Origin: Planctomycetales bacterium 10988
GTDB taxonomy: Bacteria > Planctomycetota > Planctomycetia > Pirellulales > Pb10988
DNA length: 64,000 nucleotides
NCBI GenBank assembly: GCA_009664345.1
Contig: CP043547.1
Coordinates: 6,414,709 to 6,478,708 of the forward strand
Reading direction: 5' to 3'
Positions 1-64,000 of the stretch are shown one piece after another (position 1 is the first letter of the stretch; each line of letters opens with the position of its first letter). The position numbers were made by a program, and so were the translations under genes. Under the pieces are notes generated by a model. It did no database searches, had not been told where the DNA came from, and worked only from the letters and a program-made list of their open reading frames with translations.

Positions 1-2
1 AA

Positions 3-2954
3 CCTGCTGCCGAAATGACTGAAGATTCGACCGAGGCGGCGAATCCTCCTGCGGAAGAGTCCACTCAGCAACAAGTTGCAGCAGAGGAAACTTCAGAATC
101 CATGCCCGCCGAAGAGGATGATGTCTGGAATCTGCTAGATGAGTTTGCCGATGAGACTCCTGCGACTACGATGCAACCCGTTCAACCCGCGGAACCTCCG
201 GGAGAAATGAAGATCCGTTTCAATTTCCGCTATCAACCTTGGGCGGAAGTCCTCGATTGGTTCGCCGACATCGCGGACCTTTCCCTCGTGATGGAATCTC
301 CCCCGCAAGGCACCTTTAACTATTCGGATTCGCGTTCATACACTGCCAGCGAAGCGATTGACCTTTTGAATAGTGTCCTCCTCACCAAAGGCTTTACGCT
401 GGTGAGAAAGGAACGCTTGCTCATCTTGGTCAATTTGGAAGATACCCTGCCGCCCAACTTGGTGAATGAAATTCCGCTGACGGAACTCGATGACCGGGGT
501 GAATATGAACTCGTCAAGGTTCGATTTCCTTTGAATAAAATGTCCGCCACGGAAGCGGAGACGGAAATTCAACCACTCATCGGGCCGCAAGGAAGTATTG
601 TCAAACTGGAAAAAGCCCGCCAAATCGTCGTGACCGAAACCGCCGGGCGTTTGAGAACAATCCGCGATGTCATTGACCGTATCGAAAATCCCAATGGAGA
701 AGGAACGATCCAGATCTTCACTTTGGAGAATGCCCTCCTTGATGACGCCATGATCGCCATTCGCCAGCTGATGGACATTCCGCTTGATCTGACCAACACC
801 ACCGATGGCTCGTTGCGGTTGGCTCTCGACCCGATTGGGAATCGCTTTTTGGCTTCGGGAACTCCGGATAAGATTCGGCAATTGAAGGAGATCCTTGAAG
901 TCGTCGATGTGCCAAGTACCGGAAGTGATACTTTTGGTGCCGGCACCGCTTTGGAAACGCCACAATTAGATATTTATCCAGTCGGCTCCGCGGATTCTGA
1001 GTCGGCGTTGCTTGTTTTACAGACCTTGTTGTCTGGAAGTTTGACGGCTCGCCTTTCGATCGATCCCAAGACGGGGAACCTGATCGCGTTGGCCACTCCA
1101 ACCGAACATGCCACCATCAACGCGACTTTGAAGCAGATGCAACAAGAAGCCCGCGAAGTGGAGGTCTTGCAACTTCGCGTGATCGATCCCCAGATTGCCG
1201 TGCTTTCCATTACCAAGCTCTTTGGGGCAACGGGCGATGGCGACGTTCGGGCACCGACGATCGATGCCGATCCGCTCTCGCGTCAATTGCTGGTGCGAGG
1301 TTCGCAATCACAAATTGCTCAAATTCGGCAGCTCTTGGAAAAGATGGGCGAGGATTTTTCGGAAGAAGCGAATACCGGCTCCCGCGTGCGAATGCTTTCC
1401 GTTTCGGAGCGGCAACTCGCCCCGGTGCTTCAACAACTGCAAACCCTTTGGCCGACGATGCGAGAAAATAAAATCCGCATTGTTCGACCCGGTGAATCTT
1501 TGCAAAACCCTAACAACCCAGCCATCAATCAAATTCCGCCGGAGGTATTGCGGCAGCTTTTTGAAGGCCCCTCCACTCCATCTCCGAATTCACAACGGCA
1601 AAGATACGAGGAGGATGAATACTATCAAGAGCGCGAGCCGAAAGCACAGCCAGAGCGTGAACCGCCACAGGCATATTACCAGCCGCAACAACGTTCGCAG
1701 TATGCCTCCTTGGTAAAAGAAGATTCCGCCGAATCCCAAAACTACTTTTTGCCTGTGCAGCAACGCGTGTCGCCCTCGCCTGCGGATTCGAATTCCTCGG
1801 CAAGTCCGGCTCCGATCTTCATCATGCCGGATGCCAATGGAATCATCATCGCTTCCGATGACCCCAGGGCGTTGGATGATTTCGAACGTTTGCTCCAAGC
1901 CTTGACGAGTAACAGCTTGTCTGGCCAAGAGTTCACAGTCTTCTATTTAAAAAGTGCCAGCGCTGCTGCGGTTGCAGAAGTTTTAAGTACCGTTTTGGGA
2001 GCGACGAGCAGTTCAACCGGTTCTTCGGCCCTTTCGGAAATCGCCTCCGAAGCGCTTGGCGATGTCGGGGGTGGCATCATGGGTTCGCTACTAGGACTTT
2101 CTGGAGGAAGCGGCGGCGGGACGATCTATGGCGGTGCGGGATTGTTGATTGTTCCTGTGGCCCGACTCAATGCTCTGATCGTGCAAGCAACGGCCAACGA
2201 CTTGGATACCATTCAACGACTGATTGAAGTCCTCGATGACGAAGACCTCCCCGATACGGAAGTTTTCCCCCGACCTCGTTTGATTCCGGTTGTGAATACA
2301 AGTGCGACCGCGATTGCTGAGGTGATTCGTGATGTCTACTCCGATCGTCTCAACAATGCTCGCGGAGGCCAGCAACGAGGGCCTTCCCCGGAAGATATCG
2401 TCCGTGCGTTGCGAGGCGGCGGGGGTCGAGGCGGCGGAGGAGGTGGAAATGGGGGAGAAGAAGACTTGCCGAAAATGTCCATCGGGGTCGATGAACGAAC
2501 CAACTCCCTGGTGGTCGTTGCCCCGGAACCCCTTTTCCGTGAAGTCGAAGAACTCGTCCAAACACTCGATCTGGCTGCCACTTCGGAAGAGAACTCGCAA
2601 GTTGCCAGGGTCGTTACCCTCAAACGTACGAATTCCGCAGCGGTCCAGGCCGCGTTAGCGGCGATCCTTGGCCAGCCTGTTGGAACGAGTTCGACAACTA
2701 ACAACGCGTCGAACAATAACAATAATAACAGTTCCCCTGGTCGTGGCCCCGGAGACAATAACGACGTCGCCGAACAGATGCGGCGTCGGGCGGAAATTCT
2801 TGAGAACCTGCGTCGTGGCGGCGGGGGACCTCCGGGATTTCCTGGCGGTGGCCCTCCCGGATTTGGTCGTGGTGGATCGCCCTTTGGAGGTGGTGACCGT
2901 GGAGGCGAACGTGGCGGTGGAGACCGTGGAGGCGAACGCGGACGAGGTCGTTAA
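3..2954 (+). CDS. Secretin N-domain repeat protein, 5' end outside window
   Basis: The frame is open to the left edge. The residues before the first ATG (base 15) read PAAE and continue the Pro/Ala/Glu-rich tract that follows, there is no ribosome site and no signal peptide, so the true start is upstream. After about 60 acidic residues comes an STN/N0-like domain (around residues 65-140, IRFNFRYQPWAEVL), then several repeats of the secretin N-domain (N1/N2, NolW-like) fold, with a disordered Gln/Pro-rich insert near 520-600. The C-terminus is low-complexity Gly/Arg/Pro. Secretins of type II/IV secretion and pilus systems end in a membrane barrel; I see no barrel domain here, so this is more likely a periplasmic N-domain protein than a complete channel. 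Function is unknown. Confidence 0.75.
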   Translation, partial: PAAEMTEDSTEAANPPAEESTQQQVAAEETSESMPAEEDDVWNLLDEFADETPATTMQPVQPAEPPGEMKIRFNFRYQPWAEVLDWFADIADLSLVMESPPQGTFNYSDSRSYTASEAIDLLNSVLLTKGFTLVRKERLLILVNLEDTLPPNLVNEIPLTELDDRGEYELVKVRFPLNKMSATEAETEIQPLIGPQGSIVKLEKARQIVVTETAGRLRTIRDVIDRIENPNGEGTIQIFTLENALLDDAMIAIRQLMDIPLDLTNTTDGSLRLALDPIGNRFLASGTPDKIRQLKEILEVVDVPSTGSDTFGAGTALETPQLDIYPVGSADSESALLVLQTLLSGSLTARLSIDPKTGNLIALATPTEHATINATLKQMQQEAREVEVLQLRVIDPQIAVLSITKLFGATGDGDVRAPTIDADPLSRQLLVRGSQSQIAQIRQLLEKMGEDFSEEANTGSRVRMLSVSERQLAPVLQQLQTLWPTMRENKIRIVRPGESLQNPNNPAINQIPPEVLRQLFEGPSTPSPNSQRQRYEEDEYYQEREPKAQPEREPPQAYYQPQQRSQYASLVKEDSAESQNYFLPVQQRVSPSPADSNSSASPAPIFIMPDANGIIIASDDPRALDDFERLLQALTSNSLSGQEFTVFYLKSASAAAVAEVLSTVLGATSSSTGSSALSEIASEALGDVGGGIMGSLLGLSGGSGGGTIYGGAGLLIVPVARLNALIVQATANDLDTIQRLIEVLDDEDLPDTEVFPRPRLIPVVNTSATAIAEVIRDVYSDRLNNARGGQQRGPSPEDIVRALRGGGGRGGGGGGNGGEEDLPKMSIGVDERTNSLVVVAPEPLFREVEELVQTLDLAATSEENSQVARVVTLKRTNSAAVQAALAAILGQPVGTSSTTNNASNNNNNNSSPGRGPGDNNDVAEQMRRRAEILENLRRGGGGPPGFPGGGPPGFGRGGSPFGGGDRGGERGGGDRGGERGRGR
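2889..2942 (+). repeat. Two 27-bp tandem units coding Gly-Asp-Arg-Gly-Gly-Glu-Arg-Gly-Gly
   Basis: Units at 2889-2915 and 2916-2942 are nearly identical and encode GDRGGERGG twice, at the extreme C-terminus of the secretin-N-domain protein. They belong to a longer Gly/Arg-rich tail and are likely to vary in copy number. Confidence 0.8.
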
Positions 2955-2983
2955 CTGCTTTTCATTACCCTTTAGTTAAAAGT

Positions 2984-3658
2984 CTAAAGCTGGAGCAGGA
3001 GCCAAATTCCAAAGGCTCCTGCCAACCAAGCAGGGGCAAACAAGCCTGCCTTGATCATAATCAAAGGAAGATACTTCGTCGGGCGTTTTTGATCTTTCAC
3101 CGTTCGAACATACTCTTCGCCAAATATCACCCCAGAAGGTGGCGACAGTAAAACGAACAAGCTCAAAAACGCCGGCAACCCCATCAAGAAACAACACAGG
3201 ACACCCGGCCCGAGTTGAGCGTTGTTTTGCGATTGCACCTGCATTCCTATAACGATCAGCACTAAGATCAGCATGGAAATGGAAGCAATCACCTGCAACC
3301 ATCTTCCCTGAGAACGAAGATTATAAAGAAGCAGCTGGGTCAAGCCATTCAGTCCAAGTAAGCTTGCAAACAAAATCCAATAAAACGGAAACTCAATTCC
3401 ATACAGATTCCAGCGATCAATAAGATCGAGTATCTGCTTTTGTTCGGTAAAGCCACCGAGCGAAATCATCAGGAAAAACAGCATTACAAGCTGCTCCCAG
3501 AGTTTCGAAACGGCCAATGCCCGAATGCTACTTTCCCGGGCGATTCCCTTGCTCCGCAGATCGTCAAGAGTTGCCTCTGCCTCAACCTCTAAAAATCGCC
3601 GGGGAATGAGACCTTGCGGCTGATGTTGCGGGTCATGCACGGGGCGATATTTTGCCAT
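2984..3658 (-). CDS. Five-helix membrane protein, unknown function
   Basis: The 224-residue product has a soluble N-terminus (about 65 residues) followed by five hydrophobic stretches, starting near WEQLVMLFFLMISLGGF and ending in GIWLLLQL at the C-terminus. I recognise no family. It starts about 30 bases after the DUF58 gene on the same strand, so it is probably the last gene of the MoxR/DUF58 operon. It converges on the secretin-like gene with about 30 bases between the stop codons. Confidence 0.7.
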   Translation of the reverse strand: MAKYRPVHDPQHQPQGLIPRRFLEVEAEATLDDLRSKGIARESSIRALAVSKLWEQLVMLFFLMISLGGFTEQKQILDLIDRWNLYGIEFPFYWILFASLLGLNGLTQLLLYNLRSQGRWLQVIASISMLILVLIVIGMQVQSQNNAQLGPGVLCCFLMGLPAFLSLFVLLSPPSGVIFGEEYVRTVKDQKRPTKYLPLIMIKAGLFAPAWLAGAFGIWLLLQL

Positions 3659-3690
3659 AGCAGGGACGTTTCGGTTGAGAAGAATGGTCT

Positions 3691-5103
3691 TTAGAGAAGA
3701 TGGCGGGCCTTGATATCAAGATATTGATTCACCAGCGGGGCCGTCAAATCATCGGGAAAGACATCGAGGCACAAGACCCCTTTCGCCTCCAAATCCCGCA
3801 AGATTTGATGCCGCCAAAGGAGGATCGAAGCCGCCGCCGCGGCATTGTAAAGTTGCCCACCAACAGGCTTGGGATGATCCGCCATTTCAAAAATCCGACG
3901 GTCGCGAAGAAGGACCCCCATCGGCAAATGACGGCCCGAAAGCGAGCCCAGGTATTGCTCGACCTGATTGCCATTCACTTCATCAATCACGTTGGTCATC
4001 AACACAACAAGCGAACGCTTTTTGCAATGTGTCCCAAGATAAAGGAAGGCCCGATCATACCGGCTTTCGACCATTTGCGGAAAACGATCAAAAGATTCAT
4101 GGAGCAAGCGGTTCATGTGTAGACGCCCACTCGCCGGCGGAACATACCCATGTATCCGGTCGGAAAAGGTGAGCAACCCGACTTGATCGCCATGCCCGAG
4201 GGCCACATAGCTCAACATCAACATCGCGTTGAAGGAGTGATCTAGAAGACTCAAGCGGGCGGCTTCATTCGTCATCATCCGACCACAATCGACGAGGAAG
4301 ATGATTCGCTGACTCTGCTCGGTCTGAAAGTCCTTGACCGTAAGCTTGCCGCGTCGGGCGGTACTTCGCCAATCAATGTGACGGTAATTATCGTCTCTAG
4401 TGTAATCGCGAAGCCGTTCAAACTCGTTATCTCCACCAACGCGACGCGTGCGACGCACCCCCATCAAACTCAAGCGGTTCATCCGGGCGAGCATGGCATA
4501 TTGCGAAACTTGCTTCAGATCAGGATAAACATGCACGGTGTTTTGCAGAGGATAATTATAGAATCGTTGCCACAACAGCCACGGACTCGTACAGGCAACA
4601 TGGACCGATTCCAATTGAAAAGCACCTCGGCGAACTGATCGAAGTTCATAACTCAGTTGCGTGCGACTTCGAGGATCAAGCCAAAACTGAAACTCCTCCA
4701 CCGTGGGATTCAGCTCTTGGGGAACATCATCTCGCACACGAATTTGACGGCGTCGATTGCCTAAATAACTGACCACCAAACGAACAGGATGCGGTTTCTG
4801 CAAGGACGCCGTTTTCACCATCTGCCGCTCGATTTGAAACCTCGTTTTTCGCGGCAAGCGGAGCAAGTCGATCAATGCCACCAGAGCGACGAGTCCATCG
4901 AGCGACCATAGGACGGGATAAAACGAGTTAAGCAGAGATTCCGCTGACAGAGTATAAAAGATAATGGAAATCAGCGACAAGGCAGCGGGTGCCAACAACA
5001 ATAGAACCAAGGGGGCACGCGGATAGACCCGAAAACGTGCCAATAGCAAGAGTGGCAGAACGAGGCAACCAATTTGAATAAGGAACCAAGCCAAGTTTGT
5101 CAC
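3691..5103 (-). CDS. DUF58 domain protein
   Basis: The 470-residue protein has two N-terminal membrane helices (about residues 5-50 and 60-80), a beta-rich middle part, and the DUF58 signature near residues 230-250 (RDYTRDDNYRHIDWRSTAR), followed by a von Willebrand A-like strand IIFLVDCGRMM near 270. DUF58 proteins normally work with MoxR ATPases in envelope-linked assembly or regulation. The start codon is GTG and overlaps the moxR stop codon (GTGA), a sign of translational coupling with the ATPase gene upstream. The exact substrate is unknown. Confidence 0.92.
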   Translation of the reverse strand: MTNLAWFLIQIGCLVLPLLLLARFRVYPRAPLVLLLLAPAALSLISIIFYTLSAESLLNSFYPVLWSLDGLVALVALIDLLRLPRKTRFQIERQMVKTASLQKPHPVRLVVSYLGNRRRQIRVRDDVPQELNPTVEEFQFWLDPRSRTQLSYELRSVRRGAFQLESVHVACTSPWLLWQRFYNYPLQNTVHVYPDLKQVSQYAMLARMNRLSLMGVRRTRRVGGDNEFERLRDYTRDDNYRHIDWRSTARRGKLTVKDFQTEQSQRIIFLVDCGRMMTNEAARLSLLDHSFNAMLMLSYVALGHGDQVGLLTFSDRIHGYVPPASGRLHMNRLLHESFDRFPQMVESRYDRAFLYLGTHCKKRSLVVLMTNVIDEVNGNQVEQYLGSLSGRHLPMGVLLRDRRIFEMADHPKPVGGQLYNAAAAASILLWRHQILRDLEAKGVLCLDVFPDDLTAPLVNQYLDIKARHLL

Positions 5104-6149
5104 AGTCGGGGGACCTCTACCGTGCGAGCCATTTCGGTCAAGATTTCGTCCACTTGCCGACCTTCAACTTCGGCTTCCGGGGTCAAAATGACACGGTGTC
5201 GAAGTGCCGGCAGAAGCAAGGTCGAGACATCATCGGGCACCGCATAATCCCGTCCATGAAACGCTGCCAAGGTCCGTGCTCCTTGCAAAAGCGAGATGCT
5301 TGCCCGCGGGGAAGCCCCCATAAAGAATTGTGGCCATTCCCGCGTTAGCCGCACTAAGCGATTAATATAATCGATCAGCTTTTGATCAAGGCGAACTTGC
5401 TTGCAACGTTCCATTACCATCAAGATGCGATCTGGGCTAGTCACCGTTTGCACTTCTTTTTCCAACTTTTGATAAATCGATTCCCCTCGGGCATGGAGAG
5501 CCAGAATCTCGGCCTCTTCCGCTTGGCTAGGATACTCGACTTTCAGCTTAAACATAAACCGATCGAGTTGGGCCTCAGGCAGATTGTAGGTTCCTTCGGA
5601 TTCGATGGGGTTCTGCGTCGCCATTACCAAGAACGGTTGTTCAAGGACATGACTCGTCCCTTCGACGGTGACGCGATACTCTTGCATAATCTCCAAGAGG
5701 GCCGCATGGGTCTTGGCGGGCGAACGGTTGATTTCATCCGCCAAAAGCAACTGCGTAAAGACCGGGCCGGGCCGAAAGCGGAACTCTTGCTCTTTCATAT
5801 CGAAGACCGGAGCCCCGGTGATATCCGAAGGCATTAAGTCCGCCGTGAACTGAATGCGTCCGAACTTACAGCCAAGAATTTGGCCCAAAGTTCGCACAAA
5901 CAAAGTTTTCCCCAAGCCAGGTACCGACTCGATCAAGACATGCCCGTTGGAGAGCAAAGAGACCAAAGTGGCCAAGATCAGTTCATCTTGCCCCACATAC
6001 ACCTTGTGGATTTCGTGATTCACGCGTTCAAAAAACTTCTTCACCGGACCCATATTGGGAGAGGTCGAAGCGGCCTCTGCCGCCGGTTGATCGGAAGAAG
6101 GGAACATCGAAGGGTTCGCGACCGGATTGGATTCAGACTCGGGATTCAT
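5100..6149 (-). CDS. MoxR-family AAA+ ATPase
   Basis: The 349-residue product carries a Walker A loop (PGLGKT, near residue 78), Walker B (LLLADEINR, near 135), and the MoxR-type continuation SPAKTHAALLEIMQE, TQNPIESEGTYNLPEAQLDRF (sensor 1 region, split here into TQNPIESEG and LPEAQLDRF) and a C-terminal lid domain. MoxR ATPases act as chaperone-like partners of VWA/DUF58 proteins. The gene overlaps the DUF58 gene by four bases. Upstream, a MITE-like insertion lies between this gene and the DUF4350 gene of the same strand, so transcription of moxR may depend on reading through that element or on a promoter in the gap. Confidence 0.95.
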   Translation of the reverse strand: MNPESESNPVANPSMFPSSDQPAAEAASTSPNMGPVKKFFERVNHEIHKVYVGQDELILATLVSLLSNGHVLIESVPGLGKTLFVRTLGQILGCKFGRIQFTADLMPSDITGAPVFDMKEQEFRFRPGPVFTQLLLADEINRSPAKTHAALLEIMQEYRVTVEGTSHVLEQPFLVMATQNPIESEGTYNLPEAQLDRFMFKLKVEYPSQAEEAEILALHARGESIYQKLEKEVQTVTSPDRILMVMERCKQVRLDQKLIDYINRLVRLTREWPQFFMGASPRASISLLQGARTLAAFHGRDYAVPDDVSTLLLPALRHRVILTPEAEVEGRQVDEILTEMARTVEVPRL

Positions 6150-6406
6150 ACAAATTTGCCAAGTACTTTGCGGAAGGCGGATGCCTTAGAACAACTGCTT
6201 CTTGAAAACCACTCGACGCGGCGGACGTTCGCTTTTCAGAAGTAGAAGTCCTCTTGAATAGGTTTGGATTCCGTTAGTGGGGAATGGTTTTACTTTAGCT
6301 ACTCTTTCCAAAACAAGAAAGCCGCTAGAGACAACTTGACCAAGAAAAGAATCGGGAATCTATGGTTTTGGATAGCCTTCGCCACCTTTTCTCTTGAGCA
6401 AGGTTC
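6150..6406. other. Gap upstream of moxR
   Basis: No ORF of substance. It holds an AGTACT-centred site (CCAAGTACTTTG, 6159-6170) close to the moxR start. The rest of the gap to the DUF4350 stop is a MITE-like element listed separately. A moxR promoter may lie here, but I see no convincing boxes. Confidence 0.4.
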
Positions 6407-6409
6407 TTA

Positions 6410-6488
6410 GAGTTTGTGGTCAAATGTAAATTGAGACTTATCTTTTCCCGGTGTTTACCTGTTTCTGAATGGTTTTGACCACTGGCTC
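6410..6488. mobile_element. MITE-like element 1 (79 bp)
   Basis: The left end GAGTTTGTGGTCAAA and the right end TTTTGACCACTGGCTC are inverted copies of each other and match the termini of the IS5-like element at 36319-37209. TTA flanks both sides (6407-6409 and 6489-6491). The right TTA is the complement of the TAA stop codon of the DUF4350 gene, so the insertion restored that stop. It has no coding capacity and was presumably mobilised in trans. Confidence 0.85.
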
Positions 6489-7814
6489 TTAGGATTTTCG
6501 CCAGAGTTCCTCCTCTTCATCCCCTGGAATTTGCACGCGGTCAAAGGGAGAAGGTTCGCGTTTGGGTTGCTTCGGCAAGGGATCGGGGATCGCCGGTTCG
6601 TCGGAATCTTCAGTAGGAAGGGGTTCAAACTCCCGATCTTTATGAAAGGTCTGACGATAATGATAGAGTCGCTGCTGGGCATAACCCGTCTTTTCAGCAC
6701 GTCGCAAGAGGTCGCCGATGGCCTTCACGTGACGCCCAAAATCGGTGAGGCTCGCCTCTTCTTCCTTTCGCGGACGTCCAAAGATTGGCCAACGTGAAAA
6801 GATGAAAAAGATACCAACGAGAGCAATCTGCATAAAAATCAAATCAAGAGGCGGCTCGCTGAAAAAGGACCAACTCTGCTGAACTTCCGGAGGCGTCGAG
6901 CGATCACGAATGGTCAATCCACCAGCACCGCTTTCCAAGAAGACTGCCGTTGTCGGTTGATCCTTTCGAAGTCGTTCAATCTCATCCAAAAGTCGAGTGG
7001 CTAACTCGCGATTTGTGGAGTTCACCAGAGGAAGATTCAAGAGAAACGAACCGTTACTAACGAGAATGAGATGACTCTTGCCCCCTTCGAAAGTTTGATA
7101 GCTCACACGACTGACGATCACCTCCCCATCCAGGGCCAGCAACACCTCGGCATCGAGCGGCGGAATCATCTTTCGATCTGCCACTACATGTAAATCTTTG
7201 GGCAAAAGGCCCTTGGTCCATTCTTGACTTCCTCGCAAATAATTTTGAGCAATCGGGTCGCCAATTGGCCTTCCGGAAGGGAGACTTGTGTACCAAGGAT
7301 TGATCTCTTCCTTAGGTACACCTTTCAAGAGGGAATCATAATAGATCCGATCCTGTGCCCGCCGGTATTCCATTTCACTACGGACATTCTGCCTTTGTGC
7401 AGGAATCATCGGGATGGCTTGTGACCAGTACGATTCCGCCGCATCATAGGAACGCCCGACATAGACCATCACTCGGTCATCTTTTTCTGTCAGCCAATCT
7501 TCGAACCATTCGATCTCTCTCTCGGATGGGGAAATGAGTCGGTCAGGAAACCACAGAAAACAATCGCCGCGTTCCTGCAAGCGAGGAGTTACCTCATCCC
7601 GAGTCGTCACCGTAAAAGACGGATCGCTTCGCATCAGGGTTTGGAAGATCGTATTGCCATTGACACTGGTGCCCTGCATCCACTTAGCATAACCCGTCGG
7701 AAGAACCTCATCGCAGCCGACTAAGAAAAGGGAACAACCTAGCAATAACCATCCCCACCAAGCGCGGAAGCTCGGCTTTGCAAGTGGCTGATTGTTTTTG
7801 TTCGTAAAAAGCAT
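6489..7814 (-). CDS. DUF4350 domain lipoprotein/membrane protein
   Basis: The 441-residue product starts with a signal sequence ending in a lipobox-like LFLVGC (Cys near residue 34), followed by a DUF4350-type domain (pattern FTVTTRDEVTPRLQERGDCFLWFPD near 70-95) and a C-terminal membrane helix (around 325-345, FMQIALVGIFFIFSRW) with a charged cytoplasmic tail. DUF4350 proteins are regularly encoded between DUF4129 and MoxR genes, as here. The stop codon coincides with the target duplication of MITE-like element 1. The role is unknown. Confidence 0.85.
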   Translation of the reverse strand: MLFTNKNNQPLAKPSFRAWWGWLLLGCSLFLVGCDEVLPTGYAKWMQGTSVNGNTIFQTLMRSDPSFTVTTRDEVTPRLQERGDCFLWFPDRLISPSEREIEWFEDWLTEKDDRVMVYVGRSYDAAESYWSQAIPMIPAQRQNVRSEMEYRRAQDRIYYDSLLKGVPKEEINPWYTSLPSGRPIGDPIAQNYLRGSQEWTKGLLPKDLHVVADRKMIPPLDAEVLLALDGEVIVSRVSYQTFEGGKSHLILVSNGSFLLNLPLVNSTNRELATRLLDEIERLRKDQPTTAVFLESGAGGLTIRDRSTPPEVQQSWSFFSEPPLDLIFMQIALVGIFFIFSRWPIFGRPRKEEEASLTDFGRHVKAIGDLLRRAEKTGYAQQRLYHYRQTFHKDREFEPLPTEDSDEPAIPDPLPKQPKREPSPFDRVQIPGDEEEELWRKS

Positions 7815-7859
7815 TTTTTGATTTCTAACAGGCTTTTTTGATACGCAGATAAGTCGAAC

Positions 7860-8717
7860 TCAGATGCCAACTCTTTGTTGGACTAATCGGTTGAATTCGG
7901 TAAGGCGATTCCAACAAGCTTCAAAACGTTCTCTTCCAAGAGGGTGATTTCCAAAGAAGACTTCTTCAAAGGCAACCAGAGAAGGCTCCAAGGTTTGCAT
8001 CAAGGGTTGAGAGCCATTCCGCAAGACTTCCTTCAGATACTGCCGATTGGTTTTTCCCTTTGTCAAGCGAATGATGTGCTGCCGATCGAGCATCAGGAGT
8101 TGATGGCTATATAAATAAAGGATCGCATCTCGAAAATTCCCTGCTTTGTAAAGTCGTGTTGCCTCCGCCAAAAAGTCGGTAACTTCACGACGAACTTGCA
8201 CCGGCAGGGCTTCCACTCGTTCCACATCTGTCATGATGCCATCATCGAGGCTGTCCCCGTCAGAGTGTTTCGTCAGGGCTTCCGACTTGAGATATAGTTT
8301 GATTAACATGTAAGCAATCAGCATCAGGACGACTGAAAGAATACTCCAGATCATTACCTCGAAGAGATTCACCACCCCGAAGCCTTCCCCAAAATCGAAA
8401 TTCCAATTCGGAGCCCAATTCTTATTCCAATTCGTCGGGGCTGCTTGTTTTTGTGGTTGCACTTCCAACGGGCGGATTTGATCCTTCTTGCTATCGTACC
8501 AATTGAGATTCGCGTCCCGCAGCAACTCCCTGAATTTTTGTTGGGAATCTGTCTCTCTCTCAGTGGGATTCTCCGCTTGGGAAATCGTTTTCTCTTGGGA
8601 ATAGCTAGGGTTTTCCAACAAACCGATTAAGAAGACCGTCAAAGAACAAACAAGGATTCTTCTTAACCTGTGAGAAGCACACAATCTTATCAAAAGTAGT
8701 TTTTGCATCTGAATCAT
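7860..8717 (-). CDS. DUF4129 domain protein
   Basis: The 285-residue protein has an N-terminal signal sequence, a central membrane helix (about 120-145, MIWSILSVVLMLIAYMLI) and a C-terminal DUF4129 region (about 190-275: RLYKAGNFRDAILYLYSHQL and FEEVFFGNHPLGRERFEAC). A GGGGAG ribosome site lies nine bases before the first ATG. It sits between the membrane protein gene and the DUF4350 gene in the eight-gene operon. DUF4129 is a small helical domain of unknown biochemical role, often found near transglutaminase or MoxR/DUF58 genes. Confidence 0.88.
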   Translation of the reverse strand: MIQMQKLLLIRLCASHRLRRILVCSLTVFLIGLLENPSYSQEKTISQAENPTERETDSQQKFRELLRDANLNWYDSKKDQIRPLEVQPQKQAAPTNWNKNWAPNWNFDFGEGFGVVNLFEVMIWSILSVVLMLIAYMLIKLYLKSEALTKHSDGDSLDDGIMTDVERVEALPVQVRREVTDFLAEATRLYKAGNFRDAILYLYSHQLLMLDRQHIIRLTKGKTNRQYLKEVLRNGSQPLMQTLEPSLVAFEEVFFGNHPLGRERFEACWNRLTEFNRLVQQRVGI

Positions 8718-8735
8718 CTTGAATACTCCCCTTTC

Positions 8736-9581
8736 CTAAACAAACCGCTGTTCAAGTCGTTGGGCTTCAGCACGCATTTGAAGTTCGATCTCCCACCCTT
8801 CGGAACGAATCCGCAAGTCCAGATAGCCCAAAAATCGAACCACCGTGAAAAATCCCGTGACCACCCAGAGCAGGATCGGAAGTTCAAAATAAAGCCCCAA
8901 AGTTAGGCCAGGGTCGAGCCATTCCCATTGATTAAAGAACAGATTCCGGACCATGAGCAGGGAAAACCATCCTGCCGGTAGTAAAAAGACGAAAAAGATG
9001 ATCCCCTCTTCTATACTTCGCAGGAAGACGAGACCGAAATTCTGGCCATGAAATTTTTGAATCCGCGTGAGCGTGCCGCCCCAGCTATTGCGTTCGAGGA
9101 GAATGATTTCGTTGATATGTGGAAAGCCCATCATCAGAAAAAGCACCGGCAAGCAACAAGCAACCATCAACAAAATCCGAAACATCGTTTGCAGGACAAA
9201 AAGTTGGAAAATGCAAGGAACAAAGGATTTAAAAGCCTGCGTGACACTGGGGTCCTCTGAAAAGGTCGCTTGCCCTAAATAGATGGTCATCGGAGCTAAA
9301 GCGAGAGGAGTCAGCAGGATACTCGTTCCCACCCAAAAGGCTCCATAATCCAAGAGAAAATCTTCGCCCATGTATTCTTCGAAGGTGTAAAAAGACCATT
9401 CCGCATCGATGTCGAGAACGATAAAACAGAGAACCCATTGGAAAATAAAGACCGGAATGACTCCGAAAAACCACAAGCGAAACAGTGCCCAGGCGTGCCC
9501 TCGACTGACAATCAAAGACAGGTCTAAGAGGTCGGCGTAATCTCGCTCACGCACGGCAATTCGGGTACGGTCCAGTTGCAC
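8736..9581 (-). CDS. Polytopic membrane protein of the RDD/SpoIIM/MoxR operon
   Basis: The 281-residue product has about six hydrophobic stretches, and a soluble N-terminus and C-terminus. The start is GTG, preceded by AAGGACG. I do not recognise a named family, although a protein of this size and topology is commonly encoded between SpoIIM-like and DUF4129 genes. Its place in the operon suggests a membrane component of the same system. Confidence 0.75.
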   Translation of the reverse strand: MQLDRTRIAVRERDYADLLDLSLIVSRGHAWALFRLWFFGVIPVFIFQWVLCFIVLDIDAEWSFYTFEEYMGEDFLLDYGAFWVGTSILLTPLALAPMTIYLGQATFSEDPSVTQAFKSFVPCIFQLFVLQTMFRILLMVACCLPVLFLMMGFPHINEIILLERNSWGGTLTRIQKFHGQNFGLVFLRSIEEGIIFFVFLLPAGWFSLLMVRNLFFNQWEWLDPGLTLGLYFELPILLWVVTGFFTVVRFLGYLDLRIRSEGWEIELQMRAEAQRLEQRFV

Positions 9582-9633
9582 AAGTCGTCCTTCTCAACAA
9601 TTCGGGAAAAGAGGTCTTATCAAATTCGCATCG

Positions 9634-10626
9634 TTATCGCGACGAAGCGGGGAGGGTGAGCCTTCGCTCGGGAAGATTTCGCGGATAACCAAGAATGAAA
9701 AAATAAGCAATCAACGCCAAGGAACACAGGGAAGCTACGCAAATTTTGAAGCTCCACCACATCGGAGAAGGCGAGATAAACGCTTCGATGCAAGCCGCCA
9801 TAAAGAACAAAACCATCGCGAGGCCCATAATCGGGATGGCTTTTCGTGAGGCCCGTTTGACGGATTCGAGCCGGCTATAGCCTTTGGTATCGATCCAAGC
9901 GAATCCCATCCGCATCCCTGCCGCGGCGGAGACAACGATCGCTGTCAATTCAAACGGCGCATGGGCCGTCACGAACTCAAAGAAATGATCACGATATTCT
10001 GTGCCGGACATGTAACCAAACGCAGCTCCCAACATGCAGGCATTCGCTACGGTTTCAAACAGCCCCAGAACCCCGCCGACCAAGCCCATCGCGAACACAC
10101 GTAAGCCGATGCTGGTATTGTGAATGATATAAAAGCTTGTCCCTCCAAGGCTACTATCCGCGCTAAATCCCCCTGTTCCGATCGGCTGGCTAAAGCTGGA
10201 ATCGAGTTGTTCAATCATTGCCTTGCCGGCAACTTGATGGGCGAAGTTGATATTGATGGCTGCCAATAACATGCAAAGGAAGAAGAATCCGAAAAAAATA
10301 ACGAAGCTCAGCCGAATCGCCCAATCTTTAAAAAGCATCTGCGGAACTTCTACAAAGAGGGTCTCCCCCCACCTTCGAATATCGAAACGCCGACTTCGAT
10401 AAAGTTGGTTGTGTGCCCTTCCAACCAAGTTATGCAAATAGCGAATCGTAGGGCGTGGAAGTTGATAAGAATCGGCCAAAGCTAGATCGGCACAAGCAGA
10501 ACGATAGAGAGAAGCGAAACGAATCACGACGCTTGGATCGAGTTTTTTTCGATTTATTTGTGAACAAAGGACTTCGAGTTCGGTCCAATTCTTCTTTCTG
10601 GATTCCAGCAGTTCTGCAACTTTCAC
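9634..10626 (-). CDS. SpoIIM-like (stage II sporulation M) membrane protein
   Basis: I chose the GTG at 10626 because AAAGGAG lies seven bases upstream; this gives 330 residues starting VKVAELLESRKKNW, the usual start of this family in non-sporulating bacteria. The N-terminal 90 residues are soluble and helical, followed by about six membrane helices with the family pattern (IIHNTSIGLRVFAMGLVGG, FVTAHAPFELTAIVVSAAAG). SpoIIM takes part in membrane remodelling during engulfment in Bacillus; in bacteria that do not sporulate the homologues occur next to RDD and MoxR genes and their role is unknown. Confidence 0.88.
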   Translation of the reverse strand: MKVAELLESRKKNWTELEVLCSQINRKKLDPSVVIRFASLYRSACADLALADSYQLPRPTIRYLHNLVGRAHNQLYRSRRFDIRRWGETLFVEVPQMLFKDWAIRLSFVIFFGFFFLCMLLAAININFAHQVAGKAMIEQLDSSFSQPIGTGGFSADSSLGGTSFYIIHNTSIGLRVFAMGLVGGVLGLFETVANACMLGAAFGYMSGTEYRDHFFEFVTAHAPFELTAIVVSAAAGMRMGFAWIDTKGYSRLESVKRASRKAIPIMGLAMVLFFMAACIEAFISPSPMWWSFKICVASLCSLALIAYFFILGYPRNLPERRLTLPASSR

Positions 10627-10704
10627 GCACGCTTCTCCTTTTCTGCAATCCTTTGAATGCCCTATTCGACTCGTTCCCACTTAGAAACGAACAACGGGAT
10701 CAGG

Positions 10705-11619
10705 TCAGGTATTTTGCGGCTTGGCCGACATTTTCCCCGGAGTGAACGGAGAAAAACCACTGGAAGTCTGAGAAGGAGTGAACGCAGCAAACCCTTCCTC
10801 TTCCTGTTGTTGCGCTAGCCGCAAATCGGCAAAAGCCATCACATAGAGGGCACACAACAAGGTATCGTAATCCGTATCCTTGGGAAGCTCAAATCGCTCC
10901 GCCAAGGGCTCGCCGAGGTGTCGAGCAATTTCATTCAATCGACCTTTGGAGAAATATTTTCTCCGTCCCACATAATTCGAAAGAGCCCGGCTCATGGTTG
11001 GACTAACGACATACGTTGCCGGGAGTTGCTCGGCGAGTGCAAAAACTTCCGGCTCATTAATTTGAACCAACGCGGTAAAGAACGACCGTTCTTCTACGAC
11101 AACCATCGTCCCAGCGGCAAAATCCCCAAACCGCTGAAATCTTCGATTGGCCGAAGTGGTCAATAGCCCCACCATTCCCAAAGGGATGCCCACCCAACCT
11201 GGCGGCAAGTAGAGAACCGGCATTAAGTCAATGGTTCTCAACAAGTTACGAAGCACGGCTTGAAGACCTGTAATCGGCTGCCCATCGGTCGTGAGCACTC
11301 GGAGCCCCAGCAACCGTTTCCCAAGCGTTTGCCCATTCCAATAGGTTTCCAATACCGCACCATAAAACCAATTCAAACCAAACAAGGACACCAAGAGAAT
11401 CGCGGTAAAAAAGCCATCGCCGGTCGGAATAACCGCATTAAATAGGTTCGCGGTGAGCAAGACAATCAAGCAGAGGGAAACATACCCTATGACTAGAAAG
11501 AATATATCCAATAAATAAGCAAATAGTCGACGAAAGGGGCCTGCAATACGATACTCAAAGGCGATATTTTCCGGCGTCGTCAAGCGAATATGGGTGTCAT
11601 GCGTGTCGATGGAAGCCAT
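10705..11619 (-). CDS. RDD family membrane protein
   Basis: The 304-residue protein has an RDD domain in the first 170 residues: FRRLFAYLLD at the first helix (Arg and Asp of the family name), then three further hydrophobic segments and GQTLGKRLLGLRV. The C-terminal 130 residues are soluble and helical. It is the first gene of the eight-gene minus-strand operon and is divergent from the YcxB-like gene. RDD proteins are small-molecule or ion related membrane proteins of mostly unknown function. Confidence 0.9.
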   Translation of the reverse strand: MASIDTHDTHIRLTTPENIAFEYRIAGPFRRLFAYLLDIFFLVIGYVSLCLIVLLTANLFNAVIPTGDGFFTAILLVSLFGLNWFYGAVLETYWNGQTLGKRLLGLRVLTTDGQPITGLQAVLRNLLRTIDLMPVLYLPPGWVGIPLGMVGLLTTSANRRFQRFGDFAAGTMVVVEERSFFTALVQINEPEVFALAEQLPATYVVSPTMSRALSNYVGRRKYFSKGRLNEIARHLGEPLAERFELPKDTDYDTLLCALYVMAFADLRLAQQQEEEGFAAFTPSQTSSGFSPFTPGKMSAKPQNT

Positions 11620-11996
11620 CTTCGGATCGCCTTCGAAAAGTTGGAGTGCGATGAGAAAGGATAAAATTTCTGAGCTTTTTCGATGAATGCGTGAAAGAAA
11701 TTCGCAATGTGCAAGTTAATCGAAGGAAATATAACCTATTGAGGAGGAACAACTTAAAGACGATTTAATTGTAGTGATTCCATTGAGGGGCTTACGGTCC
11801 TCTTCCCATTGTGACACGGTATTAGAAGTACTTCTAGTCCCAAAGTCATACAGCCTTCCCAAGAAGCCCCCCAAGCCTACCTCAAGTTCCAACGCATGAC
11901 GGAACGAACCAACCCCACGATTGACCTTCTAACAGAAATTGACACTCCACTGGGAGTGCTCGCGAGCGGATGAAGGTATTTTACGACTGAGGACCT
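11620..11996. promoter_or_regulatory. Divergent intergenic region with a 14-bp palindrome
   Basis: This 377-base gap separates two divergent genes and must contain promoters for both. The visible structure is a perfect palindrome TAGAAGTACTTCTA at 11823-11836, which shares the AGTACT core with the palindrome repeated across the window. I could not identify -35/-10 boxes with confidence. Confidence 0.4.
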
Positions 11997-12596
11997 ATGC
12001 GAAGTACAGAGAATTTCTCCTCCCTGGCGGTTAAAAATACTCCGCCATCACCCCAGCCCGGTGATGGGTTCGAGATCCATGTTCGTTACGTTCCCGAAGA
12101 GGTATTACTTTTCGCTCCCTGGTGTCAAAGGGGATTTTATCTCTTCTCTCTGATCCAAGGTCTTTTCATGATCGTCGGCGTTTTTCTATTCTTTACCTCT
12201 TTAAGTCTTAATGAAGTTGAATCGACTTGGAAGGCTTCTCTTCTACTTCTGGGCGGATTCGTAGGGATCGTCCTTTCGTTCACTTGGTTGCGGTTGCCAT
12301 TGTTCCTTCGTTCCTTTCAAAGAGAGCAAATGGAGCAACGCTATACTTTGTGCTTTTCCTCCTTGGGTTTACATCAAGAAGGATTTGATGTTGAAGGAGA
12401 ACCTTTTTCCATCTACTGGGGTTGGGAGAGTATCGAGCAAATTCGCAGCGATAGGAATTATCTTTACCTTGCATTGGAAGACTCCCCACTGCTGATCTTG
12501 CCCAAAATTGCCTTTCCCGTTCCGTTGAAGGCCGAAACCATGGTCCTCAAACTTTATCAAGAACACGCCACTTCACAGGAAACCGTCAAAGGGTGA
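11997..12596 (+). CDS. YcxB-like membrane protein
   Basis: The 199-residue product has two membrane helices close together (about 50-70 and 80-100) followed by a beta-rich C-terminal domain (YTLCFSSLGLHQEG, YWGWESIEQIRSDRNYLYLAL), the pattern of YcxB-like proteins. The family role is unknown. The start has no strong ribosome site. It stands alone, divergent from the RDD operon. Confidence 0.65.
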   Translation: MRSTENFSSLAVKNTPPSPQPGDGFEIHVRYVPEEVLLFAPWCQRGFYLFSLIQGLFMIVGVFLFFTSLSLNEVESTWKASLLLLGGFVGIVLSFTWLRLPLFLRSFQREQMEQRYTLCFSSLGLHQEGFDVEGEPFSIYWGWESIEQIRSDRNYLYLALEDSPLLILPKIAFPVPLKAETMVLKLYQEHATSQETVKG

Positions 12597-13061
12597 GTTT
12601 TTCTCCGTTCCCATCTCTGTTTTCTTTAAAAAAATTCCCTATTCTGCTTATTATTTTGTCCTCGAAATCGTTACAATGCGAAAATTAGAAAGGTAGCTCA
12701 AGACATTCCTTTGATTTTTTCTCAAGTGGCTGAAGATTAAAGACGATACGATGAGGACACTTCAACATTGAAAGGAAGTTCCGGCTCAGGAGATCGTGGT
12801 GGAACCGCGAACTCTTGAAGAGCATTCTTCCTCCAAGTGATTGTGGACATAGACTACTTTCAGTCTGTGGAAATCATTGCTTGCAAGATTTGGTTTTCTC
12901 ATCGATCGAACTCAGACAAGGAAGTAGCTTTATTGCTTTAGCTCCGAACGATTTGCAACGGCCTTCAAACAATCACATTGAAGCCTTCGCAGATTGTTTC
13001 AAGCACCTTCTTTCCTCTGTGGTACTTTAGTGCTTCAGCGATTGCATTGTGGAAAGAAAGC
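12597..13061. other. Gap upstream of the MlaE-type gene
   Basis: I see no supported gene in this 465-base stretch; short ORFs here lack ribosome sites. It presumably carries the promoter of the lipid-transport operon, but no boxes stand out. Confidence 0.4.
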
Positions 13062-14495
13062 ATGCGCCCTTTTTCTCGATCTTCTGCTGAAAACCAAACC
13101 TCCGAGGAGAATGTCTCGGAAGGGGAGAAGGAACTCCATCGTTGGGAAGAAGTACTCGACGAAGTGAAATTTGAGGAGGAAATCTCTTCGAGTTCCATGG
13201 ATGAAGCACTCGACTTCCACCAATCTTTCAATGATGATCATGTGTTAGAAGTAGATTTTGGAGAGAATTCGGGGCTAAGCCACGACGATGTTCTTTCCGA
13301 TGAATTTTTCCTCTCATCAGGACTTCCGGCGACTCAAACACGTTCCGATGCCGAAACGTCCAGTCTTCATCAATCTGACACGCATCCTTCTCCAACCCAT
13401 TCGGTGGAAGAGGAGGAAACGCAACTTTCAAACGATACTAGCTTCTCGATTCATGACTCTGTGTTCGATTTCGAGCAAGACGTCAGAGAGACTTCGGATA
13501 CCATGGAAGAACACCCTTCATCATCAAGACCGCATGAATCTACGGTCGAGCAAAATTTGCCGACGGATGATGTTCTCCATGAAGATTTTCTCCAGGAAGA
13601 ACACGTTCATGAAGATGATCTTCTCGATGAGCACGAAGAGTCCCTTTTAACCGAAGAGGGAATGTCTCCGTTTGTGCAGGCGTCGATGGATTGGATCGCC
13701 GACCTGGGCGACTTGATGATACGGCTCGTTTGTGCGTTGGGTGGCGTGACGCTGTTTGCGGCAAGTATTTTTCGATGGATGTTCACGCATCTGCCACGCC
13801 GGGAAACTTTGTTGCCAGCTTTTTATCAAATTGGCGTCTTGAGTCTTCCGGTGGTTGCCTTGACAGGGTTATTTATCGGAATGGTGCTCGCGGTTCAAAC
13901 CTACGCTCAATTTCGTTTGATTCACTTGGAAACCCGCCTCGGGGCGGTGATTAATATATCGTTAGTACGGGAACTTGGCCCGGTCTTGGCCGCCACGATG
14001 TTGGCCGGACGCGTCGGGAGTGCCATGGCCGCGGAGTTGGGCACCATGCGAGTCACCGAGCAAATCGATGCCTTGACCAGCATGGGAGCCAACCCGATTC
14101 GCTACTTGGTGGTTCCCCGTTTTCTTGGCTGTTTGCTGCTCATTCCGCCTTTGACCGTGATGGCCGATTTTATGGGGGTCGTCGGGGGAATGTTCTATAG
14201 CGTGACAATTTTAGGAGTCGATAGCCACCATTATTGGTATAATTCCCAACAGTACGTCGGGCTTTATGATTTATTTGCCGGAGTTTTCAAAAGCCTCTTC
14301 TTTGGAGCGGCGATTGCCATTATCAGTTGCTACCGAGGTTTCCACTGCGATCCAGGTGCCGAAGGGGTCGGCCGAGCCGCAACCGGGGCCTTTGTGCATT
14401 CGTTCGTTTTGATCCTTTTAATCGACCTATTTTTGGCGATCTTTCTGGATTCGATTTATACGACACTATGGCCCACTTCGGGAAGTTTGATTTAG
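13062..14495 (+). CDS. MlaE-type ABC transporter permease with long acidic N-terminal extension
   Basis: I chose the ATG at 13062 because GGAAAG precedes it; an upstream TTG would add 28 residues. The first 200 or so residues are strongly acidic and Ser/His-rich, with repeats such as DDVLHEDFLQEEHVHEDD. The remaining 270 are a standard MlaE (PF02405) permease: ELGPVLAATMLAGRVGSAMA, then LGTMRVTEQIDALTSMGANP, and six or so hydrophobic segments. Bacterial MlaE/YrbE proteins form the membrane part of importers or exporters of phospholipid with MlaF and MlaD, which follow here at 21 and about 95 bases. The acidic extension is not part of the usual family and is presumably cytoplasmic. Confidence 0.92.
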   Translation: MRPFSRSSAENQTSEENVSEGEKELHRWEEVLDEVKFEEEISSSSMDEALDFHQSFNDDHVLEVDFGENSGLSHDDVLSDEFFLSSGLPATQTRSDAETSSLHQSDTHPSPTHSVEEEETQLSNDTSFSIHDSVFDFEQDVRETSDTMEEHPSSSRPHESTVEQNLPTDDVLHEDFLQEEHVHEDDLLDEHEESLLTEEGMSPFVQASMDWIADLGDLMIRLVCALGGVTLFAASIFRWMFTHLPRRETLLPAFYQIGVLSLPVVALTGLFIGMVLAVQTYAQFRLIHLETRLGAVINISLVRELGPVLAATMLAGRVGSAMAAELGTMRVTEQIDALTSMGANPIRYLVVPRFLGCLLLIPPLTVMADFMGVVGGMFYSVTILGVDSHHYWYNSQQYVGLYDLFAGVFKSLFFGAAIAIISCYRGFHCDPGAEGVGRAATGAFVHSFVLILLIDLFLAIFLDSIYTTLWPTSGSLI

Positions 14496-14516
14496 ACAAC
14501 CTTTAAGGGATCGACC

Positions 14517-15383
14517 ATGTCCCACTTTATGGATTCCGAACCAGAACGGATAAGCGAACCCCCGACAACAAGTGATGATAGCATCCTTGAAGTCCGTTCC
14601 TTGCATGTTCAATTTGGAAAACAACACGTCTTGCGAGAGATCAATCTCACCATTCCCCGCGGGGAAACGGTCGTGATTATCGGCGAAAGTGGTTGTGGGA
14701 AGACTGTTTTGATGAAATCTTTGATCGGATTAGTTCGACCGACAGCGGGCCAAGTCCTCTTCGATCAGCAAGAACTCATTCACCTTTCGGAACACGATCT
14801 TACAAAGCAACGAACTCGGTTTGGGTTCGTCTTTCAAATGGCGGCCCTCTTCGACAGCATGACGATTGGGCAAAACGTCGGCTTCCCTTTGCGGGAGCAT
14901 ACAAAGAAAACCCCGCAAGAAGTGCAAGAAATCGTGATCGAACGGTTACGAGAAGTCGGGTTGCCGGCTTCGATCGTTCATAAAAAACCTGCGGAGCTTT
15001 CTGGCGGGATGCGAAAACGGGTCGGTCTCGCTCGGGCCTTGGCCATGGACCCCGAGGTGATGCTTTATGATGAACCGACCACCGGACTCGATCCGATCAT
15101 GAGTGATGTCATCAACGAGTTGATTCTCCGTTCACGACGCGAACATCAAGGCTTGACCAGCATCATCGTCACGCACGACATGCATACCACGCTGAAGGTC
15201 GCCGATCGCGTGATTATGCTTTATCCCCTGACACGACTCGAAGAAGACGAACCACAAATCTTATACGACGGCCCTCCGGATGGATTGGAAACGTGCGAAG
15301 ATCGCCGCGTTCGCCAATTCGTAACGGGTGAGGCCGGAGAACGATTGATGGAATTGGCCAACGAACAACCCCCTGGTCAATAA
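14517..15383 (+). CDS. MlaF-type ABC transporter ATPase
   Basis: The 288-residue ATPase has Walker A GESGCGKT (near residue 60), the signature LSGGMRKRVGLARAL (near 160) and Walker B VMLYDEPTTGLDP followed by H of the switch region (VTHDMH). The GGMRKR form of the signature is typical of the MlaF/Ttg2A group. AAGGG lies eight bases upstream of the ATG. It is the energising subunit for the permease encoded 21 bases upstream. Confidence 0.95.
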   Translation: MSHFMDSEPERISEPPTTSDDSILEVRSLHVQFGKQHVLREINLTIPRGETVVIIGESGCGKTVLMKSLIGLVRPTAGQVLFDQQELIHLSEHDLTKQRTRFGFVFQMAALFDSMTIGQNVGFPLREHTKKTPQEVQEIVIERLREVGLPASIVHKKPAELSGGMRKRVGLARALAMDPEVMLYDEPTTGLDPIMSDVINELILRSRREHQGLTSIIVTHDMHTTLKVADRVIMLYPLTRLEEDEPQILYDGPPDGLETCEDRRVRQFVTGEAGERLMELANEQPPGQ

Positions 15384-15478
15384 GCCCATCGCCGACTTTC
15401 GAAAAGTACATTTCACTAGGCAATCGCCAAGGCCTTTCAGGGAAGTCAGCCAGCGATTCATTCGCGGAGGAAACCCAA

Positions 15479-16789
15479 ATGGACGAACGAGTAATGCAAT
15501 TTCGCGTCGGCGTGATGGTTCTCGCCACGCTGATCATCACCGGGATTCTCATTATGCTATTTGGGGAACTTCCGGCCCTGGCTACTCGAACTTATACGGT
15601 GAAGATGCACTTCGACGAAGCCCCCGGGGTGACGGCCAGCACACCTGTTCGCAAGAGCGGTCTGCTCATCGGCCGGGTCACCGAAGTCGAACTCGATGAA
15701 GAAGGCAACGGAGTCTGGGTCACCGCCGAACTGGAACAGGACAAAAAACTTCGTAAACACGAGCTGCCGCGGATCACGGGGTCTCTGCTGGGAGATGCAA
15801 CGATTGAGTTCTTCCCTGCCCGCAATATTCCGATGGTGCAAGATATCATCGTCGATGGAACGCAGCTTGAAGGGAGTGTCACGCCCGATCCGCTCGAAGC
15901 CATTCAGGATATGCAAACCCGGCTGATGGAGATGTTCGACGTTTTGGAAGAAGCAACCAACACCGTGAACCAAACCGGGGTTTCTTTCCAAGAGGCAAGT
16001 CTTGCGGTGCAAAATACTGCCGCAACCATCGATCTGGCCGGCAAGGAATTCATTCAAGCCACGGATACCTTTGAAGAGATTGGCGTTTCCGTCGAGCGTG
16101 CTACTCAAGAAATTACAAGTACAACGGTCTCCATTCGTGATACCAGTGATGAATGGCGTGGCGTTGCCCAGCAGGTGAATGCTCTCTTTCAACCGGAGCC
16201 TGGACAAAGCCGCGTCGATCGTCTGCTGAACGAAACCGAACGGGCCGTCCAAAGCATCAACCGAGCCTTCGGCGAAGTGGATGCCACTGCCAAAGATATT
16301 CGCGGACTCGTGAACGATCCAAAGATTCGGGAGAATCTCGATAAAATCTTGCTGGAAACCCCGCGTGTCCTGGCGGATGCCCGCGAGGCAATCGCCCGTT
16401 TGAATATCACCCTCGTTACGGCGAATCGCAACTTGGAAAACATCGAAGGAATTACCCAACCGCTTGGCGAACGTGGTCCGGAGATTGTGGATAATCTTTC
16501 TTCAAGCGTCAGTCAGCTTGATGGAGTGCTCGAACAGATCGACGGGCTGATGGGCAATATTAATAATGTGCTAAATGCCGCGCTCACCGGGAATGGAACA
16601 ATTGCCGAACTGGTCAACAATCCCGATCTGTATCAAAATCTCAACGAAGCCGCGGAAACGATCAATCGTTTGCTGCGAGAAGCCCAACCGATTCTCAAGG
16701 ACGCCCGCGTCTTCACGGACAAGATCAGCCGCCATCCCGAAGTCATTGGCCTCGGCGGGGCCGTTCGTCCAAGCAGCGGAATCAAATAA
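15479..16789 (+). CDS. MlaD/MCE-domain substrate-binding protein
   Basis: The 436-residue protein has one N-terminal membrane helix (about residues 9-30), an MCE domain (about 40-120, with FDEAPGVTASTPVRKSGLLIG) and a long helical C-terminal region of about 280 residues rich in Thr, Asn and Glu. MCE proteins bind lipid in the periplasm as rings on the permease; proteins with long helical tails can form tunnels. GGAGG lies nine bases before the ATG. It completes the permease-ATPase-MCE set. Confidence 0.93.
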   Translation: MDERVMQFRVGVMVLATLIITGILIMLFGELPALATRTYTVKMHFDEAPGVTASTPVRKSGLLIGRVTEVELDEEGNGVWVTAELEQDKKLRKHELPRITGSLLGDATIEFFPARNIPMVQDIIVDGTQLEGSVTPDPLEAIQDMQTRLMEMFDVLEEATNTVNQTGVSFQEASLAVQNTAATIDLAGKEFIQATDTFEEIGVSVERATQEITSTTVSIRDTSDEWRGVAQQVNALFQPEPGQSRVDRLLNETERAVQSINRAFGEVDATAKDIRGLVNDPKIRENLDKILLETPRVLADAREAIARLNITLVTANRNLENIEGITQPLGERGPEIVDNLSSSVSQLDGVLEQIDGLMGNINNVLNAALTGNGTIAELVNNPDLYQNLNEAAETINRLLREAQPILKDARVFTDKISRHPEVIGLGGAVRPSSGIK

Positions 16790-16852
16790 TCCCGACGGAA
16801 CCCCTTTGATCTTCTTTGCCTCCTTTACCACTTTTGAAAGCGTAGTTCGCGT

Positions 16853-17314
16853 ATGACTTCCCGACCGAAAGGCCCCTTGTTGGGAATCGACTTTGGCACC
16901 GTTCGGTTGGGACTAGCGATCTGCGATCGGAATGGAAGGCTCTCCAGCCCGCTCGACATTCTGCAACGGCAGCCGCAAGAAGTCGAAGCCCGCTATTTCC
17001 GAAAACTGGTAAAACAGGAAGAAGTCAAGGGAATCGTCGTTGGGTTGCCCGTTCATCTCGATGGTCGAGAAAGCCAGAAATCGCAAGAAGCCCGTGCTTA
17101 TGGAAAGTGGTTGGAAGAGACCACCGGGCTGCCGATCTATTATTTCGATGAGCGATTTACCAGCGTCCAGGCGGAACAAATCTTGATGGATGCGCAGCTC
17201 ACAAAAAAGAAACGTCAGGCTCGACTCGATAAACTTGCTGCATCTCTCATGTTACAAGCTTATCTCGATTCCCAGCAAGACGAACAAGCCAGCATCCAAC
17301 CACTCGATGACTGA
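16853..17314 (+). CDS. ruvX: Holliday junction resolvase-like RuvX/YqgF
   Basis: The 153-residue product has the RNase H-like fold motifs of YqgF: LLGIDFGTVRLGLAI near residue 10, IVVGLPVHLDG near 62 and YFDERFTSVQAE near 100, plus a conserved C-terminal LDKLAASLMLQAYLD. The family processes pre-16S rRNA and may also act on Holliday junctions. It starts 63 bases after the MCE gene and could be cotranscribed. Confidence 0.93.
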   Translation: MTSRPKGPLLGIDFGTVRLGLAICDRNGRLSSPLDILQRQPQEVEARYFRKLVKQEEVKGIVVGLPVHLDGRESQKSQEARAYGKWLEETTGLPIYYFDERFTSVQAEQILMDAQLTKKKRQARLDKLAASLMLQAYLDSQQDEQASIQPLDD

Positions 17315-17375
17315 TTGCGCCTCTCAACATTTTGCTCCAGGTGCATTAGAATACGATTCTTCAAGGGGACGAAAC

Positions 17376-17409
17376 TTTCTCTGTTTCTGAAGGTTTTGGT
17401 CCACGGCTC
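17376..17409. mobile_element. Degenerate right half of a MITE-like element
   Basis: The sequence CTGTTTCTGAAGGTTTTGG followed by TCCACGGCTC closely matches the right end of MITE-like element 1 (CTGTTTCTGAATGGTTTTG, ACCACTGGCTC), with single-base differences. I could not find a matching left end, so it is a decayed or truncated copy between ruvX and the epimerase gene. Confidence 0.5.
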
Positions 17410-17441
17410 TCAATCCCCCACCTGTCTTTGGAGCAAGATCA

Positions 17442-18308
17442 ATGTCGAAACTAATTTGTGGCTGTGGTTATCTCGGCACGCGTGTCGCGGCATTGTGGAA
17501 GCAACAAGGCCAGCACGTTTATGTCTTGACCCGATCGAGAGAACATGCCGAGCAGTTCGCCGCCCAGGGTCTTTCTCCCATCAATGGCGATGTGACCGAA
17601 CCGGAGACTTTGAAAGAGCTAGAGAATCTGGAAATCGATACGGTTCTTTATGCCATTGGATTGGATCGCAGAGCCGGCAAACCGATGTCCGAAGTTTATG
17701 TCGATGGCTTAAAGCATGTCCTGAAAAGGCTGCCAAAGTCGCTTTCTCGCTTTATTTATATCAGTTCCACCGGGGTGTATGGCGGTTTGGATGGCGAGTG
17801 GATGGATGAAGACTCACCTTGTGAGCCGGAACGGGAGAATGGAAAGATTTGCTTAGAGGCGGAAGACCTGTTGACCTCCCATCCTGAGTTCGGATCGAAG
17901 TCGATTCTCTTGCGGCTGGCGGGAATCTATGGCCCTGGCCGCGTTCCTTATCGTCAACAGTTGATCAATGGCGAGCCGATCGCCGTGCCTGGATCGGGGT
18001 ATCTGAATTTGATCCACGTGGAAGACGCCGCCCGCGTGGTTTTGCAAGCAGAAGCACAAGCCCCGCTCCCTCGACTTTACACCGTCAGTGATGGAAATCC
18101 GCCACAGCGAAAGGATTATTACGAGGAAGCCGCGAAACTTCTCGAAGCCCCCGAACCTCTCTTCGAAGCCCCTCCGGCGGATTCTCCCGTTGCCCAACGA
18201 GCCAGAAGTAACAAGCGTATCCGCAACGTTCGTCTTGTCGAAGAACTCAATCCCGAGTTTCAATTCCCTACCTATCGAGAAGGTCTTCAAGGCATTTTAG
18301 GAAGGTAA
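17442..18308 (+). CDS. NAD-dependent epimerase/SDR-like protein
   Basis: The 288-residue protein begins with a Rossmann glycine motif CGCGYLG, and has an atypical extended-SDR layout (YISSTGVYGG near residue 105, LRLAGIYGPGR near 165, LIHVEDAA near 190). The YxxxK catalytic pair is not obvious, as in the YeeZ-like group. GGAGC precedes the ATG. The substrate is unknown. The 3' end overlaps the convergent acetyltransferase gene by 12 bases. Confidence 0.85.
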   Translation: MSKLICGCGYLGTRVAALWKQQGQHVYVLTRSREHAEQFAAQGLSPINGDVTEPETLKELENLEIDTVLYAIGLDRRAGKPMSEVYVDGLKHVLKRLPKSLSRFIYISSTGVYGGLDGEWMDEDSPCEPERENGKICLEAEDLLTSHPEFGSKSILLRLAGIYGPGRVPYRQQLINGEPIAVPGSGYLNLIHVEDAARVVLQAEAQAPLPRLYTVSDGNPPQRKDYYEEAAKLLEAPEPLFEAPPADSPVAQRARSNKRIRNVRLVEELNPEFQFPTYREGLQGILGR

Positions 18309-18854
18309 ACTCCCTTCTTGATCAGTCTTTGAACGTTCCCAAAGAAGCTCGCTTCCTACAGAAGGGACTTGCTGGAAGCCTAGCTTTTCTAGCAAACGTT
18401 TTGAAGGAAGATTCTCTGGATCAACCCGAGCGATGATGGTGCGGACCTTTGGCTGTCGAAAACCCCAGGCGATCAATGCTTCCACAGCTTCCACCCCATA
18501 TCCTTGTCTGCGAAAATTCGCATGGATGCGATAGCCGATTTCGATTTGGCCACCGGCATCACTCCACTTCGGAAAGCCCCCTAGTCCGATCACCACCCGA
18601 GTTTCTTGATGGAGAAAGAGGCGATTCCAGGGAGCAAACTCTGGATGATTGACTAGGCGTTGTTTGAGGACTTCACAAAGATGACGTTGCTCAAGCGGAA
18701 AGGAATCAGCCGGGACATGGATGAGTTGACCTTGATAGGAAAGGGAAGTCTCGCTGGAAGAAGGTGACTCCAGGATCGCTTCAATTAAGGTCTCGGACAA
18801 AGGGAGTAAAACCAACCGCTTCGTCAAAAGAAGTGTGGCAAACGAATCCGTCAT
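18297..18854 (-). CDS. GNAT-family N-acetyltransferase (RimJ/RimL type)
   Basis: The 185-residue product has the acetyl-CoA binding motif RRQGYGVEAVEALIAW (near residue 115-130) and the following VDPENLPSKRLLEKLGF segment of the RimJ/RimL group. The first 90 residues are less conserved. The target is unknown. The gene is convergent with, and overlaps, the epimerase-like gene. Confidence 0.88.
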   Translation of the reverse strand: MTDSFATLLLTKRLVLLPLSETLIEAILESPSSSETSLSYQGQLIHVPADSFPLEQRHLCEVLKQRLVNHPEFAPWNRLFLHQETRVVIGLGGFPKWSDAGGQIEIGYRIHANFRRQGYGVEAVEALIAWGFRQPKVRTIIARVDPENLPSKRLLEKLGFQQVPSVGSELLWERSKTDQEGSLPS

Positions 18855-19119
18855 TCAGGTAATTGACTCTTAAAAAGTATTGGTTCGTGTTTCGTTTAAG
18901 CGTAGCGGAATCCACTCCTCTGGCGTTTGATCGAAAAACTCATCGGTTCGCCGAACGATCTCCTCGGCGAGCACTCCCACCCGCCACACTTTGGAATACA
19001 TCATCGATCAACTTCCTGCTATCAAACGCAACAGCCTCCAGCCTACCAACTTGGCTACCAGGGCGCTAGGGTTAAACGGAACTCACTCTATAATTTTTAA
19101 AGGCTATATAGAACTATTG

Positions 19120-20625
19120 TTAATTGGGCATCACGGCATTTGGAGGGAGCGGGACGTTGTTCACTTTTCGCCACTCGACCATTTCTGAAAGTAGCTGCTG
19201 TGTCAGTTCCGGTCGTTCTTCTGCTAAATTATGCGATTCTGAAGGGTCTTCTTCCAAGTCATAAAGCTCCAACCTTCCATCAGCAAGGAATTGGATCAGT
19301 TTAAAATTTCCTTTACGCATCGCTGTGCAAGTTCCATGTTTATATTGACTTGCCAAATGCCAATAGAGGGGACGTTTCTTAAACTTTTCTGTATTCTGTT
19401 TGAAAAGAGTCGTCAATGAATCGCCATCGATGGTTCCTTGAATTTCTTCAATTCCAGCCAAGTCCATAAAGGTTGGAAAATAATCTAACATGGTTATGGG
19501 TAGATCACTTCTCCTCGCATGAATGTGACCCGGCCAATTAACAAGTGCAGGGACACGGATTCCCCCTTCATAAATATATCCTTTACAACCTCGTAATTGA
19601 TCATTCCTACTTTGAATGCCATTATAGCCATTGTCAGAAGTAAAGAAGAGAATGGTATTATCCCTTAAACCTGTTCGATCCAGGTATTCAACAATACGTT
19701 GGATGTTGTCATCCATTGATTTGATCATCGTGGCATAAGCGGCCATTTCCTCCCGATTTTTCCCCAATCCTTGACCAGTGTTCGGGTCCCCTGGCTTGTT
19801 GAGATATTTATTGAAAAGCTTTTGGCTCCTTGCTCGGGTCGGTCGATGCACGGTATAGAAATGAAGGTTGATAAGAAATGGCTCATCTTGATGTTGTTCC
19901 ATAAATTCAATTGCGTCATCCGTCAGACGATCTGTTAACCATTCGTCATCGGGTTTCTGTTCAATGAAGGGATTGCTGAATGGGGCAAAATAGCCTCCGG
20001 TATCGCTTTTGTATCCTCCTTCTTCCAAGGCTGGATCACCTCGATAAGTTCCTCCGACGTTTTTGAGAAATCCTCGTCCTTCTGGATAGTAAGGCCGTAC
20101 AGCAGCCGACTTGTGAAGGTCAAGCCAGCTAAAATCGGCAGGGTCTGGTTGGGTAAGTTTCTTCTTTAAAGGAAACTCCATATTTAATTCTTCCAAGGGA
20201 TAAGGTCCGACGATATGCCATTTCCCTAAGTGAATGGATTGGTAGCCAACCTCCGCCAGTGGCTGAGCATAAATTTTATGTTCTTGAGGGACGGTCCAAC
20301 GAGAGAAAATATTCTCCTGGGCGGTTCCCTTTTCCAGCACAGGAACGGTATAGACACCGGTTCGAAAGGACTGCTTTCCTGTAAAGAGGGCCGTTCGAGA
20401 AGGGGAACAAGTGGGATACATATAAGCATTGTCAAACACAAGGCTTTCCTGAGCCAAGGCATCCAAAGCCGGTGTTTCATACCAAGTTGAACCATTAAAT
20501 CCGACGTCGGCATACCCCAGATCGTCGGCCATAATAAATACAATATTTGGGTGCTTCGTTGTGCTTTGGGCATGGACCTGGGCTCCTAACAAAGCAACGA
20601 TGCAGATTAGAAAAATTCGAACCAT
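19120..20625 (-). CDS. Secreted sulfatase (formylglycine type)
   Basis: I used the ATG at 20625 rather than the TTG three codons upstream; this gives 501 residues with a signal peptide ending near AQVHAQS. The sulfatase pattern is clear: metal-binding IVFIMADDLGYADVG, then CSPSRTALFTGK, where the Cys is the residue converted to formylglycine, and HLGKWH and FTSDNGYNG further on. The substrate cannot be read from the sequence; planctomycetes use many such enzymes on sulfated polysaccharides. It stands alone, with an exact AAAAAGTACTTTTT palindrome about 65 bases upstream. Confidence 0.95.
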   Translation of the reverse strand: MVRIFLICIVALLGAQVHAQSTTKHPNIVFIMADDLGYADVGFNGSTWYETPALDALAQESLVFDNAYMYPTCSPSRTALFTGKQSFRTGVYTVPVLEKGTAQENIFSRWTVPQEHKIYAQPLAEVGYQSIHLGKWHIVGPYPLEELNMEFPLKKKLTQPDPADFSWLDLHKSAAVRPYYPEGRGFLKNVGGTYRGDPALEEGGYKSDTGGYFAPFSNPFIEQKPDDEWLTDRLTDDAIEFMEQHQDEPFLINLHFYTVHRPTRARSQKLFNKYLNKPGDPNTGQGLGKNREEMAAYATMIKSMDDNIQRIVEYLDRTGLRDNTILFFTSDNGYNGIQSRNDQLRGCKGYIYEGGIRVPALVNWPGHIHARRSDLPITMLDYFPTFMDLAGIEEIQGTIDGDSLTTLFKQNTEKFKKRPLYWHLASQYKHGTCTAMRKGNFKLIQFLADGRLELYDLEEDPSESHNLAEERPELTQQLLSEMVEWRKVNNVPLPPNAVMPN

Positions 20626-20688
20626 TGTTAGCAAACTTTCTACCTATTTAACTATCTAAGGACAATGATAAGTTGGGAGTGATTACTC

Positions 20689-20702
20689 AAAAAGTACTTT
20701 TT
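20689..20702. repeat. Palindrome AAAAAGTACTTTTT, upstream of sulfatase
   Basis: A perfect 14-bp palindrome, one of six exact AAAAGTACTTTT copies in the window, 64 bases upstream of the sulfatase start codon. Confidence 0.9.
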
Positions 20703-20896
20703 ACAAACATTTAAAAGTAAAAAACTATTTCTTATTAGAGTAATCGATCTTTCTTTAAGATAGAAGCGGCAGACACCTGGTCGTATATGACTGTAATCGT
20801 CCGGCCGATTCCTTTGTAGTCAGTTGTCAATTTGTTGGATTAACTTCTCGGTCAACTTTGCAAGTGTCCCACTGTTTTAATTCACTTGGTTTCGTA

Positions 20897-21859
20897 TCAT
20901 GGGTAAATTACTTTCCAGTCTTTTTTCATGTCCACGACGGTCCAATCGTGTTCGTTGGCGTAATCGAGGGCTTCGTTTAATTGGCCGATGTGAGATTCTC
21001 GGTCGTAAGCGAACTCACGTTTACCATCGGTATGGTGGATGATGACTTGAAGCGTGTTTTCCTGGCGAGCAGTCCACTTCAGCATTTCGAAATCCCCATC
21101 GGAGTTTCCAAAAGCCGCCACCGGGGGCCGTCCGATGAATTGATGAATCCCGACCGGTTTTCCTTCTTTGTCGTCAATGAAATTGATTTCCGGCAACCGT
21201 ACGAGAACCGGCTCGCCATTTCGTTCTTCATATTTGACTTTCACACTGCTGCCAAAGACCTGTTCCGGCGGAATACCGTAAATTTCCTCTGCCCAAACTC
21301 TCAGAAAATCAATTCCGCCGCCGGAGATAATGTAAGTTTTAAAACCGTTTGCTCTTAGGTAATCCAAAAGCTCCAACATTGGCTGATAAATGAGTTCGGT
21401 ATAAGGCTTCTGAAGGGTCGGGTGTTTAGCGGTCTTGATCCAATCACGAACGATTTCTGAAAATTCATCCGTCGTCATTCCACTGTGAGTTACTGCCATA
21501 ATCTTCAATAACCCTTCCTTGCCGGCAGCGAGGAGGGCTTCTCGATCATTTTCTAAAACAGCTTTAAAAGGTTGTTGCTCTTTCCATTCAGGATGATCCG
21601 CCGCCATCGCTTTGATGCGGTCGAGGGCGAAGAGGAGTTGAAAGTACGCCGGTTGTTCGGACCATAAGGTGCCATCGTTATCAAAGACCGCAATCCGATT
21701 CTCTGGCTCGATATATTTGATGCATCCATCATTCGTGGCACATTTGACAAAGTTGACGATCGCTTCCTTACTCGGGCTTTCTTCCCAAGAAGGCAGAGGA
21801 TCATCCGCCCACGTCATGGAGGTGAAACACAGAACAAGGGCACAGAGTAACTGTTTCAT
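20897..21859 (-). CDS. Exported HAD-family phosphatase
   Basis: The 320-residue protein has a signal peptide (MKQLLCALVLCFTSMTWA) and the four HAD motifs: FDNDGTLW (nucleophile Asp, near residue 60), IISGGG (near 170), a Lys in the middle region, and AFGNSDGDFEM (near 245). The layout resembles phosphoserine-phosphatase-like HADs. The substrate is unknown. A MITE-like element lies 38 bases upstream of its start. Confidence 0.9.
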   Translation of the reverse strand: MKQLLCALVLCFTSMTWADDPLPSWEESPSKEAIVNFVKCATNDGCIKYIEPENRIAVFDNDGTLWSEQPAYFQLLFALDRIKAMAADHPEWKEQQPFKAVLENDREALLAAGKEGLLKIMAVTHSGMTTDEFSEIVRDWIKTAKHPTLQKPYTELIYQPMLELLDYLRANGFKTYIISGGGIDFLRVWAEEIYGIPPEQVFGSSVKVKYEERNGEPVLVRLPEINFIDDKEGKPVGIHQFIGRPPVAAFGNSDGDFEMLKWTARQENTLQVIIHHTDGKREFAYDRESHIGQLNEALDYANEHDWTVVDMKKDWKVIYP

Positions 21860-21896
21860 GACCTACTCACTTGAATTGCTGGAAAGAAAAGTCTTA

Positions 21897-21975
21897 GAGT
21901 GTGTGATTCGAGGTATTTGTAGATTCAATTACCTCAAATATTTACCTCTATATTTTGGGTTTTGAGCGCGGGCTC
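21897..21975. mobile_element. MITE-like element 2 (79 bp)
   Basis: The left end GAGTGTGTGATTCGAGG and right end GGTTTTGAGCGCGGGCTC match the IS5-like termini less closely than the other copies, but the length (79 bp) and the flanks (TTA at 21894-21896, TTG at 21976-21978) agree. It lies just upstream of the HAD phosphatase gene and could affect its promoter. Confidence 0.7.
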
Positions 21976-22040
21976 TTGAAACTTGAAGCGTTTTCAAATG
22001 ATAGACCATCGGCGAGGAAACTCTCAAGGGATGCAGAAAC

Positions 22041-22080
22041 AAAAAACGCCTGATCATCTCTTTTTCATGATGACCAGGCG
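22041..22080 (-). terminator. Rho-independent terminator of the HMA-domain gene
   Basis: On the minus strand CGCCTGGTCATC (22080-22069) pairs with GATGATCAGGCG (22058-22047) over 12 positions with one G-T pair, followed by a run of six T. It lies 36 bases after the stop codon of the HMA protein gene. Confidence 0.9.
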
Positions 22081-22115
22081 CTAAATTTGATCTTCGATGG
22101 ATTCTCGAAGTGATG

Positions 22116-22445
22116 CTAGAACGTCGGCTTCTTAGTGAAGGTGCCGCTCGGTCCTGCCAGGCGGAGAGGTTCATTTTCCGCTTTCAGGACGGCTTCCCAC
22201 ATCGCTTTGGGGGAAAGGGTCGCTTGCTCTTGACCTGCTACGAAGAGGGTTTTCTTCTCGACATTGACTCGCACTTCTTTCACTCCTTTGACAGTGTAAA
22301 GTCGTGAAGCGACCTTTTGGGCACAACCTGCACAGTGCATTTCTTTGACCGTGATGCTCGTCCATGCCGGTTCGGCAGCAGTCAACTGCCCCACCAACAT
22401 CAAACAGACAGCAAATGCCAACGCGTACATTGATTTCAGGTGCAT
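22116..22445 (-). CDS. Periplasmic heavy-metal-associated (HMA) domain protein
   Basis: The 109-residue product has a signal peptide (cleavage near QLTAAEP) and one HMA fold with the metal site MHCAGC (near residue 36-41). AAAGGAG lies seven bases before the ATG. Proteins of this form bind Cu(I) or similar ions, or act as metal sensors or chaperones; no transporter gene is adjacent. The unit is monocistronic and ends in a strong terminator. Confidence 0.9.
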   Translation of the reverse strand: MHLKSMYALAFAVCLMLVGQLTAAEPAWTSITVKEMHCAGCAQKVASRLYTVKGVKEVRVNVEKKTLFVAGQEQATLSPKAMWEAVLKAENEPLRLAGPSGTFTKKPTF

Positions 22446-22772
22446 ACAATGCTCCTTTGAGATTTGATCACGACATGAAACTGTTTTAAAAACGATCCAA
22501 AAAGGCGATTGCCTTGGAACTTCAAATCAATTGGACCTATACAAAGTTTAGATTGTCGTGATGGGAGATGTGATCATACTGGAAAACGTGAATTGAGAAG
22601 TTCCGCGAGGATCCTAGCAAATTCCGATTTCCCGGGCGAGATCAATTATGGGAAGGCATTATCTCTGCTTTGAAAGATTCTTACCACATGTTCGTGACCT
22701 TGCCCGCTGTACTACACAATTCGAGTTTCTGGTCAAAAGTAAAATTGGGAGTCACCTCCCTTGAGGACGGCG
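22446..22772. other. Gap between DUF421 and HMA genes, with a possible MITE fragment
   Basis: At 22723 the sequence GAGTTTCTGGTCAAAAGT and the bases after it match the left end of MITE-like element 1 (GAGTTTGTGGTCAAATGT). The expected right end is not intact; the region reaches the DUF421 stop codon (TTA at 22773-22775) about 50 bases later. No other gene or structure is seen. Confidence 0.45.
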
Positions 22773-23309
22773 TTATTCTAGCCCTAGTTTTTGGTGACCG
22801 CTGACCGATTTCAGGGTCTCTAAATTTCCTTTGCTTTCTTTCATAATGACTGAAAGCTCTGCATCGGGTTCTAAGATGACCGCGTAGGCATCCTCCAAGG
22901 AACCTGCCCCGCTTTCACGGATCGCAGAGAGAATTTCCTCGCGACAGACTCGCTGATTGATCATCTGCCGTTCAAAAAATTGGCCATCAGCATAGAGAAG
23001 CGTTGGTCGAGAAAGAAACATTGAACGTGCCCAACTCCAGCGAGCAGTTGCACCTGTGACAAGATACTGTAGGGTTAAAAGCACAACCATTGCCAAACCT
23101 CCCTCCATCACGGTGATATCGCGTAAGAGGGTCATCGAGGCATACGTCGAGCCGACCGCCACGGTGACGATCCAATCGAAATTGTTCATCTTGGCCGTGG
23201 CACGTTTACCGATGAGCCGAATAAAAAAGGTCAAAATGAAATAACCGACAATCCCGCAAATAGCTGTTTCGGTCAATGTTCTCCAAGAGTCGGGCATGAA
23301 AAAGTCCAT
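22773..23309 (-). CDS. DUF421 (YetF-type) membrane protein
   Basis: The 178-residue product has three N-terminal membrane helices, with the family motif RLIGKRATAKMNNFDWIVTVAVGS near residue 32-55 (shown here in part: LIGKRATAKMNNFD), and a C-terminal cytoplasmic DUF421 domain with PTLLYADGQ and REEILSAIRESG. YetF/YdfS proteins in Bacillus affect membrane lipids and spores; the biochemical role is unknown. It stands alone between the HMA gene and a MITE. Confidence 0.88.
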   Translation of the reverse strand: MDFFMPDSWRTLTETAICGIVGYFILTFFIRLIGKRATAKMNNFDWIVTVAVGSTYASMTLLRDITVMEGGLAMVVLLTLQYLVTGATARWSWARSMFLSRPTLLYADGQFFERQMINQRVCREEILSAIRESGAGSLEDAYAVILEPDAELSVIMKESKGNLETLKSVSGHQKLGLE

Positions 23310-23731
23310 GATGCAAGTTCTCCATTATTTAGTTGGGCTATCAGTAATTCTTAGAGTTTGTGGGCAAAAGTTACCTGAGAGCCACTTTTTCCAAGTGACT
23401 AACTGTATTGCTCAGGCTTTGACCACTGGCTCTTAGTTTCAAGTTGCGTCTCTGTGAGGTTTATAGCGTGGTCAATCGCATTGACAATAACGGTTTTCCC
23501 GCAATTTTTCTAAATCATCCCTTCTTATCCGCTTTTCTCTGATGAGCCCTCCCTTCTCATTTCCTGACGGTTCATCCTCGGGAAGAGAATTTTGAGATCG
23601 GTTGTTTTCCTACTACCGAAATTCTCTGATAGTTGCCAATGTACGGAAGCTTCGACTAACATATGTCGATTGATTGATGAATTAATCAAACCAGAAAACT
23701 ATGGAAGCATCTCATTTCGTGAAGGGGTAAA
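23310..23731. other. Gap upstream of second sulfatase
   Basis: It contains MITE-like element 3 (23354-23432) and the presumed promoters of the divergent DUF421 and sulfatase genes. I see no further ORF or clear promoter boxes. Confidence 0.4.
23354..23432. mobile_element. MITE-like element 3 (79 bp)
   Basis: The left end GAGTTTGTGGGCAAAAG and right end CTTTGACCACTGGCTC pair as inverted repeats, flanked by TTA on both sides (23351-23353, 23433-23435). The length equals that of elements 1 and 2, and its interior can be aligned without gaps to element 1. Confidence 0.85.
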
Positions 23732-25336
23732 ATGAAAAACTACTTTTTGATTCGAAGTCGATTTCTCAAGCTGCCACCGCTTTGTTTCGCGATTCTATCT
23801 CTTACGGCTACTTTCGTGGGTGCGGAAGCGAAACGTCCGAATATTCTCTTTATCATCGTGGACGATCAATCCCCCTTTGATCTGAAGGTTTATAATCCAG
23901 AGACGAAGTTAGAAACTCCCAACATTGATCGATTAGCCGCAGAGGGAATCGTCCTCGATGGAGCACATCACATGGGGGCATGGGTGGGCGGAGTTTGTAC
24001 GCCTTCGCGTCATATGGTGATGAGTGGCCGTACTGTGTGGCATATTCCAGACAAGCCCAATCGACTCTTCAATCCTAATGTCCTTGATCCTGAACTCGTC
24101 CCGCCGGACCTTGAGGATTACACGATGGCTGCCGTTTTCAACCGTGCCGGATACGGGACGATGCGGACCTGCAAAACCGGGAATAGCTACGAGGCGGCCA
24201 ATCAGAAATTCATCGTGCGCCGGGATGCGATGAAGCGAGGCGGGACCGATGAAACGGGAAGCGCATGGCATGCAAAGCAGGTACTGGAGTATCTTTCTCA
24301 GCGAGAAGAAGACTCCGTGCAAGACCCTTTTCTCATTTATTTTGGTTTCTCGCACCCTCATGATACCCGCGACGGCAAACCTCGTTTGTTGAAAAAATAT
24401 GGGGCGACCAATCATACCGATCCCAACACTCTTCCACCTGCTGATTCCGAGCAACCTGCCTTGCCGGAAAATTATTTGCCTGAGCATCCTTTCCCGCATG
24501 GGCATCCCAATCTCCGTGACGAAGTCGCCGTTAGTGGGGTCTGGGAGAAGCGTGACGAGCGAACCATTCGCAATGAAATCGGTCGCGAATTCGCTTGCAG
24601 TGAGAATATTGATATTCAGATCGGGAAGGTCTTGCGAAAGCTGAAACAGATGGGGGAACTTGACAATACCTACATCTTCTACACTTCCGATCATGGCATG
24701 GCGATCGGACGTCATGGGCTGCAAGGCAAGCAAAATCTCTACGAACACACTTGGCGCGTTCCGTTCATTGTCAGAGGGCCGGGCATCAAACCAGGCACGC
24801 GTGCTCAGGGGAATATCTATTTACTCGATGTTCTGACGACTCTTTGTGATCTCTCAGGGATTGAAGCCCCGGCAACGAATGAAGGCACGAGCTTTCGGCC
24901 TGTACTGGAAGGTAAGAAAGAGACCATCCGCGACGTGCTTTACGGAGTCTACTGCGGTGGAACGAAGCCCGGCATGCGATGTGTCAAGAAAGGCGACTGG
25001 AAGCTGATTAAATACGATGTCCTCAATGGGCAAGTTCAAGAAACCCAACTCTTTAACTTGGCTGAAAATGCATCAGAGTTTTTAGCGGAACATCAAACAG
25101 AAGAGGTGTCCTCGCTGACGAAAGTAACGCCGAAAAAGAACCAACGCGATTTGGCGGAAGACCCTCACTATGCCGATCAACTCGAAGAGATGGAAGCCTT
25201 GTTGCTGGCGGAAATGCGTCGGCTAGATGATCCTTATCGACTTTGGAATCAACCGGATGATGGGATCGAGCTTCCCGAAATGGAGCCTCAACCGAGAAGA
25301 AGACAAGGAAAGAAAAAAACAAAAAGTGCTTTTTAA
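23732..25336 (+). CDS. Secreted sulfatase (formylglycine type)
   Basis: The 534-residue enzyme has a signal sequence, metal-binding ILFIIVDDQSPFD, and CTPSRHMVMSGRT, whose Cys is the formylglycine site; FYTSDHGMAIGRHGL carries the second metal site. The family pattern resembles a group found beside Gfo/Idh/MocA oxidoreductases in planctomycetes, as here (the oxidoreductase starts 103 bases downstream). The first codons contain the palindrome variant AAAACTACTTTT, and AAAAGTGCTTTT covers the end of the gene. Confidence 0.95.
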   Translation: MKNYFLIRSRFLKLPPLCFAILSLTATFVGAEAKRPNILFIIVDDQSPFDLKVYNPETKLETPNIDRLAAEGIVLDGAHHMGAWVGGVCTPSRHMVMSGRTVWHIPDKPNRLFNPNVLDPELVPPDLEDYTMAAVFNRAGYGTMRTCKTGNSYEAANQKFIVRRDAMKRGGTDETGSAWHAKQVLEYLSQREEDSVQDPFLIYFGFSHPHDTRDGKPRLLKKYGATNHTDPNTLPPADSEQPALPENYLPEHPFPHGHPNLRDEVAVSGVWEKRDERTIRNEIGREFACSENIDIQIGKVLRKLKQMGELDNTYIFYTSDHGMAIGRHGLQGKQNLYEHTWRVPFIVRGPGIKPGTRAQGNIYLLDVLTTLCDLSGIEAPATNEGTSFRPVLEGKKETIRDVLYGVYCGGTKPGMRCVKKGDWKLIKYDVLNGQVQETQLFNLAENASEFLAEHQTEEVSSLTKVTPKKNQRDLAEDPHYADQLEEMEALLLAEMRRLDDPYRLWNQPDDGIELPEMEPQPRRRQGKKKTKSAF

Positions 25337-25439
25337 CATTCTCTCCACTTACACTCAGCTTTGAGGACTGGTTGAAAGAGTCCCGTTCGTCGAAGCTTTC
25401 TCAAAGACAAACAAGTTCCCAGAACAGAAAGTATTTTCC

Positions 25440-26837
25440 ATGCAACATTCCCAAAATCGTCGTAATTTCCTGAAGAGTGCATCGGCCTCCGCGGTCGCCG
25501 CCTCGCTCACTCCTCATCTTTTCCCAACAACCTCTGCCTTTGCTCAGGGAAAATCGAACTCTCCGAATGAAAGGGTCACCTTCGGCTGTATTGGCACCGG
25601 GGCACGTTGGGGGATTGCTTCTACCGATCGATTAGGCGGCATTGGCAGACAGGTATTGCGTTTCGGTGATCTCGCGGTCGTGAGCGATCTGGATTCGGAG
25701 CGGATGGAAAAAGCCCGCGTCCTGTCCGGGGGGACAGCGAAGATGTCAGAAGATTATCGCCGCATTCTCGACCGTAAGGATATCGACGCGGTGACGATCG
25801 TCACGCCGGACCATTGGCATACCAAAATCGCCATCGACGCCATGAAGGCCGGCAAAGACGTTTATTGCGAAAAACCGCTTACCCTCACGATTGAAGAAGG
25901 GAAGCAGATTTGCCAGGTGGTTCGCGAAACCGGCCGCGTCTTCCAAGTCGGCACACAGCAACGAAGTATCTATAATAATCAGTTTTTGAAGTTCATCGGC
26001 TTGGCTCATTCCGGTCGTCTCGGCAAGATCAAGCGGGTCACCGTTGCCATCGGGGATGGTCCCACCAGCGGTCCGATCCCCGTCGCCGAGGCACCTTCGA
26101 CGCTGAATTGGAACCAATGGCTTGGCCAAGCACCGTTGGTTGACTTCCGAATGAAGGCGGATGACTCCCCATGGAATAAAACAAGAGGCCATTACGAATT
26201 CCGTTGGTGGTTCGAATACTCTGGCGGAAAGCTGACCGACTGGGGAGCACATCACGTCGATATCGCTCAATGGGCCATTGGGATGGATCATTCCGGGCCG
26301 GATCGCATTGAACCGATTATGGAAGAAGTCGAGTTCCCTTCACCAATGGAAAAAGGAATGCCGACCCTGGATGACCGCTACAACACCGCGAGCAAGTTTC
26401 GCATTCGTTGTTTCTTCGCCAATGGGGTCGAAATGGACATCCGAGATCGGGCCGATGATCTGGGTTTCGAAAATGGAATCATGCTGGAGGGAGAAAAAGG
26501 CCGAATCTTTGTCAACCGCGGCAAGCTTACCGGAAAAGCCGTCGAAGAGTTGGCCAACAATCCGCTTCCAGAAGGGACCATCGAGAAGCTTTATAAAGGC
26601 AAACAGCCTGGCGCGCACATGGGCAACTTCGTCGAATGTATTGCGGATCGTGAACAACCGGTTTCCGATGTCTTCACGCATCACCGAATTCTAACCACTT
26701 GTCACTTGGCGAATATTGCCATTCGGCTCGGTCGCCCTCTTCGCTGGGACCCGAAAAAAGAACAAATCCTCGGTGATCCCGAAGCAAATGCCTGGCAGAG
26801 CCGTGAGCAACGCAAAGGGTTCGAAATCACTGTCTAG
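25440..26837 (+). CDS. Gfo/Idh/MocA family oxidoreductase with Tat signal
   Basis: The 465-residue protein starts with a Tat signal ([10 protein letters not shown]), followed by the Rossmann fold motif [11 protein letters not shown] and the family motif [12 protein letters not shown] (near residue 140). Downstream [10 protein letters not shown]-like text reads [20 protein letters not shown], characteristic of the planctomycete group. The NAD(P)-dependent reaction acts on a sugar or sugar derivative that cannot be identified. It follows the sulfatase gene and ends in a strong terminator. Confidence 0.95.
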
Positions 26838-26868
26838 CTGTTTTTGAATCCTGTTACAAAAATATTGT

Positions 26869-26901
26869 GCCGATCCTCGGCCTGCGGGGATCGGCTTTTT
26901 T
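26869..26901 (+). terminator. Rho-independent terminator after the oxidoreductase
   Basis: GCCGATCC (26869-26876) pairs with GGATCGGC (26888-26895) around an 11-base loop and is followed by six T. Confidence 0.95.
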
Positions 26902-27077
26902 CGTGGAAATTGCGGGAATTTAACGCGCTGAGATTCCCTGCGGAGGTTCGTTCTACCTAGTGCCTCGTGAATGTCGCCCTACAAGCAATGGCCGTAATTG
27001 ATACAATTTAATGTTGCCCAAACAAAGGTCTTTTCAAATCAGCACGCCGAAACAACCGCACCTACGGAAAGGATTTC

Positions 27078-28526
27078 ATGAAACCTGAAGGAGGGACCCT
27101 CAAAATACCGCCTCCCGCTTCAACTCCCGACTCCAGCAGCGTCCCGCCAAATGAGATTGAACAGCAGGAAAACAAAAATCTCTGGCTCTTGGCCAGCTAT
27201 ATGATCTCTTTGCGAGTCGGGTGGATTTTCAAAGCCGAAACAGTAATCATGCCGGCGGTCATTAACAGCATCAACGACTCCCCTTGGGTTCGTGCCTTTA
27301 TGCCGGTGCTGAGTCGCCTCGGTCAAAGTATGCCCCCGTTATTCTATGCCCCTTGGCTGAGAGGTTTGCCTCGCAAGAAACGGGCTTTGATGCTCACCAG
27401 CACACTCATGTCTCTCCCATTTCTTATTCTCTGTTTGACTTGGTATTACAAAGGAACGCAAAACTTTCCCGGTCTGGCTGTTCTTTTTCTACTGCTTTAC
27501 TTTCTCTTCTTCTGTTCCACCGGCTTGAATATGCTCACAGCGGGGACACTTCAGGGAAAGCTCATTCGTCCGAATCGCCGGGGCCGATTAATGATGCTCT
27601 CCGGCTTGTTGGGAACGGTCGCGGCATGCACGGCGGCTTGGTTGCTGTTGCAAAGATGGTTGAAAGAAGGGGCGAGTGGCTTTATTCCGATCTTCGCGAT
27701 GAGTGCCGTTTGCTTTCTTACCGCTGCGTTCGTGACAAGTCGCTTAGCGGAACCTGCCGATCCCCCAAGGTCTGATCCGCCCAAACGGCGATTGCACGCA
27801 CTCTTGCATATTGTCGAAACAATCCGGAATCATGCCCCTTTTCGCAAATTGATTCTGGTCGCCATGTTCTTTATTACAAGCCTTTCTCTTACCCCGCATT
27901 ATCAAACGTTGGGAAGCCAGGGGCTCTTTCCAGACTCGACTGTGAACAGGGTGGACGCGAGCAACGAACCGGGCGGAACTGATAAAACTATAGAGAAAAA
28001 AAAGCTTTCAACGTCTCAGACGGCCTTTTCCTATACGCTCTGGGTGATCACGCAAAACATCGGTGCCGGCTTGATGGGTGCAATGGCCGGCTGGCTGGCT
28101 GATCGCTGGGGCACCCGATTGGCATTACGATTCCAGCTTGCACTGGCCATGTTTACACCGTTGGTCGCTTTACTTTTTGCTCAATTCCCGGAAGAGACAC
28201 GCTCTCTCTATTTTGGCTTCCTCTACTTTCTGTTGGGTTCCGTACCGATTACGATAAAAATATTATCGAACTATGTGCTGGAATTGGTTCCGAACGAAGA
28301 TCATCCCCACTATCTCAGCACCCTGCAATTTTCGCTGGTGATCCCGTTATTTTTATCGCCGGTGATAGGTGTCTGTATTTCGCTATTTGGGTATCCAAGC
28401 ATTTTGCTTTTGATCTCAGCGGTCGTAGCAACCGGCTTCGGACTGACTTTTACCATGCTTGAGCCGCGTCATCATCCCGAACTCAGGCATCCATCGGAAG
28501 TGCCGAATGCAGAGACGCCTATTTGA
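27078..28526 (+). CDS. MFS transporter
   Basis: The 482-residue product has about twelve hydrophobic segments, with a soluble insert near residues 285-315 between helices six and seven. The N-terminal 45 residues are soluble. ORF text such as GWLADRWGTRLALRF in the second half matches the loop motif of major facilitator proteins. GGAAAGGA precedes the ATG. The substrate is unknown. It stands between the oxidoreductase terminator and the protease gene. Confidence 0.85.
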   Translation: MKPEGGTLKIPPPASTPDSSSVPPNEIEQQENKNLWLLASYMISLRVGWIFKAETVIMPAVINSINDSPWVRAFMPVLSRLGQSMPPLFYAPWLRGLPRKKRALMLTSTLMSLPFLILCLTWYYKGTQNFPGLAVLFLLLYFLFFCSTGLNMLTAGTLQGKLIRPNRRGRLMMLSGLLGTVAACTAAWLLLQRWLKEGASGFIPIFAMSAVCFLTAAFVTSRLAEPADPPRSDPPKRRLHALLHIVETIRNHAPFRKLILVAMFFITSLSLTPHYQTLGSQGLFPDSTVNRVDASNEPGGTDKTIEKKKLSTSQTAFSYTLWVITQNIGAGLMGAMAGWLADRWGTRLALRFQLALAMFTPLVALLFAQFPEETRSLYFGFLYFLLGSVPITIKILSNYVLELVPNEDHPHYLSTLQFSLVIPLFLSPVIGVCISLFGYPSILLLISAVVATGFGLTFTMLEPRHHPELRHPSEVPNAETPI

Positions 28527-28554
28527 TTCGCCTTCGAACTTCTCACCTAACCTA

Positions 28555-28566
28555 AAAAGTACTTTT
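28555..28566. repeat. Palindrome AAAAGTACTTTT, upstream of protease
   Basis: An exact copy, 16 bases before the protease start codon; the preceding base extends the A-run to five. Confidence 0.9.
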
Positions 28567-28581
28567 GAGGACTCTGGATAG

Positions 28582-31500
28582 ATGCTCTCTTTTTGGCACG
28601 AGAACCGAAAACTACTTTTGATATTTTGCTCGCTCTTCTTTCTGGGAGTGTTTCCAGGTCTTTTTCTTTCGAAAGTCACGGCCCAACAGACCGAAAAAGC
28701 AATCCCCGTCCCAGAGAGTTCCTCCGAGAGTCAGCCACTTCAACCACCGAGCGGATTTCCTTGGGAAGGGATCATTGCCCGAGAGGAGATTGGCGTCGAA
28801 CGCTGGTTGGCAGACGAGCCAACTGCCGATGGCCGCGGAGTCACGATCGCGATTCTCGACTCTGGAGTCGACCCTTCGACGGTTCATTTGCAAAAGACCA
28901 TTGACGGTCGACCGAAGATTATCGACCTGATTGACGCAACCGGCAGCGGCGATGTCCGTTTGCAACGACTTTCTATCGACAGTAAAGAAGAGATCATTGG
29001 GCTCACCGGCAGGGCGTTGAAGCTTCCGCTAGACCGTCTTCTCAAATCCCCTCAAGTTTTTCAAGGCATGAAGCGAGGCTGGGACCTCTTCCCCGACGGG
29101 GCCATCGCTCGACTAAAACGTGTTCGCCGTGAGGCATTCTTTCAGGAACATCAGCGAATAGAAAATGAATTGCGACAAACTATTCTCTCGTGGGAGCAGC
29201 TTCCAAAAGGGGAACAGAAGTCGCATCCAATCGAGGACTGGAAGAAAAGATTGACGGCCTTGGAGGAACTCCAAAAGAACTACGATGATCCGGGACCGAT
29301 CTTCGATTGTGTGGTCTTCTTCGACGGCGAGCAGTGGCGAGTCCTAGTCGATGTCGATGAAGATGGGGATTTACAGGAAGAAACGGCCTACGCCGATTTC
29401 GGAATTGAACAGAAGTACGGAACTTTTGGTGCTGAGGCGGATGTCCACTTCGGAGTTGATTTTCAATTGATTCCTCAAGAAGATGAGAAAGACCCGGCTC
29501 AACAATTTCCCAAACTTACTTTAGTCACCGATAGCGGATCGCATGGTACTCATGTCGCCAGCATCGCGGCGGGTTTTGATCCACTAGAACCGCAACGGCA
29601 TGGGGTTGCCCCTGGTGCTCAGATCGTTTCGATCAAAATCGGGGATCATCGTTTGGACGGCATGGAGACGGGCATATCCATCCTGCGTGCCATCCGTGCG
29701 ATTCAAGACAGCGGGTGCCAAGTGGTCAACATGAGCTACGGCGAACCGGCGGCAGAACCTTTACAAGGATTGATTGCCGAACAGCTCACGCAACTTGTCG
29801 AAGATAAAAAAGTACTTTTTGTTTCTAGTGCGGGAAATTCAGGACCGGGCTTTTCAACTGTTGGCGCTCCTGGGGGATCACATCCTTCACTGCTGAGCAT
29901 CGGAGGCTATGTCTCTCCGGCGATGATGAAATCGTCTTATGTGCTCGATGCTCCACTCGAAGAGATGGTTTTTCCCTGGTCTTCACGAGGCCCCACGACC
30001 GATGGCGGGTGGGGCGTCGATCTTCTGGCTCCCGGAGCCGCCATCGCCGCGGTGCCGAGTTGGACGGAACGAAGAAGTCAGCAAATGAATGGAACCTCCA
30101 TGGCATCCCCCTACGCGGCAGGTGCCATCGCCCTGTTACTTTCGAAATTGCATCAGGAAGAACTTGAATATCATCCTGTCCAGATCAAACGAGCACTTCA
30201 GCAAACAGCCAGGGTTCTCCCCAGCGTCCCGTCAATCACACAAGGGGCGGGCCTCTTGCAAATGGACCAGGCTTGGCAGCAACTCCAACAGAATCACCTT
30301 CAACCAACGGAGTTCATTGCCTTTGACTTCAGTGTTGGCAGGGAGAATCGTCACGGCCTCCTTTACCGAAATGAAGACTTGAGCGAACCGATAACTGAAC
30401 GTGTCCGGGTGCAACCGCGATTTCCCAAGTCCTCAACCTCCGCCATCAAGGCAGAGTGGGAGTTGCGTCTCGCCCTCAAAGTGAATCAACCGTGGGTGAG
30501 GCTAAGTGGGGAGTATCTTTGGATGACCTCAGGGGGGACTTCTTTCAATCTTGAAATCGATCCTCGCGAACTTTCCCCTGGTTTGAACACTGCGGCAGTG
30601 CAGGGTTTCGATAGCGATGACCCAAGTCAAATACCACTTTTTACCTTTCCGATTACTCTTTTCAAGCCAGCAGCCGTCTCATTCAATGAAAGTGAGCCTC
30701 GTCAGGTTACGCTGACACCGGGCAATTATGACCGTTCGTTTTGGAAAGTTCCTGCTGATGCCAACCGAGTCGTTCTGACGATCACCAATCCCCCCCAGCG
30801 GGAGTTTACGGGCATTTCGCTCCAGACTTTGCAGCATCTACCGTTTGAATCGTTTGAAAGCGGGACGCATCGAGCTTGGCTCGGGTCTCCGATTGAACCG
30901 AATAAAAAATATTCCTTTGCCGTGGTTCCCAATCAGTTGCTCGAAATTTGTTGGGGAACCTACTGGACGGACTTGGACCCGGTAGCGTTCCAATATGAAT
31001 TGAAATTTGAAGGCGTTCAAGTTCAGCCTTCGCCCATTCACTTCCCTCCAGGAGAACAAGAACAAACAGTATCAATCCAACTTTGGAATCAAGATGCAAC
31101 GATCAAGCCAGAGGCCCGACTGACTAAAAAGCAAAAACTACTTTTTGCAACTCAGAAGAATTTGACAGCACTTCCTGACGAAACTTCCCGCCTTGTGCAA
31201 GATCAAACGTTGTATCAAATGACCCTGGATTATGCCCTGGACCTTGGGAAAGATGAAAGTTTGGTCGTTCGCTGGCCTTGGGTTGAAGCCCGGCTTTATG
31301 AATCGGAGGTGGCCTTTGGGCTTTGGGTTCTGATCGATGAAAACGGTTACCGGTTGGCTGCTGATGACTTTCACCCGGCTCCTCGTTTTTCCCCGCTGAA
31401 ATTGAAGAAGGGAGCTTACACTGTTCAAGTCGCGGTTCAACACTCAGACGTTGAAGTCTTGGAAAAGGTCAGTAAGCTCCCGTTGTTGCTGGAATCCTCG

Positions 31501-32610
31501 TGCAATCTCTCTCTACAAGTCTATCGATCGGTAGGTAATGAAAATCCCGATCGAACCACCAGTTTTTCCTCTGCGACTCTGCAAGCTGGGGAGACTATCT
31601 CTTTTGTTCTCCGCTTGCCGCCCCTTTCAGATTTACTCAAGCAAGCAGATCCTGGGGATCAACTCTTTGGAGAATTGAGTCTCATGGATGACGGTGCCTC
31701 TACGCTTTCACCCGTTATTCAAACAATGCGTCAGTTGAATCCTCTTTCGATTCAAGTTTCGCTCCCACCGGAAGAACCCTCGCCACCGAAGTCAGCAACC
31801 CCAAAGATCTCGGAACCAAAAGAGAAAATTTTATCGCTTAAAGAACGTTTGGCTAAAATCCGAGATGCTCAGCTTGATCTTTATGAGGAACAACTCACAA
31901 AGATTCCGCCTGGTGAAGAGGAAGCATTCGACAAGATTTTCCAGGAAGTCTTGGATGCGCGACCGGGCAGCCTCCCTGTCTTGCAGGCACGGCTGAAGCG
32001 ATTGGACACGATCGAAAGTCGTAAAGAACATTTAGACAAGGTCGTTGCTGCCGCGGATGCGGTTCTCGCGGAAATTGACACGAATCGACTTGCCCAAGCC
32101 CTCGGTCAGCGGGATGCGGAGGCAGCTTTTCAAGAGTTATCTAAAGAGGAGGAGAATCCTCAACAGACACGTTTTCAACCCAACGAGCTGAAGGAGATTT
32201 TGGTCGATACGCTCTACCGAAAAGGGCGGGCGTTGGGATATATGGAACTTCCAGACGTCGTGGAAAAACTTCCGATTGAAGACCCGGTCGCTCTCGATGA
32301 AGCCTTTGAGGCAAATTATGCGGAACTCGCCAAGTGGGTTGATCCTACTGAGGAAAAGTATGTGTTGTTGCACCTGCGAAGGGAACGTAGGAAGGAACAT
32401 TATGGGGAAGCTCTCAAGTGGCTTGACCACTATTTAGAGCAAAAGCCGACCTTTTATTGGTATTACAAGAAACGCCGAGATGTGTTTGAGAGTCTCGGTT
32501 GGGAAATCTGGCGGGAATATGAAAATGCTTGGCTCGCGATCCGTTTCCCAAAACAGCCGGAAACCTTGCTGCCGCAATATTCAGCAGCGGAGCCCAAGGA
32601 GCAAAAGTAG
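28582..32610 (+). CDS. Exported tripeptidyl-peptidase-II-like subtilase
   Basis: The 1342-residue protein has a signal sequence and an S8 subtilisin domain with catalytic Asp93 (AILDSGVDP), His324 (GSHGTHVASIAAG) and Ser506 (MNGTSMASPYAAG). The roughly 230 residues between Asp and His far exceed ordinary subtilisins and match the insertion of tripeptidyl peptidase II. The remaining 800 residues are beta-rich domains and a helical, Lys/Glu-rich C-terminus (about 1080-1340), again like TPPII, which forms giant spindles in eukaryotes. Here the signal sequence points to secretion, unlike the cytosolic eukaryotic enzyme. It stands alone; a palindrome lies 16 bases before the ATG and another inside the gene. 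Confidence 0.9.
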   Translation: MLSFWHENRKLLLIFCSLFFLGVFPGLFLSKVTAQQTEKAIPVPESSSESQPLQPPSGFPWEGIIAREEIGVERWLADEPTADGRGVTIAILDSGVDPSTVHLQKTIDGRPKIIDLIDATGSGDVRLQRLSIDSKEEIIGLTGRALKLPLDRLLKSPQVFQGMKRGWDLFPDGAIARLKRVRREAFFQEHQRIENELRQTILSWEQLPKGEQKSHPIEDWKKRLTALEELQKNYDDPGPIFDCVVFFDGEQWRVLVDVDEDGDLQEETAYADFGIEQKYGTFGAEADVHFGVDFQLIPQEDEKDPAQQFPKLTLVTDSGSHGTHVASIAAGFDPLEPQRHGVAPGAQIVSIKIGDHRLDGMETGISILRAIRAIQDSGCQVVNMSYGEPAAEPLQGLIAEQLTQLVEDKKVLFVSSAGNSGPGFSTVGAPGGSHPSLLSIGGYVSPAMMKSSYVLDAPLEEMVFPWSSRGPTTDGGWGVDLLAPGAAIAAVPSWTERRSQQMNGTSMASPYAAGAIALLLSKLHQEELEYHPVQIKRALQQTARVLPSVPSITQGAGLLQMDQAWQQLQQNHLQPTEFIAFDFSVGRENRHGLLYRNEDLSEPITERVRVQPRFPKSSTSAIKAEWELRLALKVNQPWVRLSGEYLWMTSGGTSFNLEIDPRELSPGLNTAAVQGFDSDDPSQIPLFTFPITLFKPAAVSFNESEPRQVTLTPGNYDRSFWKVPADANRVVLTITNPPQREFTGISLQTLQHLPFESFESGTHRAWLGSPIEPNKKYSFAVVPNQLLEICWGTYWTDLDPVAFQYELKFEGVQVQPSPIHFPPGEQEQTVSIQLWNQDATIKPEARLTKKQKLLFATQKNLTALPDETSRLVQDQTLYQMTLDYALDLGKDESLVVRWPWVEARLYESEVAFGLWVLIDENGYRLAADDFHPAPRFSPLKLKKGAYTVQVAVQHSDVEVLEKVSKLPLLLESSCNLSLQVYRSVGNENPDRTTSFSSATLQAGETISFVLRLPPLSDLLKQADPGDQLFGELSLMDDGASTLSPVIQTMRQLNPLSIQVSLPPEEPSPPKSATPKISEPKEKILSLKERLAKIRDAQLDLYEEQLTKIPPGEEEAFDKIFQEVLDARPGSLPVLQARLKRLDTIESRKEHLDKVVAAADAVLAEIDTNRLAQALGQRDAEAAFQELSKEEENPQQTRFQPNELKEILVDTLYRKGRALGYMELPDVVEKLPIEDPVALDEAFEANYAELAKWVDPTEEKYVLLHLRRERRKEHYGEALKWLDHYLEQKPTFYWYYKKRRDVFESLGWEIWREYENAWLAIRFPKQPETLLPQYSAAEPKEQK
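29807..29820. repeat. Palindrome AAAAAGTACTTTTT inside the protease CDS
   Basis: An exact 14-bp copy within coding sequence (codons for KKVLF, upstream of SSAGNSG). Confidence 0.9.
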
Positions 32611-32635
32611 AGATGGCTTCATTCCGCGAATCGGA

Positions 32636-33373
32636 CTATTGTTCGGAGACGGAAAGTGTCTGCCGTTCGATGATTTGCAAAGCATTGCAGGCAGCCCGTT
32701 GTTCAGCTTCCTTCTTATTTCGCCCCCAGGCAGGGTGATAGCGAAAGCCATCAATAAAAGCCGAAATTTGGAAGCATTTGCTATGGTCGGGGCCTTTTTC
32801 ATCCAGCAGTTTATAAACCGGAGTCGTTCCGAATTCGCGTTGGGCTAGCTGTTGTAGCTGGGATTTGTAATTGACCCCATGATCGCCCTGCACGGCGGAT
32901 TCGATCTCTGGCTGGATGTGTTGTTCGATGAACTCGCGGATAATCATCATCCCGCCATCAAGATAAATCGCGGCGACGAGCGACTCGAAAACATCGGCCA
33001 TCAGAGAGAGCGGAAGCTGAGAATAGGAAGTCATCCCTTTTCCCAAAATCAAAAAGTCTTCCATTCCCAAGGATTGGGCAACACGAGCACAGGTTCGTCT
33101 GCTTACCACAATCGATTTGATTTTCGTCAATTCCCCTTCGAGAAACTCCGGGAATTGGTGAAACAGCATTTCACATACAATCCCACCTAGGATCGCATCT
33201 CCTAAAAATTCAAGCCTCTCATTGGAAGCGAGTCGATGTGACGCCCCAGAGGCATGAGTCAGTGCAGCTTGCAATAAGGAGCGATCTTGAAAGGAATAAC
33301 CTAGCCGCTCTTCACACTGCTCAAGGAGATCTGCCAGTTCTTGACTTGATGGATCGATGGAATTGGAAAGCAT
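32636..33373 (-). CDS. rnc: Ribonuclease III
   Basis: I chose the ATG at 33373, since the longer frame begins with TTG at 33463 and would add 30 residues unlike the family. This gives 245 residues, the usual length. The nuclease signature NERLEFLGDAILG lies near residue 50, the second acidic site MADVFESLVAAIYLDGG near 120, and the C-terminal dsRNA-binding domain (GVNYKSQLQQLAQ, KEAEQRAACNAL) near 170-240. RNase III cuts structured RNA in rRNA processing and mRNA decay. It converges on the protease gene. Confidence 0.95.
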   Translation of the reverse strand: MLSNSIDPSSQELADLLEQCEERLGYSFQDRSLLQAALTHASGASHRLASNERLEFLGDAILGGIVCEMLFHQFPEFLEGELTKIKSIVVSRRTCARVAQSLGMEDFLILGKGMTSYSQLPLSLMADVFESLVAAIYLDGGMMIIREFIEQHIQPEIESAVQGDHGVNYKSQLQQLAQREFGTTPVYKLLDEKGPDHSKCFQISAFIDGFRYHPAWGRNKKEAEQRAACNALQIIERQTLSVSEQ

Positions 33374-33797
33374 GCCAAACCTAATTTCATAAAGCCTGAA
33401 TAGATTGATATTTAATCTAGTGCGGCCCTGCGGAGGTGTCAACTGAAATCTCCAATTCCCCAAAAGAGGGGATCCCTAAGGAACCGCGTTGCTACATCGT
33501 TTTACAAACCTCATCACGGAATTGAGAAAACGAAGATGCTCTGAAAAAATTGTGAAACACACAACGTTCACGCAAGGAAAACAGTGTATCTAGCTGCCGA
33601 AAGGTAAATGATACTCGTTATTCTTGCACGAAACGTAACGAACATGGTCATTGTAGGCTTTTATTACCTGAGTTTCTAGGAAAAAATTTCAATCCCCAAA
33701 AACTGCCGCCCTCGCTACTAGGCTTTCTTATTCAGAACCGTACAATAGGCGATTTGAACGTTTTGAATTAAATCCATTATATAAAGGATAGAACGAG
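33374..33797. other. Gap between rnc and aspartokinase gene
   Basis: This 424-base divergent gap should hold promoters for both genes. TTGAAC (33754-33759) and TATATA (33778-33783) are spaced by 18 bases but leave only a short leader, so I do not call it a promoter. I see no lysine riboswitch-like fold. Confidence 0.4.
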
Positions 33798-35594
33798 ATG
33801 TCGGTGATTGTGCAGAAATTTGGAGGAACGAGTGTTGCGGATACCGAAAAGATCGCCGCTGCCGCTCGTAAAGCAATTCGCGCACATCAAGAAGGGCATC
33901 AAGTGATCGTTGTTGTTAGTGCAATGGGCAAGAATACCGACCAGCTTATTGCTTTGGCTCATGAACTGACACAAGACCCGCCCGCCCGCGAAATGGATAT
34001 GCTCCTTTCGACAGGGGAACAAGTAAGCGTTGCCCTCATGGCCATGGCCGTGCATAGCTTGGGGCATAAGGCAATCAGCCTCACAGGGGGACAGGTCGGG
34101 ATTACGACGGATAGCACGCATACAAAAGCTCGGATTCGTTCCATCTCCACGGATCGTCTTAGGAGAGCGTTAGAGACAGGCCATATCGTGATCGTTGCCG
34201 GTTTCCAAGGAATCGACGAGGAACTCAACATCACCACACTTGGACGGGGGGGGAGTGACACAACTGCCGTAGCAATCGCGGCTGTTTTGAATGCACAGGC
34301 TTGCGAAATCTTTACCGATGTGGATGGAGTCTACACGACCGACCCGCGACTCCTGCCGGAAGCCAGAAAAGTTGACACCATCAGCTACGATGAGATGTTG
34401 GAACTGGCCAGTCTCGGAGCAGGGGTTTTGCATAATCGTTCCGTCGAGTTTGCCAAGAAATTCTCCGTACCACTGCATGTTCGCAGTAGTTTTAGTGACG
34501 TACTTGGAACGATTGTTACCGACGAATCGAGCATCCAGCCGGACCCGGTCAGCGGAGCGGCCCTCGTTGAGCGAGAAGCCCGGATCACCGTCGAAGAAGT
34601 TCCGGACCTACCGGGCACAAACCTTCTTCTCTTCTCCCGCATTGCCCAAGAAAATATCCCTGTCGATATGATTGTGCAGAGTGAAGGGAGCGAAGGAAAA
34701 GCCTCAATCTCCTTTACCGTGCCGGAAGCGGACCTACCCAGAGCGATCTTGGTCACAGAAAATGTTGCCCATACTTTAGGGGCTTCTGCCGTTTCTCATG
34801 ATGGACAAGTAGCAAAACTCTCGGTAGTGGGTTGGGGAATGTCAGAGGCAACCGGGGTCGCCGAGCAGATGTTCCAAGCCCTGGCCGACGCCAAAATCAA
34901 CATCCACATGATCACCACCAGCGAGATTAAAATCTCCGTCTTGATCAATCGTCAGCAAGCTCGGGCGGCCCTCCGATCTGTTCATCAAGTCTTCCAACTT
35001 CATCAACCGAGTAAAGATCGCTCCACTTCCGACAAAGTCATCGAGCGAGAAATTACCCAGATCGATCCGGTCGATGTGGTGGACTATCTGCGAAATATGG
35101 AAGACCTCACCGTGCATGCGGTCTCATTGGATTGCACGCAAGGCCGTTTGACAATCCACGGGGTGCCGGACATCCCCGGTTGGGCAGCCCAGGTTTTTCA
35201 ATCGTTGGCAAGGGAAAAAGTCTTCATCGATATGATCGTTCAAGGAGCGGGTCACGCCGGTCGGGCGGATTTGAGTCTGACCGTTCGTCGGGAAGATGTC
35301 AGCCGAGCCGAAGAAGTCATCCGTTCACTCTTAGTTCAGAGTGAAGACAAGCCGGAGTTAAACGCCGTTGCGAAAATTGCAAAACTCTCAGTCAGCGGCA
35401 TCGGGATGCGGAGCCATACCGAAGTAGCCATTCGAATCTTTCAGGCCCTCGCCCGACATAAAATCAATATCGAAATGGTCAACACCAGCGAATTTCGGAT
35501 GAACGTCGTGATCTCGGATAAGGAAGGAACCGAAGCCCTTCAAGCCCTTCAAGAAGAATTTAAACAAATCGCAACCGCCGAACCAAGTCATTAA
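33798..35594 (+). CDS. lysC: Aspartate kinase with four ACT domains
   Basis: The N-terminal kinase domain (about 1-250) begins VQKFGGTSVAD and contains the catalytic/binding segments LLSTGEQVS and FTDVDGVYTTDP. Four ACT-type regulatory modules follow (around 265-335, 345-410, 430-505 and 520-590; the paired texts KLSVVGWGMSE and KLSVSGIGMRSH mark the second of each pair). Most bacterial aspartokinases have two; a four-module form is known from cyanobacteria and planctomycetes. It catalyses the first step of the aspartate family (Lys, Thr, Met). AAGGA precedes the ATG. Confidence 0.93.
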   Translation: MSVIVQKFGGTSVADTEKIAAAARKAIRAHQEGHQVIVVVSAMGKNTDQLIALAHELTQDPPAREMDMLLSTGEQVSVALMAMAVHSLGHKAISLTGGQVGITTDSTHTKARIRSISTDRLRRALETGHIVIVAGFQGIDEELNITTLGRGGSDTTAVAIAAVLNAQACEIFTDVDGVYTTDPRLLPEARKVDTISYDEMLELASLGAGVLHNRSVEFAKKFSVPLHVRSSFSDVLGTIVTDESSIQPDPVSGAALVEREARITVEEVPDLPGTNLLLFSRIAQENIPVDMIVQSEGSEGKASISFTVPEADLPRAILVTENVAHTLGASAVSHDGQVAKLSVVGWGMSEATGVAEQMFQALADAKINIHMITTSEIKISVLINRQQARAALRSVHQVFQLHQPSKDRSTSDKVIEREITQIDPVDVVDYLRNMEDLTVHAVSLDCTQGRLTIHGVPDIPGWAAQVFQSLAREKVFIDMIVQGAGHAGRADLSLTVRREDVSRAEEVIRSLLVQSEDKPELNAVAKIAKLSVSGIGMRSHTEVAIRIFQALARHKINIEMVNTSEFRMNVVISDKEGTEALQALQEEFKQIATAEPSH

Positions 35595-35628
35595 ATATTT
35601 CTATCGCGGTAGAGTCTGGAAATCAATT

Positions 35629-35695
35629 CCTTAAATACTAATGCCGACGATCTTGTAGAGTGGGGGATTCGAGAAGAGATGAATTAGTATTAAGG
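35629..35695. repeat. 67-bp inverted-repeat element between convergent genes
   Basis: CCTTAAATACTAAT (35629-35642) and ATTAGTATTAAGG (35683-35695) are inverted copies with one T missing, separated by 40 bases. The outer flanks (CAATT/AATTG) extend the symmetry. It is too AT-rich and long-looped for a standard terminator; a small insertion or a two-gene transcription stop are both possible. Confidence 0.5.
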
Positions 35696-36160
35696 TTAAT
35701 TGGAGTTAAATAATTCCTTGGCGGAACTGGCCGAGGTATACTTAATATAAAGCTTGGCCAAATCCTTCTGCCAGCCTTCGTACGTCCACTCGATAGAATC
35801 GCGATGATTAACAGTATAACGAAGGAATTCTCCTTCTCGAATGTGAGCCCTGCCTAACCTTCTATCTTGACCAAAGAGAAGGATGTCCGCGTTGATTGAC
35901 AGACAGTCTCTCAAAGAAACAGTTAAGATTAGAATCTTCTCAAACTGGAGTGGACTCGTTCCTAAAATGGAATCGACCTCCGTTGCGAGACATTTTACTG
36001 TTTCTTTACTCTCAAGTTGATAGCATTGAGATTCCAACTTTATTTCGATTTTAATTTCCAGCTTTCGCAATAGATAATCAAACAGTTTTTTTAAATCTTC
36101 TTCTTGAAGTGCTTGAGTTTGTAACTTTTCTAGAAGTTTCTCGAAATCTTTGTGTGTCAT
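35696..36160 (-). CDS. Unknown small protein (154 aa)
   Basis: The product starts with about 45 Lys/Glu/Leu-rich residues of helical type, then a mixed alpha/beta region. I recognise no family. Its AT-rich composition is unlike that of the neighbouring housekeeping genes and it is followed (on the plus strand side) by the insertion sequence, so it is probably part of an accessory stretch. Confidence 0.5.
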   Translation of the reverse strand: MTHKDFEKLLEKLQTQALQEEDLKKLFDYLLRKLEIKIEIKLESQCYQLESKETVKCLATEVDSILGTSPLQFEKILILTVSLRDCLSINADILLFGQDRRLGRAHIREGEFLRYTVNHRDSIEWTYEGWQKDLAKLYIKYTSASSAKELFNSN

Positions 36161-36352
36161 GGAAATAGAAACACTTAGTATAAAAAGGAGCTCGAAGACG
36201 TAAATTAGTCAATATATCCGGCTGGCTCATCATAGTGCTCAAATGCCGAGTACTCGTCCTCAAACCAACCAAGAAACTTCCATGAAGTATAATCCAATAT
36301 GGGAGTAGAAAAGACTTAGAGCCTGTGGTCAAAACTGCTTTTTGAGTTGTTT

Positions 36353-36790
36353 CTAGGTGATCATCGCACAGGCGAGGGTGACAAAAACTTCGTACATCGA
36401 GGCTCGGCGTTCCCGGCGGGTGCCGACGCGGCGATGCTGTTTCAGCCACGAAATCGTCCGTTCCACCGGCCAGCGTTGTCGCCCCAGGCCGGTCTCCGAT
36501 GCTTGGCCGCGTTGTGGTATTTCTGCTTCGATGCCACAGCCTTCCAGCAAATTCAACAACGCCCCAGAGGTGTAACCGGCATCCGCCCGAACCCGTTTGG
36601 GCTTGGTGGGCGGTCGACCTGCCACGCCACCGAGACGAGGAAACTGCCCAAGCGAAAGAGGCAACAAGAAGCCGAGATCATGTTCATTCGCCGCCGAGAC
36701 CTGCACCGCCAGCGGGACGCCTTGGAAGTCGGTCATGACATTCAGTTTGCTGCCACTGCGGCCTCGGTCGGTCGGGTTGGGGCCGCATTT
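36353..36790 (-). CDS. Transposase orfB (DDE catalytic part)
   Basis: This frame, read after a -1 shift from orfA, contains the rest of the catalytic domain: the second Asp in VRADAGYTSGAL and the Glu of the C-terminal VERTISWLKQHRRVGTRRE. The reading frame is open to 37102, but only the part after the shift matches the family. It runs to the terminal repeat on the left side. Activity depends on the frameshift being made by the ribosome. Confidence 0.88.
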   Translation of the reverse strand, partial: KCGPNPTDRGRSGSKLNVMTDFQGVPLAVQVSAANEHDLGFLLPLSLGQFPRLGGVAGRPPTKPKRVRADAGYTSGALLNLLEGCGIEAEIPQRGQASETGLGRQRWPVERTISWLKQHRRVGTRRERRASMYEVFVTLACAMIT

Positions 36791-37131
36791 TCGCCTCCGC
36801 AAGGGGCTTTGACGAGCCCGCCGTCGATCAGCACTTCGGCCAGATCGAGGCCTCCGGCAGCCCGGAGTCGGGTGAGCAGTCGATGAGCGATCGCCTCGAA
36901 CAGTCCGAGGGCCTTCCATTCGTTGAGCCGCCGACGGACCGTCTTCTCGCTGGCCCCCAGTTCGGTGGGAAGCTCTCGCCAGCCGATGCCGGTCTTGCAC
37001 AGAAAGAGCACGCAGGTGAAGACCGTGCGGTTGTCCACCGGAGGCCGTCCGCCCTTGTGAGAACGTCGATAGGTCGGAAAGAGTGGTCCGATCTCCGTCC
37101 ATAGTTCATCTGTCAAAAGTCTGCCAGCCAT
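36742..37131 (-). CDS. Transposase orfA
   Basis: Starts at ATG 37131 behind GGAGGGG and gives 129 residues: a helix-turn-helix/DUF4096-type domain (LLTDELWTEIGPLFP, PVDNRTVFTCVLFLCKTG, GWRELP) and the first catalytic Asp in VLIDGGLVKAPCGGE. It ends in TGA at 36742. The frame changes to orfB by a -1 step at the AAAA run (top-strand TTTT, 36788-36791), after GGE, to give GGEKCGPNPTDRG, the family sequence. Confidence 0.88.
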   Translation of the reverse strand: MAGRLLTDELWTEIGPLFPTYRRSHKGGRPPVDNRTVFTCVLFLCKTGIGWRELPTELGASEKTVRRRLNEWKALGLFEAIAHRLLTRLRAAGGLDLAEVLIDGGLVKAPCGGENAAPTRPTEAAVAAN

Positions 37132-37237
37132 GCGAGTCCCCTCCGTGGAAAAAAAGGTCATTCTCCACATTCCGAGAAATTCGCAAAGATCAGTTTTGAC
37201 CACAGGCTCTTAGTGTTGTTCGATCGAGGCAGTAAAA

Positions 37238-38782
37238 ATGGCGAAACTGACCGATATTTTTCATTATGAAGATGATACATGGATAGGTAGAATTGTCTTC
37301 CCACCAACACCACAATTCCACCTGAGAGATAGAAGGGAAAATACTCTGAAGGAATTTTCCTTCGAAGCGGTTGTAATCTCGGAAGATAGCCCTTGGGTGC
37401 AAGTTCAACATAATGAATGGTCAGATGACTATCCCGATGTCTATCGAGGGTATGCCAAAAAGGAGGAACTCATTCGGATCGAAGATGCCGTTGCTTATTT
37501 TTCGCAGATAATAGAGGAATCTCCCGAGAGTCGTTGGGGATGGCTTTCGAGGAGTATTGCGTGGGCGATCCAAGAAGAATTTAAAGCTGCTATATCAGAT
37601 ATCTCCGAGGTAATACGACTAGAACCGCTCCCACAATCTTATTCAATGCGTGCTAAATACTATATACGAATAAGAGATTTTCATCGAGCATTGGAAGACC
37701 TTCATAAGATTATAGAACTCGAACCTGGAAATGCTCAGTTTCTATTTCAACGAGGGGAGTATTGGTACGAACAGCTTGAAACAGAAAAGGCAATCAAGGA
37801 TTTTACGCAAGCGATTGAAAGTGCCCCTTTATATCCTAAGTGTCTCTTTCTTCGAGGCCAGGCATGGACAAGGTTAAGAGACCATCAAAAAGCACTTGAG
37901 GATTTCACTGAAACAATCCGCCTAGATCCAGAATTTATCGAAGCATATCGATCTCGGGCAGCCACTTGGAGCATCCTCCAAGAGTATGAAAAAGCTATTG
38001 AGGATTGTAATACAATGATTCGGCTGAATCCGGAATCTTATGATGGTTACTTTATGCGTGGGTATGCTCGGCATGTTAGTAAAAATTTTGAGTTAGCCAT
38101 AAAAGACTATAATGAGGCAATTCTGCGATATGCTGATAACTTCTACCTGATTGTCCATCGTGGAATGGCTTATCTATTGATGGAAAATTACTCAAAAGCG
38201 AGGGAGGATTTTAATAAAGTCCTACAACTAGCTCCTGGAGATGTCATGGCTTATAGAGGTCTAGGCGCTATATTTGCCGTCCAAGGTGAACATCATAAAG
38301 CAATCGAGAGCTATTCTAGGTCGATTAAATACTCCCGTAAAATATCCGTGACTTACGGCATGAGAGGCTGTTCCTATACACTATTGGGTGACTACGAGAA
38401 AGCATTGACGGATTTTGAAACTTGTCGGAAGCTTGATAATCCTTACGTGTTGCCCAGAGATTTGGCGTATTTCTTGGCTGTTTGCCCCGATGAACACTAT
38501 CGCGACACACCTCGTGCATTGGAATTAGCAGAGGAGGCGAAAACGAAAGGGAGGCTTAAAGCGGATTGGTCCTTCGATGCTACGCTTGCGGCTGCCCACG
38601 CATCCAATCATGACTTCGAACAAGCCATACACTTTCAAGAACTCTGCCTGAAAGACCCCACCATCAGCGAAAAGCACAAAACCGCCCAAGCGTCGGTCAT
38701 ATTACTCTATCAGAAGGGGCAACCCTTGCGGGACTTTGGAATTCTTTATCATCATATTCTTGATACGACCCTCAATACCTAA
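37238..38782 (+). CDS. Tetratricopeptide repeat protein with N-terminal SH3-like part
   Basis: The first 80 residues look like an SH3-type beta module (DDTWIGRIVF, WVQVQHNEW, YRGYAKKEELIRIEDA). About ten TPR units follow, recognisable by pairs such as RGQAWTRLRDHQKALEDFTE and AIRLDP-like ends. It starts 26 bases after the IS element in an AT-rich stretch. TPR proteins mediate protein contacts; no target can be named. Confidence 0.8.
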   Translation: MAKLTDIFHYEDDTWIGRIVFPPTPQFHLRDRRENTLKEFSFEAVVISEDSPWVQVQHNEWSDDYPDVYRGYAKKEELIRIEDAVAYFSQIIEESPESRWGWLSRSIAWAIQEEFKAAISDISEVIRLEPLPQSYSMRAKYYIRIRDFHRALEDLHKIIELEPGNAQFLFQRGEYWYEQLETEKAIKDFTQAIESAPLYPKCLFLRGQAWTRLRDHQKALEDFTETIRLDPEFIEAYRSRAATWSILQEYEKAIEDCNTMIRLNPESYDGYFMRGYARHVSKNFELAIKDYNEAILRYADNFYLIVHRGMAYLLMENYSKAREDFNKVLQLAPGDVMAYRGLGAIFAVQGEHHKAIESYSRSIKYSRKISVTYGMRGCSYTLLGDYEKALTDFETCRKLDNPYVLPRDLAYFLAVCPDEHYRDTPRALELAEEAKTKGRLKADWSFDATLAAAHASNHDFEQAIHFQELCLKDPTISEKHKTAQASVILLYQKGQPLRDFGILYHHILDTTLNT

Positions 38783-38884
38783 CCATTTCCCTTCCGACCT
38801 CCATCGATCTCAATTCCTTCATATTTTTTCAAAAAAGTTGTAACACTTCTCTTTCTTATGGAGAGATAGAAGTACAGGCCATGA

Positions 38885-38896
38885 CCTCTTAAGAGG
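38885..38896. promoter_or_regulatory. Palindrome CCTCTTAAGAGG upstream of the sigma factor gene
   Basis: A perfect 12-bp palindrome 51 bases before the sigma factor start codon; it could be an operator. No protein that would bind it is identified. Confidence 0.35.
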
Positions 38897-38947
38897 GCGA
38901 GACGAACCAGATTTCCAGCAATAGCCATATTTCCGGCGAATGACGAT

Positions 38948-39478
38948 ATGCTCAGTGAGAAGGATCAAGAACTTTTTACCGCCCTCTGGACCGAGGTCCA
39001 GCCGGAAGTTTCGCGTTATATTGCTTCTTTAGTCGGTGATTCTTCCGCGGTTCGCGATATTTTGCAATCGACCTCGTTGGCCTTGCTGCGGAAGTTTTCC
39101 CAGTACGACCCTGCCCTTCCGTTTCTGCCTTGGGCACTTGGAGTGGCAAAGTTTGAGCTTTTGGCTTTTCGTCGGGATACTGCTCGAAACCGGATCTGTT
39201 TTAATACCAGTTTACTCGATCAATATACCCAGACCTGGGCGGAGGTTGCTCCGCGCTTGTCCGAGGAGAAAGATGCCTTGCGACTTTGTGTCAAACAATT
39301 GCCCCCTAAGGAACGAGATTTGATGCGACTACGTTATTTCGAAGAACTTAATTCGCAGGAGATTGCAAAACGGTTACGGATCAAGGCTACGAATGTCCGT
39401 GTTCGATTACAGCGTATTCGTGAACGACTTCGAAACTGCGTCCAACAAAGGCTCAAATTGGAAGGAGGATCGTTATGA
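38948..39478 (+). CDS. ECF-like RNA polymerase sigma factor (Rhodopirellula/Verrucomicrobium type)
   Basis: The 176-residue product has sigma region 2 (DILQSTSLALLRKFSQYDP, FLPWALGVAKFEL) and region 4 (LPPKERDLMRLRYFEELNSQEIA-like, with a helix-turn-helix SQEIAKRLRIKATNVRVRLQR). This pattern marks the group known from Rhodopirellula and Verrucomicrobium. It overlaps the FecR-like gene by four bases (ATGA), a mark of cotranslation with its probable regulator. Confidence 0.92.
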   Translation: MLSEKDQELFTALWTEVQPEVSRYIASLVGDSSAVRDILQSTSLALLRKFSQYDPALPFLPWALGVAKFELLAFRRDTARNRICFNTSLLDQYTQTWAEVAPRLSEEKDALRLCVKQLPPKERDLMRLRYFEELNSQEIAKRLRIKATNVRVRLQRIRERLRNCVQQRLKLEGGSL

Positions 39479-40821
39479 ACTCGGAAGGTCAACAGCTCGT
39501 CCAGCGATCACTCGATTCCGAATTGACCGGGTCCGAGTCCGAGGCTTTGGAAAATTGGCTGCAAGCAGACCCGGAACATCTTCGGATGTATGTCGAAGAA
39601 CATCTCCGCCACGAACAACTCCGCGAAGTTCTGCAAGCTGAATTTATGGAGGAAGCGGTCCAACATTCGCTAAAGGAACCTGCACCTCAGGCGGATTTCA
39701 CTCGGAGGAACACGCTTCTGGTAGGAGGCTTTGCCCTCGCGGCAATGATCCTCCTGATGATTTCGATTTGGCGTCCTGAAGCAGCGACCTCTCCCATTAT
39801 TTCTGCTCAGGTGCTTTCCGCGACTGGCCTCAAGGGCCGCATGGAGCCAATCCATTGGCAATCGGGCGAAGCCATTCAACTTCAACGTGTGGACCTTGAG
39901 GCAGGTACGCTTTCTCTCGCCCTCGCTTCGGAAATCTTCCTCGAATTTCAAGCCCCTGTAGAGGCTGAATTCTTAGGGGATATGCGATTGCGATTGTATC
40001 AAGGCCGCGTCAATGCAGAGGTTGGCTCTCCTGGCAAGGGCTTCACGGTGGTTACGGATGCCGGGGAAGTCGTCGACCTTGGCACCCGTTTCGGAGTCGA
40101 AGCCGATCGCGATGGCGAATCCCGGGTTGCCGTTTTTACTGGAAAAGTCCAAGTTCGCTCCACGGATTGTAATCGTCAGCAGAAGACGATCCTGCTGAGC
40201 GAAGGGCAGGCCGCTCGCTTCTCGGTGTTGGCGGGATTACGTCGCTGGGACCAAGTGGCCTTGGCAGCAAAAGAAGCGGGGATTGCCGCCGCTGATTTTG
40301 ATGCACTGATTCGCACCGTTCGCGACAACCTCGGGGACCAAGAGTTACATCCTTTTTATGGAGTGGTCCAGGGAGGGATGCGAGAAGGTGCTTTGACTTA
40401 TACCGATAAGCCTGGACCCAAATGGCAAGCCAACCCCGGGGAGCCTTTTCCTCATTGGCTCGAAGGTGCCGATGTAGTACGGACGTACCATCAATTTCGC
40501 AACCGCCGCCGGTATGAATTGACCATTACTTTAAATCAGGCGGCCACCGTTTATGTTATTCATGATGCGAGAGTTCCCCCTCCCGCTTGGCTTAAAGAAA
40601 CGTTTTCCGATACCGGGGCAAGGTTGCGGATAGGCCCTTGGAACCCTGCTACGGCCAACCAGCCTGGATTTATTGTCGATGAAGATGGCCCTTATTTACC
40701 GGTTGCCGTGTGGGAATGCCAAGCAGGCCCCGGAGACTTAACCCTTGGGCCACCCCGAGATTCAAAAACCACTTTTTCGATTATGATGTATGGCGTCCTC
40801 GTCAAGCGTTCCTCGTCTTGA
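39475..40821 (+). CDS. FecR-like membrane anti-sigma protein
   Basis: The 448-residue protein has an N-terminal cytoplasmic part with many acidic residues, one membrane helix (about 82-98, VGGFALAAMILLMISIW), a FecR domain (about 130-220, VVDLGTRFGVEADRDGESRVAV) and a C-terminal beta-rich extension. It is a transmembrane regulator for the sigma factor encoded directly upstream. GGAGG precedes the ATG. The regulon probably includes the following DUF1592 and DUF1552 genes. Confidence 0.9.
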   Translation: MNSEGQQLVQRSLDSELTGSESEALENWLQADPEHLRMYVEEHLRHEQLREVLQAEFMEEAVQHSLKEPAPQADFTRRNTLLVGGFALAAMILLMISIWRPEAATSPIISAQVLSATGLKGRMEPIHWQSGEAIQLQRVDLEAGTLSLALASEIFLEFQAPVEAEFLGDMRLRLYQGRVNAEVGSPGKGFTVVTDAGEVVDLGTRFGVEADRDGESRVAVFTGKVQVRSTDCNRQQKTILLSEGQAARFSVLAGLRRWDQVALAAKEAGIAAADFDALIRTVRDNLGDQELHPFYGVVQGGMREGALTYTDKPGPKWQANPGEPFPHWLEGADVVRTYHQFRNRRRYELTITLNQAATVYVIHDARVPPPAWLKETFSDTGARLRIGPWNPATANQPGFIVDEDGPYLPVAVWECQAGPGDLTLGPPRDSKTTFSIMMYGVLVKRSSS

Positions 40822-40879
40822 GGAACCAAACTCCCTCAGCTTCTCCGCCCCTGCTTTCGATCCTAGTACAAAAGAGACG

Positions 40880-42907
40880 ATGTCTATGAAACGAATCCTT
40901 CCTCTATTCGCTGGCTTAAGCCTGCTCGGCCTCACCCCGATAGCCGAAGCAGCCAACCCACTCACTAACTTTTCAGAAAAATATTGTTCTTGGTGTCATA
41001 ACGAAGATGGGGCAAGTGGAGAAGTCGATCTTGGCCCGATTGCCGCGGCTCCCCAAGAAACCTCTCCGGCTGTTTTGCAAAAGTTGTTCGATGCGATCAC
41101 CCTGGGCGAAATGCCTCCCCAGGACGAAGAGCAACCAACCCCAGCGGAACGGCAAGAAATCGCCGACTTTCTCAGCGTTTTGCTGGCCCAGGCAGGAGCG
41201 AAAGCGGATGAAAAAATGTCTCTGCCCGGTTATGGGAATTACGTGGACCATGAAAAGCTTTTTACGGAGCCAGAGGTTCGCAAGGCGGCCACGCCGGCCC
41301 GACTATGGCGAATGAGTCCGCATATTTTTATGGATAAAGCGAATCGGGTCACGCGTTCTCCCTTGCTGCGTCCTCAACGGAACCAAGGTGGCGATGGCCT
41401 CCACCCCGCATTTGCCTACATGACGCCGCCGCATACTTTCCGTGATCACTCGGAAATTCATGAGTTCGAGGAAGCGACGACCGAACTCCTTTTTGATATC
41501 TGCTGGCAGATTGCCGGGATTCAAGTGAATTCCAGACGTATGCCAAGACCGATGCAGGAGATTATCAAGAAGCGTACGATAACCGAGCGAGATTGGTCGT
41601 ACTTGATCCGGTATCAATATGCCTCCGCCATGCAACGTGAGCCGACCAGCGAAGAAACCGAGCGACTCATTGCATTGGGAGAGCAGACCTCTCGAGACGC
41701 ATCACAAGCGGAAGCCATTCAAACCGTCTTGGCCGCGGTGCTTCTTCAACCCGATGCCGTATATCGCTTCGAAGTCGGACAAGGCGAACCCGATGAATGG
41801 GGTCGAGTCCATCTGGCTCCTTACGAATTGATGAATGCCGTTAGCTATGCCCTGACGGATTCCCCACCGGATAATACACTCAAAGCGGCTGCCGAGCGGG
41901 GACAATTGGAAGATCGAAGACAGGTCGAACGTCACGTTAAACGGTTGCTAAACACCCCTGAAAAATCGATGCCTCGTCTGCTTCGTTTTTTTCAAGAATA
42001 CTTTGAATACCCCCGTGCTGCCGAGGTTTTCAAAGACGCAAGGCGGGCGAATGCCATTTTCGTCAATGAACGGATTGAAGATGCGGATATGCTCGTCGAG
42101 TACGTTCTGAAAGAGGATCGTGAGGTACTGAAGCGGCTGCTTACTGAAAAGCGATTCTTCGTCATGGGGCCGGGCATGCCGAATCGCGAGCCTCCAGAAC
42201 GTCGCGCTCGTCTCTATTATCTCCCGGATTTTGGCTTCCCGCGGGATTGGACATGGGAGAGAAAGCAACCACTTGAACCGCTCGAAGGGCATCGTTCTGG
42301 GATTCTCACCCACCCTGCGTGGCTGATGGCGTTTTCCGATAATGAAAAGAATCAGGCCATTCAACGCGGCCGTTGGATTTGGATGAAGTTACTCGGCGGC
42401 ACGGTGCCGGACACCCCAATCGGTGTAGATGCCAAACTGCCCACCGATCCACATTTGACGCTCCGCGAGAAAATGCATGTAACGAAAGAGCAATACTGTT
42501 GGCGATGCCATCAACGCATGGACCCTCTCGGCTTGCCGCTGGAGCAATTCGATGATTTCGGTCGTTACCGTGAACAGGAATTGAATCGCCCCGTGGAAAC
42601 CACCGGCACCATCTCCGTCGGAGACCCAGACCTTGATGGGCCTGTTGAGAATCCCTATGAGATGCTGGATCGGCTCGCTAACTCCGAGCGGGTTGAACAA
42701 GTGTTTGTCCGCCATGCGTTCCGTTATTTCCTTGGCCGAAATGAAACGATCGAGGATGCCCCGACTTTGATCGATGCCCATCGTGCTTATCAACAAAGCG
42801 GAGGCAGCATGAAGGCGTTAGTAACCTCCTTGCTGATATCCGATTCTTTCCTTTACCGACGTCTCCCCACAAATACCGTTGCGACTCTGACAAGTGAGCT
42901 TGACTGA
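40880..42907 (+). CDS. Planctomycete DUF1592/DUF1588/DUF1585 cytochrome c-like protein
   Basis: I chose the ATG at 40880 (MSMKRIL, signal sequence ending at EAANP), since the ORF open to 40790 overlaps the FecR-like gene. The 675-residue product has two c-type heme motifs, CSWCH near residue 40 and CWRCH near 540, the DUF1592 region (about 260-400), DUF1588 (about 475-555) and DUF1585 (about 600-670). These proteins are abundant in planctomycetes and are always paired with DUF1552 or DUF1501 partners, which here follows directly. Confidence 0.93.
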   Translation: MSMKRILPLFAGLSLLGLTPIAEAANPLTNFSEKYCSWCHNEDGASGEVDLGPIAAAPQETSPAVLQKLFDAITLGEMPPQDEEQPTPAERQEIADFLSVLLAQAGAKADEKMSLPGYGNYVDHEKLFTEPEVRKAATPARLWRMSPHIFMDKANRVTRSPLLRPQRNQGGDGLHPAFAYMTPPHTFRDHSEIHEFEEATTELLFDICWQIAGIQVNSRRMPRPMQEIIKKRTITERDWSYLIRYQYASAMQREPTSEETERLIALGEQTSRDASQAEAIQTVLAAVLLQPDAVYRFEVGQGEPDEWGRVHLAPYELMNAVSYALTDSPPDNTLKAAAERGQLEDRRQVERHVKRLLNTPEKSMPRLLRFFQEYFEYPRAAEVFKDARRANAIFVNERIEDADMLVEYVLKEDREVLKRLLTEKRFFVMGPGMPNREPPERRARLYYLPDFGFPRDWTWERKQPLEPLEGHRSGILTHPAWLMAFSDNEKNQAIQRGRWIWMKLLGGTVPDTPIGVDAKLPTDPHLTLREKMHVTKEQYCWRCHQRMDPLGLPLEQFDDFGRYREQELNRPVETTGTISVGDPDLDGPVENPYEMLDRLANSERVEQVFVRHAFRYFLGRNETIEDAPTLIDAHRAYQQSGGSMKALVTSLLISDSFLYRRLPTNTVATLTSELD

Positions 42908-44289
42908 TGAATCATAAAAACTACTTTTCGCGTCGTCGTTTTATCCAATCGCTTTCTCTCGGAGCAAGCACTCCGATCCTTGGTTCGATGCTCAATCGGA
43001 TTGCCATGGGTGCCCAGGGAGAGATCGCCCCTATGCGATTCCTCTTTGTCGTCGAAGGCAATAGCGTTCCCCCTCGGCAAGTCCATCCAGAGGGCATTCC
43101 CTATGTCGAAAGAGAAAAACGTGATCGCTACGTAGAGCATTCACTCCATGGATTGAAGCTTCCTCCGGCTTTAGTTCCGGTAGAAGACTTTCGCGAACGG
43201 CTGACGATTGTCCAAGGACTTTCGGGGCGAATGTGTTCCGGAGGCCATTCCAGCGATCATGGCGCGCTCGGGGCCTACCATGCCAACCAAGGTCGTGACA
43301 TTCAAGCCGCCACGATCGATGGGATGCTTGGACAAGCTTTCCCCAGCATTTTCGATAACCTTGTGCTTGGAATTTCCAGCGATACCGACAAGGTCGTTGA
43401 CTTCAACTGTTCGGCATCCTCCCCCAACCGCTCTTTGGCTACGATCCTGCATCCTGACGTCGCTTACGGTCGTCTCTTTGGAAGTGTGGCCGAAGGAACC
43501 GCTCGTTCGACTTTCCAAGCTCGCAAAAATCTCCTCGATTTCATGCAACAAGATATCCGCCGTGCCCGTCGTGAGGTTGGCTCTGTAGATCGGGAGAAGC
43601 TCGACACTTACTTGAGTGCATTTGAATCCCTCGGAATGAAATCGAAACGACTCGTCGAAGTCCGCGATCAACTTGTAGAAGTCGCTCCCCATCTGACCAA
43701 TAAATATACGTCAACGGTAGAGACGGATCGGCTTGATGCCCATTTTGAGTTGGTAACCGCGGCTCTCATCGGCGGCCTGACTAACTGTGCGACGATCGCT
43801 TCAGGTGTCGGCTTCCCCAACTTTAATGTCACCTTCAGTGGGTTAGGCATCAACACCGGAAAACATCCCATCGGGCATGCCCTCTACGACAAGGAGGATC
43901 AATCCGCTTGGGAGATGGCCGAAAAGATCAAGGCTTTCCACTTCAGTCTGATCGCACGCACGATGCGGGCACTCGATCAAATTCCGGAAGGAAACGGCAC
44001 CATGCTCGATCGAACGATCGTGGTTTATCTCAGCGATGGAGCCGAAACGCACCATAGCCAATGTTTTGAATGGCCGTTTGTGGTCCTTGGGACAGGCGAT
44101 GGAAAGATCAAGTCGGGCGGACGTTACCTCCAGTTCCCGAATTATGCCAACCGCGGACATCGCACCATCAATAGCCTTTACAACACGCTGTTGCATGCCG
44201 CAGGCATTCCGTATGACACCTTCGGAACGATGGACCCCAACCTCACCGAAGACATGCATCATGGCCCCCTCACCGAAATGCTCGTGTAA
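42907..44289 (+). CDS. DUF1552 family protein with Tat signal
   Basis: The 460-residue protein has a Tat signal (SRRRFIQSLSL) and the DUF1552 pattern (MRFLFVVEGNSVPP, MCSGGHSSDHGA, FNVTFSGLGINTG, IVVYLSDGAETHHSQ). The DUF1592 stop and this ATG overlap by one base (TGATG). DUF1552 proteins have an alkaline-phosphatase-like fold in part; the substrate is unknown. It is exported folded and presumably works with the cytochrome protein. A terminator follows. Confidence 0.93.
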   Translation: MNHKNYFSRRRFIQSLSLGASTPILGSMLNRIAMGAQGEIAPMRFLFVVEGNSVPPRQVHPEGIPYVEREKRDRYVEHSLHGLKLPPALVPVEDFRERLTIVQGLSGRMCSGGHSSDHGALGAYHANQGRDIQAATIDGMLGQAFPSIFDNLVLGISSDTDKVVDFNCSASSPNRSLATILHPDVAYGRLFGSVAEGTARSTFQARKNLLDFMQQDIRRARREVGSVDREKLDTYLSAFESLGMKSKRLVEVRDQLVEVAPHLTNKYTSTVETDRLDAHFELVTAALIGGLTNCATIASGVGFPNFNVTFSGLGINTGKHPIGHALYDKEDQSAWEMAEKIKAFHFSLIARTMRALDQIPEGNGTMLDRTIVVYLSDGAETHHSQCFEWPFVVLGTGDGKIKSGGRYLQFPNYANRGHRTINSLYNTLLHAAGIPYDTFGTMDPNLTEDMHHGPLTEMLV

Positions 44290-44312
44290 AGATAAAAAGT
44301 GTTTTTTAAATG

Positions 44313-44355
44313 AAAAGGCAGAGAGTGAACTCAAATCATTCTCTGCCTTTTTTTT
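44313..44355 (+). terminator. Rho-independent terminator after the DUF1552 gene
   Basis: AAAAGGCAGAGA (44313-44324) pairs perfectly with TCTCTGCCTTTT (44340-44351) around a 15-base loop, and a T run continues to 44355. Confidence 0.95.
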
Positions 44356-44382
44356 GAGCGCCTATTTCGTTTATCCCTAGCG

Positions 44383-44754
44383 CCCTGGTGGCAGAGTCGA
44401 TAGACTTGAGGCTGTTGAGTTTGACACCAGGGAGTAGATCGATGAGGTGTTCTAAAGAGCGACGGCTGGAAGTGCTCGCTGATGCGAAGGCGGGGATTGC
44501 AACCTATCGGCAGTTATTTTTGATAAGAAACAATAAAGTTATATACATTGATGTTGGAATGGTAGACTACCGGCTTAATATTGAGCGACTGGTAACAACG
44601 TTCAAATCTATTTCTCAAAGAGGCGGAGAATCCAAATCGATTTATTCTTATGCCTAACACGACCGATACCATCTATCTTCGGTTTGGAAATCCAGAAGAG
44701 ATTTTTCCAATCTTTGATTCATTCGGTTTAAGAACAATTAAATTATCGAATTGA
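44383..44754 (+). pseudogene. Remnants of mobile or small accessory genes
   Basis: An inverted repeat CCCTGGTG/CACCAGGG (44383-44390, 44425-44432) is followed by an ATG at 44442 and a short frame (MRCSKERRLEVLADAKAGIA) like the N-terminus of a transposase helix-turn-helix, which then drifts into an AT-rich non-homologous frame ending at 44657. A second short frame starts at 44650 (MPNTTDTIYLRFG) and ends at 44753. Neither gene is intact; the family assignment is a guess. Confidence 0.35.
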
Positions 44755-44943
44755 TTACTCGCGGTAGTATTCATCTTCGTCGCCGTCGGCCCACCAGAAG
44801 TCGTTGGGGGAGGGACCTTCGATGGTATAAGATTCTTCCAACCAACGACCAAGGTCGATGTTGCGACAACGGTGCGAACAGAATGGAAGATGTCTCGCAC
44901 CTTTGGGAGGGTCAAATTGTTTGCGGCAGACAGGACATTGCAT
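44755..44943 (-). CDS. yacG: DNA gyrase inhibitor YacG
   Basis: I used the ATG at 44943 with GGAGGT seven bases before it. The 62-residue product has the zinc site CPVC...FCSHRC and the motif NIDLGRWLEESYTI; YacG binds GyrB and inhibits gyrase in Escherichia coli. It is the last gene of the dnaJ-grpE-fmdB-like unit. Confidence 0.93.
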   Translation of the reverse strand: MQCPVCRKQFDPPKGARHLPFCSHRCRNIDLGRWLEESYTIEGPSPNDFWWADGDEDEYYRE

Positions 44944-45012
44944 AAGAACTACCTCCGGTAAATTGCCGATGCCCCATTTCACTGTCTTATCAAACGTATC
45001 GAAAGGCAGGGG

Positions 45013-45312
45013 TTAGTCACTGGAGCTGCTTGAGCTTTTACTCGAACTGTCAGAACTGCTCGACTTTTCTTTCGAGCCGCTATCGGAACTCTTCGGAGCG
45101 TCCCCTTTGGCGGCGTTCTTGTAATTCGAACTGCGGTAATCTGTTTGATAGAAACCGGACCCTTTAAAGAGTACGGCCGCCCCGGCTCCGATCAAGCGAC
45201 GAAGTTTCGCTTCTCCACATTCCGGGCAGTCCGTCAAGGCATCGGCAGTAATGGATTGACGTTGTTCAAATTGATGTCCACAGTTTTCGCAGCGATATTC
45301 GTATGTTGGCAT
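45013..45312 (-). CDS. FmdB-type zinc ribbon protein
   Basis: The 99-residue product has the zinc ribbon MPTYEYRCENCGHQFE and CPECGEAKLRRLIG (four Cys), the FmdB putative regulator family, then a Ser/Lys/Asp-rich tail of about 25 residues. The function is unknown. It lies in the chaperone operon between grpE and yacG. Confidence 0.9.
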   Translation of the reverse strand: MPTYEYRCENCGHQFEQRQSITADALTDCPECGEAKLRRLIGAGAAVLFKGSGFYQTDYRSSNYKNAAKGDAPKSSDSGSKEKSSSSDSSSKSSSSSSD

Positions 45313-45404
45313 GAAAGGGTCTCACTAAAAAAACAAAACGACCTCAACAAGTGGGGTTCAGGGTCACTTCAATAGATACGCACTTCGACTCGGTCCAGTT
45401 CCGG

Positions 45405-46055
45405 CTATTCTTCCGAATCCGACGGGGCCGGAGCGGGGGCACCCGAGGAGACCGAGACCTGGCTTGGACGGATAACTCGGTCATTCATCTGATATCCGCT
45501 TCGAAGCTCTTGCAGAACTGTCATTTCTGGATGATCTTCGCTTGGCTGACGTAACAGGGCTTCGTGTAAATTCGGATCAAACGGTTGATGCAAAGCGTCG
45601 ATCTTCTTACAGCCATGCTGATTCAAAGCGGATTCAAATTGCTGAATGACCATCGAAAAACCCTTCTTGAGGCTCTCGACATCCTCGGTCTTATCCGCCG
45701 CTTGCAGGGCAAGTTGCATGTGATCCAAGATCGTCAGCAAATCGCGGAGCATCGGAATCGCAGCATATTGCCGAACATCTTGAATCTCTCGCTGGGCACG
45801 GCGGCGGGTGTTTTCCAATTCCGCCTGCGTTCGCAAGAGCTTACTTTCGAGAGAATGAATCTTCTCTTGCAATTCCTCTTCGCGGTTTCGCAACGAATAA
45901 TCTTCCGGAAGAATGATCTCAGGGGGGGCGAGTTCCTCTCCTTCCGGTTCGGTTGGAGGTTCCTGTTCCGGGCTTGCTTCGGCGGAGGCCGTTTCTTCTT
46001 CGTTAGGAACGACCGGTTCTTCCGAAGGTTCTTCCGGGGAAGCTGAGAAAGTCAT
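45405..46055 (-). CDS. grpE: Nucleotide exchange factor GrpE
   Basis: The 216-residue protein has an acidic, Pro-rich N-terminus (about 60 residues), a long coiled coil, and the GrpE beta domain near the end (FDPNLHEALL, MTVLQELRSGYQMNDRVIRPSQV). It releases ADP from DnaK. AGAGGTAAACC precedes the ATG. It follows dnaJ by 75 bases; the dnaK gene itself is not in this window. Confidence 0.95.
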   Translation of the reverse strand: MTFSASPEEPSEEPVVPNEEETASAEASPEQEPPTEPEGEELAPPEIILPEDYSLRNREEELQEKIHSLESKLLRTQAELENTRRRAQREIQDVRQYAAIPMLRDLLTILDHMQLALQAADKTEDVESLKKGFSMVIQQFESALNQHGCKKIDALHQPFDPNLHEALLRQPSEDHPEMTVLQELRSGYQMNDRVIRPSQVSVSSGAPAPAPSDSEE

Positions 46056-46113
46056 GGTTTACCTCTAATCCAAAATATGCTCGGTGAGCCGGTTCTTATC
46101 GAACCTTCACTCT

Positions 46114-46125
46114 AAAAGTACTTTT
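46114..46125. repeat. Palindrome AAAAGTACTTTT between dnaJ and grpE
   Basis: An exact copy in the 75-base space between dnaJ (stop at 46131) and grpE (start at 46055). Confidence 0.9.
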
Positions 46126-46130
46126 TATAG

Positions 46131-47294
46131 TTATGTTTGATTTTCTTCCGAGGCTTCTTCCTCGTGAACAAATAATTCTTTCAGCGATTTAAAGAAACTT
46201 TTCCGGCGAGGGCTGACATTCGCATGTTCTTCCTCGGCCAAATCTCGCAAGAGTTCTTCTTGCCTGGTGTTCAATTTCTTGGGCACTTCCAAAATCACTT
46301 GAACGATCAAGTCGCCAACGCCTCGATGTCGCGGGTCAGGAAGTCCTTTGCCGCGAAGACGGAAGAGTTCGCCGGACGGCGTCCCTCGGGGAATGTCGAG
46401 AGATTCAGGACCATCAAGGGTCGGAATTTCCAACGTCGTTCCGAGGACGGCTTGCGTATAAGTAATCGGAAGTTCGCAAATTAGGTGTTGGCCATCCCGC
46501 TTAAAGAGGGGATGCTCTTTGATGCGAATATTGACATAGCAATCACCGCGGGGGCCTTGCGGGTCGGGACTGGGATTACCTTCGCCACGAAGGCAAATTT
46601 GCATTCCATCGTCGACCCCGGCGGGGATACGAACCTCGATTGTGGCATCTTCCGCCACAGTTCCTTTACCGTAACAGTCCACACAAGGGGAGCGGATAAT
46701 GGTTCCCTTGCCACCGCACGAGGGACAAGCTGACTGCACCCGGAAAAACCCGCTCGACCGCATCACTTGACCGACACCCCCGCACATCGAACAGACTTCG
46801 GGATCACTGCCCGGTGCCGAACCACTACCGGAGCAAGTCGGACAAGACTTTTGTCGGGAGACCTTGAGAGTTCGCGTGCAACCGCGAGCTGCTTCTAGAA
46901 GATCGAGTGTCACTTCACAACCGACATCGCTTCCGGCACGAACACGACGACCGCCGCGACGACGTCCCCCGCCGCCAAACATATCGGCAAAGCCTTCCCC
47001 AAAGATATCGCCGAAGGCGGAAAAGATATCATCGAGATTATTGAATTGTGGTCCGCCCGCCCCGCCTTCCAGCCCGGCATGACCGTAGCGATCATATCTC
47101 GCCCGTTTCTCTGGGTCGCTGAGGACTTCGTAGGCGAGGGCCGCTTCCTTGAAACGAGCCATTGCATCATCGTCACCGGGGTTGCGGTCCGGGTGGTATT
47201 TCAAAGCAAGCTTTCGGTACGAGGAAGAAATCTCGCGATCCGAGGCGTCTCGCTTCACTTTCAAAACTTCGTAATAGTCAACTTTAGTAGACAT
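46131..47294 (-). CDS. dnaJ: Chaperone DnaJ
   Basis: The ATG at 47294 starts MSTKVDYYEVL; a longer frame begins with TTG. The 387-residue product has a J domain with HPD (KYHPDRNPG), a Gly/Phe-rich region, four CxxCxGxG zinc repeats (CPTCSGSG, CSMCGGVG, CPSCGGKG, CVDCYGKG) and a C-terminal substrate-binding part. It is the full type I DnaJ that stimulates DnaK. Confidence 0.96.
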   Translation of the reverse strand: MSTKVDYYEVLKVKRDASDREISSSYRKLALKYHPDRNPGDDDAMARFKEAALAYEVLSDPEKRARYDRYGHAGLEGGAGGPQFNNLDDIFSAFGDIFGEGFADMFGGGGRRRGGRRVRAGSDVGCEVTLDLLEAARGCTRTLKVSRQKSCPTCSGSGSAPGSDPEVCSMCGGVGQVMRSSGFFRVQSACPSCGGKGTIIRSPCVDCYGKGTVAEDATIEVRIPAGVDDGMQICLRGEGNPSPDPQGPRGDCYVNIRIKEHPLFKRDGQHLICELPITYTQAVLGTTLEIPTLDGPESLDIPRGTPSGELFRLRGKGLPDPRHRGVGDLIVQVILEVPKKLNTRQEELLRDLAEEEHANVSPRRKSFFKSLKELFVHEEEASEENQT

Positions 47295-47595
47295 GCAGTC
47301 GCTTTCTTCCGAACTCGGAAAGAGAGAATCGGATAGAAACAAAAGGAGTCAGCCGACATCGTGTGGGGATCGGCCTGTCAAAGACAATTCGTTGAGAGCT
47401 TGGAGTTCAGGAAGAAATTCTCTGAAAGTAGAACGTCTTGCTGAAGCCCAAGCAGGCTTCTCGCAATAGTAAAAAGTAGTTTTTGATTTTCGAAAAAGAT
47501 TCGCAGAACGGGCCACCCGCAGGCAACCCGTTCTCGAATCTGATTTCCATAGAAAGATAGCTTACTCGATGAAAGCGTTCTTTCCGAGATCGAAG
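47295..47595. promoter_or_regulatory. Gap between groEL2 and dnaJ
   Basis: The 301-base gap holds a terminator on the minus strand (47493-47534), a palindrome variant AAAAGTAGTTTT (47472-47483) and probably the promoter of the dnaJ-grpE unit. A short leader frame (TTG at 47342) is not convincing. Confidence 0.45.
47493..47534 (-). terminator. Probable terminator of the groEL-groES-groEL2 unit
   Basis: On the minus strand AGAACGGG (47534-47527) pairs with CCCGTTCT (47512-47505) around a 14-base loop, followed after seven bases by five T. It lies 60 bases after the groEL2 stop codon, so the chaperonin genes and dnaJ-grpE are probably separate transcription units. Confidence 0.7.
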
Positions 47596-49221
47596 TTAGC
47601 GAATGCTGCCTTCGACGGCTTTTTTCTCAGCGTCATGATCATCGAAGTTGGTGACCAGGCATTCGGTGGTCAAAAGCAATGCGGAAATACTGGCGGCATT
47701 GCTAAGAGCCGAACGAGTCACTTTCAACGGATCGACGATGCCTGCTTGAAGCATGTCGGTGTAGACACTGGCGTTGGCGTCATAACCTTCGTTGCCGGTG
47801 GTTTGACGAACGTTGTCGACCACGACGGAACCATCATCGTTGCCGCAGTTGTCCGCAATTTGTTTGAGCGGAGCACTCAAGGCATTGAGAACGATACGGG
47901 CACCGACGGCTTCATCGCCATCGAGTTCTTCGACCAACTTTTCGATTTCTTGTTCGCAACGAATGTAAGCAACGCCACCACCGGGCAAGATGCCTTCTTC
48001 CACCGCGGCTCGGGTGGCATGAAGGGTATCTTCGACACGGCCTTTGGTTTGCTTCATGTCGGCTTCGGTATGAGCCCCGACGGAGATCACCGCGACGCCG
48101 CCGGTCAATTTGGCGAGGCGTTCTTGGAATTTCTCTTTGTCATATTCGCTATCGGTTTGTTCGATCTGTTTGCGAATTTGGGCGATGCGGGCCTCTAAAG
48201 CTTCGCTGCTGCCGGCCCCTTCAACGAGGGTGCAGCTATTTTTGTCAACCTGGACGGTTTTGACACGACCGAGGTGCGACAAAGTGAGGCTTTCAAGTTT
48301 GATGCCGAGGTCTTCGCTGATCATGGTGCCTTCGGTGAGGACGGCAATGTCACCCAACATGGCTTTACGACGATCGCCGAAACCAGGGGCTTTGACCGCA
48401 CAGCAGTTCAAAACGCCACGAAGACGGTTGACGACCAGAGCAGTCAAGGCTTCGCCTTCGACATCTTCGGCGATGACCAACAGCGGCTTGCCTGCTTGGC
48501 TGACCTGTTCAAGGATCGGCACAAATTCACGCAAGTTGCTGATCTTCTTTTCGTGAATCAAGACGTAAGCGTCTTCGAGTTCACAAGTCATATCGGCAGG
48601 CTTGTTGACGAAGTAAGGCGAAAGATAACCTTTATCGAACTGCATCCCTTCGACGAGTTCGAGAGTGGTTTCCGTTCCCTTGCCTTCTTCAACGGTGACG
48701 ACGCCATCTTTGCCGACTTTTTCCAAAGCATCGGCCATCAGTTGACCAATTTCTTTGTCGTTGTTGGCACTGATGGTTCCGATCTGGGCAACTTCTTCTT
48801 TGCTGCTGATCGGCTTGGCGATGCTCTTGAGATATTCGATGGCTCGTTCGGTGGCTTTTTCGATTCCACGACGAATGGCCATCGGGTTGGAACCCGCGGT
48901 GATGGTGCGAATACCTTCTTTGAAGATCGCACGAGCCATCACGGTGGCGGTGGTCGTTCCGTCGCCGGCGATGTCGGAAGTTTTGCTAGCAACTTCGTTA
49001 ACCAACTTGGCGCCCATGTTTTCGAATGGGTCTTCCAGTTCGACTTCTTTACTGACGGTGACGCCATCTTTGGTCACGGAGGGACCGCCGAAGGACTTAT
49101 TAATAATGACATTGCGACCCGTGGGCCCCATGGTGACCGCCACGGCATTGGCAAGTTGATCGACGCCGCGAAGCATTTTGTCGCGGGCACGATCGTCAAA
49201 CAAAATCTGTTTGGCCGACAT
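47596..49221 (-). CDS. groEL: Chaperonin GroEL, second copy without Gly/Met tail
   Basis: The 541-residue product has the GroEL pattern ([41 protein letters not shown] in part, [16 protein letters not shown]) and closes with [17 protein letters not shown], lacking the GGM repeats of the first copy. GAAGG precedes the ATG. It lies 79 bases after groES. Paralogues with divergent tails often differ in clients or assembly; that is an inference here. Confidence 0.95.
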
Positions 49222-49300
49222 ATTACCTTCTCTTATGTTTTGAGTTAATGTTGTGAACCATTGTCAGTTCGCTGAAAGTTAAGGCTTCAGCGGGAGAAAA

Positions 49301-49594
49301 CTAGGCGCTGACGACTTTGGCGAGGATATCCGATTCACGCAAAATCTTGATGTCTTTGCCTTCGGCTTCCAGATCGGTGCCGGAGTATTTGCCGTAAAGG
49401 ACTTCATCACCAACAGCGACGGAGAGTTCGCCACGGTTGCCATTATCGAGAAGTTTGCCGGGACCCACGGAGATCACGCGGCCACGTTGGGGCTTTTCTC
49501 GGGCGGCTTCGGGAAGGACAATCCCGCCAGCGGTACGTTCTTCGGCTTCGACAGGTTCGACAACAACGCGGTCATCTAAAGGATTAATTGGCAT
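49301..49594 (-). CDS. groES: Co-chaperonin GroES
   Basis: The 97-residue product has the GroES pattern ([25 protein letters not shown], shown in part as [12 protein letters not shown]) and [13 protein letters not shown]. It closes the GroEL cavity. It lies between the two groEL genes. A gapped palindrome variant AAAATGTACTTTTT (49607-49620) lies just upstream of its start. Confidence 0.96.
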
Positions 49595-49670
49595 TCTTCG
49601 TTTCCTAAAATGTACTTTTTATAAAAGAGTGTTGATTGAATCGTATGAAAGGGTGCGAGTCGGGAACAGT

Positions 49671-51374
49671 TTACATCATGCCGGGCATGCCCATTCCACC
49701 CATGCCTCCCATTCCCATACCACCCATGCCGCCCATTCCTCCCATACCACCGCCCATGCCGTGGTCATGGTGATGGCCGCCGTCTTCGTCTTCTTCGACC
49801 GGAATATCGCAGATCAGCGATTCGGTCGTCAAAAGCAAGGCAGCGACACTCGCAGCATTTTGCAAGGCGGTTCGCACGACTTTGGCAGGATCGACAACCC
49901 CGGCTTCGAGGAGATCGCCATATTCGTGCTTGTCGGCGTTGTAGCCTTCATTGCCGGAAAGCTTGCGGACGCGATTAACAACAACCTTGCCATCGATCCC
50001 AGCGTTTTCGGCAATACTGCGGAGTGGGTATTCCAAAACTTTGCGAATGATGCGGGCCCCAGCAGCTTCATCGCCAGGAAGTTCAAGCGAATCTAAAGCG
50101 GATTCACAACGGAGTAAGGCGACCCCACCACCGGGGACAACGCCTTCTTCCAACGCGGCTTGCGTGGCGGCTTTGGCATCGTCAATCAAAGCTTTTCGCT
50201 CTTTCATTTCCGATTCGGTCACGGCACCGCAGTTGATTTGAGCAACCCCACCGGCGAGCTTGGCCAGGCGTTCTTGCAATTTTTCGCGGTCGTAATCGCT
50301 ATCGGTTTCTTCGATTTCCGCACGAATTTGGTTGGCACGACCTTGGATTTTTTCGGTCGAACCGCCTCCTTTGACCACCGTGGTATCTTCGCTGGTGATG
50401 ATGATCTTTTCAGCGGTACCGAGGTTGGAAAGTTGGACATTGTCCAGTTTGATGCCGAGGTCTTTGAAGATCGCCGTGGCATCGGTGAGGACGGCCAAGT
50501 CTTCCATCATCGCTTTGCGTCGATCACCATAGCCGGGAGCTTTCACAGCGGAAGCTTTAATAATGCCTCGCATGTTGTTCACAACGAGGGTCGCCAAGGC
50601 TTCGCCTTCCACGTCTTCGGCGATGATCAACAGCGGACGATTTTGCTTGCTGACCATTTCCAAAACGGGAACGAGCGGTTTGACCGAGGTGATTTTCTCT
50701 TCGAAGATCAAGATCAGGGGATTTTCCAGTTCACAGACTTGGTTGTCTTGATCGGTGACGAAGTGCGGGGAAAGGTAACCGCGATCGAATTGCATCCCTT
50801 CGACGACTTCGACGGTCGTTTCCATTTGTCGGCCTTCTTCGACGGTAATGACGCCGTCTTTTCCGACTTTCAGGAAGGCATCCGCCAAGACGCGACCGAT
50901 TTCCGGATCATTGTTTCCGGCGATGGTGGCGACTTGTTCGATCTCTTTACGGCTTTCAGAATCGATCGGTTTGGCGACCGACTTCAATTGCTCGATCACA
51001 GCTTCAACGGCTTTGTGAATGCCGCGAGAAAGTGCCATCGGATCGGCACCGGCGGCGACCATTTTCAGGCCTTCTTTGAAGATCGCTTCCGAAAGGACGG
51101 TTGCCGTGGTAGTTCCGTCACCGGCCACGTCGTTGGTTTTGCTGGCGGCTTCTTTGACCAGTTGGACGCCGAGGTTTTCATACGGATCATCGAGTTCGAT
51201 ATCTTCCGCAACGGTCACGCCGTCTTTGGTGACTTTCGGGGACCCCCACCCCTTGTCGAGCACCGCGTTGCGACCTCGGGGCCCAAGCGTGCTACGCACC
51301 GCCCGAGCAAGTTTGGAGACGCCACTGGCGAGTGCCTGGCGAGCGTCATCATCAAAAATCATTTGTTTTGCCAC
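49671..51374 (-). CDS. groEL: Chaperonin GroEL, copy with His/Gly/Met-rich tail
   Basis: The 567-residue product starts with GTG behind AGGAGG ([15 protein letters not shown]) and has all GroEL motifs ([48 protein letters not shown]). Its tail carries GHHHDHGMG followed by repeated GGM units (about 35 residues). It is first in the groEL-groES-groEL2 block. GGM tails are usual; the His cluster GHHHDH is not and could bind metal. Confidence 0.96.
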
Positions 51375-51757
51375 AGTGTCTTCCTCCTAGCGAAAGATTC
51401 AGGAAGGCGAATTGGAAAGATCCCTCGCATGGGTACATGCGAACGACATTAGAATAAGGGGGATGTAAATTCAGGATGAGTTGCCGACTTTGGCAGCCAG
51501 CAACTTTGCTATCACTAAAGGCAATTCCTATGCCAAATCGTCTTGGAGGTGAGTTAAGTCAATAAATAACAGAGACTTAAATTGTTTCATCTATCTTGAA
51601 CCAAGAGGCTGTTTAAGCTGGCATGTCATTTTGGCAGTTTGTCTGACTGGTGAAGACTCTCTGACAAACTGGCGGTGGCTTCGGCAGGAAGAAGTAGAAG
51701 TGAAAAACAGGGCGTTATAGGCGGTAAAATACTTATAACGCTTAGAAAAAGTGGAGA
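51375..51757. promoter_or_regulatory. groEL upstream region with inverted repeats
   Basis: TCGCATG-GGTA-CATGCGA (51425-51442), 7-bp arms, lies about 50 bases before the groEL start and is a candidate operator. CAGTTTGTC/GACAAACTG (51635-51643, 51663-51671) is a second inverted repeat, close to the upstream gene. I found no CIRCE element (TTAGCACTC-N9-GAGTGCTAA). Confidence 0.45.
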
Positions 51758-52063
51758 TTATCCAAGCAGGAAAACAAGCAGAATCACCGCAATCACGACG
51801 AGTACAAAACACCCCATGAGCGTGAAGGCACCCATGGGGTTATAAGTTGGCATAAGATCGCGATATTGCGGCTGGATCGCCATCCATTGGGCGAAGCGAT
51901 CGACTTCATCTTTCGATTCTTTGAGACCTTCGCCCGTCTCCGCCCGGACGGATTTAATGGCTTGAATCTTTTGCTTATTAAGAAGAAGTTGCGTGACTTC
52001 CTCTCGAAGCGACTCGCTCCAATGTTGACCCGGAGCGGAGTTGAAATTTTGGTCGAAGGACAT
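51758..52063 (-). CDS. Small protein with L7/L12 C-terminal-like domain and membrane anchor
   Basis: The 101-residue product has a segment like the ribosomal L7/L12 C-terminal fold (LLLNKQKIQAIKSVRAETGEGLKESKDEVDRF, part shown as KIQAIKSVRAETGEGLKESK), then one C-terminal membrane helix (TLMGCFVLVVIAVILLVFLLG, about 20 residues). It follows the M42 peptidase gene by 42 bases and is presumably cotranscribed with it. The function is unknown. Confidence 0.75.
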   Translation of the reverse strand: MSFDQNFNSAPGQHWSESLREEVTQLLLNKQKIQAIKSVRAETGEGLKESKDEVDRFAQWMAIQPQYRDLMPTYNPMGAFTLMGCFVLVVIAVILLVFLLG

Positions 52064-52105
52064 CCCATAACTTTCTAAAGAAGAATCAAAGGGGAAAGAA
52101 AAAGT

Positions 52106-53170
52106 CTACGGGATAAAGTTATCGTCCGGTTTCATTTCGGCAATGGTGCAAGCCAACAATTCCGCCGCACTATCGAGGTCTTTGAGGGAGATAATTTCCA
52201 CCGGAGTATGCATATAACGGAGCGGAATAGAAACCAAGGCCGTCGCCACGCCGCCGCGATTCACTTGCAAAACGTTTGTATCATTCGGTTGAGCCTTGCC
52301 GCTGGCGGCATATTGGAAGGGAAGTTCGTGCTTCTCCGCTGTCTCTTCCAAACGCTGCACAAGTCGAGGATTCATATTCGGTCCATGCGGGACGACCGGA
52401 CCTTTGGAAAGCGCCACATCGCCGGCAATTCGTTTATCCACGGTCGGACAGTCGGTTGCATGCGTAACATCAATCCCAAAGCCAACTTGCGGATCAACGG
52501 AGAACGCACTTGTTTTCGCCCCGCGAAGTCCGATCTCTTCTTGTACGGTGGAGACCGAAAAGATGCCACATTCCGGATTGCGGCTCGAAGCCCGGCGAAG
52601 GGCCTCCATCACGACCCAAACGCCGGCACGGTTATCCATCGCAGGCCCGCAGACGAGTTGGCCAGGCATTTCACGAATGCCAAGTTCCATCGTTACCATA
52701 TCGCCGACTTTGACATATTCGTTCGCTTCATCTGCCGAATTGACGCCGATATCGATCCAAAGGTCATGAATTTTAGGGACTTGCTTCCGTTCTTCAGGAG
52801 TTAAAAGGTGAATCGCTTTCCGCCCCAACGCACCGGAAACAGGGCCATTTTTCCCCCAGATCAATACCTTTTGACCAAGTAGAATCTGAATATCCCAACC
52901 CCCGACCGGCACGACCGAGATAAACCCGCTGGGATCGATATAATGCACTAAGAAGCCAATTTGATCGCAGTGACCGGCCAACATGATACGGAAGGAAGCA
53001 TCGGGATTGACCGCCGCGATGACATTGCCATGAAGATCAGTCGTCACCGAATCGGCAAACGGTTTGACAAATCCCCGGACCTTGGCTTGCACTTGTTGTT
53101 CGTATCCAGAGGTCCCCGGGGTCGTAATTAATTCCTCAAAAAAACGGCGAGATTCCGTCTCCATGCTCAT
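52106..53170 (-). CDS. M42-family metallo-aminopeptidase
   Basis: The 354-residue protein has the M42 metal sites: AGHCDQIGF (near residue 66), AMDNRAGVW (near 170), VQEEIGLRGA (near 205), GIDVTHATD (near 230) and RYMHTPVE (near 320). Such enzymes form large cytoplasmic dodecamers that trim peptides. The gene is followed by the L7/L12-like gene. Confidence 0.93.
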   Translation of the reverse strand: MSMETESRRFFEELITTPGTSGYEQQVQAKVRGFVKPFADSVTTDLHGNVIAAVNPDASFRIMLAGHCDQIGFLVHYIDPSGFISVVPVGGWDIQILLGQKVLIWGKNGPVSGALGRKAIHLLTPEERKQVPKIHDLWIDIGVNSADEANEYVKVGDMVTMELGIREMPGQLVCGPAMDNRAGVWVVMEALRRASSRNPECGIFSVSTVQEEIGLRGAKTSAFSVDPQVGFGIDVTHATDCPTVDKRIAGDVALSKGPVVPHGPNMNPRLVQRLEETAEKHELPFQYAASGKAQPNDTNVLQVNRGGVATALVSIPLRYMHTPVEIISLKDLDSAAELLACTIAEMKPDDNFIP

Positions 53171-53395
53171 TCAGTCCTTACAATTCAGGTAAATCGGCTC
53201 ACATCAGGTTTGTAATGTCGGGGCAACCAGCACGTTGACCACATTATGTTACCTCAATTGTGGCCAGATTTCCCCCTTTCAGCAACCACCGGAATCAAAC
53301 GTTGAGGAAAACGTATTGGCTCGTTTCAAATCATCCGGCAGAATAATCTGAAATCAATTGAATCGATGTAAATCCACTAGAAGCGAAAAATACTG

Positions 53396-53902
53396 ATGTC
53401 TGACTTTATGCTAGAAGATGGGATTTGGAAAAGTTCTCAACCAATACATTCACTTGGTTTGCGTTCGATCAACGTCTATATAATGCAAGAACAAGCGGAG
53501 CCAAGTTTCGCACAACTAAATACACTTTCTAACTTTCAATCCCTTTCATCATCTGGCCTCCAAGCGGAGCTAAATCCATACGCAATTAAATACTTTCAAT
53601 CTATCGATTTAATTGTCGATTTGGCCGAGGAAGGAATAGAGATCGATCCTTCAACGATTGAAAAATATTATTCAATTGAGTCAATTCTTATTCCCCAATT
53701 GCTTCATTGTACTGATAGGTTTGTTTTTCTCTCAGCAAACTGTGAGTGGGAAGAAGAACACGGGATGGAGTTTCTGCTCATGAACGAAAAAGTGTTATGG
53801 TGCGGTGACCACACAACTCTGGCATTTAGTAAACAATGGGAGCAAATCTTATTCTCTGAAAGTGTTGACAGACGCAAGATGATTCAGTCAATACTTGGCT
53901 AA
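53396..53902 (+). CDS. Unknown AT-rich small protein (168 aa)
   Basis: The 168-residue product is mixed alpha/beta, with SANCEWEEEHGMEFLLMNEKVLW in the second half (shown in part: CEWEEEHGMEFL), a pattern seen in several small immunity-like or DUF6985-like proteins; I am not sure of either. It converges on the 558-residue orphan with about 17 bases between stops and shares its AT-rich composition. Confidence 0.55.
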   Translation: MSDFMLEDGIWKSSQPIHSLGLRSINVYIMQEQAEPSFAQLNTLSNFQSLSSSGLQAELNPYAIKYFQSIDLIVDLAEEGIEIDPSTIEKYYSIESILIPQLLHCTDRFVFLSANCEWEEEHGMEFLLMNEKVLWCGDHTTLAFSKQWEQILFSESVDRRKMIQSILG

Positions 53903-53919
53903 TCACAAACTTTTTTTAG

Positions 53920-55596
53920 TTAGCCTTCTTCGTATGATTGAAGAAACATCAAATGCCCAAGACATCGCTCCGCATCTTCCCTTTTACCTTTTTCTAAATA
54001 GGCAACGGCTAACAGCGAATAATTCTCGATGAATGATTTTATGATATACTTTCTTTTTCTACTTTTCATTTCGATGAGAGACTGAATCTTATCATAGGTA
54101 ACACGCTCGATTTCAAGCAAACTTTTGATAGAAAAATCTATATACTCAGGATAGAACCTTAAATAAAATTCAGCATCATGTTCCATCTCTGACCAGTTAA
54201 TTTCCTTGATGATCTCTTTCGCTCTCTCGGGGCGATTCACAATTCTTGCTGCTTTAGCCGCATGTATTTGGATGCCAACAATATTAAGTCTGTCTGCAAA
54301 CTGTTTGCATTTTTCTTGCAAAGGATGATCCATCATATACAAGACTGCATTCAAAGTTAATGGATAAGATAGTTTCACTTTTTTATAATAGTTAAATAAT
54401 TCATTCGTCGCGTCTTCAACGTTGATATTCAGGCATTGTGTTAACCATGGCAGCCAGTTGGCGAAATCTACGCCTCTAAGGAGTGGTGTTAACGCGGTTT
54501 CAGTTTCAGCTATCTTCGGAATGATTTCATGCAAAAATGCGCTGCCACCCAACCGTTCTATAATGTTCAAGGAGAGAGGTGGTCCAGTGTCGTTCCAAAT
54601 TTTATATTTAGAAACAATATGATGATAACGAAATTCGTCTTTACCCCAATCAATGATAGCTTGATTCGCAGTTTTTTTGGAAGTAATCTCATCGCCTAGG
54701 CAATATTCAATAATAGCAATGGCAATAAGGATACAAGCAGTTGAATCATCCGAATAGAGATCTAAGAGTTGTTTTTTTATGTACTCAAGCCATGCATAAT
54801 CTTGAAAATGGTATCCTAGCCGAATACAAGCATCTGCGGCATAATGAACTTCTTCAGAATAATCAAAAGAATATTGTTCTAGCAACTCGTAATCGTCTGG
54901 CTTGGCTATCATATTATCAAACGATTCGAGACATAATGTAACTAAAGGATCATCATAAGGTAACTGTAGTTCTGACAACGTGTCGAAGATTTTAAAAAAA
55001 GGCTCTGCTCTGTTAATCACACTAAATTCTGTCTTTAAGACAACACTTAGAAATTTTTCTATAATCAGTAACAGTTTACTTTTTTGTTTAGCACCTGAAG
55101 CCTTATATAGTTTCATCAAACTTGGAATGGCCGAGGATGAACCTGGGGGTAATTCTTGTAGATATTGATAGGCCTTTTTGAGCTTTTTCTTCTCAATAAA
55201 AATATCTACAACTTGGATTACTTCTTGAGCCCCGGAGATTAGCATGATCTTCTTACTGGAAATGTGACAGCCAACCATTTTTGCCCAATAGGCATTCCAC
55301 CGTTTAATATTTGGCTGATCCAACATCTTCCGGACATACGATTTACTCAAGGAGTCGCCATGCAAAAAAAGGAGTCGAGAAATCACTTCTTCTTCTAATG
55401 GCTTTAAGCATGCGTTTTGATTTGCTTCATCTGCAAGGATTGTTAAATACTGATAAGCAATCTTTATCGATAAATCATCCAGATGCTTCAGCGACCTAAG
55501 AATCCCAAGAGAGTCCCCTGAATAAAAATTCGAGAGTGCTTCACGAAAATATCGACAGGCGACCGAATCCGAGCTTTTTGGGCGTGAACCTTTCAC
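53920..55596 (-). CDS. Unknown helical protein (558 aa), AT-rich
   Basis: The product begins with GTG and is almost entirely helical, rich in Leu, Ile and Lys, with regular helix-pair spacing that suggests a HEAT/TPR-like solenoid. I recognise no family or catalytic motif. The base composition is much richer in A+T than the neighbouring genes, which suggests transfer. It faces the 168-residue orphan. Confidence 0.6.
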   Translation of the reverse strand: MKGSRPKSSDSVACRYFREALSNFYSGDSLGILRSLKHLDDLSIKIAYQYLTILADEANQNACLKPLEEEVISRLLFLHGDSLSKSYVRKMLDQPNIKRWNAYWAKMVGCHISSKKIMLISGAQEVIQVVDIFIEKKKLKKAYQYLQELPPGSSSAIPSLMKLYKASGAKQKSKLLLIIEKFLSVVLKTEFSVINRAEPFFKIFDTLSELQLPYDDPLVTLCLESFDNMIAKPDDYELLEQYSFDYSEEVHYAADACIRLGYHFQDYAWLEYIKKQLLDLYSDDSTACILIAIAIIEYCLGDEITSKKTANQAIIDWGKDEFRYHHIVSKYKIWNDTGPPLSLNIIERLGGSAFLHEIIPKIAETETALTPLLRGVDFANWLPWLTQCLNINVEDATNELFNYYKKVKLSYPLTLNAVLYMMDHPLQEKCKQFADRLNIVGIQIHAAKAARIVNRPERAKEIIKEINWSEMEHDAEFYLRFYPEYIDFSIKSLLEIERVTYDKIQSLIEMKSRKRKYIIKSFIENYSLLAVAYLEKGKREDAERCLGHLMFLQSYEEG

Positions 55597-55946
55597 TATG
55601 TACCTACTTCCATCATACCAGCACTAGCTATATCAATAAGAGAATCTTCACACTATAGAACAGGCTCCTCTAATTGGGGAGTTGAATTAATACAGAGACT
55701 CTCATTTCTACCAATCTGAGTAATTATGACATTTTTTGAGGAATCATAACAAAGAAATAAAGCAGGCGACTTTTCGCTTGGACTTGACGTAAGCGTTTTT
55801 GGGAGACAAACTAACGTGTCCTCCAGCGATTTTCCCCTGAGTGTTTTTAAGAGTGCGTGGTCAAAGGTATTCGAGAGCCGATATTTCCAAGCGTTCACCG
55901 ATTGTTGAGAGGTTTTGGCCACTACTTCTAAGAGTTTGAGGCGTGC
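55597..55946. other. Gap with a possible gene remnant and a MITE
   Basis: Downstream of 55850 lies MITE-like element 4. Between 55653 and about 55850 the minus strand holds an open frame (LKTLRGKSLEDTLVCLPK, ending in LEEPVL) that could be the end of a gene cut by that insertion; it has no start of its own. Confidence 0.35.
55851..55928. mobile_element. MITE-like element 4 (78 bp)
   Basis: The left end GAGTGCGTGGTCAAAGG and right end GGTTTTGGCCACTACTTC pair as inverted repeats, flanked by TAA on both sides (55848-55850, 55929-55931). It ends 18 bases before the start codon of the zinc-ribbon membrane protein gene, so it may carry that gene's leader. Confidence 0.82.
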
Positions 55947-56888
55947 ATGGCGATTCGCGTCGTTTGTGATAGTTGCCGGTCCCGATTTGAAGTCGATGAT
56001 CGGCATGCCGGTAAAAAAGGCCCTTGCCCAAAATGCGGCAAGGTGATCCAGATTCCCACCGCCAATGAGCCGGAATCTGCCACTGTCGGTAAGTCGGTTG
56101 AAAAGAAAACCGAAGCAAAACAATCCGCCCCGCCCGCCGCACGTTCCGCTTCTCCCAAGCCGGAAGCCCCTAAATCTGCGGCGGCTTCCAAAAGTCCTGC
56201 TCCTGCTTTGACTTCCGGCAAACCCAAACCAAAGCGAACCATCACCGGGGCACAGTTAAGGGCAGGCAGCTCGCAAGCGAAAGAAGCTGGCGATGCGTCC
56301 TCTGGCACGATTCCAGAGAACATTCGACCGGAAGATATCAAGATTCATGACACCGGCCAGGCAGCACCTGGTGTCGGGATTGTGGGGAAATCGGGGAAGC
56401 GAATCGATCCGGAAGCCCGCAAAGATGCGGAATTCAAGCTCATTCCTTCGATCCTGATCTTTGTGATGGCTGCGTCGGTCATTGGGGCAGCGGTTTATTT
56501 AGGGAAAACTTTTGATGATCCCGTTCTGTCCAATAACATTTTTCTGGGACTGACGTGGCTGATCTCGTTTCCGCTCGCTGTGGCAGGCTATTGGATCTTG
56601 CGAAGTTCTGACGATACCGAACCTTATCATGGCAAAGTGCTGTTGGTGCGAACGGTGATTTGTGGAACCCTCTACACGGTGCTTTGGCTGGTAAAAGGGT
56701 TCGTGCCGGAAATTTATGTGGCAGGGGAATACGGCTGGCTGTTCGGGGCGATCCCGTTTGTCTTTGCCGGTTGTGTGATCGCTTTTGCTAGTTGGGACTT
56801 TGAACCGGGCGAATCTTTTCTCCATTTTGCCCTCTTTGTTGGGGCTTCAATGCTCATTCGCTGGCTGATGGGATTGGGCTGGATTTAG
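55947..56888 (+). CDS. Zinc-ribbon membrane protein
   Basis: The 313-residue protein starts with a zinc ribbon (VVCDSCRSRFEVDDRHAGKK then CPKCG; two CxxC), a Lys/Pro/Ala-rich linker (residues 45-120) and about five C-terminal membrane helices (from VFVMAASVIGAAVYL-like text near 170). The function is unknown. GAGG six bases before the ATG lies just beyond MITE-like element 4. Confidence 0.8.
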   Translation: MAIRVVCDSCRSRFEVDDRHAGKKGPCPKCGKVIQIPTANEPESATVGKSVEKKTEAKQSAPPAARSASPKPEAPKSAAASKSPAPALTSGKPKPKRTITGAQLRAGSSQAKEAGDASSGTIPENIRPEDIKIHDTGQAAPGVGIVGKSGKRIDPEARKDAEFKLIPSILIFVMAASVIGAAVYLGKTFDDPVLSNNIFLGLTWLISFPLAVAGYWILRSSDDTEPYHGKVLLVRTVICGTLYTVLWLVKGFVPEIYVAGEYGWLFGAIPFVFAGCVIAFASWDFEPGESFLHFALFVGASMLIRWLMGLGWI

Positions 56889-56910
56889 AACGTGTTCCCT
56901 AGCTCCCTCC

Positions 56911-58383
56911 TTAGTTGTTCCGAGTGGCTTTCCAGATTTTGAGGTCCATTGCCTCCCTCATTTCTTGCAATCGGGGAGCCGTCCACAGCGAAAAATGATC
57001 GCCAGGGACAAGGTCTACCTCCGCATCACTTCCAAGGGCTGCTAGCTCCTGTTTCAGCAAGCGAACCGCACCCGTGAGATAAAATGTATCTTGCTTGCCG
57101 ACCACGATATGGATTTTCCTCTTGAGTTGAGGCCCAATTTCCTTCCATTCACGTTTGAGTTTGTCGGAGATATCGTATTTTCGCCAACTTTCCGCTACCT
57201 GAAGATCGATGGCACCCGTCTCGCGATTCCAGAGCTTTTGCGGTTTGCCTTCTCCATCTAAAGGGCTGAAGACGGCTTCAAAGGAACGCAACTGACCCCC
57301 GCGGCCGAGAACTTCCTCCATTTGCGAAAAGTCGTCAAAGAAGATGATTGGCCGTCGCCGCGTGTGTGCCAAAGGACGACGATACCCATCGGCAGTGGTA
57401 AAGAGATTTTTCGGTGCTTCCGAGTATAGATTGATCTGCTGGAAATCACGAAAATCCACCGGGTCCGGGGCAATACTCCATACGCCTCCAAAGGCTTCCG
57501 GGTATTCGACTTGAAGCCACAGACTTGACCAGCCACCAGAGCTAACTCCTGTCAAGAAGCGAGTTTCTGGCGTTCCAATTGTTCGGAAATTCTGATCAAT
57601 CCACGGCAAAAATTCCTCAACAAGTGCCGTCCCCCGAGGGCCATTCGTGGCACTATCGGCAAAAACATGATGCCCCCAAGGACAACTCGCATCGAGGACG
57701 ACTTGAATCAAATCATACTGAGCAGGCCCCTCGACGAGCGGGGTATTCGACAAACTGCCGCCAAAGCCGGGAATAATAAATAGTACCGCATATCGCTTGT
57801 TGGGCTCTTGATGATAATGTTCCGGTAGATGAATCGCCGCCCGCATGGAAGTCAGTTCTTGCAGAGCATCGGTCAGCAAATCGCTCGGGACTTCAACGAC
57901 TTTTCGCAAAAGAGTTTCCGGCAAATATTCGCCCTCAATTTCACGATCAAGCGTTATTGAAAAGGGTGGCGTCTCTGTCCCTTGGTAATTCAACATTTCG
58001 ACTTTGCTAGCCCAATTTCCAGAACGGAGATGGGAAAGTTGGCAGGAAAAGTCTAAATCAAAGAGTGCCTGAACCCGATATTCCCCCGGTGGAAGCTCCG
58101 CTAGAGGCACGGGGAAAGTGTCCACTTCTAGGGAAATTGTCCTCGTTTCACCGGGTTTCCAATTTGAAAAGTCTTGTCGTAAAAATGGCTCAGGATGAAA
58201 CCAGTTCGGACCGTTAATCAGTTGTCCGCCTTGACGTTGAGACAAGAAGAGAAAGAGCCGTCCGGACTGTGGAACAATTTCTCGCTCAGGATTCCACTGA
58301 AGTTGGAATTTAAAATCTGCACTGGCAATGCTAGCAGTTGTGATTACAATGATAGCAATGAATTTTATTTTCTGTGTGAGCAT
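56911..58383 (-). CDS. Secreted alpha/beta-hydrolase esterase
   Basis: I used the ATG at 58383; the codon before it is TTG. The 490-residue protein has a signal sequence (ending near ASIASADF), and an esterase-D-type hydrolase domain in the C-terminal half: nucleophile elbow TGVSSGGWSS, and a late DHFSLW with the likely catalytic His. The N-terminal 170 residues are beta-rich. It resembles planctomycete esterases of unknown substrate. Confidence 0.82.
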   Translation of the reverse strand: MLTQKIKFIAIIVITTASIASADFKFQLQWNPEREIVPQSGRLFLFLSQRQGGQLINGPNWFHPEPFLRQDFSNWKPGETRTISLEVDTFPVPLAELPPGEYRVQALFDLDFSCQLSHLRSGNWASKVEMLNYQGTETPPFSITLDREIEGEYLPETLLRKVVEVPSDLLTDALQELTSMRAAIHLPEHYHQEPNKRYAVLFIIPGFGGSLSNTPLVEGPAQYDLIQVVLDASCPWGHHVFADSATNGPRGTALVEEFLPWIDQNFRTIGTPETRFLTGVSSGGWSSLWLQVEYPEAFGGVWSIAPDPVDFRDFQQINLYSEAPKNLFTTADGYRRPLAHTRRRPIIFFDDFSQMEEVLGRGGQLRSFEAVFSPLDGEGKPQKLWNRETGAIDLQVAESWRKYDISDKLKREWKEIGPQLKRKIHIVVGKQDTFYLTGAVRLLKQELAALGSDAEVDLVPGDHFSLWTAPRLQEMREAMDLKIWKATRNN

Positions 58384-58701
58384 CAATCACAACTCGCTTA
58401 TTCAGATGAGCGGCAAAACATGGGAAGCGATTCCTATCGTAATGTTAAAGCCAGAATTTACAAGAAGTTAAGCCTCGGTCTTCATTCGGGAATGACCTAC
58501 ACGTGAAAACCGCCATTGGTTCAAGATTCACTTTGAGCTATGGTACTCAGCGAAAATCCTCGGCACAAATCGTCGTCTCACCGTTGCAATACGTGAACTT
58601 CTGATTATGCTTTGGTAGTGTTTATCCTGAACAATTGGTGCGTACTGCACAAATGATTCAGCGGAACGGACGTTTCAAGATGAACGAGAGGCGAAGGTGC
58701 C
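58384..58701. other. Divergent gap before the deoxyribosyltransferase-like gene
   Basis: No supported ORF or clear structure in these 318 bases. Promoters of both divergent genes are expected here but not visible. Confidence 0.4.
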
Positions 58702-59385
58702 ATGATTGACCGACCACGTATCCAGGGGAGCAAGATGTACCCATTCAAAAATCTCCATCGAGTTTATTGTGCCGGTCCGCTGTTCAATCAAATCGAACGC
58801 GATGAAATGGTGCGAATCGCGGATGTTTTGGTCGAAGAGGGATTTGTCCCTTTTGTGCCGCATCGCGATGGAATGGAATTCGCCAAAGTCCAGCCGTACT
58901 TGGTTCGTAATGGTCACAACCCTGCTTGGGTAGGTCATTTGTTACACGAAGCGGTCTTCGCCTTGGATGCCTATCAGGTCATGATCGGGTGTGGCTCAGT
59001 CGTTTGTAATCTCAACGGTCGCGTTCCCGACGAAGGGGCGGTGGCCGAAAGTGCGATGGCCTGGGCTTGGGGGAAGCCGCTCGTTCTTTATAAAGACGAT
59101 GTCCGTTCCAAAATCGCCGGTCGTGATAACCCTTTGGTAGTGGGAATGACCTGCTTCGAGGCCGTTCATCGGATCGAAGATATCGTCGATTGCCTGCGAG
59201 AGAAAATCGCCGAGATGGTTCCCGATCCGGAAGTTGAGTATCCTTGTCCTCCTCATCTTCGAGATACCTTGCTCCGTGGCGAACGCCTATGGCTCCAACT
59301 CGCAGAGCTTGGCGAAGAACGGCCTTCTCCGCAAGTCGCTGAAATTATCCTCGACCTGTTCGGCTCGACGAAGATGCCTATCTAA
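58702..59385 (+). CDS. Nucleoside 2-deoxyribosyltransferase-like protein
   Basis: The 227-residue product has the family layout: VYCAGPLFNQIERDEM near residue 21, PFVPHRDG near 50, VVCNLNGRVPDEGAVAE near 104 and AWGKPLVLYKDDVRSK near 130. Such enzymes exchange bases on deoxyribose or hydrolyse modified nucleosides. The extended C-terminus (from about 160) is not part of the fold. GAAGGTG precedes the ATG. Confidence 0.85.
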   Translation: MIDRPRIQGSKMYPFKNLHRVYCAGPLFNQIERDEMVRIADVLVEEGFVPFVPHRDGMEFAKVQPYLVRNGHNPAWVGHLLHEAVFALDAYQVMIGCGSVVCNLNGRVPDEGAVAESAMAWAWGKPLVLYKDDVRSKIAGRDNPLVVGMTCFEAVHRIEDIVDCLREKIAEMVPDPEVEYPCPPHLRDTLLRGERLWLQLAELGEERPSPQVAEIILDLFGSTKMPI

Positions 59386-59417
59386 CAGGCATCTGGACAA
59401 TCTTTCAAATTGATTTA

Positions 59418-59429
59418 AAAAGTACTTTT
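59418..59429. repeat. Palindrome AAAAGTACTTTT (first of a close pair)
   Basis: An exact copy 32 bases after the deoxyribosyltransferase-like gene. Confidence 0.9.
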
Positions 59430-59442
59430 GGGATATAACTCG

Positions 59443-59454
59443 AAAAGTACTTTT
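59443..59454. repeat. Palindrome AAAAGTACTTTT (second of a close pair)
   Basis: An exact copy 13 bases after the first, adjacent to the GntP stop codon. The two copies lie between convergent genes. Confidence 0.9.
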
Positions 59455-59455
59455 T

Positions 59456-60916
59456 TTATTGCATCGGATAAATGGCGGACATGGTCATCACTGCAAGGAG
59501 TCCGCAAAACCCCATGAAAGCGGTCATCGGTGTCCAATAGCGAAGGGTTTCGCTTTCGGTCATTCCACTCATTTTGCAGACAACCCAAAAGCCACTGTCA
59601 TTCATCCAGGCAATCGGCTTGGAGCCGCATCCGATCGCAAGGGCCAAGTAAAGTGGATGAACGTTGGGGTCTTGAATACTTGCCACAATTCCGGCCGCTG
59701 TAATCATCGCCACGGTGGCGGAACCTTGAGCCGTTCGAACGAGCATCGTGACGAAGAAGGCCAACGGAATTAACGGAATGCCGTAATCTTGGGCAAGTTC
59801 ACCGATACGGCCGCCGATGCCGGTTTGCTGCAAGACCGTTCCAAATGCCCCCCCAGCGGCTGTAATCAAGATGATCGTGCCACCACTTGCCAGGGCTGCT
59901 TGCACGCTTTGAGAAAGCTCGACTTTGGAACCGCGTTGCTGCCAAGCCAGGGTCAACAGGGCAGTAATGCCGGCAATGACCAAAGCGACATTCTTATCCC
60001 CTAAGAGGAGAATCCACTCTGCCAGCAAGGAATCCTTCGAATCTGGAAAGAAGGTGTTCACGGTGGTTTGGCCGCTGATCAGCACCACCGGCAAGAGGAT
60101 GGGCATCAAAGAAAGCCAAAAAGGAGGCAAGGTTTCTTCGGGCCGTTCGGAGAGTTCTTTTAGTTCTTCAAGGGAAAGGTCCGGCGTTGGTCGCAAAGGG
60201 ACATCCCAGATTCGGTTGGCAAATTGAGCATACGTGAAGCCGATGAATCCTGTGAATGCGGCGACCAAGCACCCTCCAAAAAGCATCTGGGCAATGGGTA
60301 CGCCGAGGAGTTCCGCCACCACCAGCGGTCCCGGCGTCGGAGGAACCAACGAGTGAGCCATGGTCGCTCCGGCTCCGATCGACATGATATAGAGCAAATA
60401 ATTGTGCCCTGTCCGCATCCGCATCGCCTTACCCAGTGGCAACATCAAATAGAAGACCGTATCGAAAAAGACCGGGATTCCCAGCAAGAAGCCACTAAAG
60501 AGAAAGGCCAAAGAAGCCTTGGCTTCCCCGAAAAACCGCAACATGGTGCGGACGATGCGGTCCGCCGCTCCGCTATCGATGAGGCATTTGCCAATGATGG
60601 CGGCCATCGCGATGAGGATGCCGATGCTGGCACAGGTCTTGCCAAAACCGGAGGCGATTCGCTGGCTGGTCGTTTGCTTGGAGAGTGAGGTATACGTTTC
60701 TTCCGCGAAAGCCGTTTCCCGGTCTGCGTCCCAATTTCCTTTGGTGGCTTCGATCCGGGCGGTGTCTTCGGCATATTGCTTCAGGTGATCCGGCCCGGTG
60801 ATGATGCCGACACAGAAAGCCGCCAGGAGCAACGCTAAAAAAGCATGCAGCCGAAAGAGAAGAATCCCTCCGACGACGACAATCATTCCCAAAGCCAAAA
60901 TCAAAAGTGGGTCCAC
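59456..60916 (-). CDS. GntP-family gluconate/organic acid permease
   Basis: The 486-residue protein begins with GTG behind AAAGGA and has about twelve hydrophobic segments with family text such as LVPPTPGPLVVAELLG (near residue 190) and MNDSGFWVVCKMSGMT (near 445). GntP carriers take up gluconate or related acids. It converges on the deoxyribosyltransferase-like gene. Confidence 0.92.
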   Translation of the reverse strand: MDPLLILALGMIVVVGGILLFRLHAFLALLLAAFCVGIITGPDHLKQYAEDTARIEATKGNWDADRETAFAEETYTSLSKQTTSQRIASGFGKTCASIGILIAMAAIIGKCLIDSGAADRIVRTMLRFFGEAKASLAFLFSGFLLGIPVFFDTVFYLMLPLGKAMRMRTGHNYLLYIMSIGAGATMAHSLVPPTPGPLVVAELLGVPIAQMLFGGCLVAAFTGFIGFTYAQFANRIWDVPLRPTPDLSLEELKELSERPEETLPPFWLSLMPILLPVVLISGQTTVNTFFPDSKDSLLAEWILLLGDKNVALVIAGITALLTLAWQQRGSKVELSQSVQAALASGGTIILITAAGGAFGTVLQQTGIGGRIGELAQDYGIPLIPLAFFVTMLVRTAQGSATVAMITAAGIVASIQDPNVHPLYLALAIGCGSKPIAWMNDSGFWVVCKMSGMTESETLRYWTPMTAFMGFCGLLAVMTMSAIYPMQ

Positions 60917-61048
60917 CGCCTGATCCTTTCGCCACGTCTACAACAGAGCAAGTCTCAAACCGCTCAGTCTTACCGTGCCGGGCAGGCGGTGTCAAATCTC
61001 CGGGAAAGATTCGAGAGGGATTCTTTCTCAATTCAGAAATCAAGGTGA

Positions 61049-61633
61049 TTAGGAGACGGCGGTCGGCGTACGCTGGATGGCATGCTCAATGTATTCTTGC
61101 AAGAAGGTGAAAGCACGAGCCTCTTGGACGCCGGCGGTTTTTTCAATGAGCAGAGAGAGTGCGGAAAGTTCGCGGCGAATGTCCTCATTGTCAAACAAAT
61201 GGACTCGCGTGGCGAGAATTGCCGCTTCGATTACGGCGTGCTTCGCCCGATTGAACCCCCAGAAGTCACGAAGCCGTCCAGTATCAACGACCTTGGCTTC
61301 CATGTGCGAACGTGGAGTCGAGTCATCAATCATGGTTACTTCGAAGGCATACCAACGGCAGGCATTCAGCAGGAATTTCCCTCGACCATCGGGCGTTTGC
61401 CGCATCGGAGGAAGATTCGGTAATTTATCAAGTGCCGAACGGGCGATTAGTTCGACATCATCTGTCACATGAAAAACCCCGTAACGGGTTTGACAAAGAT
61501 TGATAAACGTCTTGGAAGATTGGAAAGGACGAAAAATCAATCGTTCGAACTTTTCATCAACGATCGGCCCCATCGGGGCGACATTGGTTTCTCCGCGAGT
61601 ATTTTGCGTAGTGAGAATTCCCTCTAAAATCAT
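61049..61633 (-). CDS. DUF447 family protein
   Basis: The 194-residue product has the DUF447 pattern (ILEGILTTQNTRGETNVAPMGPIV, part shown as TTQNTRGETNVAPMGP) with a flavin-binding-like split barrel. The ATG at 61633 follows GGGAG; a GTG lies one codon upstream. DUF447 genes occur in methanogens and in bacteria with the methanopterin-type C1 pathway, including planctomycetes. The neighbouring pabA/pabB genes make p-aminobenzoate, which is a building block of methanopterin. Confidence 0.85.
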   Translation of the reverse strand: MILEGILTTQNTRGETNVAPMGPIVDEKFERLIFRPFQSSKTFINLCQTRYGVFHVTDDVELIARSALDKLPNLPPMRQTPDGRGKFLLNACRWYAFEVTMIDDSTPRSHMEAKVVDTGRLRDFWGFNRAKHAVIEAAILATRVHLFDNEDIRRELSALSLLIEKTAGVQEARAFTFLQEYIEHAIQRTPTAVS

Positions 61634-61742
61634 CACACTTCTCCCTTGTCCCTTGGGAAATCTATGCGAGTTCCGGTCACGCTCTCTACAAGCTGCTAGT
61701 AAATAAACACTTGGTAGGTCCGTGTGATGGTGAACTCGTTGG

Positions 61743-62426
61743 TTATCGGTTGGATCGTACCGTATAAGGAACCGGCGTCAACGGACGGTAGAATGGTGCC
61801 GCCTGAGGCAATGGCAACTCGGAATTGTAGGTATCCAAAGGGTGATTCCAAGTTCCATCAATCGTCCGTAAAAAGTTGGCGAGTAACTCCAAGCCGTGTT
61901 CCGTAAGAATCGATTCGGGATGAAATTGCAATCCGACGAGCGGCCAGGCGCGGTGGCGAAGTGCCATCACGGTTCCTTCCTCAACCGTTCGAGCGGAGAC
62001 AACCCATTCCGAAGTTAACTCATGTTCCGCAACAATTAACGAATGGTATCGGCCGACCGCAAAGGTTTCCGGCAGACCTTGAAAAACGCCTAAGCCATCA
62101 TGCTGAATCTCCGAGGCCCGTCCATGATAAGGTTGCTTGGCTCGCACGACGTTTCCGCCGAGGGCTTCCGCCATGATTTGATGTCCTAAACAAACGCCAA
62201 GCATTGGGAGTTTCGACCCTAACTGGCGTACGATTTCAAGGGACTCAGGAGCATCCCCCGGCGTGCAAGGTCCTGGCGAAAGGACAATCGCGGCCGGATT
62301 CCAATCCTGAATCGCTTCGATCGAAACGTTGTCACTCCGTACGACGAGCGTCTCTTGACCCAATAACTGAAAGTATCGAGACAAATTATGCACAAAACTA
62401 TCAAAGTGATCGATCAAGAGCAGCAA
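61743..62426 (-). CDS. pabA: Aminodeoxychorismate/anthranilate synthase glutamine amidotransferase subunit
   Basis: The 227-residue protein starts with TTG (MLLLIDHFDSFVHNL), has the nucleophile elbow GVCLGHQ (Cys near residue 79) and the FHPESI motif (His and Glu near 170). It supplies ammonia from glutamine. Because the large subunit next to it is PabB-like, p-aminobenzoate synthesis is the likely role, but a dual TrpG/PabA role cannot be excluded. Confidence 0.9.
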   Translation of the reverse strand: MLLLIDHFDSFVHNLSRYFQLLGQETLVVRSDNVSIEAIQDWNPAAIVLSPGPCTPGDAPESLEIVRQLGSKLPMLGVCLGHQIMAEALGGNVVRAKQPYHGRASEIQHDGLGVFQGLPETFAVGRYHSLIVAEHELTSEWVVSARTVEEGTVMALRHRAWPLVGLQFHPESILTEHGLELLANFLRTIDGTWNHPLDTYNSELPLPQAAPFYRPLTPVPYTVRSNR

Positions 62427-62831
62427 CGGTATCTCTCGGTGTTTTTAGTGGCTCGGACAAAACCTTCTGATTTAAAACATAGACATTTGCGTTTGAGTGT
62501 TATTGCCAGTCTTCAATCAGTTTTGTCGGAGCTTTTATTAAGCAAGAAACCATCAATACGTTGGTTCTTGCCGGTTGGTTGTCTTTCAGAAGAAAAAGTA
62601 GAAACTTCTCCCCCTTCACACAAATCTGGGGTGGCAATCGGTTGGTTCGCCTCTCCCTGGCGTTGCTTGATGCAAAGAACAAAACCACGGTTGTGGGTAA
62701 GAGCTTCTAATAAAAGGATAGAAGTGGCTCCGCTCTTTGCAACTTGTACGAAGTGAGTCCGTTCAACCGTGCATTGTAGCGTATACGTCACGAAATGCAG
62801 AGCAGAATTTCCCGTTAAAATTGGTTTTCCT
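62427..62831. other. Gap between pabB and pabA
   Basis: The 405 bases hold only weakly supported ORFs on either strand, without ribosome sites or family motifs. I see no structure. Confidence 0.4.
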
Positions 62832-64000
62832 TCAGGAAAATGCCCGTAATAATCCCTCCGCTTTCTGCCAAGTTTCCTCATATTCCGCTTTTGGATTAGA
62901 ATCTGCCACAATTCCCCCGCCTACCGAGGCCTGCCACCATCCGCCGGCTGCCAAAACGGTTCGAATCAGGATATTGCTATCGAAGGCATCGTCAAATCCC
63001 CAATAGGCGAGCGTGCCACAATAGGGACCTCGGGCGGTTGGCTCTAGCTCGGCGATAATTTCCATGGCTCGAATTTTCGGAGCCCCGGTGATCGAGCCTC
63101 CGGGGAACGTTGCTTTCAGAAGATCAACCGGAGACATCCCAGGTCGCAACTGAGCAATAATCGCAGAGACAAGATGTTGGACATATTCATAGGATTCGAC
63201 TTGGCAAAGTTGGGGAACTTGGAAGGTCTCCGGCTGGCAAACACGACTGAGATCATTTCGCAACAGGTCCACGATCATGACATTCTCCGAGCGGTCTTTG
63301 TCACTCAGCCGGAGTTCATCGCTACGAAAGAGGTCCGCCTCAGGTCGACCGCTACGAGCACGGGTTCCCTTAATCGGCCGTGTTTCAACTTGGCCTTGCT
63401 TCACTTGTAGAAAACGTTCCGGCGAAGCACTGATTAGTTGCGTATCTCCCCAATCGAAATAGCTGGCGAACGGCGCCGGATTTCGCTCCCTCATTTTCAG
63501 ATAGAGTTCGACCGGACTCGAATGAGCCGGATAAAGGAGTCTTTGCGAGAGATTGACCTGAAAGATATCGCCTGCATAGATGTATTCAATCGCTCGAGCG
63601 ACCGCCGCTTGATAGCCTTCGGCATCGAAATCACTCAATAAACCGGGAAATTGCTTCATCTCAAACGTCTTTGCCCACTGCCTCGGAGAAAGACGGGTGT
63701 GACCGGGTGGCCAATTCGGAGTGTGATTGAAAGAGGAAGAAGTGAGTAACTGTTTAAAAAATGTTAACCGCTCTCTCGCTCTCCACTCCCGCTCTTGGAC
63801 ATCATCCGCTGGCAGTCCTTGGGAGATAAGCCAAGCTTGATTGGTTTGGTGATCCCAGGCAAGCACGACATCATACCAAGCCGCAACGAGAGCGGGAAAA
63901 GCGAAGGCATCTTCTCTTGCCGAAGGAAGGCGTTCAAGCTGTCGAGCCAATTCATAACTCAACATGATGACCGCTCCCCCTTGGAATGGTGGAAGTTCTT
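62832..64000 (-). CDS. pabB: Aminodeoxychorismate synthase component I, 5' end outside window
   Basis: The frame stays open to the right edge; the text upstream of the apparent ATG at 63965 continues the family sequence (KGAVIMLSYELARQLERLP), so the start lies beyond the window and about 389 residues are seen. The chorismate-binding part has PIKGTRARSGRP (near the middle), DLLRNDLSRVC, and FPGGSITGAPKIRAMEIIAELE-type text (part: FPGGSITGAPKIRAME), which matches PabB rather than TrpE. It makes 4-amino-4-deoxychorismate with PabA. Confidence 0.9.
   Translation of the reverse strand, partial: ELPPFQGGAVIMLSYELARQLERLPSAREDAFAFPALVAAWYDVVLAWDHQTNQAWLISQGLPADDVQEREWRARERLTFFKQLLTSSSFNHTPNWPPGHTRLSPRQWAKTFEMKQFPGLLSDFDAEGYQAAVARAIEYIYAGDIFQVNLSQRLLYPAHSSPVELYLKMRERNPAPFASYFDWGDTQLISASPERFLQVKQGQVETRPIKGTRARSGRPEADLFRSDELRLSDKDRSENVMIVDLLRNDLSRVCQPETFQVPQLCQVESYEYVQHLVSAIIAQLRPGMSPVDLLKATFPGGSITGAPKIRAMEIIAELEPTARGPYCGTLAYWGFDDAFDSNILIRTVLAAGGWWQASVGGGIVADSNPKAEYEETWQKAEGLLRAFS

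What the first reader, a model, noticed from the sequence alone, without database searches (positions are those of the whole stretch)
6407..6491. MITE insertion exactly on a stop codon inside an operon
The right TTA duplication of the element at 6410-6488 is also the complement of the TAA stop codon of the DUF4350 gene, so the insertion regenerated the stop. The element now separates DUF4350 from moxR in an otherwise tightly spaced row, which may alter expression of moxR and DUF58.
Basis: seen in the sequence. Interest (0 to 1): 0.55.

Follow-up and report, generated by a model that had tools for sequence, protein, structure and literature searches.

The report
MITE inserted on a stop codon
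A short non-coding jumping sequence, present in well over a hundred copies in this planctomycete genome, landed exactly on the stop codon of one gene in a conserved gene row without changing the protein; it looks like an ordinary MITE whose preferred landing word happens to be a stop codon.

Summary
A 79-bp element (6410-6488) is flanked by TTA (6407-6409, 6489-6491), and the right TTA is the TAA stop of the DUF4350-like gene. It belongs to a MITE family with at least 174 diverged copies in the 35% of the genome read; none was found in a filtered search of 145 other genomes of the order. Its ends and TTA/TAA duplications resemble those of an IS5-family insertion sequence (about 15 near-full copies, one at 36319-37209), the likely transposase source.

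Two corrections. The stop was not regenerated: it was the target, since the rebuilt empty site already ends in TAA. And the element explains only 82 of the 339 bp between DUF4350 and moxR.

The coincidence recurs: in 13 of 174 copies a gene's stop codon sits exactly at the left duplication (7 of these with TAA on both sides), inside pairs such as glutamate synthase, two-component and ABC genes. Target preference predicts 3.0-4.4 among 144 usable copies; 11 were seen, a modest excess (p 0.001-0.04 by assumption). No promoter or terminator signal and little evidence for a selected hairpin were found; a strong effect on moxR seems unlikely but is unmeasured. Repeats at stop codons are already described (pneumococcal BOX).

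The parts
6410..6488 (-). MITE copy, 79 bp; on the gene strand it reads GAGCCAGTGGTCAAAACC...TTTGACCACAAACTC
   Evidence: 78 of 84 columns match the family consensus
6489..6491 (-). target duplication (TTA on +, TAA on -) that is also the stop codon of the DUF4350-like gene
6407..6409 (-). second copy of the target duplication (TTA on +, TAA on -)
6489..7814 (-). DUF4350-like protein gene (441 aa), ends at the element
   Evidence: Pfam E 1.5e-4, below the curated cut-off
5100..6149 (-). moxR-type AAA ATPase gene downstream
3691..5103 (-). DUF58 gene, overlaps the moxR end by 4 bases
6150..6406 (-). 257 bp of non-coding DNA between the element and moxR, not explained by the MITE
   Evidence: in the own genome only itself matches below E 0.1; no promoter-like site
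36319..37209 (-). IS5-family insertion sequence, 891 bp, both ends GAGCCTGTGGTCAAAACTG, TTA duplications at 36316-36318 and 37210-37212; likely source of the transposase (inferred)
36742..37203 (-). transposase, first reading frame (DUF4096)
36353..37102 (-). transposase, second reading frame (DDE domain), overlapping the first in another frame, as for a programmed frameshift (inferred)
23354..23432 (-). further MITE copy, TAA/TAA
21897..21975 (-). diverged MITE copy, CAA/TAA
   Evidence: E 5.7e-5
55851..55928 (-). further MITE copy, TTA/TTA

Best explanation
A non-autonomous miniature transposon, probably moved in trans by the genome's IS5-family transposase, inserted at a TNA target (best word C-TAA-R) and duplicated three bases. 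Here the target was the DUF4350 stop codon, so the protein is unchanged and one TAA now lies on each side of the element. Because the preferred word is itself a stop codon, and insertions at stops or between genes do little harm, such coincidences recur through target preference plus purifying selection. The element is probably close to neutral: it adds 82 nt with a modest hairpin between DUF4350 and moxR. Shown: the family, the duplications, the stop in the rebuilt empty site, the recurrence, no match in the relatives searched. Inferred: the transposase source, purifying selection, near-neutrality.
For: At least 174 copies; none found in 145 other genomes of the order, strict filters, at most 30 candidates scored each. 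Duplications TAA/TAA 45 and TTA/TTA 17 of 152 copies with both ends. IS copies share the GAG and GTGGTCAAAA of the MITE ends and carry TAA/TAA (4) or TTA/TTA (2) in 6 of 11 examined. In 13 of 174 copies the stop is exactly at the left duplication. Among 144 copies with both ends and outside called genes, 11 sit on a stop against 3.0-4.4 expected from target preference. The gene pairs split by such copies are real: glutamate synthase and a Pyr_redox_2/Fer4_20 protein, response regulator and histidine kinase, ABC and ABC, PSD1 and DUF1501.
Against: The excess over target preference is not fully explained: binomial p 0.0014 or 0.0065 (two weightings), Poisson 0.005, 0.043 if the expectation is raised to 6 to allow for uncalled genes. 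All 11 are in one orientation; 1.4-2.3 were expected in the other and 0 seen. Only 7 of the 13 stop copies have matching TAA/TAA, and only 71 of 152 duplications match at all three bases. The MITE ends differ from the IS ends outside GAG and GTGGTCAAAA and the interiors were not seen to match, so the IS may be only a relative of the true parent. None of 11 IS copies examined had an ORF of 60 or more codons ending at the duplication; one had 70 open codons ending four bases further on.
Confidence: 0.85

Rival explanations
1. The element was kept because it works at the RNA level: its hairpin after a stop codon ends, processes or stabilises transcripts and so sets the DUF4350/moxR ratio.
For: The 101-nt transcript strand folds at -19.1 kcal/mol, z -2.48, 2 of 200 shuffles as good. 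Excess at stops, all in one orientation. Two of 13 arm pairs (z 4.1, 3.0) and two of six internal-hairpin pairs (40-48 z 5.7, 38-50 z 3.5) pair more often than shuffles.
Against: No terminator-like site at the element (that scan allows loops of 3-8 only). 11 of 13 arm pairs have z below 2, and the two better ones rest on 4 and 5 compensated cells; column 48 covaries at least as strongly with columns it cannot be stacked with, such as 21, which points to subfamilies. Copies are depleted between convergent genes: 8 of 163 against 14.6% of intergenic bases. Between codirectional genes the two orientations are 42 and 50.
Confidence: 0.12
2. The element alters moxR/DUF58 expression by supplying an outward promoter: both ends carry an outward TTGACC, like a -35 box.
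For: TTGACC faces outward at both ends (sequence).
Against: No promoter-like site in 5900-6700. Over 144 copies, -10-like hexamers at the offsets that fit (8-10 bases from the end) occur in 0-2% of copies; the higher values at offsets 0-2 are the TAA duplication itself.
Confidence: 0.04
3. The insertion created the stop and shortened the DUF4350-like protein.
For: At four other stop copies the far duplication is GAA, so there the stop could be secondary: 4 of 11 stop copies against 3 of 52 other left-TAA copies, p 0.014.
Against: In the window copy both duplications are TAA, so the rebuilt element-free site ends in the same codon.
Confidence: 0.04

Closest known systems
BOX repeats of Streptococcus pneumoniae (PMC3049150, passages read)
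   Same: Small interspersed repeats; of 58 CDSs overlapping BOX, in 36 the repeat lies at the extreme 3' end and encodes the stop codon, without strong evidence of truncation.
   Different: There the repeat encodes the stop and its ends are likened to ISSpn2; here the stop is the target duplication and the ends point to an IS5-family element.
QMITE2 of Coxiella burnetii (PMC5896051, passages read)
   Same: A MITE at the 3' end of a gene, with a stop immediately before it in one strain.
   Different: There an in-frame extension in one strain and an indel in the other; here the protein is unchanged. Not compared by sequence.
Tourist-like MITEs of plant PIF/Harbinger elements (PMC2213677, passages read)
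   Same: 3-bp TTA/TAA duplications and a transposase described there as similar to that of bacterial IS5.
   Different: Plant elements; a likeness of mechanism, not compared by sequence.
IS5-family insertion sequences (DUF4096 + DDE_Tnp_1; IS427-like by recall)
   Same: GAG and GTGGTCAAAA in the ends and TTA/TAA duplications, in this same genome.
   Different: The MITE carries no gene, and its arms differ from each other and from the IS at several end positions.

Membership tests
MITE | short, no transposase gene, many dispersed copies | tested here: met
   79 bp; at least 174 copies, 9 of 174 inside called genes
MITE | terminal inverted repeats | tested here: met
   conserved ends across 152 copies
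MITE | target-site duplication | tested here: met
   TAA/TAA 45 and TTA/TTA 17 of 152; in all 71 of 152 match at three bases, 81 do not
MITE | ends shared with an autonomous element in the same genome | tested here: inconclusive
   GAG, GTGGTCAAAA and duplications shared with the IS5-family element, other end bases differ; 11 sampled loci of other DUF4096 groups lack paired such ends
MITE | mobility in trans | not testable with these tools
   the 38 relatives offered are all 'same order' only, so no presence/absence between close strains
IS5-family IS (window 36319-37209) | IS4/5-type DDE transposase | tested here: met
   DUF4096 and DDE_Tnp_1 above cut-off
IS5-family IS (window 36319-37209) | inverted ends with short TNA-type duplication (feature by recall) | tested here: met
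   window copy TTA/TTA; 6 of 11 copies examined match
intrinsic terminator | G+C-rich short-loop hairpin followed by a T run | tested here: not met
   no such site at 6407-6491

The most novel reading that the evidence does not exclude
The family is a stop-codon-seeking MITE: its target word C-TAA-R and the orientation in which it joins direct it to TAA stops, many inside operons, a safe haven where insertion spares both genes, beyond what base preference alone gives.
Probability: 0.2. Interest if true: 0.5.

Novelty: new member of a known kind. Interest (0 to 1): 0.27.

Why it matters
It shows in one genome how a 3-bp target preference that spells a stop codon can let a MITE settle inside gene rows without changing proteins. 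With about 174 copies the pull of target preference can be weighed against selection. The single locus by itself is ordinary.

Tried and rejected
RNA family: no Rfam match at gathering threshold in the window. Consensus structure of 29 copies gave 9 pairs at -2.14 kcal/mol, not the arm duplex. Covariation on 152 copies: see rival 1. Outward promoters: no excess at the fitting offsets. Other DUF4096 transposon groups as parent: 11 loci of those groups sampled, of 30 DUF4096 loci fetched, lack paired matching ends. A second element in 6150-6406: no repeat found. IS on plasmids: only 11% of the query at about 75% in three Streptomyces records. DUF4350 protein in named genomes: none confirmed, so moxR was used and whole-genome relatives. 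A codon-only gene caller missed clear genes and was replaced.

Limits: gene calls are home-made (1662 genes, 79% coding) with longest-ORF starts. 2.34 of 6.65 Mb were read, chosen around copies. Matches with E above 1e-4 and overlapping ones were dropped (179 to 174); 22 of 174 copies lacking an end were left out of the duplication counts; stop statistics used 144 of 174 (both ends, outside called genes), which is why 11, not 13, stop copies enter them; with matching duplications only, 6 of 67 against 2.0 expected. The script on IS duplications failed after 11 of 15 copies.

Literature: searches (terms, not sequences) listed nothing that names this family; I saw listings and passages of four papers (PMC3049150; PMC5658596, nothing relevant; PMC5896051; PMC2213677), no whole text.

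Full report
What is there. The window copy is a 79-bp sequence at 6410-6488 with inverted ends and TTA on both sides. On the gene strand it reads TAA-GAGCCAGTGGTCAAAACC...TTTGACCACAAACTC-TAA. The first TAA is the stop codon of the 441-aa DUF4350-like gene. The window lies in a 6.65-Mb single-contig genome; the 38 relatives offered are all 'same order' only, and the best moxR relatives with named records are Planctomycetota, Pirellulales among them.

A MITE family. The element matches 41 places in its own genome with 40 of 160 candidates scored and 150 with a sequence model capped at 150 of 2380 candidates. In 2.34 Mb fetched around those places an iterated profile gives 174 copies at E<=1e-4, four of them in the window. 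Copies are diverged: median pairwise identity 67.5% in 3000 random pairs, median nearest-neighbour identity 82.5%, and the ends are better conserved than the middle. Duplications are TAA/TAA in 45 and TTA/TTA in 17 of 152 copies with both ends; 71 of 152 match at all three bases, 81 do not. The target leans to C before and A/G, A, A after the triplet. In a search of 146 genomes of the order, with strict filters and at most 30 candidates scored per genome, only the own genome matched.

Likely mobiliser. The window also holds an 891-bp IS5-family element, 36319-37209, with DUF4096 and DDE_Tnp_1 frames. It has about 15 near-full copies in the genome, ends GAGCCTGTGGTCAAAACTG and TTA or TAA duplications that match on both sides in 6 of 11 copies examined. 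The MITE ends share GAG and GTGGTCAAAA and the kind of duplication. That this transposase moves the MITE is inferred.

Stop codon. The element-free site rebuilt from the flanks ends ...AAA TCC TAA: the stop was the target and is preserved, not regenerated. The case is not unique. Of 174 copies, 52 have a gene 3' end as left neighbour, and in 13 of these the stop codon is exactly at the left duplication; in 2 more it overlaps the first base of the element. On the right side 58 have a gene 3' end, 0 exactly at the duplication and 4 overlapping by one base. Of the 13, 7 have TAA on both sides, 4 TAA/GAA, 1 TAA/TAT and 1 TAG/AAG; 10 of 13 lie between codirectional genes and 3 between convergent ones. 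Nine of the other 12 upstream genes were scanned and eight have Pfam domains. Of six downstream genes scanned, five have domains: a Pyr_redox_2/Fer4_20 protein after glutamate synthase (gltB/gltD by recall), a histidine kinase after a response regulator, an ABC ATPase after an ABC ATPase, DUF1501 after PSD1, and an STN protein after a kinase. The PSD1 match is partial (positions 2-125 of 244), so that gene may be shortened.

More than target preference? Using 144 copies with both ends and outside called genes, 11 sit on a stop; a target model from the other copies expects 4.3-4.4 over all intergenic DNA, and with matching duplications only 2.0 against 6 of 67 seen. Against sites 3-150 bp downstream of stops in the same orientation it expects 3.0 (triplet and flanks) or 3.8 (triplet only). 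Binomial p is 0.0014 and 0.0065, Poisson 0.005, and 0.043 if the expectation is raised to 6. In the other orientation 1.4-2.3 were expected and 0 seen. The excess is modest and depends on my gene calls.

Effect on the row. DUF4350 and moxR are neighbours in 36 of 80 relatives' loci examined, at least three of the 36 being second copies of a locus; in 34 of 36 the gap to the first ATG is 182 bp or less, one of these being an overlap of 364 that is probably spurious, and two gaps are 269 and 558. Here the gap is 339 bp, 82 from the element; the other 257 bp match nothing else in the genome below E 0.1 and carry no promoter-like site. The transcript of the element folds somewhat better than shuffles (z -2.48). 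There is no terminator-like site at the element, no hybrid-promoter signal at the fitting offsets, and copies are rare between convergent genes (8 of 163). Covariation is mixed: 11 of 13 arm pairs show none to speak of, two do weakly, and two of six internal pairs do (z 5.7 and 3.5), which I put down to subfamilies without a tree to prove it. The element also sits inside other gene pairs, so strong polarity is unlikely. This was not measured.

Known or new. Repeats supplying or abutting stop codons are described for BOX (passages of PMC3049150) and QMITE2 (passages of PMC5896051). TTA/TAA duplications with an IS5-like transposase are described for plant PIF/Harbinger elements and their Tourist MITEs (passages of PMC2213677). 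I take this as a new family of a known kind.

Noticed in passing
own genome (G000), MITE copies: Duplications often differ only in the first base (CAA/TAA 9, GAA/TAA 9, TAA/GAA 7, TAA/CAA 2 of 152), as if that base were partly supplied by the element or altered at insertion.
   Followed up: partly
own genome (G000), MITE copies: Copies are rare between convergent genes: 8 of 163 against 14.6% of intergenic bases, p 1.3e-4.
   Followed up: partly
G000:C1:3518281-3518359 (in L182): One copy lies where the stops of two convergent genes meet: TAA on one strand at one end, a TAG on the other strand at the other end.
   Followed up: partly
window 6150-6406: 257 bp of non-coding DNA before moxR, longer than the gap in most relatives examined, with no promoter-like site found.
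   Followed up: partly
G000:C1 near 495920, 661071, 991613, 3276372: IS copies share one flank with each other but not the other, suggesting rearrangement or duplication between IS copies.
   Followed up: no
window 47878-51233: Two related stretches about 2150 bp apart (71-75% identical), probably paralogous genes.
   Followed up: no
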